A program made the position numbers and the translations under genes. This document shows, one piece after another, positions 1-55,650 of a DNA stretch of 55,650 bases (position 1 is its first letter; the number at the start of each line of letters is the position of its first letter). Origin of the DNA: an uncultured Erysipelotrichaceae bacterium (lineage in GTDB: Bacteria; Bacillota_I; Bacilli_A; RF39; UBA660); NCBI GenBank assembly GCA_948439995.1, contig CAOJNP010000005.1, positions 1 to 55,650 of the forward strand. The letters run 5' to 3'. The notes beneath the pieces were generated by a model that did not search any database, was not told the origin of the DNA, and saw only the letters and a list, made by a program, of their open reading frames with translations.

Positions 1-2
1 CT

Positions 3-1304
3 AATGTAAGTGGCACAACATCTAAGAGTAATAATGCAATACAAAATTCAGCAGGACTTACTAAGTGTGATAACCATAATTACAGAAAATATGATGACAG
101 AGAATATGATATTGAAATTATTAGAGGCAGTTCTTCTCTTGTTGATGATGTGAGTAAGTTATATAAAGATGAGTTTGATGAGGCAAAAGAAGAATACAAT
201 GCCAAACAAACAAGAGCAAATAGGAAAATAAAAGATTATTTCACTCATATTAGTAACAATTCTAAAAGCGATCTTGCTTGTGAAATAATCATAGAACTTG
301 GAGATAAGAAGTATTGGGATACAAAGGATATAAAGTTTAAAAAACGAATGACAAATGTATTTAAACAACAAGTTATTGATTTAGAAACAATGTTACCTAC
401 TTTTAAAATAGCAAGTGCTATTATTCATTATGATGAAACAAGTCCACATCTCCATATTGTTGGCGTTCCCATTAAATTTGGCGGTAAAAATGGGATGAAG
501 AAACAAATTGGAAAAAGTGATGTATTTACTAAAGAATCACTTCGTAAACTCCAAGATAAAATGAGAATGCTTTGTATTGAATCATTCAATAAAGAATATA
601 ATCTTACTAACTCGTTAAAAGGCAAGAAAAAAGGCAGAAATCGAGATTATCATATAATTGAAATGGATGACTATATGGAAATGAAAGAGCATCTAGAAAA
701 AAATCAAGAAAGACTAGAAGTAGCCAATAAAAAATCATTAGAACTTGATAATCATACTAAAGAAGTAAAAGAAATTATAAACGATTTAAAAACCACTTTA
801 ACTTCAAAAGAAAAATATGTATTGAAACAAGAAGATAAAGACAAATTAGTATCTTACATTGATTCTGTTAGTAAAACAAATGATGAATATAAGAAAATTC
901 AAACACTCTCTATCACTCTTAATAATGTTGATACCGAAATAAAGGAAAATCATGATAAAATCAAAACACTTACTGAAAATAATGAGGCACTTACTTTAAG
1001 AGTAGAAACATTAACCAAAAATATCAAAAATAAGGATAAGGAAATCGAAGAACTCCAAGAAGAAAATCATTCATTAAAAACCACATTAGAATTTTGGAAA
1101 GATAAATTTTTAAGAGTTATGTCTTTAATCAAAGATAAGTTATTTGGTAAAGAAAAAGAACGAGAAAAATATTTTGATGTATCGAAAGACTTATATAAAA
1201 AAGGCATTATTAAGGAAGACACATTTAATGAGTTAAAGGATAAATATAAATTTAGTAAAGAACACGAAGATAAAGGAAAAGACGATATAGATTTAGAAAT
1301 TTAA
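3..1304 (+). CDS. MobV (Mob_Pre) plasmid relaxase, 5'-truncated by the window edge
   Basis: Relaxase that nicks and covalently holds the origin of transfer during plasmid or integrative-element mobilization. The frame is open to the left edge, so the gene starts outside the window; the GTG at 150 is internal. The N-terminal part carries the family's SNNAIQNSAGL and HNYRKYDD signatures. The histidine/acid motif HYDETSPHLH (bases 426-455) matches the HxDE...PHxH active-site motif of MOBV enzymes. The C-terminal half is a long Lys/Glu-rich coiled coil, as usual in this family. About 433 codons are visible, close to a full-length Mob. A second, truncated relative lies at 2958-3368, so this end of the window is a mobile-element zone. 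Family call is firm; whether the element is still active cannot be told. Confidence 0.9.
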   Translation, partial: NVSGTTSKSNNAIQNSAGLTKCDNHNYRKYDDREYDIEIIRGSSSLVDDVSKLYKDEFDEAKEEYNAKQTRANRKIKDYFTHISNNSKSDLACEIIIELGDKKYWDTKDIKFKKRMTNVFKQQVIDLETMLPTFKIASAIIHYDETSPHLHIVGVPIKFGGKNGMKKQIGKSDVFTKESLRKLQDKMRMLCIESFNKEYNLTNSLKGKKKGRNRDYHIIEMDDYMEMKEHLEKNQERLEVANKKSLELDNHTKEVKEIINDLKTTLTSKEKYVLKQEDKDKLVSYIDSVSKTNDEYKKIQTLSITLNNVDTEIKENHDKIKTLTENNEALTLRVETLTKNIKNKDKEIEELQEENHSLKTTLEFWKDKFLRVMSLIKDKLFGKEKEREKYFDVSKDLYKKGIIKEDTFNELKDKYKFSKEHEDKGKDDIDLEI

Positions 1305-1334
1305 GTATTTCTAAATCTTTTTAAATATGAAAAA

Positions 1335-1358
1335 ACAGACTGCTGAAATGCAGTCTGT
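1335..1358 (-). terminator. Intrinsic terminator for the minus-strand fusion gene
   Basis: A perfect 9-bp stem (ACAGACTGC / GCAGTCTGT) with a 6-nt loop lies two bases past the minus-strand stop codon and is followed on the minus strand by a run of T. It also sits just after the relaxase gene and may stop plus-strand transcripts, although the T-run there is weaker and interrupted. Confidence 0.85.
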
Positions 1359-1359
1359 C

Positions 1360-2601
1360 CTAAATGTGTTTTCTTTTTCTATCTTCAAGAATTTTTTCGA
1401 TAATAGATGGCACCTCATTCCAATTATCTGTTTGATAACCAGAATAATTTGGATTAAAAAGTCCAAATAAAATTGTGCTTATTCCAGCCAAATTAGCTTC
1501 CTCAATATGTCTTAAATCATTATCAATTAATAAGTCATAATTATGTTCTTTTAGAAATTCAACTTTTGAATAAAAACCCAAATTGATATGATTATAATGT
1601 AGGTTATTATTTTCAAAGTATTCTACTAATCTTTTCTTTAATGAGGCATATTTATCCATCGGTCTAGCAGAAAGTAAATCCACTATATATTCTTTTTTTA
1701 TTAATTCATCCAAACAATCTGTTGTACCATCTTTAATTTTGCCGAACGCCATCTTTTCTCGATACTCACTCCAAAATTTTGCAAGTTCTGGATCTCCCCA
1801 TTTGTATTCTTTATTAGGATCTATATCTGGATTTTCTTGTAAAAATATGTCCCAATAGTACATTTCTAATTCTTTGGTAGATAATAAGGTGTCATCAATA
1901 TCCACTGCAATTTTGAATTTTGTATCTAAAGTCATTTTTAAGGTTTTTAATCTTTTTAGTTCTTGTTTTATAAATCTAACTGTTTCAAGAATTGACTTTG
2001 TAATATCGTTTAGGTCATATATTAGGGATTCTTGAGTGTCATCTTGAGGAGATAATTCATTATTAATATAACTTAAAGTTCCGTTTGGTCCAAAGAGTCC
2101 TAATAAATTTAGTTCATCTATTCGGCAGGAAAAATTTGGAATATCACTAGCTTCAGTCGGAAGATAATTTAAATTATATTTTTTTGCTAACATTTTTTGT
2201 AATTTAATATCCTCGAAATATCCAAACCAATTTTCATTGTCGTGAAAACTTCCATCTTTCAATCTAAAACCATTTATTCCGTTTTCTTGGACTTCATATT
2301 TGGGGTCAACATATGTTTTCCAATACTGATCTGCCATTAGATGTATTAAATAGCCAAAATAAAATGGATTTGATAATTGGTTATAATATTTAAAATAAAA
2401 TTCATCATAATCGTTTACTTGTCCGTCTTTTACTCTGAAATCCCAAAAATGGGTTAAATATTTGTCTTTAACACCAGAGCCAGTTTCCACATTTCTCCAA
2501 CAATCTGGAGAAACTGTACCGATTCTTAATAATGTTTCATCCATACCATATTCTTTATTAATTTCTTTTGCTATAGCTTCATGTATTCTTGCAGATGCCA
2601 T
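1360..2601 (-). CDS. Fusion: zinc-dependent phospholipase C-like domain plus HAD 5'(3')-nucleotidase-like domain
   Basis: A 413-residue protein with two recognisable halves. The N-terminal ~210 residues resemble the zinc-dependent phospholipase C family (IHEAIAKEIN near the start, then SPDCWR, THFWDF and HLMADQYWK, giving the spaced His/Asp metal ligands). The C-terminal ~170 residues are a HAD-type phosphatase of the NT5C (deoxyribonucleotidase) kind: VDIDDT is the nucleophile motif I, LLSARP motif II, and LLIDND the acidic motif. The start is set at ATG 2601 because GGGAGGG sits just upstream; the frame extends 14 codons further without a better site. It stands alone, convergent with the relaxase, with its own terminator. 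Substrate unknown; both domain calls are from motifs only. Confidence 0.7.
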   Translation of the reverse strand: MASARIHEAIAKEINKEYGMDETLLRIGTVSPDCWRNVETGSGVKDKYLTHFWDFRVKDGQVNDYDEFYFKYYNQLSNPFYFGYLIHLMADQYWKTYVDPKYEVQENGINGFRLKDGSFHDNENWFGYFEDIKLQKMLAKKYNLNYLPTEASDIPNFSCRIDELNLLGLFGPNGTLSYINNELSPQDDTQESLIYDLNDITKSILETVRFIKQELKRLKTLKMTLDTKFKIAVDIDDTLLSTKELEMYYWDIFLQENPDIDPNKEYKWGDPELAKFWSEYREKMAFGKIKDGTTDCLDELIKKEYIVDLLSARPMDKYASLKKRLVEYFENNNLHYNHINLGFYSKVEFLKEHNYDLLIDNDLRHIEEANLAGISTILFGLFNPNYSGYQTDNWNEVPSIIEKILEDRKRKHI

Positions 2602-2777
2602 AAAATCCCTCCCTTGTTCAATCGAAGTTATTAATAATTTCAATTATTTCTAGGTTAATTATATCATTTTTTCAGTATTAATAATAGATTGTAAATTTTA
2701 TTTTCAGAAAGTATTTAAAAATATCAAAAAAAGTATTATAATGTATTCAATGATTGATTCTTATATCAATCGTCTTG

Positions 2778-2794
2778 GAAAAGTTGTAGATAAC
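2778..2794 (+). repeat. 17-bp direct repeat, copy 1
   Basis: The sequence GAAAAGTTGTAGATAAC occurs here and again at 5288-5304 in the same orientation, bracketing about 2.5 kb of mobile-element remnants. Both copies sit in a hairpin, but with different 3' arms. In DNA this AT-rich a single 17-mer match is only modest evidence. Confidence 0.5.
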
Positions 2795-2881
2795 TACGAC
2801 ACTCGCACCATTGAGCAATCTATTCTAACTTTTGTTAGATTTAAACATATAGTATCAACTTCAAAAGAAGTTGATTTTTTG
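2778..2881 (+). ncRNA. Candidate small structured RNA ending in a terminator
   Basis: Three successive hairpins are packed into about 100 bases: GTTGTAG/CTACGAC (one G-U pair) at 2784-2801, TCTAAC/GTTAGA at 2824-2839, and ATCAACTTC/GAAGTTGAT at 2854-2875 followed by TTTTT. The last is a standard intrinsic terminator. A 58-codon ORF (2741-2917) covers the region, but a terminator inside it makes coding unlikely. It lies directly upstream of the mob remnant, where mobilizable plasmids often carry control RNAs or an origin of transfer. Identity unknown. Confidence 0.4.
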
Positions 2882-2957
2882 CATTTAAAGAAAGAAGGAA
2901 AAGATTTAGATGATTAAATTAAAAACAAAAGAATTATTAAAGGTATTACATTTTTAG

Positions 2958-3368
2958 CATTTATTTAAAGATGGAATGAAAAATGGTATGGAAAAACAAG
3001 TTGGTAAATCTGATGTCTTTAATAAAATAAGTTTAGTAAATATTCAAGATAAAATGAGAAAATATTGTATTAATTCCTTCAATAGGATTTATCATTTAAA
3101 CTATACTCTTAAAGCAAAAGAAGAAGGCAGAAATGTTGATATTAATGTTGCGAATATGAATGAATATAAAAAGTTCAAACGAGAACAAGAAAAATACAAA
3201 AAGATACAAAAAGAATTAAATAGTAACACAGATGAATTACAAAATAAATCTAATGAAATTAGTGATATTATTGATAATCTTAAACCTACTATCATTAATA
3301 AAAATAACTTTACTATTTCTAATGAAAATATAGATAAAATCAAAAAATATATAGAACAAACAAAATGA
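2958..3368 (+). pseudogene. Truncated MobV relaxase fragment
   Basis: The translation aligns with the first relaxase from its conserved NGMxKQxGKSDVF segment onwards (MENGME-type start at 2976), through QDKMR, SFN and the coiled coil, but stops after ~135 codons. The region that should hold the catalytic HxDE...PHxH motif is missing, and an in-frame TAG at 2955 closes the frame upstream. No Shine-Dalgarno precedes the ATG. This is the remains of a second, diverged mobilization gene rather than a duplicate of the first. Confidence 0.75.
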
Positions 3369-3429
3369 GTCTTTTTTATTTTATTTCCTCTATACTATAA
3401 TTAGGGTATGCTAAAAATAAACTTTAACT

Positions 3430-3630
3430 TTATCTTTGCTTTGTTACTGCAATATCTGCAGGTAAAAAATCATACATATCAATTACAGAATTTATTCCTT
3501 CAATCTCTGCTTCTTCAATAGATTTATTAAAAGCACTTTCAAAAAAGGCAAATTTTAAATCATGAGAAAATTCATCTATTTTTATATAACTAACAGGATA
3601 TGGGAATGCACCACGAAACCTTGCTCTTAA
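3430..3630 (-). pseudogene. Orphan C-terminal fragment of an unrecognised protein
   Basis: On the minus strand a 66-codon frame with natural-looking composition (GAFPYPVSYIKIDEF ... SVIDMYDFLPADIAVTKQR) runs to a TAA at 3430. It has no start codon near its beginning and an in-frame TAA just upstream, so it looks like the 3' end of a gene cut by rearrangement. I do not recognise the family. Confidence 0.35.
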
Positions 3631-3664
3631 TTATAACATGGAAAATTGAAAAACTAACATTTTT

Positions 3665-3708
3665 GTGTAAAAATGCACATTTAATATTGATATAATGCAT
3701 TTATGTAC
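3665..3708. repeat. Imperfect inverted repeat
   Basis: Arms of 13 bases (GTGTAAAAATGCA and TGCATTTATGTAC) match at about 10 of 13 positions around an 18-base spacer containing TATAAT. It lies between the mobile remnants and the decayed toxin-antitoxin locus. It could be a recombination or nicking site, or a promoter with an operator; the sequence alone does not decide. Confidence 0.35.
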
Positions 3709-3734
3709 GTATTTGATAAATTGTATAAAACTAA

Positions 3735-3815
3735 AAAAATATGTTTTTTTTGCCGATGTTGAGTGCTGCCATTTAATTGGGTATCACCTAAATCATTGGA
3801 TGAGTTAGGTGGATT
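3735..3815 (+). ncRNA. Antitoxin-RNA-like element of a decayed type I toxin-antitoxin locus
   Basis: This stretch closely resembles the antitoxin RNA on the minus strand at 33421-33502: the same GTTGAGTG-type block (3758 onwards), then a hairpin CACCTAA/TTAGGTG (3785-3791 with 3805-3811). The partner toxin gene lies convergently on the minus strand, immediately downstream, and is broken. Call rests on the alignment of the two loci by eye. Confidence 0.5.
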
Positions 3816-3817
3816 TC

Positions 3818-3891
3818 TTATAAATTATAGTTATAAATAGCAATAATATAAAAGGAAGATAATAATTACCAGAGCAAAGTGATTTTCTCAA
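3818..3891 (-). pseudogene. Decayed small hydrophobic toxin gene
   Basis: Read on the minus strand, the sequence aligns along most of its length with the 27-residue membrane toxin gene at 33340-33423, including the stop codon and the following CACCTAACTCA block. A 2-base deletion in the hydrophobic core shifts the frame, and the strong GGAGG site of the intact copy is missing. It therefore looks dead. Overlap with the antitoxin-like RNA keeps the convergent layout of the intact locus. Confidence 0.45.
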
Positions 3892-4254
3892 AACAATGGC
3901 AAATACGAACTGTCATTATTTTCTTTTTGTAAAGAAATAAGTAATGAAAAAGTTGTTAAGTACCCGTCCTTAAGGCAACCAATGATAGAACTTCCAATTT
4001 AAGAGATGCGAATGATATAAATATAGTCTTAAAAAAATACGAAAATGATTTAAGAGAATATTCTAACGTATTTAGGAATTTGAAAAAAAATCAAAATTCG
4101 TGATGACAGAATTGAAGAGTATGATGATTTTTTAAATGATTTATATGATGGAGATATACTTGATGACAACGATATTGATATTATTCAAAATAATAAAATA
4201 ACGATAAAAGAGATGAAGTTAAACGATAAATATGTTAAAATAATAAATAATTGA
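3883..4254 (+). pseudogene. Multiply frame-shifted remnant upstream of the 4268 gene
   Basis: Three overlapping frames give protein-like sequence in succession: FSQNNGKYELSLFSFCKEI... to a TAA at 4000, then NDRTSNLRDANDINIVLKKYENDL..., then, after a run of eight A near 4083, IRDDRIEEYDDFLNDLYDGDI... to a TGA at 4252. The simplest reading is one former gene with at least two frameshifts. Family not recognised. The end of the last frame overlaps the GAGG ribosome site of the next gene, so they were probably cotranscribed. Confidence 0.4.
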
Positions 4255-4267
4255 GGAAGTTTACATT

Positions 4268-5251
4268 ATGAAATATAATTATCCGGTTAAATATGCTGCT
4301 ATGCCAATTATAGAACAAGTTGGCTGGAGTCATGGATTAAATGAATTAAAAAGAAACTATGATGTGGTTTGTTATATAGTATCTAAATGTTATCTATTAA
4401 GTGATAAAACTAAATATAAAGAAAATGGTAAAAATGAGAAAGTGTATGAAGTTGTATTTCCATATCAAAAAGGACAATACTATAGTTGGGAGAGAGTTAC
4501 CCCTTCATTTAATGTTTTTAATCATGCTTGTACTAATTCAGATTTTGTAGAAAAAGTATTTGATAGTTATGAAGAAGCATTAGAATTTGTTACACAGAAA
4601 AATAAAAAATTATTTGATAAAACTTTGGTTCATTTATCATACACAGAAGATTTAGCTGCTCAACTTTCAAAAAAAAGAGAAGAATTCAATGATATGTTGT
4701 CTAGGTACAAAATGTTGGAGCAACAAATCTTAGCAAATACATCTGATTTCAAGCAATCTAATGTAAAAGCGTTAAATAAATTAATAATGAAGAATAAAGG
4801 TAAAATTAAAGTTTTGTCTAGTAGTTTGTATGAATTTTTAGAGTATTCTTCCTATTCAAAGTTTATTGTGTATTCTATATCTATAGAACAATATGATAAA
4901 TTGGTAACATTAATCAATAATCAAGATACATCTGATATTTCAGAGATTATGGAAAATGCTAGTCCAATTTTATACTACGACTGTGAAGCAAAAGAAAAAA
5001 ATATTATGGCCATTGATCAAGATGGCAATGTTCTATATTATATAAATGAATGGGAAACTTTAAAAAGTAATGATGAACAAAAAATACCATCTGTTGAATT
5101 AAAAGAGATAGATGATAAAACAAGTCATTTATTTACAACTGAAACACTTGAAGATATAATGCTAAGTTTTAATGAGCATAAATATATAAATCCAAATGAA
5201 ATTCAAGGATCAGTTCTAAAGAAAACTTTATTTGATAAAAATAAGGAATAA
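4268..5251 (+). CDS. Intact gene of unknown function in the mobile-element zone
   Basis: A 327-residue soluble protein, with no signal peptide or membrane segment, starting after GAGG at 4253. The N-terminal part (YPVKYAAMPIIEQVGW, NYDVVCYIVSKCYL) is compact and Tyr/aromatic-rich. The middle (residues ~115-190) is Lys/Glu-rich and probably helical, and the C-terminal third contains YYDCEAKEKNIMAIDQDGNVLYYINEWE. I recall similar uncharacterised proteins near mobilization genes in gut Firmicutes but cannot name a family. It is the only undamaged ORF between the two 17-bp repeats, so it may be cargo of the element. Confidence 0.65.
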   Translation: MKYNYPVKYAAMPIIEQVGWSHGLNELKRNYDVVCYIVSKCYLLSDKTKYKENGKNEKVYEVVFPYQKGQYYSWERVTPSFNVFNHACTNSDFVEKVFDSYEEALEFVTQKNKKLFDKTLVHLSYTEDLAAQLSKKREEFNDMLSRYKMLEQQILANTSDFKQSNVKALNKLIMKNKGKIKVLSSSLYEFLEYSSYSKFIVYSISIEQYDKLVTLINNQDTSDISEIMENASPILYYDCEAKEKNIMAIDQDGNVLYYINEWETLKSNDEQKIPSVELKEIDDKTSHLFTTETLEDIMLSFNEHKYINPNEIQGSVLKKTLFDKNKE

Positions 5252-5287
5252 TTAGTAAAAATTATTGCTACTTTTTCTTATTTTTGC

Positions 5288-5351
5288 GAAAAGTTGTAGA
5301 TAACAACTTTATTGCATCAGATTGATAGGAAACTCGAACTTTTTATTCGAG
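5288..5351 (+). repeat. 17-bp direct repeat copy 2 with two hairpins
   Basis: GAAAAGTTGTAGATAAC recurs at 5288-5304. Here it forms an 8-bp hairpin AAAGTTGT/ACAACTTT with loop AGATA. A second hairpin, CTCGAA/TTCGAG, follows at 5333-5351. The hairpin is kept in both copies although the 3' arms differ. The element may mark the right end of the mobile segment that starts near 2778. Confidence 0.4.
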
Positions 5352-5363
5352 AGTAATAAATAA

Positions 5364-5462
5364 GGTATAGGTTCTTCTTTAGTTCAAAAATGTAGGAATG
5401 CTTGTAAAAGTTCTGAATGGCTAGTTCAAACAGATAAAGTTAAAGATTTTTATAAAAAATAG
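5364..5462 (+). pseudogene. Remnant of a GNAT-type acetyltransferase
   Basis: A 32-codon open stretch after an in-frame TAA reads GIGSSLVQKCRNACKSSEWL...DKVKDFYKK and stop. GIGSSLV resembles the acetyl-CoA-binding motif A of GNAT enzymes, and the spacing to VKDFYKK fits the family's C-terminal FY(K/E)K segment. Start and N-terminal half are absent. From 5463 to 5815 I see no gene, only a 12-codon ORF at 5579 and AT-rich sequence. Confidence 0.4.
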
Positions 5463-5815
5463 TCTTTCAAGAAAATAATGACTACTTTTTAACAATTTCT
5501 TGTAAATGGATTCCAAATGGTATCAATCATAATAAAAATTGTTAAATTAGTTATAAAAATAAATAGGTGTTGATAAAATGAAAAAAGTAATTATATTAGA
5601 TTTACAATGCTAATAAAAAAATTGAATTTTCAAAACATTTCATATAACATTAATTTCATATTTTCTTTTTTTAAGAAGTTTTTAATTCATTCTAAAAGTA
5701 AAAGTGAGCATTAATAATATTATTTATAGTTATTATTTGAAATGTTAATAAGCATTGCTTGTAGCAACGAATTTTACTTTATATAATAATTCTTAAAGAA
5801 AGGAGTTTTTCTAAA

Positions 5816-6325
5816 ATGTTAAAAGAAAACATTAGATCAATAAGAAAATCCAGAGGACTTTCTCAAGAAGAACTTGCTATTAAATTAAATGTGGTAAGAC
5901 AAACAATTTCCAAATGGGAGCAAGGATTATCTGTTCCAGATTCAGAAATGTTAATCTCAATATCAGAAATTTTTGAAACACCTGTGAATATTTTACTTGG
6001 AGAAAATATTTCTGAGTCTAAAGGAGATGATTTAAAAACAATTTCTGAAAAATTAGAGATAATAAACTTGCAACTGTTGCAAAGAAAGATTGCAAGAAGA
6101 AAAATGATTCATTGGATACTTATTTCATTATGTGTAATCATAATAGTAATCTTCCTCTTTTTAATTTTATTAAATAGTCCTTATTTTAATTTTGATTATA
6201 ATAATCCTGAGAATGCTGTTTTAGGAGTTCTTTTTCATTCGTTTGAATGGTTATTTGTTAGAATAGCGCCAATTATCTTTATTGCATCGATAATTGGAAT
6301 AGTATTGACACGTAAGAAAGTTTAA
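5816..6325 (+). CDS. XRE-family regulator with C-terminal membrane segments
   Basis: 169 residues. Residues ~5-60 are a Cro/C1-type helix-turn-helix (GLSQEELAIKLNVVRQTISKWEQGLSVPDSE), a form common in Bacillota. A short linker leads to two hydrophobic segments (about 102-122 and 145-163), so the DNA-binding domain is likely tethered to the cytoplasmic membrane. AAAGGAG lies a normal distance before ATG 5816. It stands alone, so its targets cannot be inferred; the membrane part suggests sensing of an envelope signal. The 340 bases from 6326 to 6665 hold no gene that I can see. Confidence 0.8.
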   Translation: MLKENIRSIRKSRGLSQEELAIKLNVVRQTISKWEQGLSVPDSEMLISISEIFETPVNILLGENISESKGDDLKTISEKLEIINLQLLQRKIARRKMIHWILISLCVIIIVIFLFLILLNSPYFNFDYNNPENAVLGVLFHSFEWLFVRIAPIIFIASIIGIVLTRKKV

Positions 6326-6665
6326 CTTTGTATAACATATTGAATTACAATTTATTATAAAGATTAAATGATTTCAACAAAGTGGCTATCATTGATTTAT
6401 AAATAAACTTTATGCAAGTTTTATTCTATAAGTTTTTTACGAAATCCATTTAAGTTAATTTTACATTTCAGATTAACAATTTAATTTTGTCAGAGATGTT
6501 TTTTGTTAAAGTTCATTGCAAATAATAATGAAATTTGGTATAAAAGAAATTATATTATAAAAAATGGATCATCCAGTAATTTGAATAGGGATATAAATAT
6601 TATTTGAAATAAAAGTTGTTTAAGAATAATTAATTTATTATTTCATAGGATTTAATGGTGAGAAT

Positions 6666-7175
6666 ATGAAATGTACCATTGATCTACCTTATCCAAAAAT
6701 TCAGGTTCAAAAAAAAGATGTTCATACAGCTAAATTACTCATGCATAGTTATGCGGGAGAAATTAGTGAAGAAACTGCAATTCATCAATACTTATATCAA
6801 AGTTTTTTATTACAAGATCAATATGAAGAAATTGCACATGTTTTAGAAGAAATTAGTAAAACAGAAATGCATCATTTAAAAATTTTAGGACTTTTAATAA
6901 AAAAACTTGGAGTTTATCCTGTTTTTTTAGATCCAATTGTCGGACATTATGAATTTTGGAATAGTGAAAATGTTGTTTATGAAAATCATTTATCTTCTAT
7001 GTTACAAGCAAACATTGAAGCAGAAACACAAGCAATTCGGACTTATCGAGAATTGATTTATGTAATTGATGATCTATATATTAAAGAAATTTTAAAGCGA
7101 ATTGTTTTAGATGAGCGTCTTCATTTAGAAATATTTGAAACACTTTTAAAAAGTGTTTCTACAAAGTTTTCCTAA
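6666..7175 (+). CDS. Ferritin-like (rubrerythrin/bacterioferritin type) diiron protein
   Basis: 169 residues, predicted all-helical. Likely metal ligands appear in the usual four-helix order: E in SYAGEISEETA (helix 1), E-x-x-H in KTEMHHLKIL (helix 2), E in NIEAETQAIRTY (helix 3) and E-x-x-H in LDERLHLEIFE (helix 4). This fits the ferritin-like superfamily and probable iron binding or peroxide handling. A close Firmicutes group with SYAGEISE-type starts is familiar, but its precise substrate is not. It precedes a redox gene pair but has its own terminator, so the link is only by position. Confidence 0.75.
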   Translation: MKCTIDLPYPKIQVQKKDVHTAKLLMHSYAGEISEETAIHQYLYQSFLLQDQYEEIAHVLEEISKTEMHHLKILGLLIKKLGVYPVFLDPIVGHYEFWNSENVVYENHLSSMLQANIEAETQAIRTYRELIYVIDDLYIKEILKRIVLDERLHLEIFETLLKSVSTKFS

Positions 7176-7200
7176 AGTGTGAGGAAAACTTTTTCTTTTT
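7163..7200 (+). terminator. Intrinsic terminator of the ferritin-like gene
   Basis: An 11-bp perfect stem (7163-7173 with 7182-7192) is followed by a T-rich tract. The stop codon lies at the top of the left arm. Confidence 0.85.
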
Positions 7201-7209
7201 CTTTTTTTC

Positions 7210-7218
7210 TGTTATAAT
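7210..7218 (+). promoter_or_regulatory. Extended -10 promoter of the CrtI-like operon
   Basis: TGTTATAAT is a perfect extended -10 (TGnTATAAT) placed right after the preceding terminator's T tract. No good -35 is visible, as expected for this promoter class. AGGAGGGG follows before GTG 7246. Confidence 0.6.
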
Positions 7219-7245
7219 ATTTTTATTATAGGAGGGGACACGATA

Positions 7246-8787
7246 GTGAAATACGATGCAATTGTAATCGGTGCTGGTAATGGTGGATTGATGGCAGCCC
7301 TAACACTACAAAAAGAAGGAAAAGAAGTATTAATACTAGATTCTTCTAATATGCCAGGAGGATTTGCGAGTAGTTTTATAAGAGGAAGATTTGAATTTGA
7401 AACTTCATTACAAGTGTTACTTGATTATGGTACAGAAGAAAATCATGGACCATTTTATGAGCTTTTAAAAAGAGCAGAAATTTTAGATGAAGTAAAATTG
7501 AAAGCTTTAAGTGAAAGTTATTATGTAAAAACAGGCGATAATCAAGAATATATATTTCCATTTGGACAAGATGATTTTATTTTAAAAATGGAAGAGTATG
7601 TGCCACAAAGTAAAGAAAGTATGAAACAATTTTTTGAATTATCAAAAGAGGTTACTGAAGGTTTTCGCTATATGAATGAATCTAAAAAAGTAGATGTTGA
7701 TGAATTAAAAGAAAAGTATCCTAATTTTATGATTGCTTCAAGTTATTCTGTAAAACGAGTTTTAGAATCTATAAAGATGCCAGAAAAGGCTCAAGAAATA
7801 CTAATGACACAATGGGGCACTTTTGGAAGTCCAAGTGAAAATTTATCTTTTGTATCTTTTGCAACAATGATTTATTCTTATATTACTTATGGAGGATATA
7901 TTCCAGTCATGCGAAGTCATGAAATCAGTCTTGCATTACTAGAAAAGTTTGAGTCTTATGGAGGTAGTATTCGTTTTTTATCTCGCGTAACAAAGCTTAT
8001 TTTTGAAAACGATAAAATTTGTGGTGTAAGAGTAAATGGTGGATCAACTTATTATGCGGATCATATTATATCTAATATTTCTCCTTCTATCTTTTATAGT
8101 ACTTTGCTTCCAAAAGAAATGCAAACAGATCGAATGAGAGAAATCTGTAATGCTAGAACACTTGGTGCCAGAGGATTTTCTATTTTTTTGGGATTAAATC
8201 GAAGTGCAAATGATTTAGGTTTGAATCATTATCGTTATTTTTTAACAAATGATTTGGATCATAAAAAAGCATATCAAAGTTGTCAAGAACTTTATCCTAA
8301 TTATTGTGTTGCAACTGTTTTGAATCAAGCTTTACCAAATTGTTCTTCTTCCGATACAACCATTCTTACAATTACAAGTTTGTATACTAGTGATATTTTT
8401 TCAGAAGAAGCAACGGAAGAAAATTATTATGATTTGAAAAATAAAATTGCCAACCATTTTATTGACTTTTTTGAAAAAACAACCAATCTTTCTATTCGTG
8501 AAGCGATTGAAGAAATTGAAATTGCATCTCCCGCTACTTTTGCACGTTACGGAGGTCATCCAGATGGATGTATTTATGGTTACATGCCAAAAGGATATGA
8601 TAATGTCATTCCAAGAATGATGAATGAAGTAAATGAAAATTGTTTAATGCATGTTCATTTTTGTGGAGGGTTTGCATCTCGGTTATCTGGTTATTTTAAT
8701 ACTTATTTTAGTGGAGAGCTAGCAGCTTTAAAAACTTTACAAGATATGAAAAGAGAAGAAGGTGATGAAGATGAAATTACAGATTAG
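7246..8787 (+). CDS. FAD-dependent oxidoreductase of the phytoene desaturase/isomerase (CrtI/CrtISO-like) family
   Basis: 513 residues. The N-terminus is a Rossmann FAD-binding motif (AIVIGAGNGGLMAALTLQKEGKEVLILD, glycines GxGxxG) followed by the family's MPGGFASSF segment. The C-terminus has the second FAD contact region (HFCGGFASRLSGYFNTYFSGELAA). GTG 7246 is chosen because AGGAGGGG precedes it; no in-frame ATG competes. The end overlaps the next gene, an FNR/ferredoxin protein, so the two are cotranscribed and translationally coupled. A desaturation, saturation or isomerisation of a polyene or another lipid is the family's range; no other carotenoid gene is present, so the substrate is open. 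Confidence 0.75.
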   Translation: MKYDAIVIGAGNGGLMAALTLQKEGKEVLILDSSNMPGGFASSFIRGRFEFETSLQVLLDYGTEENHGPFYELLKRAEILDEVKLKALSESYYVKTGDNQEYIFPFGQDDFILKMEEYVPQSKESMKQFFELSKEVTEGFRYMNESKKVDVDELKEKYPNFMIASSYSVKRVLESIKMPEKAQEILMTQWGTFGSPSENLSFVSFATMIYSYITYGGYIPVMRSHEISLALLEKFESYGGSIRFLSRVTKLIFENDKICGVRVNGGSTYYADHIISNISPSIFYSTLLPKEMQTDRMREICNARTLGARGFSIFLGLNRSANDLGLNHYRYFLTNDLDHKKAYQSCQELYPNYCVATVLNQALPNCSSSDTTILTITSLYTSDIFSEEATEENYYDLKNKIANHFIDFFEKTTNLSIREAIEEIEIASPATFARYGGHPDGCIYGYMPKGYDNVIPRMMNEVNENCLMHVHFCGGFASRLSGYFNTYFSGELAALKTLQDMKREEGDEDEITD

Positions 8788-9922
8788 TAAAAAAGAACAA
8801 CAAGATTTTGAAACGTTTTATGCACTTTCTAAAGATCGTGAAATTTGTTTTCATCAAGCAAATAAAAAACCAATTATTTCGAATTATCGGTCGAATGATT
8901 TAGCAAGAAACTTACATCCTGGTTATTTTTGGGTACGAATTAAAGATATTAAATTAGAAACCAATGATACCAAAACTTTTATTTTAGAAGCTGATCGTGA
9001 TCATGGAACGAATCGTTTACCACGATTTCAAGCAGGTCAATATATTACTTTACAAATTCCACTGGGAAAAGGGATGTATATACGTCCTTATTCTCTTAGT
9101 AGTTCTTTTAAAGAACATTATCAAATTACGATTAAAAGAGTTTTACATGGTAAAATTTCTACTTATTTTTGGAATACAGTTCGAATTGGAGATACGTTCT
9201 TAGCAAGAGGTCCCTATGGAAATTTTGTCTATCAACCTATACGTGATAGTGAGCATATTGTTGCGTTAGTTGGAGGAAGTGGTATTATTCCCATTAAAGC
9301 TATTGCAGAAGATATTGTAAATAATAAAATTGCTGCTAAAATGACAATTTTATATGGAGCAAAAACGAAAGATGATTTAATTTTTCGTACTGAATTAAAT
9401 GAATATGTTAAAACTTGTTCTAATATTAAAGTGGTGTATGTGTTAAGTGAAGAAAAAAAAGATGGTTATGAACACGGTTTTATCACTAGAGATTTGATTT
9501 TAAAATATCAAGAAACTTCTCATAGTTATTTTGTCTGTGGAACCATTCCATTTTATCAATCCATGAATAAAATTTTAAAAAGTATGGATGTTCCTAATAA
9601 ATATATTCGTCATGATTCTTATATGGAGCATGATATTCCAGAGTTTGAAGAAAAGTTTGATATATTAATTTTATCTTCTACAGGAGAACAAAAAATAAGT
9701 TGTAAAGGAAATCAGACACTTATGGATGCTATGGAACACGAAGGAGTCATTATTCCTAAAAAATGTGGGGTAGGAGTTTGTGGATATTGTAGAAGTAAAT
9801 TAATTCGTGGAGAAGTTTTAACGAATTATGATTATGTAAGAAAAGCAGATAAAAAGCACCATTATATTCATCCATGTTCCACATATCCATTAACGAATTT
9901 GATTATTCAATTACCAAATTAA
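8771..9922 (+). CDS. Ferredoxin-NADP reductase-type flavoprotein with C-terminal 2Fe-2S ferredoxin domain
   Basis: 383 residues. After ~50 N-terminal residues comes an FNR-type FAD domain (RPYSLSSS is the FAD-binding motif), then a nucleotide-binding domain (LVGGSGIIPIKAI, YFVCGTIPF). The C-terminal plant-type ferredoxin has CGVGVCGYC plus a distant PCSTYP cysteine, the four 2Fe-2S ligands. It moves electrons between NAD(P)H, FAD and the cluster. Start ATG 8771 is favoured over upstream codons at 8762/8765 because GAAGGTG lies 6-8 bases before it. It overlaps the CrtI-like gene, so it is the likely electron partner of that enzyme. Confidence 0.85.
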   Translation: MKLQISKKEQQDFETFYALSKDREICFHQANKKPIISNYRSNDLARNLHPGYFWVRIKDIKLETNDTKTFILEADRDHGTNRLPRFQAGQYITLQIPLGKGMYIRPYSLSSSFKEHYQITIKRVLHGKISTYFWNTVRIGDTFLARGPYGNFVYQPIRDSEHIVALVGGSGIIPIKAIAEDIVNNKIAAKMTILYGAKTKDDLIFRTELNEYVKTCSNIKVVYVLSEEKKDGYEHGFITRDLILKYQETSHSYFVCGTIPFYQSMNKILKSMDVPNKYIRHDSYMEHDIPEFEEKFDILILSSTGEQKISCKGNQTLMDAMEHEGVIIPKKCGVGVCGYCRSKLIRGEVLTNYDYVRKADKKHHYIHPCSTYPLTNLIIQLPN

Positions 9923-9925
9923 TTT

Positions 9926-9957
9926 AAAAAAAGAATCTTTTGTAGTATTCTTTTTTT
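9926..9957 (+). terminator. Intrinsic terminator of the redox pair
   Basis: An 11-bp A/T-rich stem (AAAAAAAGAAT at 9926-9936 with ATTCTTTTTTT at 9947-9957) whose right arm is itself the T tract. Confidence 0.75.
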
Positions 9958-10080
9958 GTTAAAACTTAGATATATTGAAAAAATGATACAAAGAGACAGA
10001 AAAATATGATATACTTAGTGTTATAATCTGGACTGTAAATAATTTATTCTTTATTGTCCATGATAATATAGAGGTGTATT

Positions 10081-10857
10081 ATGAAACTGGAAAAATTTCA
10101 AAAAAAAGATCCTAAAAAGAAAACATTGATTTTTGGTGGAATTCTTTTTTTATTATTTCTTACAATTATGATTGTATATCGAAGTTTTGCATTTTTTGAA
10201 GAAAATCAAGAATTTAATATTATAAAAGGACAAGTTCCTGATCAATACTATGATGTTTTGCTTTCACTTACAGAAGAAAAAGATGGGATCAAAACTCAAA
10301 TTCAAGAAATTCCCGAAAAAGAAAATGGAAAAAAATATAATGTAGAAGTGTTATGTGATGAAACGGATGGTTATTGGGATTATCAAGATTGGAATATCGT
10401 TATCAATGTAAAAAAAACTAGAACCAAATGTAAAATTAATTTTAAAGAAGAAGAAACTTTTGAATATCCTAGTCCATCTACTGATTATGAAATTGTTTCC
10501 TTTATCAATTATCCAAATGCTGGAGGTGGTGTTCCACATTCTTTTTCTTGGAATGCAAATTTAGAGCCATATCAAGGAAAAAAAATAACAGGTATTATTG
10601 TAGGTCATATTGTTGGGTATAAATTTTGTTCTCCTAGTAATAGTAACATTTCTTATAAATTATATATAAATGATAACTTAATTTACAATAAAGATGTTGT
10701 TTTAAAATCTAATTATAATATGGAAGAGCAAATGCAATACTATCAAATCATACCGAATTTGGAAATTTTAATTAATGAAAATACTACAATGCGTGTTGAA
10801 CAAAAAGATGATTGTGGGAGTCCAGGTGGAGTGTATGTATATGGAATTTTAAATTGA
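10081..10857 (+). CDS. Membrane-anchored extracytoplasmic protein of unknown function
   Basis: 258 residues. A Lys-rich start (residues 1-18), one transmembrane segment (~19-38, FGGILFLLFLTIMIVY) and a large outer domain: a type II-like anchor. After the membrane, FAFFEENQEFNIIKGQVPDQ and a Cys-containing beta-rich region (VEVLCDETDGYWDYQDWNIVI ... KCKINF) are followed by a second domain with CSPSNSN and DDCGSPGG. I have seen this RSFAFFEE...GQVP type start in uncultured Bacilli surface proteins but know no function. Preceded by TATA-rich sequence and GAGGTG; a monocistronic unit with a terminator after it. Confidence 0.7.
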   Translation: MKLEKFQKKDPKKKTLIFGGILFLLFLTIMIVYRSFAFFEENQEFNIIKGQVPDQYYDVLLSLTEEKDGIKTQIQEIPEKENGKKYNVEVLCDETDGYWDYQDWNIVINVKKTRTKCKINFKEEETFEYPSPSTDYEIVSFINYPNAGGGVPHSFSWNANLEPYQGKKITGIIVGHIVGYKFCSPSNSNISYKLYINDNLIYNKDVVLKSNYNMEEQMQYYQIIPNLEILINENTTMRVEQKDDCGSPGGVYVYGILN

Positions 10858-10886
10858 TTTTTACCATTTTTTAAAATTGTTATAAA

Positions 10887-10922
10887 AAGATGATTCATTT
10901 AAACGGAATCATTTTCTTTTTT
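10887..10922 (+). terminator. Intrinsic terminator
   Basis: A 10-bp stem (10887-10896 with 10906-10915, one G-U pair) is followed by CTTTTTT. Confidence 0.75.
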
Positions 10923-10930
10923 AAGATATT

Positions 10931-10959
10931 TTGTAGTATTCTTTTTTTCTTGCTATAAT
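10931..10959 (+). promoter_or_regulatory. Vegetative promoter of the HD phosphohydrolase gene
   Basis: TTGTAG (10931-10936), a 17-base spacer of mostly T, and TATAAT (10954-10959) inside the extended motif TGCTATAAT. The predicted start is only ~10 bases before the TTG start codon at 10977, so the leader is very short. Confidence 0.7.
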
Positions 10960-10976
10960 GTTTTTGGTGATTTAAA

Positions 10977-12107
10977 TTGAATTTAGAAATGCAAGCCATA
11001 GAAAAAAATATGAAAAAACATAATCAGTTGTTGAGTGAATATGCTACACTTGATGAAAATGCGATTCGTTTTTTAGAAGAACAAAACGATTGTCGACCAC
11101 CATTTTTTCGAGATATTGATCGTATCATTTATTCGATGTCTTATACAAGATATATGGATAAAACCCAAGTTTTTTCATTCCAAAACAATGATCATATTAG
11201 TAAAAGAATGATCCATGTTCAATTGGTTAGTAAAATTGCTAGAACAATTGGTCGAGCACTTAATTTAAATGAAGATTTAATTGAAGCAGCTGCCTTGGGT
11301 CATGATCTTGGACATACTCCTTTTGGACATGTTGGTGAATCTATTTTAAATCGGATTAGTTTAGAACATAAAGAAGGTTATTTTCATCATAATATTCAAA
11401 GTGTGAGATTATTAATGGAAATCGAACAAAATGGAAATGGTAGTAATCTTACATTACAAGTTTTAGATGCGATTATGTGCCATAATGGTGAATTTATTTA
11501 TCAAAAATATCAGCCTAAAAAGAAAACCAAAGAAGAATTTTTAAAAGAATATTATGAAAGTTATGACAATCCATCCATTGTGAAAAAATTAATACCTATG
11601 ACTTTAGAAGGATGTGTTGTGCGAATTAGTGATATTATTGCTTATTTAGGACGTGATATCAATGATGCTTGTGCTTTGAAAGTTTTTGATAAAAAAGACT
11701 TGCCAAAAGAAATTGTCGATATTTTAGGATGTCATAATCGAGAAATCATTAATACAATTATAACAGATGTCATTACGCATAGTATTAATCAAAAATATCT
11801 TTCTATGAGCAAAGAAGTGTTTCAAGCCATGTCTAAATTAAAACAATTTAATATGGAACAAATATATTTAAAAGCAAACGATCAAGAATCGTTAAAACAA
11901 TATGAGCATATTTTTCAAACTGTCTTTCAAGGATGTTTAAAAGATTTGGAAATAAAAAATCAAAATAGTAAAATATTTCAAGATTTTTTGAATTATAAAA
12001 ATGAAAATTATCAAAAAAAGAATACAAATGTTAGAAAAGTAATTGATTATATTGCTGGAATGACTGATAATTATTTATTAATGGTTTATTCTGATTATAA
12101 GAAATAA
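10977..12107 (+). CDS. HD-domain dGTPase-like triphosphohydrolase
   Basis: 376 residues. Metal-binding HD signature: HVQLVSKIARTIGRAL (first His), ALGHDLGHTPFGHVGE (HD pair plus the GHTPFGH block typical of dGTPases) and a later CVVRISDIIAYLGRDI (final Asp). The N-terminal RPPFFRDIDRIIYSMSYTRYMDKTQVF is the Dgt family's RTPFxRDxDRI segment. The enzyme class removes triphosphate from dGTP or related dNTPs and so shapes nucleotide pools; some members act in phage defence. A TTG start at 10977 is taken because GGTGAT precedes it; ATG 10989 is the alternative. Confidence 0.85.
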   Translation: MNLEMQAIEKNMKKHNQLLSEYATLDENAIRFLEEQNDCRPPFFRDIDRIIYSMSYTRYMDKTQVFSFQNNDHISKRMIHVQLVSKIARTIGRALNLNEDLIEAAALGHDLGHTPFGHVGESILNRISLEHKEGYFHHNIQSVRLLMEIEQNGNGSNLTLQVLDAIMCHNGEFIYQKYQPKKKTKEEFLKEYYESYDNPSIVKKLIPMTLEGCVVRISDIIAYLGRDINDACALKVFDKKDLPKEIVDILGCHNREIINTIITDVITHSINQKYLSMSKEVFQAMSKLKQFNMEQIYLKANDQESLKQYEHIFQTVFQGCLKDLEIKNQNSKIFQDFLNYKNENYQKKNTNVRKVIDYIAGMTDNYLLMVYSDYKK

Positions 12108-12141
12108 AAAATTGGATAATCTAAAAAAGAGGTGAATCAAT

Positions 12142-13416
12142 ATGGTTTATAAAAAATATGAATATGATTCTTTTCGAATTTTTACTTTGCAAACGGATCA
12201 ATTTAAAAATTGTCACATGGAAGTGATTTTTCAAAGTGATGCGACGACTGGAAATTTAGCATCCAAAAGTTTTTTATCAGATATGATTAGTTATTCTTCA
12301 AAAAAATATCCTACTAGAAGAGAATTTGTAACTCATTTAGAAGAACTTTATAATGCCTATTTTTATGGAGTAACAACGAAGGTTGGGAAATCTTTGCTCA
12401 CGAACTTTATCTTTGACTTTTTAGATCCATTTTATGTGAAAGAAAAAAATTATTTAGATGATTGTATGGAATTTTTATTTGATACTTTAATGCATCCGAA
12501 TTGTTCTCAAAATGAATTTGATTTTAAAACATTTCAAGTTGTAAAAAGTAGATTGAAAAGTGAAATAGAAAGTTTAAAAGAAAATCCAACGAATTATAGT
12601 TTGAGAAGAAGTTTACAAGAGCTTTATCCTGATAGTATTAGTAGTAAAGTTGTTCTAGGAAGTGTCGAAGAAATTGAAAAAATTACTCCTGAGAATTTAT
12701 TGGATACTTATAAAGAATTATTTGATACTAGTTATTGTGATATTTATATCATTGGTAATTTAGATATGGATCAACTTGCTAAAATGATTTTAAGATATTT
12801 TAAAAATAGGAGTATTAAAATCCATGAACAAGAAGTGTATGTGAAGAATAAAAAGATAAAGACATTAAAGAAAAAAGAAGAAGAAGGAAATTTTGTTCAA
12901 AGTAATTTAGTTGTTGCTTATCAAATGCAAGGTTTCTTAAAAAAAGAATATGACTATGTATTAAGTGTTTTTGGTGAAATATTTTGTGGTTCTTCTCTCA
13001 ATTCTAAATTATATCAATATTTAAGAAACGAAAATTCACTGTGTTATCGTGTGCAAACCATTTATCAAAAATTTGATGAATGTTTCTTCATCTCTGTGGG
13101 ATTAGATGGTAAGAATAAAAAGTTAGCTGTGAAATTAATTGAACAAGCTATGAGAGAAATGATAAGTGGTAAATTTTCAGAGGAAGATTTAGAAATGGCA
13201 AAAAAACAACTTTCTTTTGCATTGACTATGTCGTTTGATAATCAGAATAGTATTGTCAATAGTTATGTTTTTCATAATTTAGTTGATTCTCCTTTATTAG
13301 AAGAGAGAAAAGAAGGGATTATGAAAGTTACCAAACAAGATGTGATGCGTCTTGCAAAAAAAATGAAATTAAGTCTGATTTATGAATTGAAGGAGGCAGC
13401 ACATGAAGGAAATTAA
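12142..13416 (+). CDS. ymfF: M16-family peptidase-like protein, inactive subunit (YmfF type)
   Basis: 424 residues with the insulinase/M16 fold but no HxxEH zinc motif in its N-terminal domain, as in Bacillus YmfF. Recognisable parts are the domain junction YCDIYIIGNLD and the C-terminal domain (NSLCYRVQTIY, FISVGLDGKNKK). GAGGTG precedes ATG 12142. It overlaps the following ymfH gene by 14 bases, so the pair is translationally coupled and probably forms one heteromeric protease. Physiological substrate unknown. Confidence 0.8.
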   Translation: MVYKKYEYDSFRIFTLQTDQFKNCHMEVIFQSDATTGNLASKSFLSDMISYSSKKYPTRREFVTHLEELYNAYFYGVTTKVGKSLLTNFIFDFLDPFYVKEKNYLDDCMEFLFDTLMHPNCSQNEFDFKTFQVVKSRLKSEIESLKENPTNYSLRRSLQELYPDSISSKVVLGSVEEIEKITPENLLDTYKELFDTSYCDIYIIGNLDMDQLAKMILRYFKNRSIKIHEQEVYVKNKKIKTLKKKEEEGNFVQSNLVVAYQMQGFLKKEYDYVLSVFGEIFCGSSLNSKLYQYLRNENSLCYRVQTIYQKFDECFFISVGLDGKNKKLAVKLIEQAMREMISGKFSEEDLEMAKKQLSFALTMSFDNQNSIVNSYVFHNLVDSPLLEERKEGIMKVTKQDVMRLAKKMKLSLIYELKEAAHEGN

Positions 13417-14686
13417 ACTAAAAGGTTTAAATGAAACTATTTACTTTGATCAATGTAAAAATGGGCTTCCTGTTTATTTATGGGTTAGAGAAAAAGGAAT
13501 GGGGTATTATGCTACTTTATCGGTAAAATATGGCTCCATAGATACAGAGTTTAAGGTTGGAAATAAAAATTATCAAGTTCCAAATGGTGTGGCTCATTTT
13601 TTAGAACATCTAAAATTTAATGAAAGTGATGGAAGTAATGCTTCTGATTTTTACCAAAAAAATGGAAGTGATGTCAATGCTTTTACTACTTTTAATTATA
13701 CTTCGTATGAAGTATATGGTACGGAACAATTAAAAGAAAATGTAAATCATTTGCTTGATTTTGTAATGACTCCTTATTTTACTAAAAAGATGGTACAAAA
13801 TGAAAAAAATATTATTGTAGAAGAAAATAAAATGGATTTAGATAATCCAGGAAATCAACTTTATTATGGCACTTTTCAAAATGTGTTTAAATTTGATAAA
13901 CATCGCAATTTTATTACTGGAATGGAAGAAGATATTTTAGCAACAACTTTAGAAGATATTGAACTTGTTTTTGATACTTTTTATCATCCTAAAAATATGT
14001 TTTTAGTGATTACTGGAAATTTTAATCCTTATGAAGTGATTACTTTTATAAAAGAAAATCAAGATGCAAAAGAAATAAAACCATTTAAAAAACCGAAAAC
14101 AAAAGAAATTAAAGAGCCATTTAAAGTAGTAGAAGTTTATGAAGAGAAGAAAGCTAATGTGGAAATTCCCAAATTAAGAATTGCTGTTAAAATGTTAAGA
14201 AAAAGTTTTAAAGAGCGCGATGATTATAAATTACGATTTTTACTTGCTCTTATTCTAAATACTAATTTTGGAGCAACTTCGGATCTTTATGAAGATTTAT
14301 TAAACAAAGATTTAATCGTAAGTTTAGGTGCTGAAAGAGCAATTATTGGAGAATATGTTTTTCTATTTTTAAATGTTGTATCTAAATATCCAGATGAAGT
14401 ATTGCCAATTCTTAAAAAAGCTTTAAAAAATTTATCGATTACGGAAAAAGAATTAACGAGAAAATTGCATTCTTCGATTGCCAATATGGTTTTAAGCTAT
14501 GATGATATGACTGAAATCAATACCACAATTCAAGAGCAAATCATGAATTATGGAAAAATTATTGATAATAAAAAAGATATTTGCGAATCGATTACATTAG
14601 ATGATGCAAAACAAGTATTAAAAGATATTTCTCTAAAAGAAATGGCTGTTGTAGTATTAAAAAATAATGTAAAAAGTTCTGATTAA
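13403..14686 (+). CDS. ymfH: M16-family zinc peptidase, catalytic subunit (YmfH type)
   Basis: 427 residues. The inverted zinc motif HFLEH lies in VPNGVAHFLEHLKFNE (~residue 65), with the downstream Glu likely in NEKNIIVEENKMD. MFLVITGNFNP marks the end of the first domain. Start ATG 13403 follows GGAGGC and sits inside the end of ymfF. In Bacillus the same pair lies upstream of lipid and recombination genes; here it is followed by a terminator and cotE. Confidence 0.85.
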   Translation: MKEIKLKGLNETIYFDQCKNGLPVYLWVREKGMGYYATLSVKYGSIDTEFKVGNKNYQVPNGVAHFLEHLKFNESDGSNASDFYQKNGSDVNAFTTFNYTSYEVYGTEQLKENVNHLLDFVMTPYFTKKMVQNEKNIIVEENKMDLDNPGNQLYYGTFQNVFKFDKHRNFITGMEEDILATTLEDIELVFDTFYHPKNMFLVITGNFNPYEVITFIKENQDAKEIKPFKKPKTKEIKEPFKVVEVYEEKKANVEIPKLRIAVKMLRKSFKERDDYKLRFLLALILNTNFGATSDLYEDLLNKDLIVSLGAERAIIGEYVFLFLNVVSKYPDEVLPILKKALKNLSITEKELTRKLHSSIANMVLSYDDMTEINTTIQEQIMNYGKIIDNKKDICESITLDDAKQVLKDISLKEMAVVVLKNNVKSSD

Positions 14687-14700
14687 TTCAGAATTTTTTT
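14676..14700 (+). terminator. Intrinsic terminator after ymfH
   Basis: TTCTGA/TCAGAA stem (14677-14682 with 14688-14693), extendable by A-T and G-U pairs, followed by seven T. The ymfH stop codon is in the loop. Confidence 0.75.
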
Positions 14701-14785
14701 GTTTTATTTTTCTTTTTCGAAAAAAAGCAGTTGATGGGAACTTTTTTGGGTCATAAGCATAGATTAAATTAGAGGAGGTATTCCA

Positions 14786-15322
14786 GTGGCAAATTATAAG
14801 GAAATTGTGACAAAAGCTGTAGTGGGAAAAGCAAAAAAAACATCTACTTCTCATTATGAGCTTAAACCAAATGAAAGACCGGATACGGTTTTAGGGTGCT
14901 GGGTCATCAATCATAGTTTTCGAGGAAAAAATAATCATGGAATGGTAAGTATTGACGGTGAGTTTGATGTGAATGTTTGGTATTCTTATGATAATGATAC
15001 GAAAACAACTGTTAGTACAGAACGTTTTTCTTATAACGATAAAATGAATATTCGTTTAAAAGATGATGTTCCACTTACTGATTCATCTGAAATAATTGTA
15101 AGAGGTTTAAAACAACCAACTGTTACGAAAGTAGATGTAAATGATGGTATCGTTATACTCGATATTGAAAAAGAATTAGGTGTAGAAGTTGTTGGGAATA
15201 CAAAGTTAAAAGTTTCGGTAGAAGACATCGAAGATGATTATGAAGAAATCTTAGATGAAGACGAATTAGAAGAAACTTTTGAAGAACAAATGGAAGAAGT
15301 AACTGACGATTATTTATCATAA
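14786..15322 (+). CDS. cotE: Outer spore-coat morphogenetic protein CotE
   Basis: 178 residues, the length of Bacillus CotE (181). It shares the N-terminal YKEIVTKAVVGK, LGCWVINHSF, FDVNVWYSYDNDTKTTVSTER and VVGNTKLKVSVE segments and the long acidic C-terminal tail (DDYEEILDEDELEETFEEQ) typical of the family. CotE assembles around the forespore in the mother cell and recruits outer-coat proteins. The GTG start at 14786 is supported by GAGGAGGT. It is a single-gene unit between two terminators. The call is a strong sign that the organism forms endospores. Confidence 0.93.
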   Translation: MANYKEIVTKAVVGKAKKTSTSHYELKPNERPDTVLGCWVINHSFRGKNNHGMVSIDGEFDVNVWYSYDNDTKTTVSTERFSYNDKMNIRLKDDVPLTDSSEIIVRGLKQPTVTKVDVNDGIVILDIEKELGVEVVGNTKLKVSVEDIEDDYEEILDEDELEETFEEQMEEVTDDYLS

Positions 15323-15327
15323 ATAGC

Positions 15328-15352
15328 GTCAACCAAAATTGGTTGACACTTT
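15328..15352 (+). terminator. Intrinsic terminator of cotE
   Basis: An 8-9-bp stem GTCAACCA/TGGTTGAC with a tight loop, followed by ACTTTTTG. The right arm doubles as the -35 of the rpsP promoter. Confidence 0.85.
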
Positions 15353-15371
15353 TTGTGGTTTATGATATGAT
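15343..15371 (+). promoter_or_regulatory. Promoter of rpsP-khpA
   Basis: Consensus TTGACA (15343-15348), 17-base spacer, TATGAT (15366-15371) in an extended -10 (TGATATGAT). The -35 is formed by the 3' arm of the cotE terminator. Confidence 0.85.
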
Positions 15372-15403
15372 TTATGAGATATAAAAAGAGAGGAGCAATT
15401 TTT

Positions 15404-15682
15404 ATGGCAGTTAAATTAAGATTAAAAAGAATGGGATCGAAACAAAAACCTTTCTATCGTATTGTTGCAGCGGATTCCAGAAGTCCAAGAGATGGAAAAT
15501 TTTTAGAAACGGTTGGTACTTATGATCCTATTAAAGGTGCTGATGTAGTTACAATTAAAGAAGACCGTGCATTATATTGGATGGAACATGGTGCAATTCC
15601 TACTGATACTGTTCGTAGTATTTTGAGTAAACAAGGAATTATGAAAAAGTTTGCTGAATCTAAAGTAAAAGAAGGAAAATAA
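15404..15682 (+). CDS. rpsP: 30S ribosomal protein S16
   Basis: 92 residues, full length for bS16, with the family's start ([25 protein letters not shown]) and the VGTYDP segment. ATG 15404 is chosen over an upstream in-frame ATG at 15374 because GAGAGGAG lies just before it and bS16 always begins MAVK/MVK. Overlaps khpA by one base (TAATG). The usual partners rimM and trmD do not follow. Confidence 0.97.
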
Positions 15683-15924
15683 TGAGTTTAGAAGAATATG
15701 CTGAATTTTTAGTAAAAAGCATTTGTAAAGAATCCGAAATGGTCCGTGTGCAAAGTTTTCAAGAAGATGAGAGTACCAATATTGAAATATTAGTACCAGA
15801 GTCTGAAATGGGCGCTGTAATTGGGAAATCTGGTAAGGTTGCAAGTTCATTACGAATTTTAATTCAAGCTTATGCTTATTTGCAAAAATGTGGTAAAGTA
15901 AAAGTAAATATTGAAGCGTTTTAA
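15682..15924 (+). CDS. khpA: KH-domain RNA-binding protein KhpA
   Basis: 80 residues, one KH domain with the RNA-binding GxxG loop in AVIGKSGKVASSLR. In Gram-positives KhpA (YlqC) works with KhpB in RNA binding and control of cell elongation, and is encoded right after rpsP, as here. Start overlaps the rpsP stop by one base. Confidence 0.93.
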   Translation: MSLEEYAEFLVKSICKESEMVRVQSFQEDESTNIEILVPESEMGAVIGKSGKVASSLRILIQAYAYLQKCGKVKVNIEAF

Positions 15925-15948
15925 ACAATCTTAGGATTGTTTTTTCTT
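15923..15948 (+). terminator. Intrinsic terminator of rpsP-khpA
   Basis: AAACAATC/GATTGTTT stem with loop TTAG followed by a T tract; the khpA stop codon is in the left arm. Confidence 0.85.
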
Positions 15949-15989
15949 TTGTAAACAATCCAAAATTTGCGTTTTAATCATTATTTTTG

Positions 15990-15998
15990 TGATATGAT
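15990..15998 (+). promoter_or_regulatory. Extended -10 promoter of the prepilin gene
   Basis: TGATATGAT, an extended -10, lies ~20 bases before the start codon; no clear -35 at 17 bases. Confidence 0.45.
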
Positions 15999-16016
15999 AA
16001 GAATAGGTGAGAAAAA

Positions 16017-16388
16017 TTGAAACAAAAAAAAGGCTTTACTTTAATTGAATTATTAGCAGTAATTGGAATTTTGGGAATACTTGGGACAATTGCAACGACA
16101 AGTGCAATTAATATTTCACAAAAATTAAAAAAAGAGATGCTATGTGATACTTTAGAATTTATATCAAGTGCTGGAAAAACATATGGTAGCGACATTTTTG
16201 ATGGTTTGGATGAAGAAGGTCTTGATTTAACGGTAAGTGAATTGGTTCAAAAAGGATATTTAAAAAAAGATCAAGTTGTTAATCCCGTTGATCAAAATTC
16301 GATGGATGAAGTTGTAGTACATGTTTATCGAAAAAATAATCGAGCTTATGCTCATGTCTTTTATGAAGCTCCTTTTTGTGAGGAATAA
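16017..16388 (+). CDS. Type IV prepilin-like protein (ComG/pseudopilin type)
   Basis: 123 residues. The start KQKKGFTLIELLAVIGILGILGTIA is a class III signal: a short basic leader, the cleavage/methylation site G|FTLIE, then a ~20-residue hydrophobic helix. The rest is a small soluble head with LCDTLEFISSAGK and YLKKDQVVNPVDQ. Such proteins are cut and methylated by a prepilin peptidase and built into pili or competence pseudopili. The start is TTG 16017, with AGGTGAG upstream. No other pilus gene is in the window. Confidence 0.85.
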   Translation: MKQKKGFTLIELLAVIGILGILGTIATTSAINISQKLKKEMLCDTLEFISSAGKTYGSDIFDGLDEEGLDLTVSELVQKGYLKKDQVVNPVDQNSMDEVVVHVYRKNNRAYAHVFYEAPFCEE

Positions 16389-16389
16389 T

Positions 16390-16419
16390 TTGCTTATCAA
16401 TCTATATTTATGTTAAAAT
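16390..16419 (+). promoter_or_regulatory. Promoter of der
   Basis: TTGCTT (16390-16395), 18-base spacer, TAAAAT (16414-16419), then AAAGGAG before ATG 16447. Confidence 0.55.
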
Positions 16420-16446
16420 AAATTTTCTTTTGAAAGGAGTTTTATT

Positions 16447-17754
16447 ATGGAAAAAACAGTTTGCTTAATTGGAAGACCCAATGTGGGAAAAAGTTCTATA
16501 TTTAACCGATTAATCAAAGAAGATAAAGCAATCATCATGGATACACCTGGTATTACTAGAGATCGTATTTATGGAAATGTTCAATTTCAAGATAAGTCTT
16601 TTTTTCTTATAGATACTGGTGGTCTTGATCTTGGACATCATGATTTTTCTGAAGATATTTTAGTTCAAGCTAGTTTTGCGATTGAAGAGGCAGATACTGT
16701 TCTTTTTGTTGTCGATGGAAAAAGTGAATTAAATAAAAATGATTATTTTATTCGTGATCTTCTTTTAAAAGCTCAAAAACAAGTAATTGTTGTAGTAAAT
16801 AAAATTGATAATGAATCTAGAAAAGAGGAAGTTTATTCTTTTTATGAATTAGGATTTGAAACAGTAATGGGAGTTTCTGCAGCTCATAAATTAGGTTTTC
16901 AAGAATTATTAAAAGAAATTACAAAGGATTATCCAATTCGTTTCAAAGATGAAGAGGAAATTTGTAAATTTTGCTTGATTGGAAGACCTAATGTTGGAAA
17001 AAGCAGTTTAATGAATGCATTATTAAATGAGGATCGATCAATTGTTAGCGAGATTGCTGGTACAACTAGAGATTCGGTTGATACAAGATTTACTTATCAA
17101 AAAGAAGATTATGTTGTCATTGATACGGCGGGAATTCGAAAAAAAGGGCGCATTTATGAAAATATTGAAAAATACAGTTTTTTAAGAAGTTTAAAAGCGA
17201 TCGAAAGAAGCGATGTTTGTGTTTTGGTAATTGATGCGAAAGAGGGGATTATTGAACATGACAAACATATTATTTCTTTTGCAGAAGAACGAGGTAAGGG
17301 ATTAGTTTTGGCTGTCAATAAGTGGGATACAATAAATAATCCAGATCAAGAAATGAAAAAGTGGAAAGAAAAGATCTTTTATGAATTTCAATTTTTAAGA
17401 TATGTGAATGTTGTATTTTTATCTGCTTTAACGAAAAAAAGAATTCATACTTTAATGCCAGAAATCATTCTTGCTTATAAAAATAATAAAAAAGAAATCA
17501 TGACCAGTCAGTTAAATTCAGTGATAGAAGAAGCAACGAAATTGCATGAAGCTCCTTCCTATAAAGGAAAGAGATTGAAAATATATTATGTATCTCAAAC
17601 GGATAGAAAGCCTCCGAAATTTACTTTTCAAGTCAATAATAAAGGATTGGTTCATTTTAGTTATGAACGATATTTAGAAAATAAATTAAGAGAAAATTTT
17701 GATTTAACAGGAACTCCTATTATTTTGAAATTTAAAAATAAAAATGAATCATAA
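16447..17754 (+). CDS. der: Ribosome-assembly GTPase Der (EngA)
   Basis: 435 residues with two tandem GTPase domains and a C-terminal KH-like domain. Walker A motifs are GRPNVGKSS at both ~residue 9 and ~178. Switch/G3 motifs are DTGG and DTAG, and G4 motifs NKID and NKWD. The end (PPKFTFQVN, TPIILKFKNKN) is the conserved KH region. Der is essential for 50S subunit maturation. AAAGGAG precedes the ATG. It ends convergently with the minus-strand 17749 gene, overlapping by six bases. Confidence 0.97.
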   Translation: MEKTVCLIGRPNVGKSSIFNRLIKEDKAIIMDTPGITRDRIYGNVQFQDKSFFLIDTGGLDLGHHDFSEDILVQASFAIEEADTVLFVVDGKSELNKNDYFIRDLLLKAQKQVIVVVNKIDNESRKEEVYSFYELGFETVMGVSAAHKLGFQELLKEITKDYPIRFKDEEEICKFCLIGRPNVGKSSLMNALLNEDRSIVSEIAGTTRDSVDTRFTYQKEDYVVIDTAGIRKKGRIYENIEKYSFLRSLKAIERSDVCVLVIDAKEGIIEHDKHIISFAEERGKGLVLAVNKWDTINNPDQEMKKWKEKIFYEFQFLRYVNVVFLSALTKKRIHTLMPEIILAYKNNKKEIMTSQLNSVIEEATKLHEAPSYKGKRLKIYYVSQTDRKPPKFTFQVNNKGLVHFSYERYLENKLRENFDLTGTPIILKFKNKNES

Positions 17755-18234
17755 ATTTTCTTTTCTTTTTTGTAAACTTGGCGAATCAAATAAAATTTGT
17801 AATCCTTTTTGATACATTTTGTTAGCTAGTATGATATTTCCTTCAGACGATAGATAATATTGGGAAAAAGTTTGATAATTAAAATTTTCTGGAGTTACGA
17901 TAAAATCTAGGGGATTAATTTCAATTTCTCCACTGGCATCGTAATAATGATCTTGATAATAAAAAATCATATGGGATATGCTATGACAGATTACTCCTTC
18001 TGGAAATAAACGTTTTAAAATTTGAGCATAGATCGGACAAAATCCCTTTTGATAATAATGGATTGCTAAGTCTCCTTGTTTTTGGCAACGATTTGTGATG
18101 TGAGTAACACAGTTTTTTTTCGAATCATAAATCCACCATATCTCACATTGATCCACATCAGTGTAATCTTCAAAATGATATTCAAATTCTTGATTCATTG
18201 CAGCAATAACTTTTTCAATTTGAGATCTTTGCAA
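17749..18234 (-). CDS. Small protein of unknown function with a possible Cys-His-Asp triad
   Basis: 161 residues from a TTG start at 18234, chosen because GAGGTG lies 7-9 bases upstream; the longer frame to 18285 lacks a site. A possible catalytic set in the order Cys (GFCPIYAQILKRLF), His (SHMIFYYQDHYYD) and Asp (YDASGEIEINP) has the spacing seen in papain-like/NlpC folds, but I cannot assign a family. A TATAAT (minus strand, near 18265) with TTTAAA 16 bases upstream is a likely promoter. Convergent with der. Confidence 0.6.
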   Translation of the reverse strand: MQRSQIEKVIAAMNQEFEYHFEDYTDVDQCEIWWIYDSKKNCVTHITNRCQKQGDLAIHYYQKGFCPIYAQILKRLFPEGVICHSISHMIFYYQDHYYDASGEIEINPLDFIVTPENFNYQTFSQYYLSSEGNIILANKMYQKGLQILFDSPSLQKRKENL

Positions 18235-18386
18235 TTTTAGTTCACCTCTTTTTGGTTTATAGAATATTATATGATAAGAGCCCAATATTTAAAAGGGAAA
18301 GTTGCAAATTTAAGGAAGTCATGATACATTAAAATGAATGTATTCGATAAATTTGGGATTTTCATAAGTTGTACGGAGTGTGTTTT

Positions 18387-19127
18387 ATGGTTAATTATAT
18401 AAAAAACTTAAAAATTCATTATACATTTCATAATATTAATGCAGATACAACCATCGTTTTATTACATGGTTGGGGACAAAATATTGAAATGATGATGCCA
18501 GTTGGTTCACTTTATCATTCTTTTTATAATGTTTTGATTTTAGATTTACCAGGGTTTGGGGAAAGTGATGAGCCAGAAAGTGCTTGGACAGTTTATGAAT
18601 ATGCTTCTTTTTTAAAGGAGTTAGTTGATTCTCTTTCTTTAAAAAAAATTATTTTAATGGGTCATTCTTTTGGAGGAAAAATAGCTTTGGTTTATGCTTC
18701 AAAATATCCTGTTGAAAAATTAGTTTGTTTTGCAAGTCCTTATTGTAAAGAAATGAAAAAGTTACCTCTTAAAACAAAAATTTATAAATGTCTTAAAAAA
18801 GTATTCTTTTTAAAATGGATTGCCAATATTATGAAGCATTATATTGGATCTTCCGATTATAAAAAAGCAAGTGAGAAAATGCGAGGTGTGCTAGTTCAAA
18901 GTGTAAATTTGGATATCAGCGAAGATGTAAAAAAAATTAGTTGTCCTGTTTTATTAATTTGGGGAAGTATGGATACAGCAGTTCCTGTAAAAAGAGCTTA
19001 TGAATTAGAAAAGTTGATTCCAGATGCAGGTGTTGTTTTGTATGAGGGTAATTCCCATTATGCATATTTAGAAAGATTACAAGACGTAAAATCAGTGTTA
19101 GATCACTTTTTTCAAGTTCGGAGGTAA
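18387..19127 (+). CDS. Alpha/beta-hydrolase-fold protein
   Basis: 246 residues. Oxyanion motif LLHGWGQN, nucleophile elbow GHSFGG (Ser near residue 98), acid in LLIWGSMDTAVP and His in EGNSHYAYLE complete the triad. Start ATG 18387 follows CGGAG at a good distance; the frame reaches back to a TTG at 18369. GGAGG at the end of this gene serves the next one (murF), three bases downstream, so they form an operon. A role in cell-wall or lipid metabolism is suggested only by that context. Confidence 0.85.
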   Translation: MVNYIKNLKIHYTFHNINADTTIVLLHGWGQNIEMMMPVGSLYHSFYNVLILDLPGFGESDEPESAWTVYEYASFLKELVDSLSLKKIILMGHSFGGKIALVYASKYPVEKLVCFASPYCKEMKKLPLKTKIYKCLKKVFFLKWIANIMKHYIGSSDYKKASEKMRGVLVQSVNLDISEDVKKISCPVLLIWGSMDTAVPVKRAYELEKLIPDAGVVLYEGNSHYAYLERLQDVKSVLDHFFQVRR

Positions 19128-19130
19128 TTT

Positions 19131-20708
19131 ATGTATTTATTTATTAGTATTTTTTTTATTCCATCGATTCTTTTAAGTATTCAATACCATCTACATTCTT
19201 TACAACAAAATTTTTATAATGAGAATAATCGTTATTTGAAATGGGAATTTTCTAAATGGAGTCATATGTTCTCCCTTTCTTCCATTTTTTTATTAATTTT
19301 TAATCTCATTCATTTCTTTTTTCCAAGTCAATTTCTGTTCTTTTTTAACTCTGTTTCTCTTTTCTTTTTCTTTTTTCAATATAAAAGAAGAAAAAAAGAA
19401 CAAGTGAAAATTCCTTTACAGATTACCAATCGTTTAAAACGTTTGATGGTGACATTAGGACTTTTTCATATGATTCCTTTCTTTCTTTTTGTTTTTTGGC
19501 CGAATTATTTTTTCTTTTTCTTTTTTCTTTCTTTTCTTTTAACATTTGAGTTTTTCTTTGTTTTTTTAGCAAATGTGGTCAATATTCCTATCGAAAAATA
19601 TGTTTTTCATTATTATAAAAAGAAGGCTATGAAAAAATTATCTATAATGCAACATTTGGAAGTGATTGGAATTACTGGAAGCTATGGTAAGACAAGTAGT
19701 AAAAATATTTTAAATACAATTTTAGGAGTGAAGTATAATTCTTTTGCAACTCCAAAAAATTATAATACTCAATATGGACTTATTTTAACTATTAATCAAT
19801 ACTTGGATAAATTTGAAGATTATTTTATTGCTGAAATGGGAGCATTTAAAAAAGGAAGAATAAAACTTTTATGTGATATGGTTCATCCGAAATATGGAAT
19901 TTTAACAAGTATTGGAACAGCTCATTTAGAAACTTTTGGATCAATTAAAAATATTCAACAAGGAAAATTTGAACTGATCGAATCGCTTCCCAGTGATGGC
20001 GTAGGGATTTTAAATATGGATGATCCAAACCAAGTTCAATATGATTTACAAAATCATTGCCGAATTATCTGGATTGCCATTCAAAATGAAAAAGCTGATG
20101 TAATTGCTCATAATATTACAATGGATCAAGATGGTATGAAATTTGATGTTTTTTTTAAGAAGAATCAAATCACATATTCTTTTCAAACTAAATTATTAGG
20201 AGAAGCTAATATATATAATATATTGGGAGCACTTGCTTTGGGAGAGACTTTAGGTCTTAGTTATGAAGAATTAGCAAAAGGTGTTCGAAAATTGCAACCA
20301 ATTCCTCATCGTTTGGAATTAAAAGCAACTGGCAACACTATTATTATTGACGATGCTTATAATTCTAATCCTGTTGGATCCAAAATGGCACTTGATGTTT
20401 TGAAGTTAATGGATGGTTTAAAAGTAGTCGTAACTCCTGGGATGATTGAACTGGGAGATAAACAATATGAATATAATAAAAATTTTGGAATGTTAATTAG
20501 CGAAGTTGCTGATTATGTCATTTTAATTGGGAAAGAACAAACGAAACCAATTTTAGATGGTTTATTGGAAAAACATTTTGATTGTGATAAAATAATGATT
20601 AAGAATGATGTAAAAGATGCTTTTCCAATCATTGATACTTGGAAAAAAAGCTGTCAAAAAACATATATATTATTAGAAAATGACTTGCCAGATATTTACA
20701 ACGAATAG
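19131..20708 (+). CDS. murF: MurF-like UDP-MurNAc-pentapeptide ligase with N-terminal membrane domain
   Basis: 525 residues. The first ~170 are unusually hydrophobic and Phe-rich, with about four or five transmembrane stretches. From ~180 comes a Mur ligase: ATP loop GITGSYGKTSSK, GTAHLETFGS, the lower-case lysine region, and the C-terminal domain with PHRLE and DDAYNSNPVGS. MurF adds D-Ala-D-Ala to the UDP-MurNAc-tripeptide, and ddl, which makes that dipeptide, follows directly; this supports MurF over MurE/C. Membrane tethering of a normally cytosolic enzyme is the odd feature. Ribosome site GGAGG is inside the previous gene. Confidence 0.85.
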   Translation: MYLFISIFFIPSILLSIQYHLHSLQQNFYNENNRYLKWEFSKWSHMFSLSSIFLLIFNLIHFFFPSQFLFFFNSVSLFFFFFQYKRRKKEQVKIPLQITNRLKRLMVTLGLFHMIPFFLFVFWPNYFFFFFFLSFLLTFEFFFVFLANVVNIPIEKYVFHYYKKKAMKKLSIMQHLEVIGITGSYGKTSSKNILNTILGVKYNSFATPKNYNTQYGLILTINQYLDKFEDYFIAEMGAFKKGRIKLLCDMVHPKYGILTSIGTAHLETFGSIKNIQQGKFELIESLPSDGVGILNMDDPNQVQYDLQNHCRIIWIAIQNEKADVIAHNITMDQDGMKFDVFFKKNQITYSFQTKLLGEANIYNILGALALGETLGLSYEELAKGVRKLQPIPHRLELKATGNTIIIDDAYNSNPVGSKMALDVLKLMDGLKVVVTPGMIELGDKQYEYNKNFGMLISEVADYVILIGKEQTKPILDGLLEKHFDCDKIMIKNDVKDAFPIIDTWKKSCQKTYILLENDLPDIYNE

Positions 20709-20721
20709 AAAGAGTGATGTT

Positions 20722-21921
20722 ATGAAAATCAAAGTAGGAGTTATTTTTGGTGGAGACTCTGTGGAACATGAAGTAAGTATTATTACTGCAGTTCAAGCAA
20801 TGGAATATATGGATACTACCAAGTATGAAATTATTCCTATTTATATTGATAAAAATAGAAATTGGTATACTGGAAATGCTTTATTGAACATGGAAACATT
20901 TCAAGATTTAAGTAAAGTTTCTTTTAAGACAACACACGTTTGTTTAACCAAAAAAGAAAATGATTTTATATTAGTTAATCTTCAAAGTACTTTTAAAAAA
21001 GTGGTTTCTACCATTGATGTAGCTTTTCCTATTGTACATGGAAAAGGTGTAGAAGATGGTTCTTTGATGGGTTATTTGGATACTTTAGGAATTCCTTATG
21101 TAGGTTGTGATATACTTGGAGCGAGTCTTGGACAAGATAAGGTTTTACAAAAACAAGTTTTAAAGGCATGTAATGTTTCTGTTCCAAATTTTATCTGGTT
21201 TTATGAAAATGAATATTTTGAAGATTCTTTTGAGATATTGAAACAAATTCAAACTCTTGGTTATCCAGTTATTGTAAAACCTGCAAGACTTGGAAGCAGT
21301 GTTGGAATTCAAGTTGTTAAATCAGAAGAAACGATAAAACAAGCAATTGAAGAAGCCATTATATATGATGAAAAAATTATTGTTGAAGAAGTTATTCCTA
21401 ATTTAATGGAAGTAGATATTGCTGTTTTAGGAAATCACAAAAGTATGGAAGTTAGTGAAATTGGAGAAATGCTTACCAATCATGATTTTTTAACTTTTGA
21501 AGATAAATATATTGGGGAAGGAAAGAAGAAAGCACCAAGTAAGAGTAGTAAAACTGATTCAAATAGTGGTTTTCGCATTCCAGCTAATTTAGAAAAAAAA
21601 GTAGAAGAGGAAATCATTGCAACTGCAAAACAAGCTTTTTTAGCACTCAATTTAAAAGGTGTAACTCGTTTTGATTTTTTGATTGATCAAAAAAGTCAAA
21701 AAGTTTATGTAAATGAGCCAAATACGATTCCAGGATGCCTTGCATTTTTCTTTTTTACACCAAAGAATATCACATATACTGATTTATTAGATCGATTGAT
21801 TACATTAACGATTAAAGATTATAAAAATTCTCAAAAGAAAATTTCTTCTTTTGAATCAAATGTGTTATCTACTTTTCAAGGTTCTAAGGGAGCAAAAAAT
21901 AAATTAAAAAAAGAAAGTTAA
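20722..21921 (+). CDS. ddl: D-alanine--D-alanine ligase
   Basis: 399 residues. ATP-grasp ligase: the start KVGVIFGGDSVEHEVSIITA, then FPIVHGKGVEDGSLMGYLD, ARLGSSVGI, and metal-binding RFDFLID ... VNEPNTIPG. These match Ddl; the usual NEVNTIPG has Pro for Val. ATG 20722 is taken because the Ddl family begins at KIKVGV; the frame opens 14 codons earlier inside murF. An extra Ser/Lys-rich insert (KYIGEGKKKAPSKSSKTDSNS) and a ~30-residue Lys-rich tail make it longer than usual. Provides D-Ala-D-Ala to MurF upstream. Confidence 0.93.
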   Translation: MKIKVGVIFGGDSVEHEVSIITAVQAMEYMDTTKYEIIPIYIDKNRNWYTGNALLNMETFQDLSKVSFKTTHVCLTKKENDFILVNLQSTFKKVVSTIDVAFPIVHGKGVEDGSLMGYLDTLGIPYVGCDILGASLGQDKVLQKQVLKACNVSVPNFIWFYENEYFEDSFEILKQIQTLGYPVIVKPARLGSSVGIQVVKSEETIKQAIEEAIIYDEKIIVEEVIPNLMEVDIAVLGNHKSMEVSEIGEMLTNHDFLTFEDKYIGEGKKKAPSKSSKTDSNSGFRIPANLEKKVEEEIIATAKQAFLALNLKGVTRFDFLIDQKSQKVYVNEPNTIPGCLAFFFFTPKNITYTDLLDRLITLTIKDYKNSQKKISSFESNVLSTFQGSKGAKNKLKKES

Positions 21922-21945
21922 TTTGAAATATAACTTTCTTTTTTT
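21906..21945. terminator. Bidirectional terminator between ddl and the XRE gene
   Basis: A perfect 15-bp inverted repeat (21906-21920 with 21931-21945) with A and T runs on either side. It spans the ddl stop and the 3' end of the convergent minus-strand gene. Confidence 0.9.
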
Positions 21946-22190
21946 GAATCAATTCGTTTTTCTTTAATAATTCTTTCTTTGCTGGTATTAAAAAAATCAA
22001 TTATATCTTTTTCTAATACTTCTGATAAATTGTTTAGAAATTCAATGGATACATTAATTTCTCCACGTTCAACACAAGCCATATATTTTGGATTTAGTTT
22101 ATATTTTTCATAAAATTTCTCTTGACATAGTCCTGTTTGAAACCGAAAATATTTTAAATTCCGACCTATTACTTTTTTCACATCCTCCAT
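21918..22190 (-). CDS. Small XRE-family DNA-binding protein
   Basis: 90 residues with a Cro/C1-type helix-turn-helix (NLKYFRFQTGLCQEKFYEKYKLNPKYMACVERGEINVSIEFLNNLSEVL). AAGGG precedes the ATG. Divergent from the XRE gene at 22314; the 120 bases between hold a strong promoter. A regulator, possibly of that divergent promoter. Confidence 0.8.
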   Translation of the reverse strand: MEDVKKVIGRNLKYFRFQTGLCQEKFYEKYKLNPKYMACVERGEINVSIEFLNNLSEVLEKDIIDFFNTSKERIIKEKRIDSKKESYISN

Positions 22191-22264
22191 ACTACAAACC
22201 CTTTCATATATTAAATATACTTTTCTTGATGTATAGAAGTCTACCTATTAACATCTATACAAAA

Positions 22265-22293
22265 TTGACATGGTTAGAAAATTGTTATATGAT
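22265..22293 (+). promoter_or_regulatory. Strong promoter of the 22314 XRE gene
   Basis: TTGACA (22265-22270), 17-base spacer, TATGAT (22288-22293), with GGAGG shortly before the start codon. Confidence 0.85.
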
Positions 22294-22313
22294 ACTCTCT
22301 ACTTGGAGGCTTT

Positions 22314-22523
22314 ATGAAAACAAATGCGAATGAAACTTTGAAATCTTTGAGAATTCAAAATGCTTTTACATATCAACAAATGGCTGATAAATGTGGAATA
22401 TGCAAGGCTTATTATTGGCAAATTGAACACAATAATCGTCGCTTATCTTATGAATTAGCAAAAAAAATTGCCAACATTTTTAAACTTCGTCCGGATGATA
22501 TTTTTTATGAATCAACTAATTAA
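22314..22523 (+). CDS. Small XRE-family regulator, paralogue 1
   Basis: 69 residues, almost entirely one Cro/C1-type helix-turn-helix (FTYQQMADKCGICKAYYWQIEHNNRRLS). It closely matches the 71-residue protein at 23359: both share YYWQIEH, RRL, LAKKIA and PDDIFYE. GGAGG precedes ATG 22314. spoVIF follows after 32 bases and may be cotranscribed. Confidence 0.8.
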   Translation: MKTNANETLKSLRIQNAFTYQQMADKCGICKAYYWQIEHNNRRLSYELAKKIANIFKLRPDDIFYESTN

Positions 22524-22555
22524 ACTTTCTACATATATTATCGTAGGAGGGTTTT

Positions 22556-22798
22556 ATGGAACTTGGAGATGCTTTTTTTAAAAAGGTGGAAAAGAAGACA
22601 AAAGTAGATAAGGGAACTATTTTGTCTTTAGCAAATAAACTTCAACAAGGAAATATGAAAGATGAAAAAACACTAAGAGAAGTGATTCAAAGTCTTAGTG
22701 CATTAACAGGAAAAACTGTAAGTAAGGAAAGGGAAGACAAAATTATAAAAACAATTGTAAATGATGAAGTACCAAATAATGTAGAAAATATGTTTTAA
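22556..22798 (+). CDS. spoVIF: Sporulation protein SpoVIF
   Basis: 80 residues, near the usual ~88. The family pattern is clear: FFKKVEKKTKVDKGTILSLANKLQQGNMKDEKTLREVI, then GKTVSKEREDKIIKTIVN. In Bacillus SpoVIF is a late mother-cell protein needed for GerE-dependent coat gene expression and spore resistance. TAGGAGGG precedes the ATG. Its placement between two small XRE genes is unusual. Confidence 0.9.
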   Translation: MELGDAFFKKVEKKTKVDKGTILSLANKLQQGNMKDEKTLREVIQSLSALTGKTVSKEREDKIIKTIVNDEVPNNVENMF

Positions 22799-22831
22799 AA
22801 AGTAGCATGTAAAAGTGCTACTTTGTTTTTT
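22799..22831. terminator. Bidirectional terminator after spoVIF
   Basis: AAAGTAGCA/TGCTACTTT stem (22799-22807 with 22816-22824) and GTTTTTT on the plus side; the convergent minus-strand gene ends inside it. Confidence 0.85.
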
Positions 22832-23252
22832 GAATTAAATGATCTAAGGGACATTTGTATTTCTTTGCTAATTCAATGGCATACATTGTCGTAATCAGTG
22901 ACTTTCCATTTTCATATTTATGGATGTTTGCTTGACTAGTATTAATCGTTTCGCCCATACTTTTTTGAGACAAGTGATGAGCTAATCGAATCATTTTAAT
23001 ATTATCAGATACAGCATTGGGATCAATATCAATATTTTTAACTCTTTTTTCAGGATTCTCTGTTAAGCCAACTAAATAATCTAATGTTACTTGGTAAAAA
23101 TTTGCTAACTCATTTAGTTTCATTAGTGGTATAATATCTTTTCCACTTTCCCAACCTGCATATGTGGATCGATCGACTTTTAAAATGTTAGCAGTTTCCT
23201 TTTGAGTTTGATCTTCATAATCTCTGAGTTCTTTTAACTTACTGAATATCAT
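22818..23252 (-). CDS. Regulator with two tandem XRE helix-turn-helix domains
   Basis: 144 residues. The first domain spans ~5-62 (YEDQTQKETANILKVDRSTYAGWESGKDIIPLMKLNELANFY), the second ~84-140 (HHLSQKSMGETINTSQANIHKYENGKSLITTMYAIELAKKY). Two full Cro/C1 domains in one short chain suggest it binds a dyad as a single chain or bridges two sites. Divergent from the XRE gene at 23359; a 13-bp palindrome lies between them. Confidence 0.85.
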   Translation of the reverse strand: MIFSKLKELRDYEDQTQKETANILKVDRSTYAGWESGKDIIPLMKLNELANFYQVTLDYLVGLTENPEKRVKNIDIDPNAVSDNIKMIRLAHHLSQKSMGETINTSQANIHKYENGKSLITTMYAIELAKKYKCPLDHLIQKTK

Positions 23253-23272
23253 ATCATCATCTCTGTTTTAAT

Positions 23273-23285
23273 TTTCTCAGAGAAA
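23273..23285. promoter_or_regulatory. Possible operator palindrome
   Basis: TTTCTCAGAGAAA is a perfect 13-bp palindrome 20 bases upstream of the double-XRE gene and ahead of the divergent 23359 gene, a natural place for autoregulation. Confidence 0.45.
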
Positions 23286-23358
23286 CGAAAAAAATACGGA
23301 AAAGTGTGGGCTATCGTAATTGTTCGTGATATAATATAACTATATATAAGGAGGAAAT

Positions 23359-23574
23359 ATGAAAGATCAGTATCAAAAGCTTTTTGAATTACGAAAAATA
23401 TATCATTATTCTTATCAAGATATGGCAAATTTTTTAAAAATCAGTAAGTGTTATTATTGGCAAATTGAACATAAAAAAAGAAGATTGTATTATGATTTAG
23501 CTAAAAAAATCGCGTATGTTTTTGGATTAAAACCAGATGATATCTTTTATGAAGAAATAAAAATAACGAATTAA
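23359..23574 (+). CDS. Small XRE-family regulator, paralogue 2
   Basis: 71 residues, one helix-turn-helix (YSYQDMANFLKISKCYYWQIEHKKRRL), closely related to the 22314 protein. AAGGAGG precedes the ATG, and TATAAT lies at ~23332. It is followed by a terminator and then the DGQHR/HNH pair, so it may control that unit. Confidence 0.8.
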   Translation: MKDQYQKLFELRKIYHYSYQDMANFLKISKCYYWQIEHKKRRLYYDLAKKIAYVFGLKPDDIFYEEIKITN

Positions 23575-23619
23575 TTATCTCGTTATTTTTTTAGATCTTA
23601 ATTTTAAGATCTAAAAAAA
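23559..23619 (+). terminator. Two overlapping tandem hairpins before the DGQHR gene
   Basis: Hairpin 1: 11-bp stem 23559-23569 with 23580-23590, its right arm merging into a T run, so a normal terminator for the XRE gene. Hairpin 2: perfect 15-bp inverted repeat 23586-23600 with 23605-23619 around ATTT. They share the T run (23586-23590), so on one RNA they cannot both form fully. Hairpin 2 read on the minus strand is also flanked by T. Confidence 0.8.
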
Positions 23620-23624
23620 AGATA

Positions 23625-23653
23625 TTGACTTTTTGATCAGAAAGATTTATATT
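23625..23653 (+). promoter_or_regulatory. Promoter of the DGQHR-HNH pair
   Basis: TTGACT (23625-23630), 17-base spacer containing the palindrome TGATCA, TATATT (23648-23653), then GAAAGGAAG before ATG 23675. Confidence 0.7.
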
Positions 23654-23674
23654 TTGTTTGAAAGGAAGTTTTTT

Positions 23675-24856
23675 ATGAAGAAAGTGATTGTAAACAAAAT
23701 AACACAAAAAAGTGTAGATTTTTATTCTATGATTATTGATCCTAGATTAATTGCTAAGTTAAGAAAAAAATATACAGCTGGAGAAAAGCAAGATGTTCAA
23801 CGCCCATGGATTGAAAATAAAGTAAAAGATATTAGTGAGTATGTCGCTGGAAAAACAATTGTAGAGAATAAAAAATCATTGGGATTGATTCCAAATGCTC
23901 CCATTATTAATGTAAAAAAAGATTTAAGAGTTCAACAAGAAGAGATTACTATTATTGGATCCAATGGTGATCGAAGAGTAGAAACGCAGTATTTTATTTT
24001 ATTTCCCGAAACGGACGAAGAAATTGAAAATTGTCAAAATCAATTAGAAATTATTGATGGACAACATCGTATTATTGCTTTTGATCAAAGTTATATGGAC
24101 CCTAATTTTTCTAATGATCAACCTTATGAAATGAATTTTAGTTTGTTTGATAATTTAACTGATAATCAAAGAAAAGAAATTTTTATGGTGACCAATGAAA
24201 AACAAGATAAGGTAGCAAAAAATTTACTTCGTTATATTAAGAAATCTCTTGGATTATTAATTGGAGAAGATAACATAACTTATGATATTTTAGATTATTT
24301 GAATAATGAATCTTCTTCCCCACTATACCAAAGAATTATGTTTGGAGCTGATAAAATAAAAAAAGGTTATCAGGAAACACAAATGTCAAAAATTTTTAAA
24401 TTATATGGAGCTAAAAAGTTTTTTGATAATTATGTAGAAAAGCAATATGAAGAGGAAGCTATTTCAACATTTGCTATGATTATCAATAATTATTTAGGAG
24501 CTTGGGAAATTGCTTCAAATGTATCTTTTCAAAATCCGGAATCGGATACTATTACAAAAATAAGTGGATTACGTTATCTTTTATATATTTTTCAAGATAT
24601 TTGTATTCAATTAATGAATCATCGAAAAAAATTAACAAAAGAAAATTTTTTAGAAATTATTAAATTATTTCCAAAAGCATTGGATTTAGAAAATGTAAAA
24701 TGTGTTTTTTGTGATGATCGTAGTAATGATTCTAGTAGTATTATGATTGAAAGAAGTTTAGCATTCCGTGGGGAAGGTGCTACCATTGCTTTAGCGAAAA
24801 AAGATGTTCAAAAAGTAATTTCTTATCACAATGGGGAAAATGGTATTTTATTATAA
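23675..24856 (+). CDS. DGQHR-domain protein (DndB/DpdB-like)
   Basis: 393 residues. The diagnostic motif IDGQHRI lies near residue 128, in the block QLEIIDGQHRIIAFDQ, followed by the family's FSLFDNLTDNQRKEIFMVTNEKQDKVAKNLL segment. DGQHR proteins include DndB, the regulator of phosphorothioate DNA modification, and DpdB of the 7-deazaguanine DNA system; many others occur alone with unknown roles. ATG 23675 is chosen for GAAAGGAAG upstream; the frame extends 14 codons further. The next gene, an HNH nuclease, starts on the base after the stop codon. No dnd or dpd modification genes are in the window. Confidence 0.8.
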   Translation: MKKVIVNKITQKSVDFYSMIIDPRLIAKLRKKYTAGEKQDVQRPWIENKVKDISEYVAGKTIVENKKSLGLIPNAPIINVKKDLRVQQEEITIIGSNGDRRVETQYFILFPETDEEIENCQNQLEIIDGQHRIIAFDQSYMDPNFSNDQPYEMNFSLFDNLTDNQRKEIFMVTNEKQDKVAKNLLRYIKKSLGLLIGEDNITYDILDYLNNESSSPLYQRIMFGADKIKKGYQETQMSKIFKLYGAKKFFDNYVEKQYEEEAISTFAMIINNYLGAWEIASNVSFQNPESDTITKISGLRYLLYIFQDICIQLMNHRKKLTKENFLEIIKLFPKALDLENVKCVFCDDRSNDSSSIMIERSLAFRGEGATIALAKKDVQKVISYHNGENGILL

Positions 24857-25333
24857 ATGAGACCAAATATAGATAATCAAAAATTTAAGCAATTTCTTTT
24901 AATAAAATTATTTGAAAGTTTTGTGAAAAACATGAAAGATCAAGCAAAAGAACAGCAAATACGTCTTCGCTTTTTAAACTCTTCTAATAAAATATTGGTT
25001 ACAAAAAATTTGTTTTTTGAACAATTTCATTATAGTTTAAATGAAGAAGAAGCTGCTTTTTTATATCAATATTTTCATGCATATTATATGAAACGAAAAC
25101 AACGTCAATTTTATGATAATCAAGAGCGTTTAATCCTTTTACATCATCAAAATTATGAATGCAATTTGTGTCATAAAGCAATTACATTATCGAATAGTGA
25201 ATTAGATCATATTATTCCATGGAGTATGGTTGGAGATGAATTAAAAAATAATTTACAAATGTTATGTATTTCTTGTAATCGGAGAAAAAATAAAAATATT
25301 ATCATACCGTTTCCTAATGCTATTTTGTTTTAA
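24857..25333 (+). CDS. HNH endonuclease
   Basis: 158 residues. The C-terminal ~65 form a zinc-structured HNH nuclease: CxxC in YECNLCHKAI (~residue 100), catalytic His in LDHIIPWS, Asn in NNLQMLC, and the second Cys pair in LCISCNRRKNK. The N-terminal ~95 are helical and unassigned, with no recognised specificity domain. ATG 24857 directly follows the TAA of the DGQHR gene with no gap, so translation is probably coupled. A defence or selfish-element nuclease is likely; target unknown. Confidence 0.85.
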   Translation: MRPNIDNQKFKQFLLIKLFESFVKNMKDQAKEQQIRLRFLNSSNKILVTKNLFFEQFHYSLNEEEAAFLYQYFHAYYMKRKQRQFYDNQERLILLHHQNYECNLCHKAITLSNSELDHIIPWSMVGDELKNNLQMLCISCNRRKNKNIIIPFPNAILF

Positions 25334-25336
25334 GTG

Positions 25337-25365
25337 GAATAATTTTTTTTTTATAAACATATCTT
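25337..25365 (+). promoter_or_regulatory. Candidate sigma-E promoter of spoIVA
   Basis: GAATAAT (25337-25343), 14-base spacer, CATATCTT (25358-25365), close to the mother-cell sigma-E pattern. The predicted start leaves a ~20-base leader with GAGGT before ATG 25391. Inference from consensus only. Confidence 0.45.
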
Positions 25366-25390
25366 TTGGTAGATTAGAAAGAGGTAAGTT

Positions 25391-26869
25391 ATGGAGAAGA
25401 TTGATTTACTAGAAAGTATTGCTAAACGTGGCAATGGAGAAATTTATTTGGGAGTAGTAGGAGCTGTTCGTACTGGAAAAAGTACTTTTATTAAACGTTT
25501 TATTGAAAATTTAGTCGTACCAAATATTCAAGATGAAATTGAAAAAAAACGTTGTTTGGATGAAATCCCTCAAAGTGCACAAGGTAAAACGATTATGACA
25601 ACGGAACCAAAATTTGTGCCATCAAGTGGTGCTAAAATAGAAGTTGAAAATTTTAGTGCAGAAATTAAATTGGTTGATTGTGTAGGCTATGTCATTCCAA
25701 ATAGTAATGGATATGAAGATGTTGATGGAAATCCAAGAATGGTAAAAACACCTTGGTTTAGTGATTCTGTTCCATTTGTTGAAGCCGCAGAAATTGGAAC
25801 GGAAAAAGTAATTCGTGACCATTCTACCATAGGTATTGTAGTAACGACAGATGGATCTTTTGGAGAACTTACACGAAATGATTACATCGAAGCAGAACAA
25901 AAGGTAGTAATGGAATTAAAAAGTATTGGAAAACCATTTATCGTCGTATTAAATACTTCAAAACCAAATAGTAGCGAGGCGAAAGCTTTATCAAGAGAAT
26001 TAAAAGAAGCTTATGAAGTACCTGTTATGCCAATTAGTGTAGAAGAAATGAATGAAATAGATATTATGGAAATTTTAAAGCAAGCTCTTTATGAATTCCC
26101 AATTTTAAATATTGAAGTGAATATTCCAGAATGGGTTCATGTTCTTTCCAATTCTCACGACATTAAAAAACATTATTTAGAAAAAATTCGTGAAAGTGTA
26201 ACGGAAGTTACCAAAGTAAGAGATGTAGAAATGATTTTAGAACATTTTAAAGATAGTGAAATTATTTCAAATGCTTATATCGGTGAGTTAGATACTGCAA
26301 ATGGGTCAGTTACTATTAATTTAGAGAGTGATGATTCTCTTTACCAAGAAGTTTTAAAAAGTATGATGGGTGATAGTGTAACAACAAAAGCTGGACTTTT
26401 AAAGATTTTTGCAACTTATAGTGATGGTAGAGAAGAACTTGATAATATGAAACAAGCTATTAAAATGGCAAAAAGTACTGGTTATGGTATTGTTTATCCT
26501 ACTTTAAAGGATATGAAATTACAAACGCCAGAAATTATAAAACAAGGAAGTCGTTATGGAGTAAGATTAAAAGCAGTAGCAAGTAGTATTCACTTAATGA
26601 GAGTAGATGTAGAAAGTACGTTTGAACCAATTATAGGAAGTGAATTACAAAGTAAAGAATTAATTAATTATTTGATGAAAGATTATGAAAAAGATCCTTC
26701 TAGTATTTGGAAAAGTGAGATTTTTGGACGTAGTTTGGATGTCATTGTAAAAGAAGGAATACAGGCAAAATTATCCATTATGCCAGAAAATACCCGCTAT
26801 AAATTAAGCCAAACGGTTACTAAGATTGTCAATAAAGGGTCAAATAATCTGATTGCAATTGTACTTTAA
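25391..26869 (+). CDS. spoIVA: Stage IV sporulation protein A, coat-basement ATPase
   Basis: 492 residues, the length of Bacillus SpoIVA. Walker A GAVRTGKST (~residue 24), followed by the family's KFIKRFIENLVVPNI-like segment and LVDCVGYVIP as the Walker B-like region; also NGYEDVDGNPRMVKTPW and NTSKPNS. The C-terminal end (NKGSNNLIAIVL) is the conserved membrane-anchoring tail. It polymerises with ATP on the forespore surface as the coat's base. hup follows, as in Bacillus. Confidence 0.97.
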   Translation: MEKIDLLESIAKRGNGEIYLGVVGAVRTGKSTFIKRFIENLVVPNIQDEIEKKRCLDEIPQSAQGKTIMTTEPKFVPSSGAKIEVENFSAEIKLVDCVGYVIPNSNGYEDVDGNPRMVKTPWFSDSVPFVEAAEIGTEKVIRDHSTIGIVVTTDGSFGELTRNDYIEAEQKVVMELKSIGKPFIVVLNTSKPNSSEAKALSRELKEAYEVPVMPISVEEMNEIDIMEILKQALYEFPILNIEVNIPEWVHVLSNSHDIKKHYLEKIRESVTEVTKVRDVEMILEHFKDSEIISNAYIGELDTANGSVTINLESDDSLYQEVLKSMMGDSVTTKAGLLKIFATYSDGREELDNMKQAIKMAKSTGYGIVYPTLKDMKLQTPEIIKQGSRYGVRLKAVASSIHLMRVDVESTFEPIIGSELQSKELINYLMKDYEKDPSSIWKSEIFGRSLDVIVKEGIQAKLSIMPENTRYKLSQTVTKIVNKGSNNLIAIVL

Positions 26870-26900
26870 AGAGAAAAACTGTAAATTTTTCTCTTTTTGC
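26868..26900 (+). terminator. Intrinsic terminator of spoIVA
   Basis: AAAGAGAAAAA/TTTTTCTCTTT, 11-bp stem (26868-26878 with 26886-26896), continuing into T. Confidence 0.8.
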
Positions 26901-26983
26901 TTGACTTTCTAAGCCTCTTTTTGCTAACCTTAATATGTAAGGATTATCCTTATAAATCGTTAGAAAATGGGAGGTCGACATAA

Positions 26984-27256
26984 ATGTCAAAAAAGGATTT
27001 AGTTGAAAGAATTGCTGAAAAAGCAAATATGTCAAAAGCAGAAGCAGAACGTGCTTTAGATGCTACTTTAGAAAGTATTACTGAAGGATTAAAAGAAAGT
27101 GGAGAAGTTACTTTAGTTGGATTTGGAAAATTTAGTGCAAAAAAACGTGCAGCACGTGATGGAATTAATCCATCAACAAAAGAACCAATCAAAATTCCTG
27201 CTAAAACAGTTGCTTCATTTAAAGCTGGAAGCAAATTGAAAGACGCTATTAAATAA
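26984..27256 (+). CDS. hup: DNA-binding protein HU
   Basis: 90 residues, full length, with KKDLVERIAEKANMSKAEAERALD, the VTLVGFGKFS hinge and the DNA-binding arm (RAARDGINPSTKEPIKIPAKTVASFKAG). Chromosome-compacting histone-like protein. GGGAGGTCG precedes ATG 26984. It has its own terminator. Confidence 0.97.
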   Translation: MSKKDLVERIAEKANMSKAEAERALDATLESITEGLKESGEVTLVGFGKFSAKKRAARDGINPSTKEPIKIPAKTVASFKAGSKLKDAIK

Positions 27257-27286
27257 TTTTGATTCTTTTTATTAGAAAGATATTTT

Positions 27287-27315
27287 AACCAATGTATGAT
27301 ACATTGGTTTTTTGA
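27287..27315 (+). terminator. Intrinsic terminator of hup
   Basis: AACCAATGTA paired with TACATTGGTT, then TTTTTT. No gene lies in the remainder of the gap to cdsA. Confidence 0.85.
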
Positions 27316-27450
27316 TCTTAATAATTCCAACATTAAAATCTTTTAAAAATATCTTGATCGGTTAAATTTGAGAAATTTTGGTTTATTAAATGTAAATTTT
27401 AGAGGAAATTGTATTTTTTAGTTAACTTATGTTAACTTTTTTTGTTTTAT

Positions 27451-27480
27451 TTGACTATATTTTTAAAAAAATAGTATACT
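27451..27480 (+). promoter_or_regulatory. Promoter of cdsA-rseP
   Basis: TTGACT (27451-27456), 18-base spacer, TATACT (27475-27480). A direct GTTAAC pair lies just upstream (27421 and 27431). Confidence 0.75.
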
Positions 27481-27506
27481 TAATTATAGAAAGTAGGAAG
27501 TGCAAT

Positions 27507-28304
27507 ATGTTTAAAAGAATACTTAGTGCTGTTTTTCTAATTTTAATTGCGATTCCATTAATTGTGACAGGTGGTAAAGTTTTTGCTATAGCAATTGGAA
27601 TAATTGGAATTCTAGCTTTAAAAGAAATGATTGATTTAAAAAAGAAACAAGGAACTATTCCAATTTTTATGAAAATGATATTTTATATTAGTTTACTTTG
27701 TATCATATATTTGATTCCTTTTGATTTTTCGGATTCTGTTGGACTGAATTTTCGACTTTTTAATTTGATATTGCTTTTCTATTTATTTCCAACCTTATAT
27801 TATCATCATAAAAATATATATTCAACGAAAGATGCCTTTTTATATTTTACTATCACTTTACTGTTAGGACTTGCTTGTCATGGTATTATTGTTCTTCGAT
27901 TTCATAATATATGGTTATTTTTATCGATTATTTTAATTCCAATTTTAACGGATACCTTTGCTTTGTTTTTTGGAAAAATGTTTGGAAAGCATAAGCTATC
28001 ACCTAATATAAGTCCTAATAAAACATGGGAAGGTAGTATTTGTGGAACGATTTGTGCTACAATAATTAGTAGTGGATTTTATTATTTTGTAATGAAACCT
28101 ACTACAGTTGGTAATTGGATTGTATTACTTTTCTTTTTGACTATAGTAAGTCAATTGGGAGATTTATTTTTTAGTACTATTAAACGTGAAAATGGTATTA
28201 AAGATTTTTCTAATTTAATTCCAGAGCATGGAGGCGTTTTAGATCGTTTTGACAGTATTATTTTTACAATCTTAGCGTTTGTTTTATTTATTGCATATTT
28301 TTAA
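27507..28304 (+). CDS. cdsA: Phosphatidate cytidylyltransferase
   Basis: 265 residues, seven or eight membrane helices. The C-terminal signature is [28 protein letters not shown], and [33 protein letters not shown] is the other conserved block. Makes CDP-diacylglycerol for phospholipid synthesis. ATG 27507 follows AGGAAG; the frame opens 26 codons earlier across the promoter, so that start is excluded. rseP follows after 13 bases. The uppS and dxr genes found with these in Bacillus are absent. Confidence 0.95.
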
Positions 28305-28317
28305 GGAGGAAATTATT

Positions 28318-29361
28318 ATGTGGTTTATTACATTATTATTATTAATTGTTATCTTAGGAATTATTATTTTAGTTCATGAATTTGGACATTTTATTACTGC
28401 TAAAAAAAGTGGTGTTTATATTTATGAATTTTCTATTGGTATGGGTCCTGTTATTCATAAACACAAAGGTAAAGATGGGATTTATTATAATATTCGAGCA
28501 TTTCCAATTGGTGGTTTTGTTTCGATGGCTGGTGAAATTTATGAGGATGATGGAAAAATTTCTCATGATAAATTTTTATGCAATAAACCTTGGTATCAAC
28601 GTCTTATGATTTTAGCTGCAGGAGTATTTAATAATTTTGTTTTAGCGTTTGTCGTTTTATTTTTTCTAGCTCTCATTTGGGGTCCGACTCCAATTACTCC
28701 AATTTTAGGTGAAATTCAAAGTGAATCTGCTGCGATGGAAGCAGGTTTACAAGAAGGTGATCAAATCGTTGCGATTAATGGTCATAAAGTAAAATCGTGG
28801 GATATTGCCCAAATTTATTTATACTACAAAAATGAAAGTAATGTATATCAATTTAAAATTTTACGAGATGGAGTAGAAAAAGAAATCAAAATTACTCCAA
28901 AAACAGTTCAAGAAGGGGAAAAAGAACATCAAGTATTTGGATTTAAAATTGCAAATAATAGTGAGACAGGATTTTTTTCTTATATAAAATATGCATGGCA
29001 AAAGTTTTGGACCATTATTCAAAGTATGATTGTTACTTTAGGTGGCTTATTTACTGGAAAATTGTCTGTAAAAGCTTTATCTGGTCCAGTGGGAATGTAT
29101 CAAGTAGTTGGACAAAGCATACAATATGGTATTAGTCAAATTCTATATTTAATAGCTTTATTAAGTATTAATGTAGGCTTTTTAAATATTTTGCCATTTC
29201 CAGCGTTTGATGGTGGTAGAATTTTCTTTATGATAATTGAAAGAATAAAAGGAAGTAAAATAAATCCAAAATGGGAAAACACAATCAATAATGTAGGCTT
29301 CATTTTATTGATGATTTTGATGGTATATATTACTTTGCAAGATATCTTAAATTTATTTTAG
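28318..29361 (+). CDS. rseP: Site-2 intramembrane metalloprotease RseP (RasP)
   Basis: 347 residues. Zinc motif HEFGH in the first membrane helix (LVHEFGHFITAKKSG), a PDZ domain (~residues 120-195, GEIQSESAAMEAGLQEGDQIVAING) and the third ligand in NILPFPAFDGGRI. It cuts membrane-bound anti-sigma factors and signal-peptide remnants. AAGGAGG precedes ATG 28318; the 13 upstream codons overlap cdsA. Confidence 0.95.
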   Translation: MWFITLLLLIVILGIIILVHEFGHFITAKKSGVYIYEFSIGMGPVIHKHKGKDGIYYNIRAFPIGGFVSMAGEIYEDDGKISHDKFLCNKPWYQRLMILAAGVFNNFVLAFVVLFFLALIWGPTPITPILGEIQSESAAMEAGLQEGDQIVAINGHKVKSWDIAQIYLYYKNESNVYQFKILRDGVEKEIKITPKTVQEGEKEHQVFGFKIANNSETGFFSYIKYAWQKFWTIIQSMIVTLGGLFTGKLSVKALSGPVGMYQVVGQSIQYGISQILYLIALLSINVGFLNILPFPAFDGGRIFFMIIERIKGSKINPKWENTINNVGFILLMILMVYITLQDILNLF

Positions 29362-29387
29362 TTAAACTTTTCGTTTAACTTTTTTTA
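29361..29387 (+). terminator. Intrinsic terminator of cdsA-rseP
   Basis: GTTAAAC/GTTTAAC stem with TTTTC loop, then seven T. Confidence 0.85.
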
Positions 29388-29396
29388 TGGTATTAT
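29388..29396 (+). promoter_or_regulatory. Extended -10 promoter of the 29421 gene
   Basis: TGGTATTAT directly after the preceding T tract; no clear -35. AGGGTGG precedes the ATG. Confidence 0.45.
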
Positions 29397-29420
29397 AGTG
29401 TTAATTTTAAGGGTGGTTAT

Positions 29421-30305
29421 ATGCAAGTAATCAATGTTCAATATCATGGTGTAACAGTAAATGCGTACGAGGTTTTATACGTCTTAGGAATCGATTTTCA
29501 AATATTTCAAGAAATTTCTCAAAAAAAACCTTCTTGTCAAGAAGCGTTTGATTTATTAATTTCGTTTCATAATAGTGATCCAGAATTGTTAAAATCAAAA
29601 CTTCCAGCGAAAGATGTCATTTTAAAATATTATCTTTCTATCAATGAATTTTGCATCAAACACAAAATTAAAAACAATGCATTTAGTAGATTGTTAAATC
29701 GGAATCAATCTTTATCTTTTGGGAGTATTCTTTCTAAATATCTTCTTTGTGACGAAGAATATAATTATACTTTTAAAAATGTTTATTGTGGAGTATCCAT
29801 GGAAGCTATTTGTGTTGAATTTCAAATCAATTACAAAGAATTTTCAAAATTTTTTGATCGTTCGAAGCCTTTTGAAGAACAAATCTTGTTTTTTTATATT
29901 ATGCATTTAAATATTCCAAAAGAAGTAAAAGCGGATATTGCTGCTAATATTTCAATGTTATTTGAATATCAAGAAAAAATAGTTTCTCTTTTTTTTCCAA
30001 AAGAAAACATTTATTCTGATGTTCTTCATTGTTGTTATGAATTATTAGATGCTTTGAATGCTTATTATATTGCTGATTATTTTAAAAATGGTTGGTTGGA
30101 ATCTTATTATAGATATATGGCTACATTAAAAAAGACTAGTTTAAATAAAACTCGTTTACCGCTTGAAAAAGAAGCTTATCGTCAATTTTTATTTTTAAAA
30201 TATAATTATTCTGAAGAAGAGTTAAAAATGTTAGAAGCAGAATTTTATTCAGATTATACATTAGTACAAGATGTTTGGATTTACAAACGTGTTAAAATAA
30301 TTTAA
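29421..30305 (+). CDS. Protein of unknown function
   Basis: 294 residues, no signal peptide or membrane helix, largely helical and rich in Tyr/Phe. Several segments look like repeated helix-turn-helix-like units (NEFCIKHKIKNNAFSRLLNRNQSL and AICVEFQINYKEFSKFFDR resemble each other), which might indicate a DNA- or protein-binding role. No family recognised. tRNA-Arg lies 33 bases downstream with its own promoter-like sequence. Confidence 0.65.
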   Translation: MQVINVQYHGVTVNAYEVLYVLGIDFQIFQEISQKKPSCQEAFDLLISFHNSDPELLKSKLPAKDVILKYYLSINEFCIKHKIKNNAFSRLLNRNQSLSFGSILSKYLLCDEEYNYTFKNVYCGVSMEAICVEFQINYKEFSKFFDRSKPFEEQILFFYIMHLNIPKEVKADIAANISMLFEYQEKIVSLFFPKENIYSDVLHCCYELLDALNAYYIADYFKNGWLESYYRYMATLKKTSLNKTRLPLEKEAYRQFLFLKYNYSEEELKMLEAEFYSDYTLVQDVWIYKRVKII

Positions 30306-30320
30306 ATTTCATTTTATTTA

Positions 30321-30329
30321 TGTTATGAT
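30321..30329 (+). promoter_or_regulatory. Extended -10 promoter of tRNA-Arg
   Basis: TGTTATGAT sits nine bases before the mature tRNA 5' end. Confidence 0.5.
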
Positions 30330-30337
30330 TTTGGTAG

Positions 30338-30414
30338 GTTCCTGTAGCTCAGTTGGATAGAGCGTTTGCCTCCGGAGCAAAAGGTCATGGGTTCAAATCC
30401 CTTCAGGAACACCA
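30338..30414 (+). tRNA. tRNA-Arg (anticodon CCG)
   Basis: A full cloverleaf: acceptor stem GTTCCTG/CAGGAAC, D-arm TAGCTCAGTTGGATAGAGC, anticodon loop CTCCGGA with CCG at 34-36 reading CGG, T-loop GTTCAAATC, and an encoded CCA end. Confidence 0.95.
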
Positions 30415-30451
30415 ATTATGCTTTCTCATTTTTTCATTATAAAAGTAAAAA

Positions 30452-30477
30452 AGAATCGAAAGATTCTGCTTTTTTTA
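30452..30477. terminator. Bidirectional terminator
   Basis: AGAATC-GAAA-GATTCT stem with an A run on the left and T run on the right. It serves tRNA-Arg on the plus strand and the carboxypeptidase gene on the minus strand. Confidence 0.85.
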
Positions 30478-31434
30478 TTGTTCTAAATAATAGGCATAAT
30501 ATTCATCAAATGTAATTTGTTCTTCTTGAATTTTATTGGCAATATCAATACCAACATATCTCCAATGCCATGATTCAAAATTATATCCTGTTAAATATTC
30601 TTTTCCTTCTGGATATCGTTCAATAAAACCATATTCATGAGCATGTTCTTTTAACCATTGATAAGCTTCACTATCTTTAAAGTTTGTTGTAGTGGTATTT
30701 CCTGGACTAAAAATATCAATGGCTAAACCAGTTTCGTGTTCGGAATGTCCTGGTCTTGCCGCTTGATTATCTGCTCTTTTTAGACCATAACTATTTTTTA
30801 AATTGTTATAAGTTGCTTCTTGTGATTGGTAATCACGATAACTTGAATTAATAATCAGCTTAATGTTTTGTTCTTCTGCTTTTTGATACATATTTAAAAA
30901 CGAATCATAAGCTTCTTTGGTAATTTGATTTTTTCCATAACAATACCAATTACTAACCAAAGTTAAATTTTCAGGCGTATAATCATTTTTTAATTGATAA
31001 TACTTATTTACTAATATTAAATTTTCTTTTGTCGTATCTGCTTCTGTCGTTGTTTCATACCACTCTTGATTGGCATGTACATTTACCATCGCAATAATAT
31101 CATACATTCCTTTATTTTTATTCTTTTCATAAAATTCTATATATTGATCTAAATTTTTTTCTAAATAATATTTTTCTGTTATGATCGAAATGAGATAATC
31201 TTTTTTTTCTTGATTTAATAGTTCTATTATTTTTTCTTCTTTTATTTTTTCTAGAAGGATTGTTGTTTCTTCTTTTGTATAACCTTTTTCTAACAATTTA
31301 AATTCATGGGTTTGACGATATTTATAATCGTTATAATATTGTATACCTAAAATGGTTATTACAAAAATAGTAACCATTCCTGCAAAGAAGTAGATTGCTT
31401 TTTTTTTGATTTTTAATTGATTTCCAATTTTCAT
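30475..31434 (-). CDS. Membrane-anchored D-alanyl-D-alanine carboxypeptidase (VanY/DdcY, M15B)
   Basis: 319 residues. A basic start then one membrane helix (~12-31) anchors the protein outside. The C-terminal M15 peptidase has SSYRDYQSQ, zinc motif HETGLAIDI within ARPGHSEHETGLAID, and the final ligand in ESWHWRYVG. It trims D-Ala from peptidoglycan stem peptides. The middle ~100 residues are an extra helical linker. AAGGATGTG precedes the ATG. A chromosomal cell-wall enzyme is more likely than vancomycin resistance, since no van genes are near. Confidence 0.9.
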   Translation of the reverse strand: MKIGNQLKIKKKAIYFFAGMVTIFVITILGIQYYNDYKYRQTHEFKLLEKGYTKEETTILLEKIKEEKIIELLNQEKKDYLISIITEKYYLEKNLDQYIEFYEKNKNKGMYDIIAMVNVHANQEWYETTTEADTTKENLILVNKYYQLKNDYTPENLTLVSNWYCYGKNQITKEAYDSFLNMYQKAEEQNIKLIINSSYRDYQSQEATYNNLKNSYGLKRADNQAARPGHSEHETGLAIDIFSPGNTTTTNFKDSEAYQWLKEHAHEYGFIERYPEGKEYLTGYNFESWHWRYVGIDIANKIQEEQITFDEYYAYYLEQ

Positions 31435-31475
31435 CTTTTCACATCCTTATTTTAAATTATTATAACATAATTTTT

Positions 31476-31504
31476 TTGACAAAAAGAATAATTCATTGTA
31501 TAAT
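31476..31504 (+). promoter_or_regulatory. Consensus promoter of the 31539 gene
   Basis: TTGACA (31476-31481), 17-base spacer, TATAAT (31499-31504): a perfect sigma-A promoter, the strongest in the window. It rules out the ORF start that overlaps it at 31476. Confidence 0.9.
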
Positions 31505-31538
31505 TTTGTTAATGTATCATAGAGTAGGTGAAAGTAGT

Positions 31539-31898
31539 TTGAACACAAATAAAATGATATTAAAATATTGCCCTAATTTTAATCGTATTATTAATTTAGA
31601 TTATTATGAGGATGATATTTTAACTGGAAAATTAATTAATATTTATGAAAAATTTATTTTTTCGACTGATATTGATGATGAAAATGGTATGAATTTAGTT
31701 CATAAAATTGATCATGTATTAGGAAAATATATTGATGATTATACATTTCGAAAAGAATTACAAGCAGAAATATTCCGAGTTAAGGTAGATAAACCAAAGT
31801 CAAATATTTTGTTAACTATTGTAGAAAATATTATTCGAATTTTTGATAAATATCAAGAGGATTCTACAAGAAAAATTTACATATCAAGATGGATTTAA
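31539..31898 (+). CDS. Small protein of unknown function
   Basis: 119 residues from a TTG start at 31539, supported by AGGTGAAAG 7 bases upstream and by a consensus promoter ~35 bases before it. Soluble, acidic-to-neutral, with LTGKLINIYEKFIF and LLTIVENIIRIFDKYQED helices. No family recognised. The strong promoter suggests a well-expressed product. Confidence 0.55.
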   Translation: MNTNKMILKYCPNFNRIINLDYYEDDILTGKLINIYEKFIFSTDIDDENGMNLVHKIDHVLGKYIDDYTFRKELQAEIFRVKVDKPKSNILLTIVENIIRIFDKYQEDSTRKIYISRWI

Positions 31899-31956
31899 GT
31901 TAAATATTTTTCTTTCAAAATTTTTTCTTTTGTCAATTTTAACGATATAATTACAT

Positions 31957-31991
31957 TAGCCCACAGAAAACGAGTTTTTCTGTTTTTTTTT
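31957..31991 (+). terminator. Terminator preceded by TAGCCCACAGAA
   Basis: ACAGAAAA/TTTTCTGT stem (31963-31970 with 31976-31983) and eight T. A TATAAT at 31946-31951 lies only a dozen bases before it, so it could end a very short RNA as well as the upstream gene. The 12-mer TAGCCCACAGAA recurs at 32665. Confidence 0.6.
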
Positions 31992-32067
31992 GGTAGATTA
32001 TGAGTGTCAAATTAATTTTTGGCAAAAAGCAACAAATTATTACAAGCTTGTTGTGATATTTTTTACA

Positions 32068-32207
32068 AGGTAATTAGAAGGCGGAGAGTCTTCGTCCGTC
32101 AACGCTCATATTTTATGGGTCCGAGTAGGTATCTGCCGAAAGAAGATATGTGGAGTTGAAGTTCCACCTAGTTGCCTGAGCCCTGTAGCAATACAGGGTT
32201 TCTTTTT
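32068..32207 (+). ncRNA. Structured non-coding or leader RNA with a multi-helix junction and terminator
   Basis: The sequence folds by eye into a closed domain. P1 is 10 bp (32068-32077 with 32168-32177, two G-U). Inside it are four hairpins: GGCGGA/TCCGTC (32080-32100), CTCATA/TATGGG (from 32105), TATCT/AGATA (from ~32130) and GTGGA/TCCAC (32150-32167). It is followed by CCCTGTA-GCAA-TACAGGG (32181-32198) and TTTCTTTTT, an intrinsic terminator. The ribosome site AAGGAG of the 32222 gene starts right after the T tract, so the RNA could be an attenuating riboswitch for that gene or a separate small RNA. It is not one of the common riboswitches I know by heart; the raiA RNA motif of Firmicutes is a candidate I cannot confirm. 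Confidence 0.65.
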
Positions 32208-32221
32208 AAGGAGAATTATCG

Positions 32222-32644
32222 ATGAAAAATGAGGGCAATTTTAAAGTTTTAGGATATGTTAGTAAAAAAGTTGGTCAAGAACATGAAAAACCAGAACAAA
32301 TAGGAAAAGCTATCAAAATGACTCCTAATCTTTTAAAACATGTTTCGCCTCATATTTCAGAGTTTATTAATATAGAAAGTTATTTATTTACATTGTCTCA
32401 TTTAACAGACGTTTTAAATTCACCAGATGTTACTTATTATAATAAAAAAAATAATTCTTTTGAATACTATAAATATTTAAAAGAATATGTATGTGTAATC
32501 GTGAAAATATCCAATAAAAACAGTTTATTTTTAGGTAGTTTTTATCCTGTAAAAGAAACCAAGATTAAAAATAGAATCGATCGGATGAATTGGGAAGATT
32601 TTGTTTTAACAGAAGAAGAAGCAAAAGAAAAATCAAAATTATGA
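32222..32644 (+). CDS. Small protein, possibly a barnase/EndoU/ColicinE5-like (PBECR) nuclease domain
   Basis: 140 residues. AAGGAG precedes ATG 32222. The layout GKAIKMTPNLLKHVSPHISEFIN ... LTDVLNSPDVTYYNKKNNSFEYYKYLKEYVCVIVKISNKNS ... GSFYPVKE resembles small phage-type RNA-endonuclease-fold domains: a helix with His, an 'il..Pd' strand, then paired strands ending in a Tyr/Thr. This is a weak fold impression, not a motif match. It directly follows a structured RNA with a terminator. Confidence 0.5.
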   Translation: MKNEGNFKVLGYVSKKVGQEHEKPEQIGKAIKMTPNLLKHVSPHISEFINIESYLFTLSHLTDVLNSPDVTYYNKKNNSFEYYKYLKEYVCVIVKISNKNSLFLGSFYPVKETKIKNRIDRMNWEDFVLTEEEAKEKSKL

Positions 32645-32752
32645 GATTTATAAAAATTATAATAGCCCACAGAAAGAATGAAATGGAAAAAAGAATCCAT
32701 AATAGGTAATGGGAAACAATTATGATATTTTTATCTCTGTTTCTCATAGATT

Positions 32753-32778
32753 AACACCTCTTACTAGAGGTGTTTTAG
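32753..32778. terminator. Hairpin, probable bidirectional terminator
   Basis: AACACCTCT/AGAGGTGTT perfect 9-bp stem with loop TACT and short T run. Between 32645 and 32752 there is no gene; TATAAT at ~32657 followed by TAGCCCACAGAA could start a ~110-base RNA that ends here. Confidence 0.6.
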
Positions 32779-32824
32779 TTTATAATTTAAAAAATAATTT
32801 TTGATTAAAACACTATATTTGTAG

Positions 32825-33172
32825 TTATACAGTAGAAGATATTTTTTTAATATAATTATCTTGTAAATATTTTAAAGTTTCTTCACTAACATAATTGATG
32901 TTATTAGTAGTCTCTTTACTGGTTCTATGTATAAAAAAGTAGTAATCAATCTGTAAAAGATTAAGTACTTAAACAATTAATTTTGGGTAAGTATTCCACT
33001 CGAAAAAGTTATGTATTTCCTTTTTTATTTTATGCAAGTTTCCTTGATGTGTCATAGTAACATAAAAAAAGACTTTTGATAAGTCTTCTATTCTAAAAAT
33101 TCTTATAGTTCGAACTGATTTTCCTATGCTACATTGAGGTAGTTTTTTAAAATCAGTAGTTGTTTTAAACAT
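32825..33172 (-). pseudogene. ORF of unknown family interrupted by one in-frame TAA
   Basis: From ATG 33172, with GGAGG eight to nine bases upstream, 67 codons read MFKTTTDFKKLPQCSIGK ... HNFFEWNTYPKLIV to a TAA at 32969. The same frame continues for 47 more codons (VLNLLQIDYYFFIHRTSKE ... YIKKISSTV) to the next TAA at 32825. Either the shorter protein is real or a single nonsense change split a 115-codon gene. Its middle overlaps the 32-bp repeat shared with the antitoxin promoter at 33499. Family not recognised. Confidence 0.45.
33017..33048. repeat. 32-bp direct repeat, copy 1
   Basis: Identical to 33499-33530 over 32 bases, and similar for ~30 more, including a small AAGACTT/AAGTCTT hairpin. 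In copy 2 the sequence covers the antitoxin promoter. Here, on the minus strand, it is followed by sequence that again resembles the antitoxin 5' end (GAGTGGAATACTTACC). Confidence 0.85.
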
Positions 33173-33248
33173 AATTTACCTCCAAGCTATTGTCTTTGAC
33201 AATATGCAAGTGTGTTTTTACTAAATTGTCATAATTTATAAAAAATAA

Positions 33249-33277
33249 TTGTATTAAGAACAAATGTTTGCTATAAT
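33249..33277 (+). promoter_or_regulatory. Promoter of the type I toxin mRNA
   Basis: TTGTAT (33249-33254), 17-base spacer, TATAAT (33272-33277) with extended TGC. Transcription should begin near 33284, giving a ~55-base leader before the toxin start. Confidence 0.75.
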
Positions 33278-33339
33278 TGTTTTAGGAACATTTAATAGTT
33301 GGGTGCTACCTCTATCTTTTTAGATTGGAGGTGATGCTT

Positions 33340-33423
33340 GTGAGTAAGAAAGATTTTTTAATCTTTTCGTTAATCATTATCATCCTTTTACTTATAGCAT
33401 TACTATTCGTAATACTAAACTAA
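33340..33423 (+). CDS. Small hydrophobic type I toxin (Fst/holin-like family)
   Basis: 27 residues: SKKDF, then a single membrane helix of Ile/Leu/Phe, ending VILN. The GTG at 33340 is eight bases after GGAGG (33327-33331); an ATG at 33334 overlaps the ribosome site and is less likely. The leader contains GGTGCTAC (33302-33309), repeated directly at 33451-33458, so the convergent antitoxin RNA carries its complement. This matches the Fst-type layout: short membrane peptide, leader direct repeat, convergent overlapping RNA. Such peptides insert in the membrane and stop growth if the antitoxin is lost. Confidence 0.7.
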   Translation: MSKKDFLIFSLIIIILLLIALLFVILN

Positions 33424-33502
33424 AAGCGCACCTAACTCAGCATTGAATTAGGTGCTACGCAAATTATTTGGTAACACTCAACACGCTAATATTGAATGTT
33501 CC
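33421..33502 (-). ncRNA. Antitoxin antisense RNA of the type I locus
   Basis: On the minus strand TAAAAT (33509-33514) precedes GGAACATT by the same distance as TATAAT does on the toxin side, implying a start near 33502. The RNA would contain GTAGCACC, complementary to the toxin leader. It would end after the hairpin GCACCTAA/TTAGGTGC (33428-33435 with 33448-33455) and its CTTTT tract, overlapping the toxin stop codon. A decayed relative of the whole locus is at 3735-3891. Confidence 0.6.
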
Positions 33503-33530
33503 TTTTTTATTTTATGCAAGTTTCCTTGAT
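33499..33530. repeat. 32-bp direct repeat, copy 2
   Basis: Identical to 33017-33048. It contains the antitoxin promoter region on the minus strand; a 10-bp hairpin AAAACGACTT/AAGTCGTTTT with T run follows at ~33548-33575 and may end the toxin mRNA. Confidence 0.85.
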
Positions 33531-33609
33531 ATATTCATAATAACATAAAAACGACTTTTTGGCAAGTCGTTTTGTTTATACTCGAAAAAGTTCGAGTTTC
33601 CTATCAATC

Positions 33610-33686
33610 TGGTAGCGAGAGGGGGATTCGAACCCTCGACTCCGCGGGTATGAACCGCGTGCTCTAGCCAGCTGAGCTATCTCGCC
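33610..33686 (-). tRNA. tRNA-Met, elongator type (anticodon CAT)
   Basis: Minus-strand cloverleaf: acceptor GGCGAGA/TCTCGCT, D-arm TAGCTCAGCTGGCTAGAGC, anticodon loop TTCATAC, T-loop GTTCGAATC, encoded CCA. The body follows Bacillus elongator tRNA-Met much more closely than tRNA-Ile2, which also reads CAT. Confidence 0.93.
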
Positions 33687-33849
33687 ATAAAAATAAGACA
33701 TTATAACCATATCATAATTGAAATCATTTGACAATAATAAAGTTTTTATTTTTCTATTATTATTCCATTTTTTAAACATGAAGCTCTTTTTGCAATGAAA
33801 AAAAGAATTATTTTTTTTTTCGTGTTCATATTAATAAGGGTGATCTTTT

Positions 33850-35295
33850 ATGAGTATTTGGGAACAAGGAGTTAAGATTCCATCTTTTTCAAAATTAGAT
33901 AAAAATAAAAAAGTAAACGTATTAATTATTGGAGGAGGATTTTCTGGAATTCATTCATTATACAAACTAAAAGAAGAAAAAAATATTTGCCTTGTTGAAG
34001 CAAATACTCTTGGTTGTGGAGTTAGTAAAAATACGACTGGTAAGTTAACGTATTTGCAAGATAGTACATTAGGATATCTCATTAAAAAAGGAAAATTAAA
34101 TGAAGCTAAGCTTTATTTTAAAAGTCAAATGAATGGAATTCAAGAATATTTAAAAATAATAAAAGAAGAAAAAATCAATTGTAATTTAGAGAAAGTTTCT
34201 AGTTATTTAGTGACCAATCAGGAAAAATATATTTCTGATTTAGAACAAATAAAAGAGTTTTTAAAAGGAGAAGGAGTTTTGGTTAAAGATGCAATTCCAG
34301 AAAAGTCACTCCACTTTCTAGCAGGAATATGTGTTTTAAATACTTATGTATTTCATCCATTAAAATTTTTAAAAGGAATAATAGAGAAGTTATTGAATCA
34401 AGAAATATATGAAAATACTAGAATTGTGACAATCAATAAGATTCAGGATCATTATGAATGTATTACTGAGGAGGGAATAACGATTTTTGCTCAAAAAGTT
34501 ATTGTAGCATGTCATTATCCATTCTTCTTATTTCCATATTTTCTTCCAATAAAAACATCAATTGAAAAATCATATATTATTGCTAAAAAAGTCTCTGAAA
34601 ATTTAAAATATTCTTATATTACAATGGAAAGTCCTAGTATTTCCTCAAGATTTTATCAAGATGGAGATCAAATTTATCAACTTATTTTAGGAAAAAGTCA
34701 TTCTACTTCTGTATTTCAAAATGACTTACAAAATTTTCATGAAGTAAAAGAAGAAAATCAAATGGAAGAAGAATCCATTGTATGTAGTTGGAGTAATGTT
34801 GACATTAAAACTTTTGATCATATGCCTTTTATAGGTGAATTAAAAGAAAATCTTTATCTTATAACAGGATTTGAAACATGGGGAATGATCCAAAGTGTAG
34901 TAAGTGCAAATATCATAAAAGATTTAATAGAAAAAAAGCATTCTGAATTCATTGATTTTTTCTCTCCTAAAAGAGCTTTGATAAAAAAAATAATTTGTAG
35001 TCCCTTTTATTTAGCTTTGAATGGGTATTCTTTTTTGAAAAGTAAATTTTATCAAAAAGATTGGTACTCTTCGAATGTTACTTTTTATCGTAAAAATGGG
35101 AAATTATTGGCATCTGTTCAAGATGAAAAAGGCATTCATGTTGTAAATCCAGTTTGTCCTCATATGAAATGTGGTTTAATTTATAATGAAAAAGAAAAAA
35201 CTTGGGATTGTCCTTGTCATAGTTCAAAATTTGATATTGATGGTAAAGTTTTAAAAGGACCTACTAAAATATCAATTTCTTTTATTGAAAAATAA
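33850..35295 (+). CDS. FAD-dependent (DAO-type) oxidoreductase with C-terminal Rieske 2Fe-2S domain
   Basis: 481 residues. The N-terminal FAD motif is VLIIGGGFSGIHSLYKL. The DAO-like fold continues to ITGFETWGMIQSVVSANIIKDLI. The last ~90 residues form a Rieske domain with ligands in CPHMKCGL and CPCHSSKFDIDGKVLKGP, giving the C-x-H ... C-x-x-H pattern. Similar fused enzymes are common in Firmicutes; substrate unknown. AGGGTGATC precedes the ATG. Followed by a membrane thioredoxin-like gene. Confidence 0.88.
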   Translation: MSIWEQGVKIPSFSKLDKNKKVNVLIIGGGFSGIHSLYKLKEEKNICLVEANTLGCGVSKNTTGKLTYLQDSTLGYLIKKGKLNEAKLYFKSQMNGIQEYLKIIKEEKINCNLEKVSSYLVTNQEKYISDLEQIKEFLKGEGVLVKDAIPEKSLHFLAGICVLNTYVFHPLKFLKGIIEKLLNQEIYENTRIVTINKIQDHYECITEEGITIFAQKVIVACHYPFFLFPYFLPIKTSIEKSYIIAKKVSENLKYSYITMESPSISSRFYQDGDQIYQLILGKSHSTSVFQNDLQNFHEVKEENQMEEESIVCSWSNVDIKTFDHMPFIGELKENLYLITGFETWGMIQSVVSANIIKDLIEKKHSEFIDFFSPKRALIKKIICSPFYLALNGYSFLKSKFYQKDWYSSNVTFYRKNGKLLASVQDEKGIHVVNPVCPHMKCGLIYNEKEKTWDCPCHSSKFDIDGKVLKGPTKISISFIEK

Positions 35296-35359
35296 TTTTT
35301 CTTTTTATTGCAAAAAATGTCTTTTCTTAGTAAAATAATAGATAATGGAAGTGAAATAA

Positions 35360-36085
35360 ATGACTCAAGATCGAAAAATATTAATGATGATTGTGGCTGG
35401 ATTAATGGTATTCGCTGCAGGACTAAGTGCTCTTGCTTTTTGGGATCAGAAGGAAAATCCGATTGTTAAAAGTGATGGACTTCGTTTTAAAGAGGAATAT
35501 GAAGCTTATAATGGAATGATGAATGAATCAAATAAAACCAATTATCCGACGGTAGAAATTGATGAAAATAATCCATTTGTTTATAAAACGGATGATGAAA
35601 TAGCTCGCTTTTTGGAAAATGGTACAGGAGTAATTTACTTTGGTTTTTCTACTTGTCCTTGGTGTCGTAGTGCAGTGCCTATTTTAAATAAAGCTGCTAG
35701 TAGTACAAATTTAGGAGAAATATTATATGTTGATATTAAAAACATTCGTGATACGTTAACTTTGGATGATAAAGATGAAATAGTCGTAAAAGAAGAAGGA
35801 ACCAATGGGTATCGTGAAATTTTAAAAAAATTGGATTCTGTATTAGAAAAATATTATTTGGAGAATAAAGAAGGTAAAAAAATTGATACCTTAGAAAAAA
35901 GATTATATGCACCAACCGTTGTTACTGTAAAAGATGGAAAAATATTAGACATTCATGTTGATACAGTGAAAACTCAAAAAAGTGGATATGATATTTTAAC
36001 AGAAAAAGAACAAGAAGAATTATTTGAAATTTATCAGAAAATGATTTTAAAATTACAAAATACAACTTGTGGAGAATCATGTTAA
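35360..36085 (+). CDS. Membrane-anchored thioredoxin-like protein
   Basis: 241 residues. A short start, one membrane helix (~7-26), then an outer thioredoxin fold with active-site CPWC in IYFGFSTCPWCRSAVPILNKAA (~residue 98). The cis-proline region is LYAPTVVTVKDGKIL. The last residues (TTCGESC) add two cysteines. Likely a thiol-disulfide exchange protein at the outer membrane face. AGTGAAATAA precedes the ATG. Confidence 0.85.
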   Translation: MTQDRKILMMIVAGLMVFAAGLSALAFWDQKENPIVKSDGLRFKEEYEAYNGMMNESNKTNYPTVEIDENNPFVYKTDDEIARFLENGTGVIYFGFSTCPWCRSAVPILNKAASSTNLGEILYVDIKNIRDTLTLDDKDEIVVKEEGTNGYREILKKLDSVLEKYYLENKEGKKIDTLEKRLYAPTVVTVKDGKILDIHVDTVKTQKSGYDILTEKEQEELFEIYQKMILKLQNTTCGESC

Positions 36086-36088
36086 TAG

Positions 36089-36114
36089 CCCTTTTCTAAA
36101 AAGGGTTTTTTTCT
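36089..36114 (+). terminator. Intrinsic terminator
   Basis: CCCTTTT/AAAAGGG stem with CTA loop and seven T. Confidence 0.88.
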
Positions 36115-36163
36115 TGAGAAATTGTGATAGAAAGATTATAATAAAAAAACAGAGGTGCTCCAA

Positions 36164-37438
36164 ATGAAATTAATTACTCTTTTACCTGCCGATCTATATA
36201 TGGTTGTCAATAAAACAATTTTAACAGAACATGATCGTAAGAATATAGTGAGTCTTTATGAACCCATTATTGGAAGCATAGCAATTAGTTTATATTTTAC
36301 GCTATGGAGAGATTTGGATCGTTTGGAACGAGTTAGTATGGATTATAATCATCATCATTTAATGACACTTTTAAAAACAAATTTGGAAACCATTCAAAAA
36401 GCTCGTGAAACTTTAGAAGCAATTGGATTGATGAAAACTTATTTGAAAAGTGGAGAAAATAATCAATATATTTATGAACTTTATTCTCCTTTAAGTGCCA
36501 AAGAATTTTTTAATCATCCTATTTTTAATATTGTTCTTTATAATAATATTGGAAAACATGAATATGATTTATTAAAAAAAGAATATGAAACGTTAAAAAT
36601 AGATACAAAAGATTATGTAGATATTTCAAAATGCTTTGATCGTGTTTTTAAAACTAGTACTCATTTGGAATCTTTTGATGCCATTGGAAAAGATACATTA
36701 TCTATTGCAATGGAAGATCAAGTCGATTTTAATTTAATTTTATCGAGTCTTCCAAAAGGGTTGGTAACAGAGCGTAATTTTGGAAAAAGATTAAAAGAGT
36801 TAATTAATAATTTAGCTTTTATTTATGGTTTGGATACATTGAAAATGAGTGAAATTTTAAGACTTACGATTAATGAAAAAGGTAGTATTGACAAAGAAGA
36901 ATTAAGACGTCAGACCAGAAAATATTATCAATATAGTCATCAGGGAAAATTGCCAACTTTGGTTTATCGTACACAGCCTGAATATTTGAAAAATCCACAA
37001 GGAGATCAAACCAAACGAGGTCGAATTATCGAAGTATTTGAAAATACAAGTCCGTATGATTTTTTAAAAAGCAAATATAAAGGAGTAAGTCCAACCCATC
37101 GTGATTTAAAATTACTAGAAATGCTATCAATTGATTTGGGACTTAGACCAGCAGTGATAAATGTATTAATTGATTATACGTTAAAGAAACAGAATAATAA
37201 ATTATCGACTTCTTTTGTCGAAACCGTTGCGGGGCATTGGAAACGAGTTGGAGTAGAAACGGCTAGTGATGCCATGAAATTAGCGGAAAAAGAAAATAAA
37301 AAATATAACAAAGAAATAAAAGTAAATCATAAATATAAGAGAGAAGAACCAGTTTGGTTTCATGAAACTTTATCCAAAGAAGAAATGACAGAAGAAGAAA
37401 AAGCAGAAATGGAAAGTATATTAAATAAGTATCAATAA
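36164..37438 (+). CDS. dnaB: Replication initiation protein DnaB (helicase-loading cofactor)
   Basis: 424 residues. This is the Gram-positive DnaB (DnaB_2/DnaD family), not the helicase. N-terminal DnaD-like winged helix (LPADLYMVVNKTILTEHDRKNIVSLYEPIIG), a middle region, then the C-terminal YxxxIxxxW-type helical domain (SPYDFLKSKYKGVSPTHRD ... VINVLIDYTLKK). ATG 36164 is chosen for GAGGTG upstream; an in-frame start at 36155 lies inside the ribosome site. Works with DnaI, encoded next, to load the helicase at oriC. Confidence 0.92.
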   Translation: MKLITLLPADLYMVVNKTILTEHDRKNIVSLYEPIIGSIAISLYFTLWRDLDRLERVSMDYNHHHLMTLLKTNLETIQKARETLEAIGLMKTYLKSGENNQYIYELYSPLSAKEFFNHPIFNIVLYNNIGKHEYDLLKKEYETLKIDTKDYVDISKCFDRVFKTSTHLESFDAIGKDTLSIAMEDQVDFNLILSSLPKGLVTERNFGKRLKELINNLAFIYGLDTLKMSEILRLTINEKGSIDKEELRRQTRKYYQYSHQGKLPTLVYRTQPEYLKNPQGDQTKRGRIIEVFENTSPYDFLKSKYKGVSPTHRDLKLLEMLSIDLGLRPAVINVLIDYTLKKQNNKLSTSFVETVAGHWKRVGVETASDAMKLAEKENKKYNKEIKVNHKYKREEPVWFHETLSKEEMTEEEKAEMESILNKYQ

Positions 37439-37518
37439 ATGTGAAAAAGTGAGTTTACTTGTCAAATGAATTGGAATTCGTTACAATACAAATAAATAGT
37501 TTTGAAGGATGTGAAAAG

Positions 37519-38412
37519 ATGCCACTGTTAAAAGAAATGAATTTATCTTCTTCAAAAAAGAAATTACAAGAACATTATTTCGAAATGAAAAAAGATCCTT
37601 CTTTTCAAAAATTAATTCATAAGTTAGAATTATCTGATCAAGAAGCAATGAAAATAACATCAAAACTTCAGGATACTTTAGAAGAAGTAATCCATTGTAA
37701 AAATTGTAAAGGAATGTATATGTGTCAAAATTCGTTAAAAGGACATGTTATGTTTCCAGAAAAAAAAGAAGGATGTATTTATTTTTCTTATGCTCCATGT
37801 CAATTTCAAAAAGCATTTCTAAATTCCAGAAATGAAAAAAATGAACTAGCAAACACAAATTGTTATGCAAGAATGAAAGATATTGATATGACAGGTGATA
37901 AAAAAAGAATGGATGTTATTAAATGGATTGATCAATTTTTTTCAGAGTATGAATATCAGAAAGATATGAAAGGAATCTATTTATATGGAAGTTTTGGAAG
38001 TGGAAAAACATTTTTAGTCAATGCTCTTTTTCATGAATTAGAATTATCAAAACATGCTTCAATTTTGGTAGTTTATTTTCCAGAAGCGCTTCGTAATTTG
38101 AAAGAAGATTGGGATTTTTATGATAGTAAAATGAGACAATATCAAACCGTAGATTTGCTTTTATTAGATGATATTGGAGCGGAAAAGGTAACAGAATGGG
38201 GAAGGGATGAAGTGTTGGGAACCATTTTACAGTATCGAATGGAGCATCGATTACCCACTTTTTTTACTTCTAATATGAACTTAAATGATTTAGAAAAACA
38301 TTTAGCAGAGACAGGCAAAAATGTAGATACCATTAAAGCTAGAAGAATTATAGAACGAATCAAACAACTTTCTGTTTCGTTTGAATTAATTAGTGAAAAT
38401 AGAAGAAAATAA
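37519..38412 (+). CDS. dnaI: Helicase loader DnaI
   Basis: 297 residues. The N-terminal domain holds a zinc-binding Cys cluster (CKNCKGMYMCQN ... GCIYFSYAPC). The AAA+ domain has Walker A GSFGSGKTF, Walker B LLLLDDIGAE and sensor FTSNMN, and ends RIIERIKQLS. ATG 37519 is preferred because AAGGATGTG precedes it and Bacillus DnaI begins at this point; a TTG at 37459 would add 20 residues without a good site. Confidence 0.93.
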   Translation: MPLLKEMNLSSSKKKLQEHYFEMKKDPSFQKLIHKLELSDQEAMKITSKLQDTLEEVIHCKNCKGMYMCQNSLKGHVMFPEKKEGCIYFSYAPCQFQKAFLNSRNEKNELANTNCYARMKDIDMTGDKKRMDVIKWIDQFFSEYEYQKDMKGIYLYGSFGSGKTFLVNALFHELELSKHASILVVYFPEALRNLKEDWDFYDSKMRQYQTVDLLLLDDIGAEKVTEWGRDEVLGTILQYRMEHRLPTFFTSNMNLNDLEKHLAETGKNVDTIKARRIIERIKQLSVSFELISENRRK

Positions 38413-38474
38413 TATGGGTGAATAAATGTTAAATAAATCAGCCAACAATCATTTTTAATTCAGGAGGGAATTCA

Positions 38475-39200
38475 ATGGAGTTAAGAGAAGTAACAGATTT
38501 TAATTTGTTAGAAAAATATTTAAAAGAACGAAATAATTATATTAATTGTTTTGAATTTAATATCATACAATGGCTTTTACAATTTTTAGAAGAAAAACAA
38601 TTATTTTTCTTAATAAAAGATACAGAATATTCTAGTTCTGCAAAATTGATTTCAAATCGACATTTTTTATATATTTTTATGCAAGAATATAAAAAAGAAA
38701 TTAAAGGAAAATATGATTCCCATCAGATCAAGGGACTGGTTATTAAAAATCAAGATTGTTTTTGGATGAAATCACCAACCTCCGATATTATTTTTCCTTT
38801 TTTGGGAAATATTCCTTTTGAATATCGTGATGAAAATAGAAAAGATCAATGGATTCCTAAATTAAAAGAGGGAGAAGATTATCTTACAATTTATGAAGAT
38901 CAAACTGTTCAAATTATTGTTTTTTTATTAAGAAGACAACGTGTGTTTTGCAAAAATATGAAAAATAATGAATTTGGTATAGAACAAAATGGATATTATG
39001 TAAAAAATAATAACCCTTATCTTATTTATCCTTATGATTCACCTTATCTTTATTCATTTCGAATATGGCCTTATTGTGAAATGACAAAAGCTTTTTCTTT
39101 AGAAGAAATGCAAATAATAAAACAATATTATGTAATGCAACAACAATATTTAAAACAAGTTTTGAAAGAGAAATCTGAAGCAAGAAAAAAACAGATGTAA
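38475..39200 (+). CDS. Protein of unknown function downstream of dnaI
   Basis: 241 residues, no membrane helix, rich in Phe/Tyr/Ile. AGGAGGG precedes ATG 38475. Segments such as NCFEFNIIQWLLQFLEEKQLFF and YGYFRIWPYCEMTKAF-like C-terminal sequence give no family match. It shares the direction of dnaB-dnaI with a 62-base gap and ends at a terminator, so it may be the last gene of that operon. Confidence 0.65.
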   Translation: MELREVTDFNLLEKYLKERNNYINCFEFNIIQWLLQFLEEKQLFFLIKDTEYSSSAKLISNRHFLYIFMQEYKKEIKGKYDSHQIKGLVIKNQDCFWMKSPTSDIIFPFLGNIPFEYRDENRKDQWIPKLKEGEDYLTIYEDQTVQIIVFLLRRQRVFCKNMKNNEFGIEQNGYYVKNNNPYLIYPYDSPYLYSFRIWPYCEMTKAFSLEEMQIIKQYYVMQQQYLKQVLKEKSEARKKQM

Positions 39201-39209
39201 ATGAAATAT

Positions 39210-39241
39210 TATCATAGAATGATCTATGATAAATTTTTTTC
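39210..39241 (+). terminator. Intrinsic terminator before clpB
   Basis: TATCATAGA/TCTATGATA perfect 9-bp stem, then AATTTTTTT. Confidence 0.88.
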
Positions 39242-39247
39242 TTGATT

Positions 39248-39274
39248 TTAGCACTCTTTGTTGACAAGTGCTAA
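39248..39274. promoter_or_regulatory. CIRCE operator (HrcA binding site)
   Basis: TTAGCACTC, nine bases, AAGTGCTAA: the CIRCE inverted repeat with one mismatch in 18 arm positions. It overlaps the clpB -35 box. Confidence 0.93.
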
Positions 39275-39289
39275 TAATTTTGTTAAAAT
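39261..39289 (+). promoter_or_regulatory. Promoter of clpB
   Basis: TTGACA (39261-39266), inside the CIRCE spacer and right arm, 17-base spacer, TAAAAT (39284-39289). HrcA binding would block it until heat shock. Confidence 0.88.
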
Positions 39290-39319
39290 TGGATATAGTA
39301 AAAAAGGAAGGTGAATATT

Positions 39320-41428
39320 ATGAATTTTGGAGAAAATGATTCCTTAAAAAATGTTTTAGAAAAATATGGAAGAGATATTACAAAAAATGTTACTGATAAC
39401 AAAGTAGATCCAGTTATAGGGCGTGATGAAGAAGTTCGAAATATTATTCGTATTTTATCTCGAAAAACGAAAAACAATCCCGTTTTAATTGGAGAACCAG
39501 GAGTTGGAAAGACAGCTATTGTTGAAGGACTTGCTCAGAGAATTGTAAAAGGGGATGTTCCAGCTAGTTTAAAGAAAAAACGAGTTTGGGAATTAGATTT
39601 AGGTTCTTTGGTGGCAGGTGCCAAATATCGTGGTGAATTTGAAGAACGATTGAAAGCTGTTTTAAAAGAAGTAAAAGATAGTGAAGGCGAAATTATAATG
39701 TTCATCGATGAAATTCATATGATAGTTGGAAGTGGTGCAGAAGGAACCATGGATGTAGGTAATATGTTAAAACCAATGCTTGCTCGTGGTGAAATTCGTT
39801 TAATTGGAGCGACAACTTTAAATGAATATCGAAAATATATAGAAAAAGATGGAGCATTAGAAAGAAGATTTCAAAAAGTATTAGTTCATGAGCCAAGTGT
39901 TTTGGATACGATTACGATTTTGCGAGGACTAAAAGAACGTTTTGAAATTTTCCATGGCGTAACAATTAAAGACAGTGCTCTTGTATCTGCAGCAACATTA
40001 AGTGATCGTTATATTACCGATCGTTATCTTCCTGATAAAGCAATTGATTTAGTAGATGAAGCATGTGCTACTATTAAAATGCAAATGGATTCTGTACCTG
40101 CTCCATTAGATGAATTAACTAGAAAGATCATGAGATTACAAATCGAAGAACAAGCATTAAAAAAAGAAAAAGATGAAATAAGTATTACTAGAATAGAAAA
40201 TATTAAAAATGAAATTTCTTCTTTAAAAGAAAAAGAAAGTGAAATGCGCAATCAATGGGAAGAGGAAAAAAGATTAAATGATCAAATTAATAAGAAAAAA
40301 GAAGAATTAGAGCAAACAAAATTTGAACTAGAAACGGCAGAAAATAATTATAATTTAGAAACGGCTGCGAAATTACGGCATGGGGTTATTCCTGAATTGG
40401 AAAAAGAATTGGAAGCATTAAAAGAGCAGTCAAAATCGCAAATTTTAAGTGATGTTGTAGATGATGAGGGAATTGCATTAATTATTTCTAGATGGACTCA
40501 TATTCCTGTTCAAAAATTAGTTAGTGGCGAACGAGAAAAGTTATTGTCTTTATTTACTAATTTGAAAAAAAGAGTAATGGGACAAGACAATGCTTTAAAA
40601 TTGGTTAGTGATTGTATTATTCGAGCACGCAGTGGGATCAAAGATCCCAATCGTCCTATTGGATCCTTTATTTTTCTTGGACCTACTGGTGTTGGAAAAA
40701 CAGAAGTGGCCAAAAGTCTTGCATATGAGCTTTTTGATGATGAAAGACATATGGTAAGAATTGATTGTTCCGAATATATGGAAAGTTTTAATGTTTCTCG
40801 ATTAATTGGAGCTCCTCCAGGATATGTTGGTTATGATGAGGGAGGGCAATTAACTGAATCAGTAAGAAGAAATCCTTATAGTATTGTTTTATTTGACGAA
40901 ATTGAAAAAGCTCATCGTGATGTATTCAATATTTTACTGCAAATTTTAGATGATGGAAGAATTACTGATAGTCAAGGAAGAACGGTAGATTTTAAAAATA
41001 CAATTATTATTATGACAAGTAATTTGGGAAGTGAATATATTTTAGAACAACAAGAAAATTCTGAAGATATGGTAATGAATGAATTAAAAAATACTTTCCG
41101 TCCTGAATTTATTAATCGAATTGATGAAATCATAGTTTTTTCTCCACTTAAAAAAGAAACGATTCGTTCTATATTAGATCATATTATAAAAGAAATTGAG
41201 ATTCGCTTAACTCCAAGTAATATTCATGTTTCTTTAACAGACAAGGCGAAAGAAAAAATTTTAGATGAAGCATACGATGAAATGTATGGAGCTCGTCCAA
41301 TTAAAAGATATGTTACTAAAAATATTGAAACACTTCTTGCACAAGAACTATTAAGTGAAAATACTTCATTTCAAGATTCTTTTCTCATTGATGTATTAAA
41401 TGATGAATTTTTTATTCAAAAGCAATAA
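39320..41428 (+). CDS. clpB: ClpB-type disaggregase lacking the N-terminal domain
   Basis: 702 residues against ~860 for full ClpB. Two AAA+ modules: Walker [10 protein letters not shown] and GPTGVGKTE, Walker B IMFIDEIH and VLFDEIE, and the pore loops KYRGEFE and GYVGYDEG. Between them is a long coiled coil (~residues 270-390) with the [22 protein letters not shown]-like pattern of the ClpB M-domain, so it is ClpB rather than ClpC/E, and no ClpP-binding loop is obvious. The protein begins right at AAA-1 ([14 protein letters not shown]). ATG 39320 follows GGAAGGTGA; GTG 39311 is possible. CIRCE places it under HrcA. Confidence 0.9.
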
Positions 41429-41522
41429 AATCAATAACAAAAATATTTATTCCAATGAAGTTTTCACTTGATTGGTTTGTCTATTTTAATAAAAAGAAAA
41501 TACTTTCTTTTTTCTTTTTTTT

Positions 41523-41531
41523 TGTTATAAT
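41523..41531 (+). promoter_or_regulatory. Extended -10 promoter of the phosphoesterase gene
   Basis: TGTTATAAT follows a long T tract; GGGGGA precedes ATG 41557. Confidence 0.5.
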
Positions 41532-41556
41532 AACACTAAATTTTGGGGGATTTTTA

Positions 41557-42411
41557 ATGAAGGAATATTATTTAATTGCAAAAGAAATACAGAAATTAGG
41601 TGTACAAAAAGTAGCACATCGAAGAAATTGTACAGTAAATGAATTAATAGCAATTTTAGATCGTGTTTTTTCTGATGGAAAAGTTTCCAAATCAGAAAGA
41701 AACGATTTTCGAAACTTATTAGAACAAATACGTTTTTTACTATATTTGAATGCAAAAAAAATGGCTATTCTTTCTGATACTCATATTGGACATGAAAAAG
41801 CAAATTTTGATTATATTAAACGAGCTTATGATTATTTTAATAAATTAGGAATTCAAGTTGTATTTCATGTAGGAGATCTTTTTGAAGGGTTTGAGCATTT
41901 TAATCTAAAACATAAAAAACGATGTAAGAGTGAATGTATAAAACAATTAAATTTGTTTTCTGAGAATTATCCAAAAGGATTTCAAAATTATATTGTTTTA
42001 GGAAATCATGAAGTGCAATTTTTAAATCTTGGAATTGATTTAGTACAATAAATTCCAGAATACCATGAAAATTTTACTGTTTTAGGTTATGGACGTGCTT
42101 ATGTAAATTGTCAATCTTATAAAATTTCTTTCTCTCATTCCGTATCTAAAAAAATATTAGTGCCATATTATCGGAGCGATTGTGATCTTAATTTATTTGG
42201 TCATTCTCATTTTTATTTTTATAATGAAGAACTTTCTAGTATTAAAATTCCTACTTGTAGCAATAATCAAATGTATGGATTTTATGGAGAAGAAGGAAAA
42301 CCAGGTTTTATAGTTTTAAATTTTGAAGAAGATTTTATTGAAAGTCAAAGATTTATAATTTTAGATCATGAAATAAAACCATTTGATAATATAAGAATCC
42401 GAAAAAAATAA
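41557..42411 (+). pseudogene. Metallophosphoesterase gene split by an in-frame TAA
   Basis: The frame from ATG 41557 reads a calcineurin-like phosphoesterase: SDTHIGHE (motif I), FHVGDLFEGFEHF (motif II) and VLGNHEV (motif III). It meets a TAA at 42049 after FLNLGIDLVQ. The same frame then continues without other stops: IPEYHENFTVLGYGRAYVN, the SFSHS region, and the final LFGHSHFYF metal motif, to 42411. The second half has no start or ribosome site near its beginning. One nonsense change in an otherwise intact ~285-codon gene is the simplest reading; an assembly error is possible. Confidence 0.85.
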
Positions 42412-42448
42412 ATTTGAGATAAAAATAAGTTATTAACCTAATTAAGGA

Positions 42449-42477
42449 TTGAATTTTTTGAAACAAAATGATAGAAT
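42449..42477 (+). promoter_or_regulatory. Promoter of the thrS T-box operon
   Basis: TTGAAT (42449-42454), 17-base spacer, TAGAAT (42472-42477). Confidence 0.65.
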
Positions 42478-42483
42478 ACATTT

Positions 42484-42676
42484 AGAAATCGATGAAGAAA
42501 GACATGATTGTAATTTATTTTTTGATAGAGATTAAGTGGTTGGTGGAAACTTAAAAAAATGATTACCATTACTCCTTTCTAAGAGGATTAAAAAATCCCG
42601 GATATTTCCGTTATTAAAATTAAGTAAAAAAAGGATGGTACCGCTGTATAAATAGCTCCTTGGTATCATTCTTTTT
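42484..42676 (+). promoter_or_regulatory. T-box riboswitch leader, threonine
   Basis: Stem I carries the GTGGTTGGTGG distal-loop sequence, with a likely Thr specifier ACC at 42565-42567. The T-box proper is AAGGATGGTACCGC (42631-42644). A terminator forms between 42631-42642 and GGTATCATTCTT, ending in TTTATT. Uncharged tRNA-Thr binding to TGGT would favour the antiterminator and expression of the downstream genes. Confidence 0.92.
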
Positions 42677-42694
42677 ATTATTTTGGAGGATAAT

Positions 42695-42874
42695 ATGAAA
42701 AATGATGAAAAAGATGCTCAGAAAGAGTTATTTGAATTAAGATGTGCTTTAAAAATGCAACAATTGGATCAACAAAAAGAAAAAGAGATACAAGATCGGA
42801 TTAAAGCTGTTCGAGCCATTCTTTTTGAATTAAAAAAAGAACAATTGAAAAATGAAGGAGGAAAAAAAAGATGA
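42695..42874 (+). CDS. Small helical protein in the thrS operon
   Basis: 59 residues, start ATG 42695 with GGAGG five bases before. Entirely charged and helical: ELRCALKMQQLDQQKEKEIQDR, ending NEGGKKR. Its stop overlaps the thrS start (ATGA), and its last codons contain the thrS ribosome site GGAGG, so thrS translation is probably coupled to it. Family not recognised. Confidence 0.65.
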   Translation: MKNDEKDAQKELFELRCALKMQQLDQQKEKEIQDRIKAVRAILFELKKEQLKNEGGKKR

Positions 42875-44622
42875 TCAATATTAAAGAAAATGAAAATTTA
42901 AGTGTATTAAATCATAGTTGTGCTCATTTGCTTGCACAAGCAGTAAAACATTTATATCCCCATGCTAAATTTTGGGTTGGACCAGTCATAGAAGAAGGGT
43001 TTTATTATGACATTGATTTAGGAGATATTACTTTAAATGAAGAGGATTTAGAAAAAATCCAAAAAGAAATGAAAAAAATAAGTAAAGATGGAAAGCGAAT
43101 TGTTCGTCAAGAATTAAGTAAAAGTGAAGCATTAAAAATGTTTTCTAATGATCCTTATAAATTAGATTTAATTGAAAATATGAATCAAGATGAGGTAATA
43201 TCGTGTTATACACAAGGTGATTTTACAGATCTTTGCCGGGGACCTCATGTAGAAACGGTAAAAGAATTAAAGCATTTTAAATTATTAAAATTTAGTGGGG
43301 CTTATTATAAGGGCGATTCGAATAATAAAGTATTACAACGCATTTATGGTATTTGCTTTAAAACGGAAGAAGAATTAGAAAATCATTTAAAGGAATTAGA
43401 AGAAGCAAAATTGCGAGATCATAGAAAATTGGGAAAAGAATTAGAATTGTTTATGAATCATGAACTGGTTGGTCCAGGTCTTCCTTTGTGGCTTCCAAAT
43501 GGTGCAGTAGTTCGAACAGAACTTGAAAATTATATTAGAAGAAAAGAAAGAAAATTGGGATATGAACATGTTTATACTCCATGTCTTGCTTCTACAGAGC
43601 TTTATAAAATTAGTGGTCATTGGGATCATTATAAAGACGATATGTTTCCCATCATGGAATTGGATAAAGAAGAATTGGTTCTTCGTCCGATGAATTGTCC
43701 TCATCATATGTTAATTTATAAAAATAAAATTCATAGTTATCGTGATTTACCAATTCGAATCGGAGAACTTGCTCCTGATTTTCGTTATGAAGCAAGTGGA
43801 GCTGTTTGTGGACTAGAACGAGTTCGTGCGATGTGTCAAAACGATGCGCATTTATTTGTAAGACCAGATCAGATTAAAGAAGAATTTTCAAAGGTAGTTG
43901 CATTAATATTAGATGTTTATCAAGATTTTCATATTACAGATTATAAATTTCGTTTATCTTTAAGAGATAAAGATGATATAGAAAAATATTATCCTGATGA
44001 TGAGATGTGGAATAAAGCTGAAAATGAACTTCGTACTGTGTTAACAGAATTAAAACTTCCTTTTTATGAAGCCGTTGGAGAAGCTGCTTTTTATGGACCA
44101 AAATTGGATGTTCAAATTAAAACTGCAATTGGTCATGACATTTCACTTTCAACTTGTCAACTTGATTTTTTACTTCCAGAACGATTTGATTTAAATTATA
44201 TTGATGAAGCTGGCGAAAAGAAAAGACCTGTTGTTATTCATCGTGCTATTTTGGGTACTTTCGATCGATTTATGGCATATTTAATTGAAGAAACAAAAGG
44301 AGCTTTCCCACTTTGGCTTGCTCCTGTTCAAATAAATGTAATTCCTGTTAATTTGGAATTTCATGAAAAATATGCGAAAGAAATTTTTACGTATTTAAAA
44401 GAAAATGATTATCGAGTAGAAATTGATATTCGCAATGAAAAGTTAAGCTATAAAATGCGTGAAAGTGTTATGAGGAAAATTCCGATTACTTTAATTATAG
44501 GTCAAAAAGAAGTAGACGAAAATACTATTAGTTATAGAAATTTTGGCAGCAATGAGACGTTTACGATATCACAAGAAGAATTTTATGAGTTACTAGAAAA
44601 TATGTTAAGTAATAAAAATTAG
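42871..44622 (+). CDS. thrS: Threonyl-tRNA synthetase lacking the TGS domain
   Basis: 583 residues against ~640 usual. It begins directly at the editing domain (NHSCAHLLAQAVKHLYPHAKFW, HxxxH; CRGPHVE the second pair), so the N-terminal ~60-residue TGS domain is absent. The class II core has LRPMNCPHHMLIY (zinc Cys), RYEASGAVCGLERVRAMCQNDAH (motif 2) and HRAILGTFDRFM (motif 3), then the anticodon domain (PVQINVIPVN ... IIGQKE). Controlled by the T-box upstream. Confidence 0.96.
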   Translation: MINIKENENLSVLNHSCAHLLAQAVKHLYPHAKFWVGPVIEEGFYYDIDLGDITLNEEDLEKIQKEMKKISKDGKRIVRQELSKSEALKMFSNDPYKLDLIENMNQDEVISCYTQGDFTDLCRGPHVETVKELKHFKLLKFSGAYYKGDSNNKVLQRIYGICFKTEEELENHLKELEEAKLRDHRKLGKELELFMNHELVGPGLPLWLPNGAVVRTELENYIRRKERKLGYEHVYTPCLASTELYKISGHWDHYKDDMFPIMELDKEELVLRPMNCPHHMLIYKNKIHSYRDLPIRIGELAPDFRYEASGAVCGLERVRAMCQNDAHLFVRPDQIKEEFSKVVALILDVYQDFHITDYKFRLSLRDKDDIEKYYPDDEMWNKAENELRTVLTELKLPFYEAVGEAAFYGPKLDVQIKTAIGHDISLSTCQLDFLLPERFDLNYIDEAGEKKRPVVIHRAILGTFDRFMAYLIEETKGAFPLWLAPVQINVIPVNLEFHEKYAKEIFTYLKENDYRVEIDIRNEKLSYKMRESVMRKIPITLIIGQKEVDENTISYRNFGSNETFTISQEEFYELLENMLSNKN

Positions 44623-44674
44623 TAACTTAAAATTTATTATTTTAAAAAAGATGATATGTGATATACTATTAATA

Positions 44675-44876
44675 GAAATCGAAAAAAAGATATGATAAAA
44701 AGGAATGATTTAAAAGAGACTTCATGGTTGGTGAGAATGAAGAAATCAGCTTTTTTATTTCTCCTTTTTAGAGGGATTTAATCATCCACGGGAAAACCGT
44801 TATTAAAAATTAAGTATAATAAAGGATGGCACCGCAAAACAATTTGCTCCTTTTGGAGGTTTGTTTTGCTTTTTTA
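44675..44876 (+). promoter_or_regulatory. T-box riboswitch leader, serine
   Basis: ATGGTTGGTGAG stem I element (~44724), T-box AAAGGATGGCACCGC (44821-44835) and terminator GCAAAACAA/TTGTTTTGC (44834-44842 with 44861-44869) plus TTTTTT. The TGGC in the T-box suits a tRNA with G at the discriminator, as tRNA-Ser has. The specifier is TCA (44746) or AGC (44748). A TATACT at 44662 is the likely -10. Confidence 0.92.
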
Positions 44877-44896
44877 TTGGAAAGAGAGGAAAAAAG

Positions 44897-46180
44897 ATGT
44901 TAGATATTAAATTTGTAAGAGAAAATCCTGAAAAGGTAAAAGAAAATATTAAGAAAAAGTTTCAAGATGAAAAATTACCCCTTGTGGAAGAAGTAATAGA
45001 AATGGATCGAAAAATAAGAGAATTAAAATTAAAAGGAGATTCTTTAAGACAGGAAAGAAATAGTACAAGTGATGAAATTGGTGCTTTATTTAGAGAAAAA
45101 AAAGTTGATGAAGCAAATGCCAAGAAACAAAAAGTTGTTGAAATTAATGAGCAATTAGTAGAAATAGAAAAAGAAGAAAATGAATTATCAGAACAATTAA
45201 AAAGTAAAATGATGGTTATTCCAAATATTATTGATGATAGTGTTCCTGTTGGGAAAGATGATAGTGAGAATGTAGAAATTGAAAAATTTGGAGATCCAAT
45301 TGTACCAGATTATGAAATACCATATCATGCTGATATTATTGAATCATTAGGTGGTCTTGATAAAGATAGTGCAGGAAGAACAAGTGGAAATGGTTTTTAC
45401 TATTTGATAGGGGATATAGCAAGACTCCATGAAGCAACTATTGCCTATGCAAGAGATTTTATGATTAGTAAAGGTTTCACTTATGCAATACCACCTTTTA
45501 TGATAAGAAGTGATGTTGTAACAGGAGTTATGTCATTTGCTGAAATGGATGCTATGATGTATAAAATAGAAGGAGAAGATTTATATTTAATTGGAACTTC
45601 TGAACATAGTATGATAGGTAAGTTTAAAGGTCAACTAATTGATGAAAAAGAATTGCCTATTGCGATGACTTCTTATTCTCCGTGTTTTAGAAAAGAAGTA
45701 GGAGCTCATGGATTAGAAGAGAGAGGATTATATAGAGTTCATCAATTCGAGAAGCAAGAAATGGTTGTGCTATGCAAACCTGAAGATGCAATGGAATGGT
45801 ATAACAAGATGTGGAATTATACAGTAGAATTTTTTAGAAGTATGGGAATAGCAGTTAGAACTTTAGAATGTTGTAGTGGCGATTTAGCAGATCTTAAAGT
45901 TAAATCTTGTGATGTAGAGGCATGGAGTCCAAGACAACAAAAGTATTTTGAAGTAGGATCTTGTTCTACTTTAGGAGATGCTCAAGCAAGACGATTAGGA
46001 ATTAGAATGAAAACTGAAAATGGAAATCAGTATTTGGCAACACTTAACAACACAGTAATCGCTAGTCCTCGCTCACTTATCGCAATTCTTGAACAATGTT
46101 ATCAAAGTGATGGCAGTGTAAAAATACCAAAAGCTTTACAACCTTATATGGGTGGAAAGACAAAAATAGAAGTAAAATAA
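44897..46180 (+). CDS. serS: Seryl-tRNA synthetase
   Basis: 427 residues, full length. N-terminal coiled-coil arm (residues ~30-110), then the class II core with FRKEVGAHGLEERGLYRVHQFEKQEMV (motif 2) and TLNNTVIASPRSLIAILEQ (motif 3). ATG 44897 follows GAGAGG; upstream codons in frame lie in the T-box terminator. Confidence 0.97.
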   Translation: MLDIKFVRENPEKVKENIKKKFQDEKLPLVEEVIEMDRKIRELKLKGDSLRQERNSTSDEIGALFREKKVDEANAKKQKVVEINEQLVEIEKEENELSEQLKSKMMVIPNIIDDSVPVGKDDSENVEIEKFGDPIVPDYEIPYHADIIESLGGLDKDSAGRTSGNGFYYLIGDIARLHEATIAYARDFMISKGFTYAIPPFMIRSDVVTGVMSFAEMDAMMYKIEGEDLYLIGTSEHSMIGKFKGQLIDEKELPIAMTSYSPCFRKEVGAHGLEERGLYRVHQFEKQEMVVLCKPEDAMEWYNKMWNYTVEFFRSMGIAVRTLECCSGDLADLKVKSCDVEAWSPRQQKYFEVGSCSTLGDAQARRLGIRMKTENGNQYLATLNNTVIASPRSLIAILEQCYQSDGSVKIPKALQPYMGGKTKIEVK

Positions 46181-46259
46181 TAAATTGTTTCATGATTAAA
46201 CGATATCAATCAGAAAAAAATATTTTGGTTTCTTTCACAGTTTGAAATGGAGGAAATAT

Positions 46260-47036
46260 ATGTATTATCCAAAACAAATTCCATATTTATTAAATTCTGA
46301 ATTTCAAAAACAGGTAGAATATCATGAGTATCATTTTAAAGAATTAGAACATTATTGCATGTGCATCTGGCAAATGACATCGAAAGAAAAGTTGAAGAAA
46401 CCTATTTATAATTATATTTTACCAGATGCATGTGTCGATATTATTATAGATTTTACACAGAAAAGCATTTTTTTTGCAGCATTTAGTAAGGATACAGAAT
46501 TATTTTTATTACATGATAATGTAGATTATTTGGGGGTTCGATTGAAACCAGGTGCATTTTATGCAATTTTTGGAATTCATGCAGAAAAAATTATGGATCA
46601 TCAAATTCCTTTTTCTGATCTTGAAATTGATCCATTTTTTCAAGATATTTTTTTGGTATCAATAGAAGAGAGAATTTCTTTTTTTCGAAATTATTTAACT
46701 TTGAAAATAAAATTTTTAAAAGAAAATAAAATGATCCAAATTATTGATGAATTGTATCTTCATCCACAAGAGAAAAAAGTTTATGAAATTTCGAAACAAT
46801 TTGGGTATCAAGAACGGCAATTAAATCGAATTTTTAAAAAACATTATGGAGTATCTCCAAAAGTTTTATTAAATATTTTAAGGCTTCATTTATGCTTAAA
46901 TGTACTTTTAGAAGGAAAACAAAATCTGAGTGATGTTGCTCTTTTTTGTGGGTTTTATGATCAATCTCATTTTATAAAAGAAATCAAACGTTATACTAAG
47001 ATTAGCCCTTTTCAAATGATGGAGCAAATGAAATAA
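46260..47036 (+). CDS. AraC-family transcriptional regulator
   Basis: 258 residues. The N-terminal ~150 resemble the AraC-type sensor domain that starts with YILPDACVDIIID and GVRLKPGAFYAIFG. The C-terminal two helix-turn-helix motifs are VYEISKQFGYQERQLNRIFKKHYGVSPK and LSDVALFCGFYDQSHFIKEIKRYTKISPFQ. ATG 46260 follows GGAGG. A VOC protein and an HhH protein gene follow in the same direction and are the likely regulon. Confidence 0.85.
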   Translation: MYYPKQIPYLLNSEFQKQVEYHEYHFKELEHYCMCIWQMTSKEKLKKPIYNYILPDACVDIIIDFTQKSIFFAAFSKDTELFLLHDNVDYLGVRLKPGAFYAIFGIHAEKIMDHQIPFSDLEIDPFFQDIFLVSIEERISFFRNYLTLKIKFLKENKMIQIIDELYLHPQEKKVYEISKQFGYQERQLNRIFKKHYGVSPKVLLNILRLHLCLNVLLEGKQNLSDVALFCGFYDQSHFIKEIKRYTKISPFQMMEQMK

Positions 47037-47099
47037 AATGTCTGTTTTTTACATTACAAATTTTTCTTTTCTTTTTATAATTAACATGGAGGTAAAATT

Positions 47100-47480
47100 A
47101 TGTTTGAAACAATTACAGCAAATATAATGGTAGAAAACGTAGAAGAAACCATTCAGTTTTATGAGAAGGTTTTGGGATTTGAAACCACGGTATTGGTTCC
47201 TGGAGAAGAAGAGGCTTTTCAATTTGCTATTTTAAAAAAGGATGCAATTTCTATTATGTTTCAATCTCAAAAAACATTAATGAATGAATATCCAACTCTT
47301 CAAACAAGTGATATTAAGCCAATGCTTACATTATTTATTACTGTTTTAGATGTTCAAGAAGTTTATCAAGAATTAAAAGGAAAAGTTGAATTTGCGAGTG
47401 AACTTCATGAAACATTTTATGGAAAATTAGAATTTGCTATTTATGATAATAATAAAAATATTTTAACCATTTCGTGTTAA
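47100..47480 (+). CDS. VOC (glyoxalase/bleomycin-resistance) family protein
   Basis: 126 residues, the usual VOC length, with two beta-alpha-beta modules: NIMVENVEETIQFYEKVLGFE and FITVLDVQEVYQELKG. Ends YDNNKNILTISC. GGAGG precedes the ATG. Substrate unknown; context suggests control by the AraC-type gene upstream. Confidence 0.85.
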   Translation: MFETITANIMVENVEETIQFYEKVLGFETTVLVPGEEEAFQFAILKKDAISIMFQSQKTLMNEYPTLQTSDIKPMLTLFITVLDVQEVYQELKGKVEFASELHETFYGKLEFAIYDNNKNILTISC

Positions 47481-47505
47481 AATATTTTTTTAGAAAGAGT
47501 GATTT

Positions 47506-47760
47506 ATGAAAACAGATTTATTAACCATTCCTTATATTGGAAAAAATACAAAAGAAGATTTGTTTCTTTTAGGTATTACTTGTGTAGAAGATTTAGTAGG
47601 AAAAGATCCAGAAGATCTTTATTTTCAAGATTGCATCCGTAAACAAAGACAAGAAGATCGTTGTCAATTGTATGTCTTTCGTATGGCAGTATATTATGCA
47701 GAACATGAAATAAGAGAACCAGAAAAATTACAATGGTGGTATTGGAAAGATCAAAAATAA
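47506..47760 (+). CDS. Helix-hairpin-helix protein (Cdd1/pathogenicity-locus family)
   Basis: 84 residues. LLTIPYIGKNTKEDLFLLGITCVEDLVGKDPEDLY is a helix-hairpin-helix DNA-binding unit, followed by CIRKQRQEDRCQLYVFRMAVYYAE and a Trp-rich end (PEKLQWWYWKD), the pattern of the small Cdd1-like family. Role unknown. The 250 bases to miaB hold no gene; a TTTTTCTATAGAAAAA palindrome lies at ~47766. Confidence 0.8.
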   Translation: MKTDLLTIPYIGKNTKEDLFLLGITCVEDLVGKDPEDLYFQDCIRKQRQEDRCQLYVFRMAVYYAEHEIREPEKLQWWYWKDQK

Positions 47761-47981
47761 TTCTATTTTTCTATAGAAAAAACAAACAATAATGTGCCAA
47801 AAAATAGTTTCTATGAAATTATTAAAATTCATTCTTATGAAAAGAAAAACTTTATAATAGAATCTTTATATTGTTTATCAACTAGGTCATTTAATCTTTT
47901 CATATTTCAAATTCATCAATAATTAAGAAAAAAATTACCAAAAAAAACATAAAAGACACTATTTTCGAAGTGCTTTTTTTT

Positions 47982-47990
47982 TGTTATAAT
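47982..47990 (+). promoter_or_regulatory. Extended -10 promoter of miaB
   Basis: TGTTATAAT after a T tract; GAAGGTG precedes ATG 48013. Confidence 0.5.
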
Positions 47991-48012
47991 ACAAAAAGTT
48001 GAAGGTGTTATT

Positions 48013-49428
48013 ATGAATTTACCAAATATGAAAAACGCAAAATTAAGAGGATTAAAAACGGTTGAATATAAAAAGCAAGAGAATTTATTTTCTTCTAATT
48101 ATGTCGGGAAAAAATATTTTATTCGAACTTATGGATGTCAGATGAATGTTCATGATTCAGAAGAAATTTGTTCTATGGTAGAAAATTTAGGTTTTCAAAA
48201 AACGGAATGTTTAGAAGAAGCAGATTTGGTTTTATTAAATACATGTGCGATTCGAGAAAATGCTCATGATAAAGTATTTGGATATCTAGGAAGAGTAAAA
48301 CATTTAAAAAAAGAGAAGCCAGAACTTATGATAGCAATTGGTGGTTGTATGCCACAACAAGAAAGTGTTATTCATAATATTTTAGAAAAACATCCTTATG
48401 TTGATATTGTTTTTGGAACTCATAATATTCATGAGCTTTCTAAATTGATTTTAAATCATCAGAAAAAGCAAGAAATAGAAGTATATAGTGTGGAAGGAAA
48501 TGTATATGAAAATGTTTTGTATAAACGTGATTCTTCCATTACAGCATGGGTTAATATTATGTATGGCTGTGATAAATTTTGTACTTATTGCATTGTTCCT
48601 TACACAAGAGGAAAACAAAGAAGTAGAAAAATGGAAGATATTTTAAAAGAAGTACAAGAGTTAAAAGATTTGGGATATCAAGAAATTACTTTACTTGGGC
48701 AAAATGTAAATGCTTATGGAAAAGATTTAGAAGAAAATATTGATTTTGCAACCCTTTTAGAAAAAGTAGCAAACATTAAGATTTCAAGAGTTCGTTTTGT
48801 AACAAGTCATCCCTGGGATTTTACGGATCGAATGATTGAAATAATTGCAAAATATGATAATGTAATGCCTTATATTCACCTTCCTCTTCAATCTGGTTCT
48901 TCTAAAATTTTAAAGTTGATGGGAAGAAGATATACAAAAGAAGAATATTTAACTTTATTTCATAAAATGAAAGAACGTATTCCTAAAGTAGCAATTACAA
49001 CAGATATTATTGTTGGTTTTCCTTTTGAAACTGAACAAGATTTTTTAGAAACTTTAGAAGTTGTTAATACTTGTAAATATGATGGAGCTTATACTTTTAT
49101 TTATAGTCCTCGTGAAGGAACTCCAGCTAGTAAAATGAAAGATGAGGTATCAAATTCAGTTAAAGAAGATCGGTTACACCTTTTAAATAGACTCATCAAT
49201 CAGTATTCATTTGAAAATAATCAAAAGTATCTTAATAAAGTAGTACCTGTCTTGATTCAAGGTGTAAGCGAAAAAGATCAAAATAAAGTTTATGGTTATA
49301 CAGACACTATGAAATTAGTAAATGTAATAGCTGATCAAGATGTGATTGGAAAAATTATTTCTGTAAAAATAACGGATGCTAAGAGTTTTAGTTTAGATGG
49401 TGAAATGGTTGTTACGAATCAGAAATAG
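48013..49428 (+). CDS. miaB: tRNA-2-methylthio-N6-dimethylallyladenosine synthase
   Basis: 471 residues. N-terminal methylthiotransferase domain with three cluster cysteines (YGCQMNVHDSE, NTCAIRENA, GGCMPQQE), radical-SAM motif YGCDKFCTYCIVPYTRG (CxxxCxxC), and a C-terminal TRAM domain (~400-470). These residues distinguish MiaB from MtaB and RimO. Adds a methylthio group to i6A37 in tRNAs. Confidence 0.95.
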   Translation: MNLPNMKNAKLRGLKTVEYKKQENLFSSNYVGKKYFIRTYGCQMNVHDSEEICSMVENLGFQKTECLEEADLVLLNTCAIRENAHDKVFGYLGRVKHLKKEKPELMIAIGGCMPQQESVIHNILEKHPYVDIVFGTHNIHELSKLILNHQKKQEIEVYSVEGNVYENVLYKRDSSITAWVNIMYGCDKFCTYCIVPYTRGKQRSRKMEDILKEVQELKDLGYQEITLLGQNVNAYGKDLEENIDFATLLEKVANIKISRVRFVTSHPWDFTDRMIEIIAKYDNVMPYIHLPLQSGSSKILKLMGRRYTKEEYLTLFHKMKERIPKVAITTDIIVGFPFETEQDFLETLEVVNTCKYDGAYTFIYSPREGTPASKMKDEVSNSVKEDRLHLLNRLINQYSFENNQKYLNKVVPVLIQGVSEKDQNKVYGYTDTMKLVNVIADQDVIGKIISVKITDAKSFSLDGEMVVTNQK

Positions 49429-49582
49429 AATAAAAAATAATAAGTGAGATAATATAATGACTATACTTGAAATATTTTTATGTGTTATTTCAATTTTTGT
49501 TATACCAAAACGGTTGGCTTCTATATTTTTAGGGAAATGTGCCAAAGATATTATTATTATGGTAATCTAATTATAGGTTATA

Positions 49583-49735
49583 ATGGTAGATATCTTTATA
49601 GAGTTAAGTAAAAAGTATGATAATCAAGAAATACAAAAGATATTCTGTTCTAAGTGTAATATTTCTTATGGTAATTTTCCAAGCAAAAATTTACAAAGAG
49701 AAATAACTCTTCATTTAATAAAGGATAGTATATAA
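49583..49735 (+). CDS. Possible small protein with a CxxC motif
   Basis: 50 codons: MVDIFIELSKKYDNQEIQ, FCSKCNISYG, LQREITLHLIKDSI. The composition is protein-like and has a CxxC, but no good ribosome site is visible, so it may be a gene fragment. The sequence from 49429 to 49582 and 49736 to 49819 holds nothing else that I can support. Confidence 0.3.
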   Translation: MVDIFIELSKKYDNQEIQKIFCSKCNISYGNFPSKNLQREITLHLIKDSI

Positions 49736-49819
49736 TTATTAGAATTATATTTTTAATACTATGAATTTTAAATATTGTTCTATCATTTAAATTATACTTT
49801 GAAAGGGAGATGAAGTTTT

Positions 49820-50239
49820 ATGAATTTAAAGAAAATCGAAGAATTTATTGATAAACAAAAAGTTTGCTTTATATGTTCTATTGATGATGAGAATTATCCA
49901 AATGTGAAAGCAATGTTAAAACCTAAAAAAAGAATAGGACTAAAAGAATTTTATTTTTCTACTAATACTTCATCTATGAGAGTAAAACAATATCAAAATA
50001 ATACTAAAGCTAGTATATATTTTTATCATAAGGGTCTAGTTAAGTATGTTGGCGTTATGTTAAAAGGAAAGATGGAAGTTTTAATTGACCAAGAACATAA
50101 AAATATGATTTGGAAAACAGGTGATACAATTTATTATAAAAAAGGAGTTACCGATCCAGATTACTGTGTTTTAAAATTTACTGCTACAAGTGGTAGATAT
50201 TATTGCGATTTAAAGACAGAAAGTTTTGATATAGAGTAA
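49820..50239 (+). CDS. Pyridoxamine 5'-phosphate oxidase-like flavin-binding protein
   Basis: 139 residues, split-barrel fold: VCFICSIDDENYPNVKAML, KEFYFSTNTSSMRVKQYQNNTKASIYFYH and GVMLKGKMEVLID are the usual strands. Small members of this family bind FMN or F420, and many are general-stress proteins. AAGGGAGATG precedes the ATG. Exact substrate not predictable. Confidence 0.82.
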   Translation: MNLKKIEEFIDKQKVCFICSIDDENYPNVKAMLKPKKRIGLKEFYFSTNTSSMRVKQYQNNTKASIYFYHKGLVKYVGVMLKGKMEVLIDQEHKNMIWKTGDTIYYKKGVTDPDYCVLKFTATSGRYYCDLKTESFDIE

Positions 50240-50250
50240 TTCAAATAGTT

Positions 50251-50397
50251 AGATGAATTATTAACGCCATTAAATATAGATTTAGATCCTTCAGACATTA
50301 AATTGATGGTAGACTTTGTAAAAGAGCATGAATATATAGGATATTTTGTTAAAGAAGAAATAGAAATGCTTAAAATGTTAGGGCTCTTTTCTTTATA
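50251..50397 (+). pseudogene. Open remnant of an unrecognised gene
   Basis: After a TAG, about 48 codons read LDELLTPLNIDLDPSDIKLMVDFVKEHEYIGYFVKEEIE... to TAA. No start codon at the beginning and no ribosome site; protein-like composition suggests a gene 3' end left by deletion. Confidence 0.3.
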
Positions 50398-50400
50398 AAA

Positions 50401-50424
50401 AAAACCACACCTTTTGGTGTGATT
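50401..50424 (-). terminator. Intrinsic terminator of the ger operon
   Basis: CACACC/GGTGTG stem with TTTT loop; on the minus strand it is followed by eight T. Confidence 0.8.
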
Positions 50425-50469
50425 CCATTTTAATTTCATAAAAATCAATCTTTTAAAAAATGATTTTTT

Positions 50470-51510
50470 TTATGAAATATTTTTTGTTTTTTTATTGATG
50501 AAATGATATAGCATTAACAGTAAAATTATAAATATTTCAAAGCTTCCTAATATTAGAGGTAGATAGATATACATTTCTAATTCAATATAGTAAATTTCAC
50601 CCAAGTAAATAACAAGAAAATATAATATTGTTAAAATTCCTAAAAATAGAATTTTGTTTTTCTTTTTGGGAAGTGTCATTTTAATATTATTTGCACTAAT
50701 TGCTAATGTCATAAATACATCTAAAATCCAGGTAATACTTACAATATTTTCGACTTTTTCTAAAAATTGAAATACTTTTATTTTTTTTAAAATCATATAT
50801 TCTGGATATCGATAAATTTGAATTAAATTAGGTCCTAAAACAGCAATAATTAAAATACCAATTAAAATAATTGTTCCAGTAGAGAGTAAGTATTTTCGAA
50901 TTAACTTATTGTCTTTCATGGGTGCGTTTAATAATAATAGAAATGGTGAAGAAGTGTAAAAAGCAAAAAATAATGTACATTTTATCATGTTGAAAGTACT
51001 TTGATTCATAATCGGCATAAATTTATCAGTGGTACCATAAGGTGTTAAAATAGCGATGGAAAGTAATACGATAACCAAAGAGATTGGCATAAAGATTTCT
51101 GCTATTCTTCCAATGCTTTGCCATCCTTTGTTGGTAATTCGATAAATTAAGAAAAAAATGGGAATTAGAATAAAATAAGTTGGAGAATAGATTAAAAAGA
51201 AGGAGGAAGCAAATGTTTCTAATATAAAGAAGAGTTGACTTAAAATATAAAAGTTAAAGATTAAAAATATGGTTAAAACAATATATTTTAAAATTTTATT
51301 TTCATTTAAATATTCTTTTAATGTTTTTTCTCCCATCCATTTTTTAATTTTGGAAATACCATAAATTAACATAATTCCTAAAAGAGTACCAAGCAAGAAA
51401 CAAATCCAAGAATCTTTATTGGTATAATAAAGAATAACAGAATAACCAAATCCCAAAAAGAAAGCACGTCCTAGAAAATAGGATAAGGAATATATTTTTC
51501 TTTTACTCAT
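50470..51510 (-). CDS. gerB: Spore germinant receptor subunit GerB (amino-acid permease-like)
   Basis: 346 residues, about ten membrane helices, in the spore-germination branch of the APC superfamily: start YSLSYFLGRAFFLGFGYSVILYY, and later IITYPEYMILKKIKVFQFLEKVE-type sequence of the GerAB family. It forms the ligand-binding channel subunit in the spore inner membrane. Overlaps gerC by eight bases. Confidence 0.88.
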   Translation of the reverse strand: MSKRKIYSLSYFLGRAFFLGFGYSVILYYTNKDSWICFLLGTLLGIMLIYGISKIKKWMGEKTLKEYLNENKILKYIVLTIFLIFNFYILSQLFFILETFASSFFLIYSPTYFILIPIFFLIYRITNKGWQSIGRIAEIFMPISLVIVLLSIAILTPYGTTDKFMPIMNQSTFNMIKCTLFFAFYTSSPFLLLLNAPMKDNKLIRKYLLSTGTIILIGILIIAVLGPNLIQIYRYPEYMILKKIKVFQFLEKVENIVSITWILDVFMTLAISANNIKMTLPKKKNKILFLGILTILYFLVIYLGEIYYIELEMYIYLPLILGSFEIFIILLLMLYHFINKKTKNIS

Positions 51511-52585
51511 CTTTTTTCACCTCGAATGTCTTTCCATTTTTGTTAATTTTTATTGTGATATCTGTTTCTAATTGGAGTTTGTTCCAATTTTCTAATTCGG
51601 TTCTCTTTTTTTGATAATATTTTTTTTGGACACCTAAAATATCTGTATTTTCCTCTATAATAGTTTTCCAAAATTCTTCATATTCTTTTTTTAAAATTTC
51701 TTCATATTTTGTTGCTAGTTCTTCATAAATTTCTCCTTCTCGAAAATCATATCCACAACTATCTTTTACAACACCTGCTTTTAAGTTGCTTTTTATTTTA
51801 ATTGTTTCTTCTGTAATTTCAATATTTGTTTTTTTATTATCATATAAATTGATAATCGTAAAGCCATCTTTTTCGTTTTCGCAAGGAAGATTTAAGCGAT
51901 GATTGGAAGATTCATTGTTTAATACATTTAAAATTGCTGCATTTTCAGGAGATAGTATTTTTTTTAATTTTCCATTTTCTAAAGCTGCGGCACCAGCTAG
52001 AGTTACTTTTCCGTCTAACAATTCAATTGCTGTGAGAGCAGGATCAATTCTTTCATCTTCATATTCATCCATAAAATGATCAAAATCTACTTTCAATCCA
52101 ATGTTTTCATTGAATTTATTATTTCGAATTAAAGAATCTATTTGTTCTGATACAACAGGGGATTCTTTGGTCGTGTTTTGAAGAATTTTTTTAGCCGTTG
52201 TACCTTTTGCTATTACAGGAGAAAAGACATTTCTGATATATGGTTCTCTTAACATATAATCTGCGATAATTCTTAATTCTTCTTTGGCTGCATTTTCTCC
52301 TATAATCAATACTTTTAGATGTGAAAGATAGGTTTCTTTACTAATGGAATCGGAAGCATTTTGAAATGCTTCTACAATTGTTTTTCCTACTCCTTCTACC
52401 ATGTATGCTTTTAGCATTGGACTTTCACTTTTTTGATTGTTTAAAATTTCATAATTGACAATATAATTTTCGTCTTCATAGTCAATGGAAATACCAGATA
52501 CAATGGCTCGATCATTTAATTCTTGATAATCATAACAACCAGTGATGGTAAAAAGAGTAATTATTAATAAAATTAATTTTTTCAA
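51503..52585 (-). CDS. gerC: Spore germinant receptor lipoprotein GerC
   Basis: 360 residues. Signal peptide with lipobox ITGC (Cys at ~17), then the GerAC start YDYQELNDRAIVSGISIDYEDENY, and KTIVEAFQNASDSISKETYLSHLKVLIIGENAAKE, the most conserved part of the family. The start overlaps the gerA stop (ATGA), so the subunits are coupled in translation. Confidence 0.93.
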   Translation of the reverse strand: MKKLILLIITLFTITGCYDYQELNDRAIVSGISIDYEDENYIVNYEILNNQKSESPMLKAYMVEGVGKTIVEAFQNASDSISKETYLSHLKVLIIGENAAKEELRIIADYMLREPYIRNVFSPVIAKGTTAKKILQNTTKESPVVSEQIDSLIRNNKFNENIGLKVDFDHFMDEYEDERIDPALTAIELLDGKVTLAGAAALENGKLKKILSPENAAILNVLNNESSNHRLNLPCENEKDGFTIINLYDNKKTNIEITEETIKIKSNLKAGVVKDSCGYDFREGEIYEELATKYEEILKKEYEEFWKTIIEENTDILGVQKKYYQKKRTELENWNKLQLETDITIKINKNGKTFEVKKDE

Positions 52586-54018
52586 TTTTCATTTCTCCTT
52601 TGTCTGGTTAGATTTTTTTTCGTAAGCATACGACTACGTCTGTTTTCTTTATCCACTCTGGTTCTTAAAATTCCTTTATTTAAATAAATTTTGTCATAAG
52701 GTGCAAATGGATAAAAGTATGGTTTTTTAATTGAAGTTAATTCACTTACGTGAATAAAGAAGTAAATCAATGCTAAGAATACACCAAATAATCCATATAG
52801 GGTAGCTGTAATTAGAAAGATGAAGCGAAAATGTCGAATTGCACTTACAATTTCTTGATTGGTAAATATTAAACTTGTTATAAAAGTAAATGCAATTACG
52901 ATAATCATAATAGGAGAGACGATTCCTGCGCTAACCGCTGCTTCTCCAAGAACCAAGGCTCCTAAAATAGAAATAGCACTTCCATAAGAATTGGGGAATC
53001 GAACATCACTTTCTTTTAAGATTTCACAAATAACGAGCATTATGAGGGCTTCTACAATGGCTGGAAACGGCACATCGGCTCGTTGTGTTCCAAAGTTAAT
53101 TAAAAGAGAAGTCGGGATTGTTTCTGGATTGTAGTTAATCATTGCAATATAAAATCCTGGAGTAATCATAGTAAAGAAAAAACAAGCTAATCGTAATATT
53201 TTTAAAAAATTAATATTTTTACTTTTTTGATAATTATCGGCAGCAGGATTAATAAAATCTCCAAAAAAAGCTGGTAAAATAAGGGCAAAAGGGGAAGTAT
53301 CAACTAAAATGGCAATTTTTCCTTCCAATAATGCATTGGACACTGTATCTGGTCTTTCAGAACGAACAACAGTTGGAAAATGTGTATTATTTTCTAATTC
53401 TAAATATTCTGCAATGGTACCTGAGTCAATAATTCCATCAATATCAATTTTTTCTAATTCTTTTTTGATTAATTCTAAATTTTCATTGTCAGTAATGTCT
53501 TCAAAATATAGCATATTAATCATCGTTGTCGTTTTTCGACCAATCACTAGTGTTTCTGTTTTTAAAGTACTAGATTTAATTCTTCTTTTAATTAATCCTA
53601 AATTAATTTGAATGTTTTCGGTAAAACCATCTTTGGGTCCAATAATTGCTGGTTCACTGGTGGGTTCTGGAATACCACGATTAATATCAGCTTTGGTTTC
53701 TAAAGCGTAGATTTCATCTTCATGGATTACAATGGTAAAACCATTGGTAATATAAAATTCGATTTGATCAATTTCTTTTATATCAACTGTGTTCGGAGCA
53801 GGAATTAAGCTTTGAATATTTTTTAAACTTTTTTCTTTTTCCCCACTTAATAAACTTAAATTTTTTAATACATAATTATTAACTTTATCAGAACCAGAAA
53901 CACTTTCTAAATATGCAATATAAACGGTTTCTTTGTTATCCAATATAATTTCTTTTAAGATTAAATCAGGACATTTTTTGAATTCTTCTTTGATTCTTGC
54001 GACTATTTTATTGTTCAT
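52582..54018 (-). CDS. gerA: Spore germinant receptor subunit GerA
   Basis: 478 residues from ATG 54018, which has GGTGA five bases upstream; the frame starts nine codons earlier without a better site. The soluble N-terminal half contains the family's DGIIDSGTIAEYLE and FPTVVRSERPD segments. The membrane half starts with the conserved EGKIAILVDTSPFALILPAFF, followed by four to five membrane helices, and the tail is strongly basic. First gene of an A-C-B operon; receptor oligomerises into a germination channel. Confidence 0.95.
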   Translation of the reverse strand: MNNKIVARIKEEFKKCPDLILKEIILDNKETVYIAYLESVSGSDKVNNYVLKNLSLLSGEKEKSLKNIQSLIPAPNTVDIKEIDQIEFYITNGFTIVIHEDEIYALETKADINRGIPEPTSEPAIIGPKDGFTENIQINLGLIKRRIKSSTLKTETLVIGRKTTTMINMLYFEDITDNENLELIKKELEKIDIDGIIDSGTIAEYLELENNTHFPTVVRSERPDTVSNALLEGKIAILVDTSPFALILPAFFGDFINPAADNYQKSKNINFLKILRLACFFFTMITPGFYIAMINYNPETIPTSLLINFGTQRADVPFPAIVEALIMLVICEILKESDVRFPNSYGSAISILGALVLGEAAVSAGIVSPIMIIVIAFTFITSLIFTNQEIVSAIRHFRFIFLITATLYGLFGVFLALIYFFIHVSELTSIKKPYFYPFAPYDKIYLNKGILRTRVDKENRRSRMLTKKNLTRQRRNEN

Positions 54019-54071
54019 ATATTTCACCATTTTTAAAATACCCAAAACTATTCATGCTATACAAAATAATG

Positions 54072-54099
54072 TATAATGGAATTAGGTGATAGAAAATGC
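54072..54099 (-). promoter_or_regulatory. Candidate forespore (sigma-F/G) promoter of the ger operon
   Basis: On the minus strand GCATT (54099-54095), 16 bases, CATTATA (54078-54072). The -10 matches CATWMTA fully and the -35 four of five. The same bases give TATAAT for the plus-strand gene. Leader ~47 bases. Inference from consensus. Confidence 0.4.
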
Positions 54100-55292
54100 A
54101 AGTTGTAATAGAGAAATTAGATCATCAATTAAGAGGAATTGGATATATTGATAAAAAGGTTATTTTTGTTCCAAAAACATTACCAGGAGAAGTTTGTGAA
54201 GTAAAAATAACAAAAGAAAAAAAGAATTATTTGGAAGGTGTTCTTTTAAGTCATATAAAGACCAGTGAAAAACGGGTTTTGCCAAGTTGTCCTTATTTTT
54301 CTATTTGTGGCGGTTGTGATTTAGAGCATATGTCTTACGAAGATACTATTTTTTATAAAAAGAAGATGTTAGAGGAATTGTTTTCAAACCATTTAAATTA
54401 TTGCAATTCTATTTTAATCGAAGCATGTGATAATCCTTGGTTTTATCGAAATAAATTACATTTAAAAGTAGTAAATGGTCAGATAGGATTTTATATATCT
54501 AATACACATTCTTTGGTTGGGATTTCTGAATGTAAAATTGCCAAAGAATCAATCAATAAAGTGTTAAAAGATTTTTCGATGTATTCTTTTTTAAATGGAG
54601 AAATTGTTATTCGAACAAATGATAATGATGAAATTTTGTTGGATCTTATTACGGAAGAAAAAATCCAAATATTAAGTGAATTTACTTCGAGGCATAAAAT
54701 CGTTGGAATTTTACAAAATCATAAATGCATTTATGGAGAGCCATTCTTTTATGAAAGAAGAAATGGAGTTTTATATCAAGTTTCATTTGATTCTTTTTTT
54801 CAAGTGAATGAGGAAATCAGTAAAAAATTATTTTACTATGTTCGAAATGCTTTAAAACATGATCGAAATATATTAGATTTGTATTGTGGAGTAGGGTCTC
54901 TTAGTTTACAGGTACAAAATAAAGAAGTTTCGGTTACTGGAATAGAAGTTGTTTCAAATGCTATTTTAAATGCAATAAGAAATGCAAAGCTCAATCATAG
55001 AAATCATTTTCAATTCCATTTAGGAAAAGTAGAGGATCTTATTTCTAAAATTCCAATTCATTTTGATACAGTAATAGTAGACCCTCCAAGAAGTGGTTTA
55101 GATCAAAAAACAAGAGATGTTCTTTTTAAAATGCTACCAAATAAAATTCTTTATGTTTCTTGTAATCCCTCAACGTTGCTTCGCGATTTAAAAAAATTGT
55201 GTTTTTCTTATCAAATAGAAACAGTACAAGGATTTGATATGTTTCCATATACAAAACACGTGGAATGCATATGCGTGTTAAATAGGCGATAA
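54096..55292 (+). CDS. 23S rRNA (uracil-5-)-methyltransferase RlmD/RlmCD type
   Basis: 398 residues. A TRAM-like start (residues 1-55), 4Fe-4S cysteines in CPYFSICGGCDLEH, SAM-binding LDLYCGVGSLSLQV, then VDPPRSGLD and the catalytic-Cys block LYVSCNPSTLLRDL. These fit the TrmA/RlmC/RlmD family; in Gram-positives one enzyme (RlmCD) often does both 23S sites. AGGTGAT precedes the ATG. Divergent from gerA. Confidence 0.92.
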   Translation: MQVVIEKLDHQLRGIGYIDKKVIFVPKTLPGEVCEVKITKEKKNYLEGVLLSHIKTSEKRVLPSCPYFSICGGCDLEHMSYEDTIFYKKKMLEELFSNHLNYCNSILIEACDNPWFYRNKLHLKVVNGQIGFYISNTHSLVGISECKIAKESINKVLKDFSMYSFLNGEIVIRTNDNDEILLDLITEEKIQILSEFTSRHKIVGILQNHKCIYGEPFFYERRNGVLYQVSFDSFFQVNEEISKKLFYYVRNALKHDRNILDLYCGVGSLSLQVQNKEVSVTGIEVVSNAILNAIRNAKLNHRNHFQFHLGKVEDLISKIPIHFDTVIVDPPRSGLDQKTRDVLFKMLPNKILYVSCNPSTLLRDLKKLCFSYQIETVQGFDMFPYTKHVECICVLNRR

Positions 55293-55650
55293 ACCCTTAT
55301 AAATAAAGGGGAAATCAACTATTCAGTAGAGGTCAAAAAAATGGTAAAAAAACGATAAAAAATTGATGTTTTTACTAATTTCTGCAAAAAATATTATAAA
55401 GGTTGTCTGTGGAGAATATGTTTCATCATACCACCCTAACTGGTATGTGGTGTGTAATTAAAATTTGTAGTAAGGAGCAGGTTGCAATGAAGAAAATAAA
55501 TTAAAATTGAACAAGCAGAATTTGGACTAATATTTAAAAAGGTTTTATATGTGGGATAGGTTATTTAATTGCAAAATAATTTAATCATCTCACAGATAAA
55601 TAGTAATTTGGTACTATAAAAGTGTAAGGAGTAGATCTAGTAGTTTGATT
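55293..55650. other. Right-end sequence without a recognised gene
   Basis: No convincing ORF. Near the start a CCCTT/AAGGG pair could be a weak terminator. A hairpin CATACCA/TGGTATG (55429-55449) sits between ATTATAAAGG and a good ribosome site (AAGGAG at ~55472) that leads only to a five-codon ORF. It looks like a leader region or small RNA cut loose from its gene. Confidence 0.35.

Follow-up and report, generated by a model that had tools for sequence, protein, structure and literature searches.

The conserved motifs of GmrSD have been named QR, DGQxR, FxxxN and D/E-H-N-N (PMC4619093). In GmrSD and BrxU, a ParB/Srx-type protein of the DUF262 family with DGQ(Q/H)R, QR and FxxxN is combined with a DUF1524 HNH nuclease carrying D/E-H-N-N, and the two genes are either separate or fused. 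SspE and DndI each consist of a single protein and operate together with phosphorothioate modification genes; the DGQQR motif in them is the NTPase site through which sensing is coupled to HNH activity (PMC13251355, PMC11662687). Proteins of the DGQHR/DndB type have so far been known mainly as accessories of DNA modification, and their function is debated. DndB in Salmonella regulates its own operon through palindromes in the promoter (PMC4507180), and a DndB-like protein binds ATP and GTP (PMC12704722).

We analyzed a window of 55,650 nucleotides from an uncultured Erysipelotrichaceae bacterium, in which a DGQHR-domain gene is followed by an HNH nuclease gene (Table 1). The pair is similar to GmrSD and BrxU in its motifs, but its proposed sensor is of the DGQHR/DndB family instead of DUF262, its nuclease, in which four cysteines are the expected zinc ligands, belongs to PF01844 instead of DUF1524, and the unit has repeated AGATCT operator-like sites and a nuclease replaceable by a TIR protein. 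Like SspE and DndI, it couples an NTPase-like sensor to an HNH domain, of the nicking type in those proteins; unlike them, it has no phosphorothioate modification genes seen beside it. The DGQHR superfamily is shared with DndB (PF14072) and DpdB (NF041060), but the scores are far under the equivalog cutoffs and no dnd or dpd genes lie near the unit. Type II toxin-antitoxin systems are also two-gene operons with operator-like sites over the promoter, whereas this unit has a large NTPase-like regulator and immune-type effectors. Two relatives (L009 and L013) share TIR or DUF4062 domains with TIR systems such as Thoeris and with Swarozyc (DUF4062), but the text of the Swarozyc paper mentions no DGQHR protein. 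Judged by sequence comparison, the unit resembles the ParB/Srx-HNH systems yet falls outside the GmrSD, Dnd and Dpd families. We found no earlier description of it in the open-licence literature, and one may exist elsewhere. PADLOC contains no such system; with its models, the DGQHR protein matched DpdB weakly and the HNH protein matched several defense HNH models weakly.

Table 1. Features of the DGQHR-HNH locus and its surroundings (positions in the window).
Feature	Position	Strand	Evidence and remarks
SpoVIF gene	22556-22798		Upstream of the pair; PF14069, E 1.1e-22
Inverted repeat TTTTTTTAGATCTTAA-TT-TTAAGATCTAAAAAAA	23586-23619		16-nt arms, 100% complementary; two AGATCT, at 23593 and 23607
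Inserted cassette, approximate	23617-25334		blastn versus five congeners; left edge uncertain, within 23559-23617
Promoter-like TTGACT-17-TATATT	23625-23653	+	Promoter scan; degenerate TGATCA site in the spacer
DGQHR-domain (DndB/DpdB superfamily) gene	23675-24856	+	393 aa; TIGR03187, 63.4 bits; putative sensor/autorepressor
HNH endonuclease gene	24857-25333	+	158 aa; PF01844, E 1.8e-9; putative effector
spoIVA	25391-26869		Downstream of the pair; TIGR02836, 646 bits

At the join of the two genes (TAAATG), the HNH start codon begins at the base right after the DGQHR stop codon (TAA, 24854-24856), leaving a gap of zero. The longest reading frame of the DGQHR gene reaches back to a TTG at 23633; the ATG at 23675 was taken as the start because of the ribosome-binding site there and the agreement with all relatives. 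The initial annotation had described the two genes as abutting, transcribed from their own promoter, devoid of DNA modification genes and located between two sporulation genes, and this description was borne out. Both open reading frames and their families were confirmed, SpoVIF and spoIVA genes were found on the two sides, and the neighbors examined showed no dnd, dpd or ssp gene; no dpdA gene was seen in the flanking open reading frames. The candidate promoter had the top plus-strand score in the region, though the scan overall did not exceed the expectation from shuffled sequence.

Next, the family assignment of the DGQHR protein was examined. It scored above the TIGR03187 cutoff (58.85 bits), and all eight members found of its subfamily matched this model at E <= 0.01. 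Pfam DndB was subthreshold for the window protein (19.2 versus 29.1 bits) and was matched by all eight members at the E-value limit applied. The score against the DndB equivalog DGQHR_dnd_1 was 35 versus 450 bits, with no dnd genes in the neighborhood examined, and that against the DpdB model NF041060 was 38.3 versus 300 bits. DUF262 (PF03235) gave no match in the window protein at E <= 1, Pfam GmrSD_N matched four of the eight members with a best E of 0.084, and in an hhalign comparison of the DGQHR profile with DUF262 only the DGQ motif was aligned, with a probability of 15%. The structure model was mediocre (pLDDT 77.8, pTM 0.54); with it, Foldseek returned nothing significant, SspE and the ParB-like PadC appearing only at E 2 to 4, and the DGQHR profile found no match among solved structures. 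The motif residues themselves are intact: Q42-R43, D128-R132 (the DGQHR motif), F170 and N174 are invariant in the eight-member alignment, and the residue before the QR pair is V, N or A. A relation between DGQHR and DUF262 is thus suggested by shared motifs and the literature, the profile matches being weak. Elsewhere in the host genome (G000 contig 3, L128:4545-6809), a 754-aa DUF262 (GmrSD_N) protein is encoded beside a small XRE gene.

The HNH protein is predicted to consist of an N-terminal helical domain (helices within residues 7 to 78) and a C-terminal zinc HNH domain. C102, C105, D117, H118, N132, C137, C140 and N141 are invariant in the seven-member alignment, so that the GmrSD motif set QR, DGQxR, FxxxN and D/E-H-N-N is present in the unit and invariant in its eight- and seven-member alignments. 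The nuclease matched PF01844/HNH_5 and not DUF1524. Its AlphaFold2 model was confident (pLDDT 85.5), and its best structural matches, all at E above 0.001, were HNH nucleases such as Gme HNH, Cas9 HNH, McrA and CBASS Cap5. A SNaCT9 match to the N terminus (E 0.12) was dismissed as noise.

The eight loci found for the subfamily (the window, L006 to L011 and L013) are spread over Bacilli, Clostridia and Actinomycetes. L006 to L011 came from a profile scan of GTDB contigs, and L013 was added by a class-level search; single-sequence scans of the genome and viral collections returned zero relatives, whereas a two-sequence alignment did find relatives. Identity to the window DGQHR protein was about 70% for L006, L007 and L008 (L006 and L002 being the same contig), 46% over the alignment for L009 (a Lachnospiraceae metagenome-assembled genome [MAG]), 37% for L010 (an Aeriscardovia MAG), about 32% for L011 (an Oscillospiraceae MAG) and about 30% for L013. 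In this small sample, which includes three close relatives and comes mostly or entirely from MAGs, an HNH gene adjoined the DGQHR gene at seven of the eight loci. The HNH gene comes second at five of them (the window, L006, L007, L008 and L010), abutting or overlapping by one or a few bases, and first at L011 and L013. Homologues that were rarely adjacent would have spoken against the initial annotation, and this was not what we saw: since the same pair was found again at six further loci, the adjacency is not due to chance. The pairwise identities of the DGQHR and HNH proteins correlate (r = 0.90, 21 nonindependent pairs). DGQHR and HNH are a genuine two-gene unit.

Units of this subfamily are rare. 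Within the host family, full-length relatives were present in 2 of 193 genomes, that is, in one besides the host (71% identity); one further genome had a marginal match (E 9.4e-4) without the DGQHR-HNH pair. The unit was found in 2 of 385 genomes of the host order and in single genomes of the phylum (1/344), Clostridia (1/321) and Actinomycetes (1/178) samples, the sole member being in each case the genome used as the center. A second match in the Clostridia sample was a distant protein inside a 765-aa frame. When the subfamily DGQHR proteins were compared with phages and plasmids by tblastn, no match was found. The HNH profile retrieved only generic HNH cores (about residues 74 to 153) from the viral contigs, none at a locus with a DGQHR gene.

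The exception to the HNH pairing was L009, where a TIR-domain gene occupies the position of the HNH gene (PF13676, E 2.9e-13). At L013, a DUF4062 gene is present in addition to the HNH gene (PF13271, E 2.4e-29). DUF4062 has been reported as a TIR-like NADase domain with antiphage activity (PMC13174449). According to these domain matches, both the replacement and the added effector are NADase-type immune domains.

We then examined the 120-bp region preceding the first gene of each locus. AGATCT occurred 15 times in these eight regions, the number predicted from the background of each locus itself being 0.14; there were two sites in the window, two in L006, three each in L007, L008 and L011, one each in L009 and L010, and none in L013. 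Seven of the eight loci thus have it upstream, in most cases as repeats around the promoter. Because AGATCT had been noticed in these sequences before testing, the shuffle test scored the best of all palindromic hexamers; the six nonredundant regions contain 12 AGATCT sites, and the top palindromic hexamer reached at most 9 across 3,000 shuffles. At six loci, AGATCT flanks or sits inside a TTGACA-type promoter. The promoter spacing is 17 bp in the window, according to the promoter scan, and, as read by eye, at L006, L007, L008, L009, L011 and L013. L010 has a single site and no clear promoter, and L013 has the same operator layout but with TTTACATGTAAA, in which ACATGT takes the place of AGATCT. 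The sites are kept at the TIR locus L009, so HNH is not needed for the operator. As the only gene common to all loci, and with the operator persisting where TIR replaces HNH, DGQHR is the likely regulator; its product is probably an autorepressor of its own promoter, as DndB is. The AGATCT repeats were absent upstream of ten units of a membrane protein plus DGQHR and of one further DGQHR gene, all of other subfamilies. A search for the operator pair in viral contigs gave 34 stretches, 0 of them with a DGQHR gene in an open reading frame check. A D12 methylase, considered for Dam-type methylation of the GATC core, was not found in the host genome.

Comparison with five congeners (L050 to L054) showed how the pair came to lie between sporulation genes. 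Their DNA can be aligned with two parts of the window, one spanning about 21.9 kb to 23.55 kb and the other beginning at about 25.33 kb, with blastn similarity ending at 23548 to 23558 and restarting at 25324 to 25365; the cassette is absent, and the gap between the XRE gene and spoIVA is short. Since the same site is empty in these congeners, the pair arrived as an insertion of about 1.7 kb. No transposase or integrase was found inside the insert, and its GC content (25.5% versus 27.3% for the window) is not unusual. In L006 to L008, the unit lies elsewhere, following secA, and is surrounded by differing cargo (Fic, GNAT, RhuM-like). Therefore, the pair is a mobile cassette that carries no mobility genes and moves horizontally. 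The variable cargo after secA in these three loci, which includes the DGQHR-HNH pair, suggests an insertion hotspot. The spore genes are the landing place of the cassette, and the spoVIF and XRE neighbors are native. Besides SpoVIF, two small XRE genes and, on the opposite strand, a larger one lie upstream of the pair. The XRE regulators, which the initial annotation had associated with the unit, were rejected as members because the five congeners without the cassette have them too. The small XRE genes (22314-22523 and 23359-23574) are paralogous and flank spoVIF and the opposite-strand gene, which has two HTH domains; at the DNA level, the congeners examined remain similar across this region.

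What, then, does the unit do? Our best reading, which we hold to be probable, is a compact, horizontally moving, self-repressed two-gene sensor-effector module of antiphage immunity. It builds on the observed unit, its recurrence, the intact motif residues, the shared operator-like sites, the effector replacement and the empty sites; it is favored because of the invariant DGQHR and HNH motifs, the match to the GmrSD motifs and the literature on SspE/DndI and DndB-like proteins. From these we infer a dual role of DGQHR, as repressor and as sensor, and an antiphage function. The DGQHR protein, ParB/Srx-like and presumed to bind nucleotides, would bind AGATCT-type palindromes in its own promoter, keeping expression low, and would also control the cotranslated HNH nuclease. 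The trigger would be a phage-related signal, perhaps an altered nucleotide pool, a phage protein or particular DNA, in response to which DGQHR would release or activate the effector. The HNH effector would then cut DNA, and the TIR variant would presumably deplete NAD instead.

The two-gene operon with abutting or overlapping stop and start codons, the operator-like sites around the promoter, the lack of partner modification genes and the patchy distribution would also fit a toxin-antitoxin addiction module, with HNH or TIR as the toxin and DGQHR as the antitoxin and autorepressor, kept mainly by postsegregational killing. However, the regulator, of about 390 aa, is larger than its effector and belongs to a family linked with DNA modification systems and NTP binding, the TIR swap and the DUF4062 addition are typical of immune sensors, and no plasmid match was found. 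We consider such a module rather unlikely; defense of the toxin-antitoxin type overlaps with the immune-module reading, and sequence alone cannot separate the two. The initial annotation had proposed a two-gene unit that senses modified DNA and cuts it. Its sensor-plus-nuclease part remains the best reading, given the adjacent HNH gene at seven of eight loci, whereas the sensing of modified DNA found no support. Type IV restriction in the narrow sense would have DGQHR recognize modified DNA (phosphorothioate, 7-deazaguanine or hypermodified phage bases) and HNH cut it. It would fit the two-part design and motif set, which are those of GmrSD, BrxU and SspE, and the place of the homologues DndB and DpdB in DNA modification systems. 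It is nevertheless improbable: the roles described for DndB (regulator) and DpdB (modification cofactor) are not those of a modification reader, and the Tyr before QR that senses phosphorothioate in SspE/DndI is V, N or A here, a comparison that uses the literature motif and no strong alignment. An HNH nuclease within a compact insertion missing from congeners could, finally, be a selfish homing endonuclease with DGQHR as an accessory, as had also been suggested initially. This suggestion did not hold up and is very improbable, because the insertion is intergenic, with no intron, intein or split gene, the insertion sites differ among relatives, the HNH core is generic, the DGQHR partner is always present in this set, and TIR can replace HNH.

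Other DGQHR subfamilies were also seen. In one of them (viral contigs L021, L022, L024 to L029, L031, L033 and L035; also L014, L016 and L020), the DGQHR gene lies head to tail with a gene for a small protein with several membrane spans by hydropathy (ten loci checked). Many of the viral-contig pairs adjoin a D12-class-like DNA methylase gene (profile check for L021 only). Such pairs may follow the same idea with a membrane protein as the effector. L017, L018, L019 and L043 encode proteins of 565 to 764 aa with a DGQHR/DndB-like part, beside DNA methyltransferase-like genes; their N-terminal region looks nuclease-like by eye, with weak Card1/NERD matches for L043 only.

The AGATCT operators, the TIR swap, the added DUF4062 and the empty sites go beyond what the initial annotation had noticed, and the unit is a candidate missing from the PADLOC library. 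As a tentative generalization, which we regard as possible, DGQHR proteins could be the sensor/autorepressor core of small immune modules that form a broad, unrecognized class and have interchangeable effectors: HNH, TIR, or HNH plus DUF4062-type NADases, and, in other subfamilies, small membrane proteins (prophage pairs) and possibly nuclease-like N-terminal fusions beside DNA methyltransferases. A stand-alone unit in which the effector is exchanged and the operator shared is a minimal, testable system for DGQHR binding and its relief, and it lets one ask whether proteins of the ParB/Srx type, also outside DUF262, act generally as immune switches.
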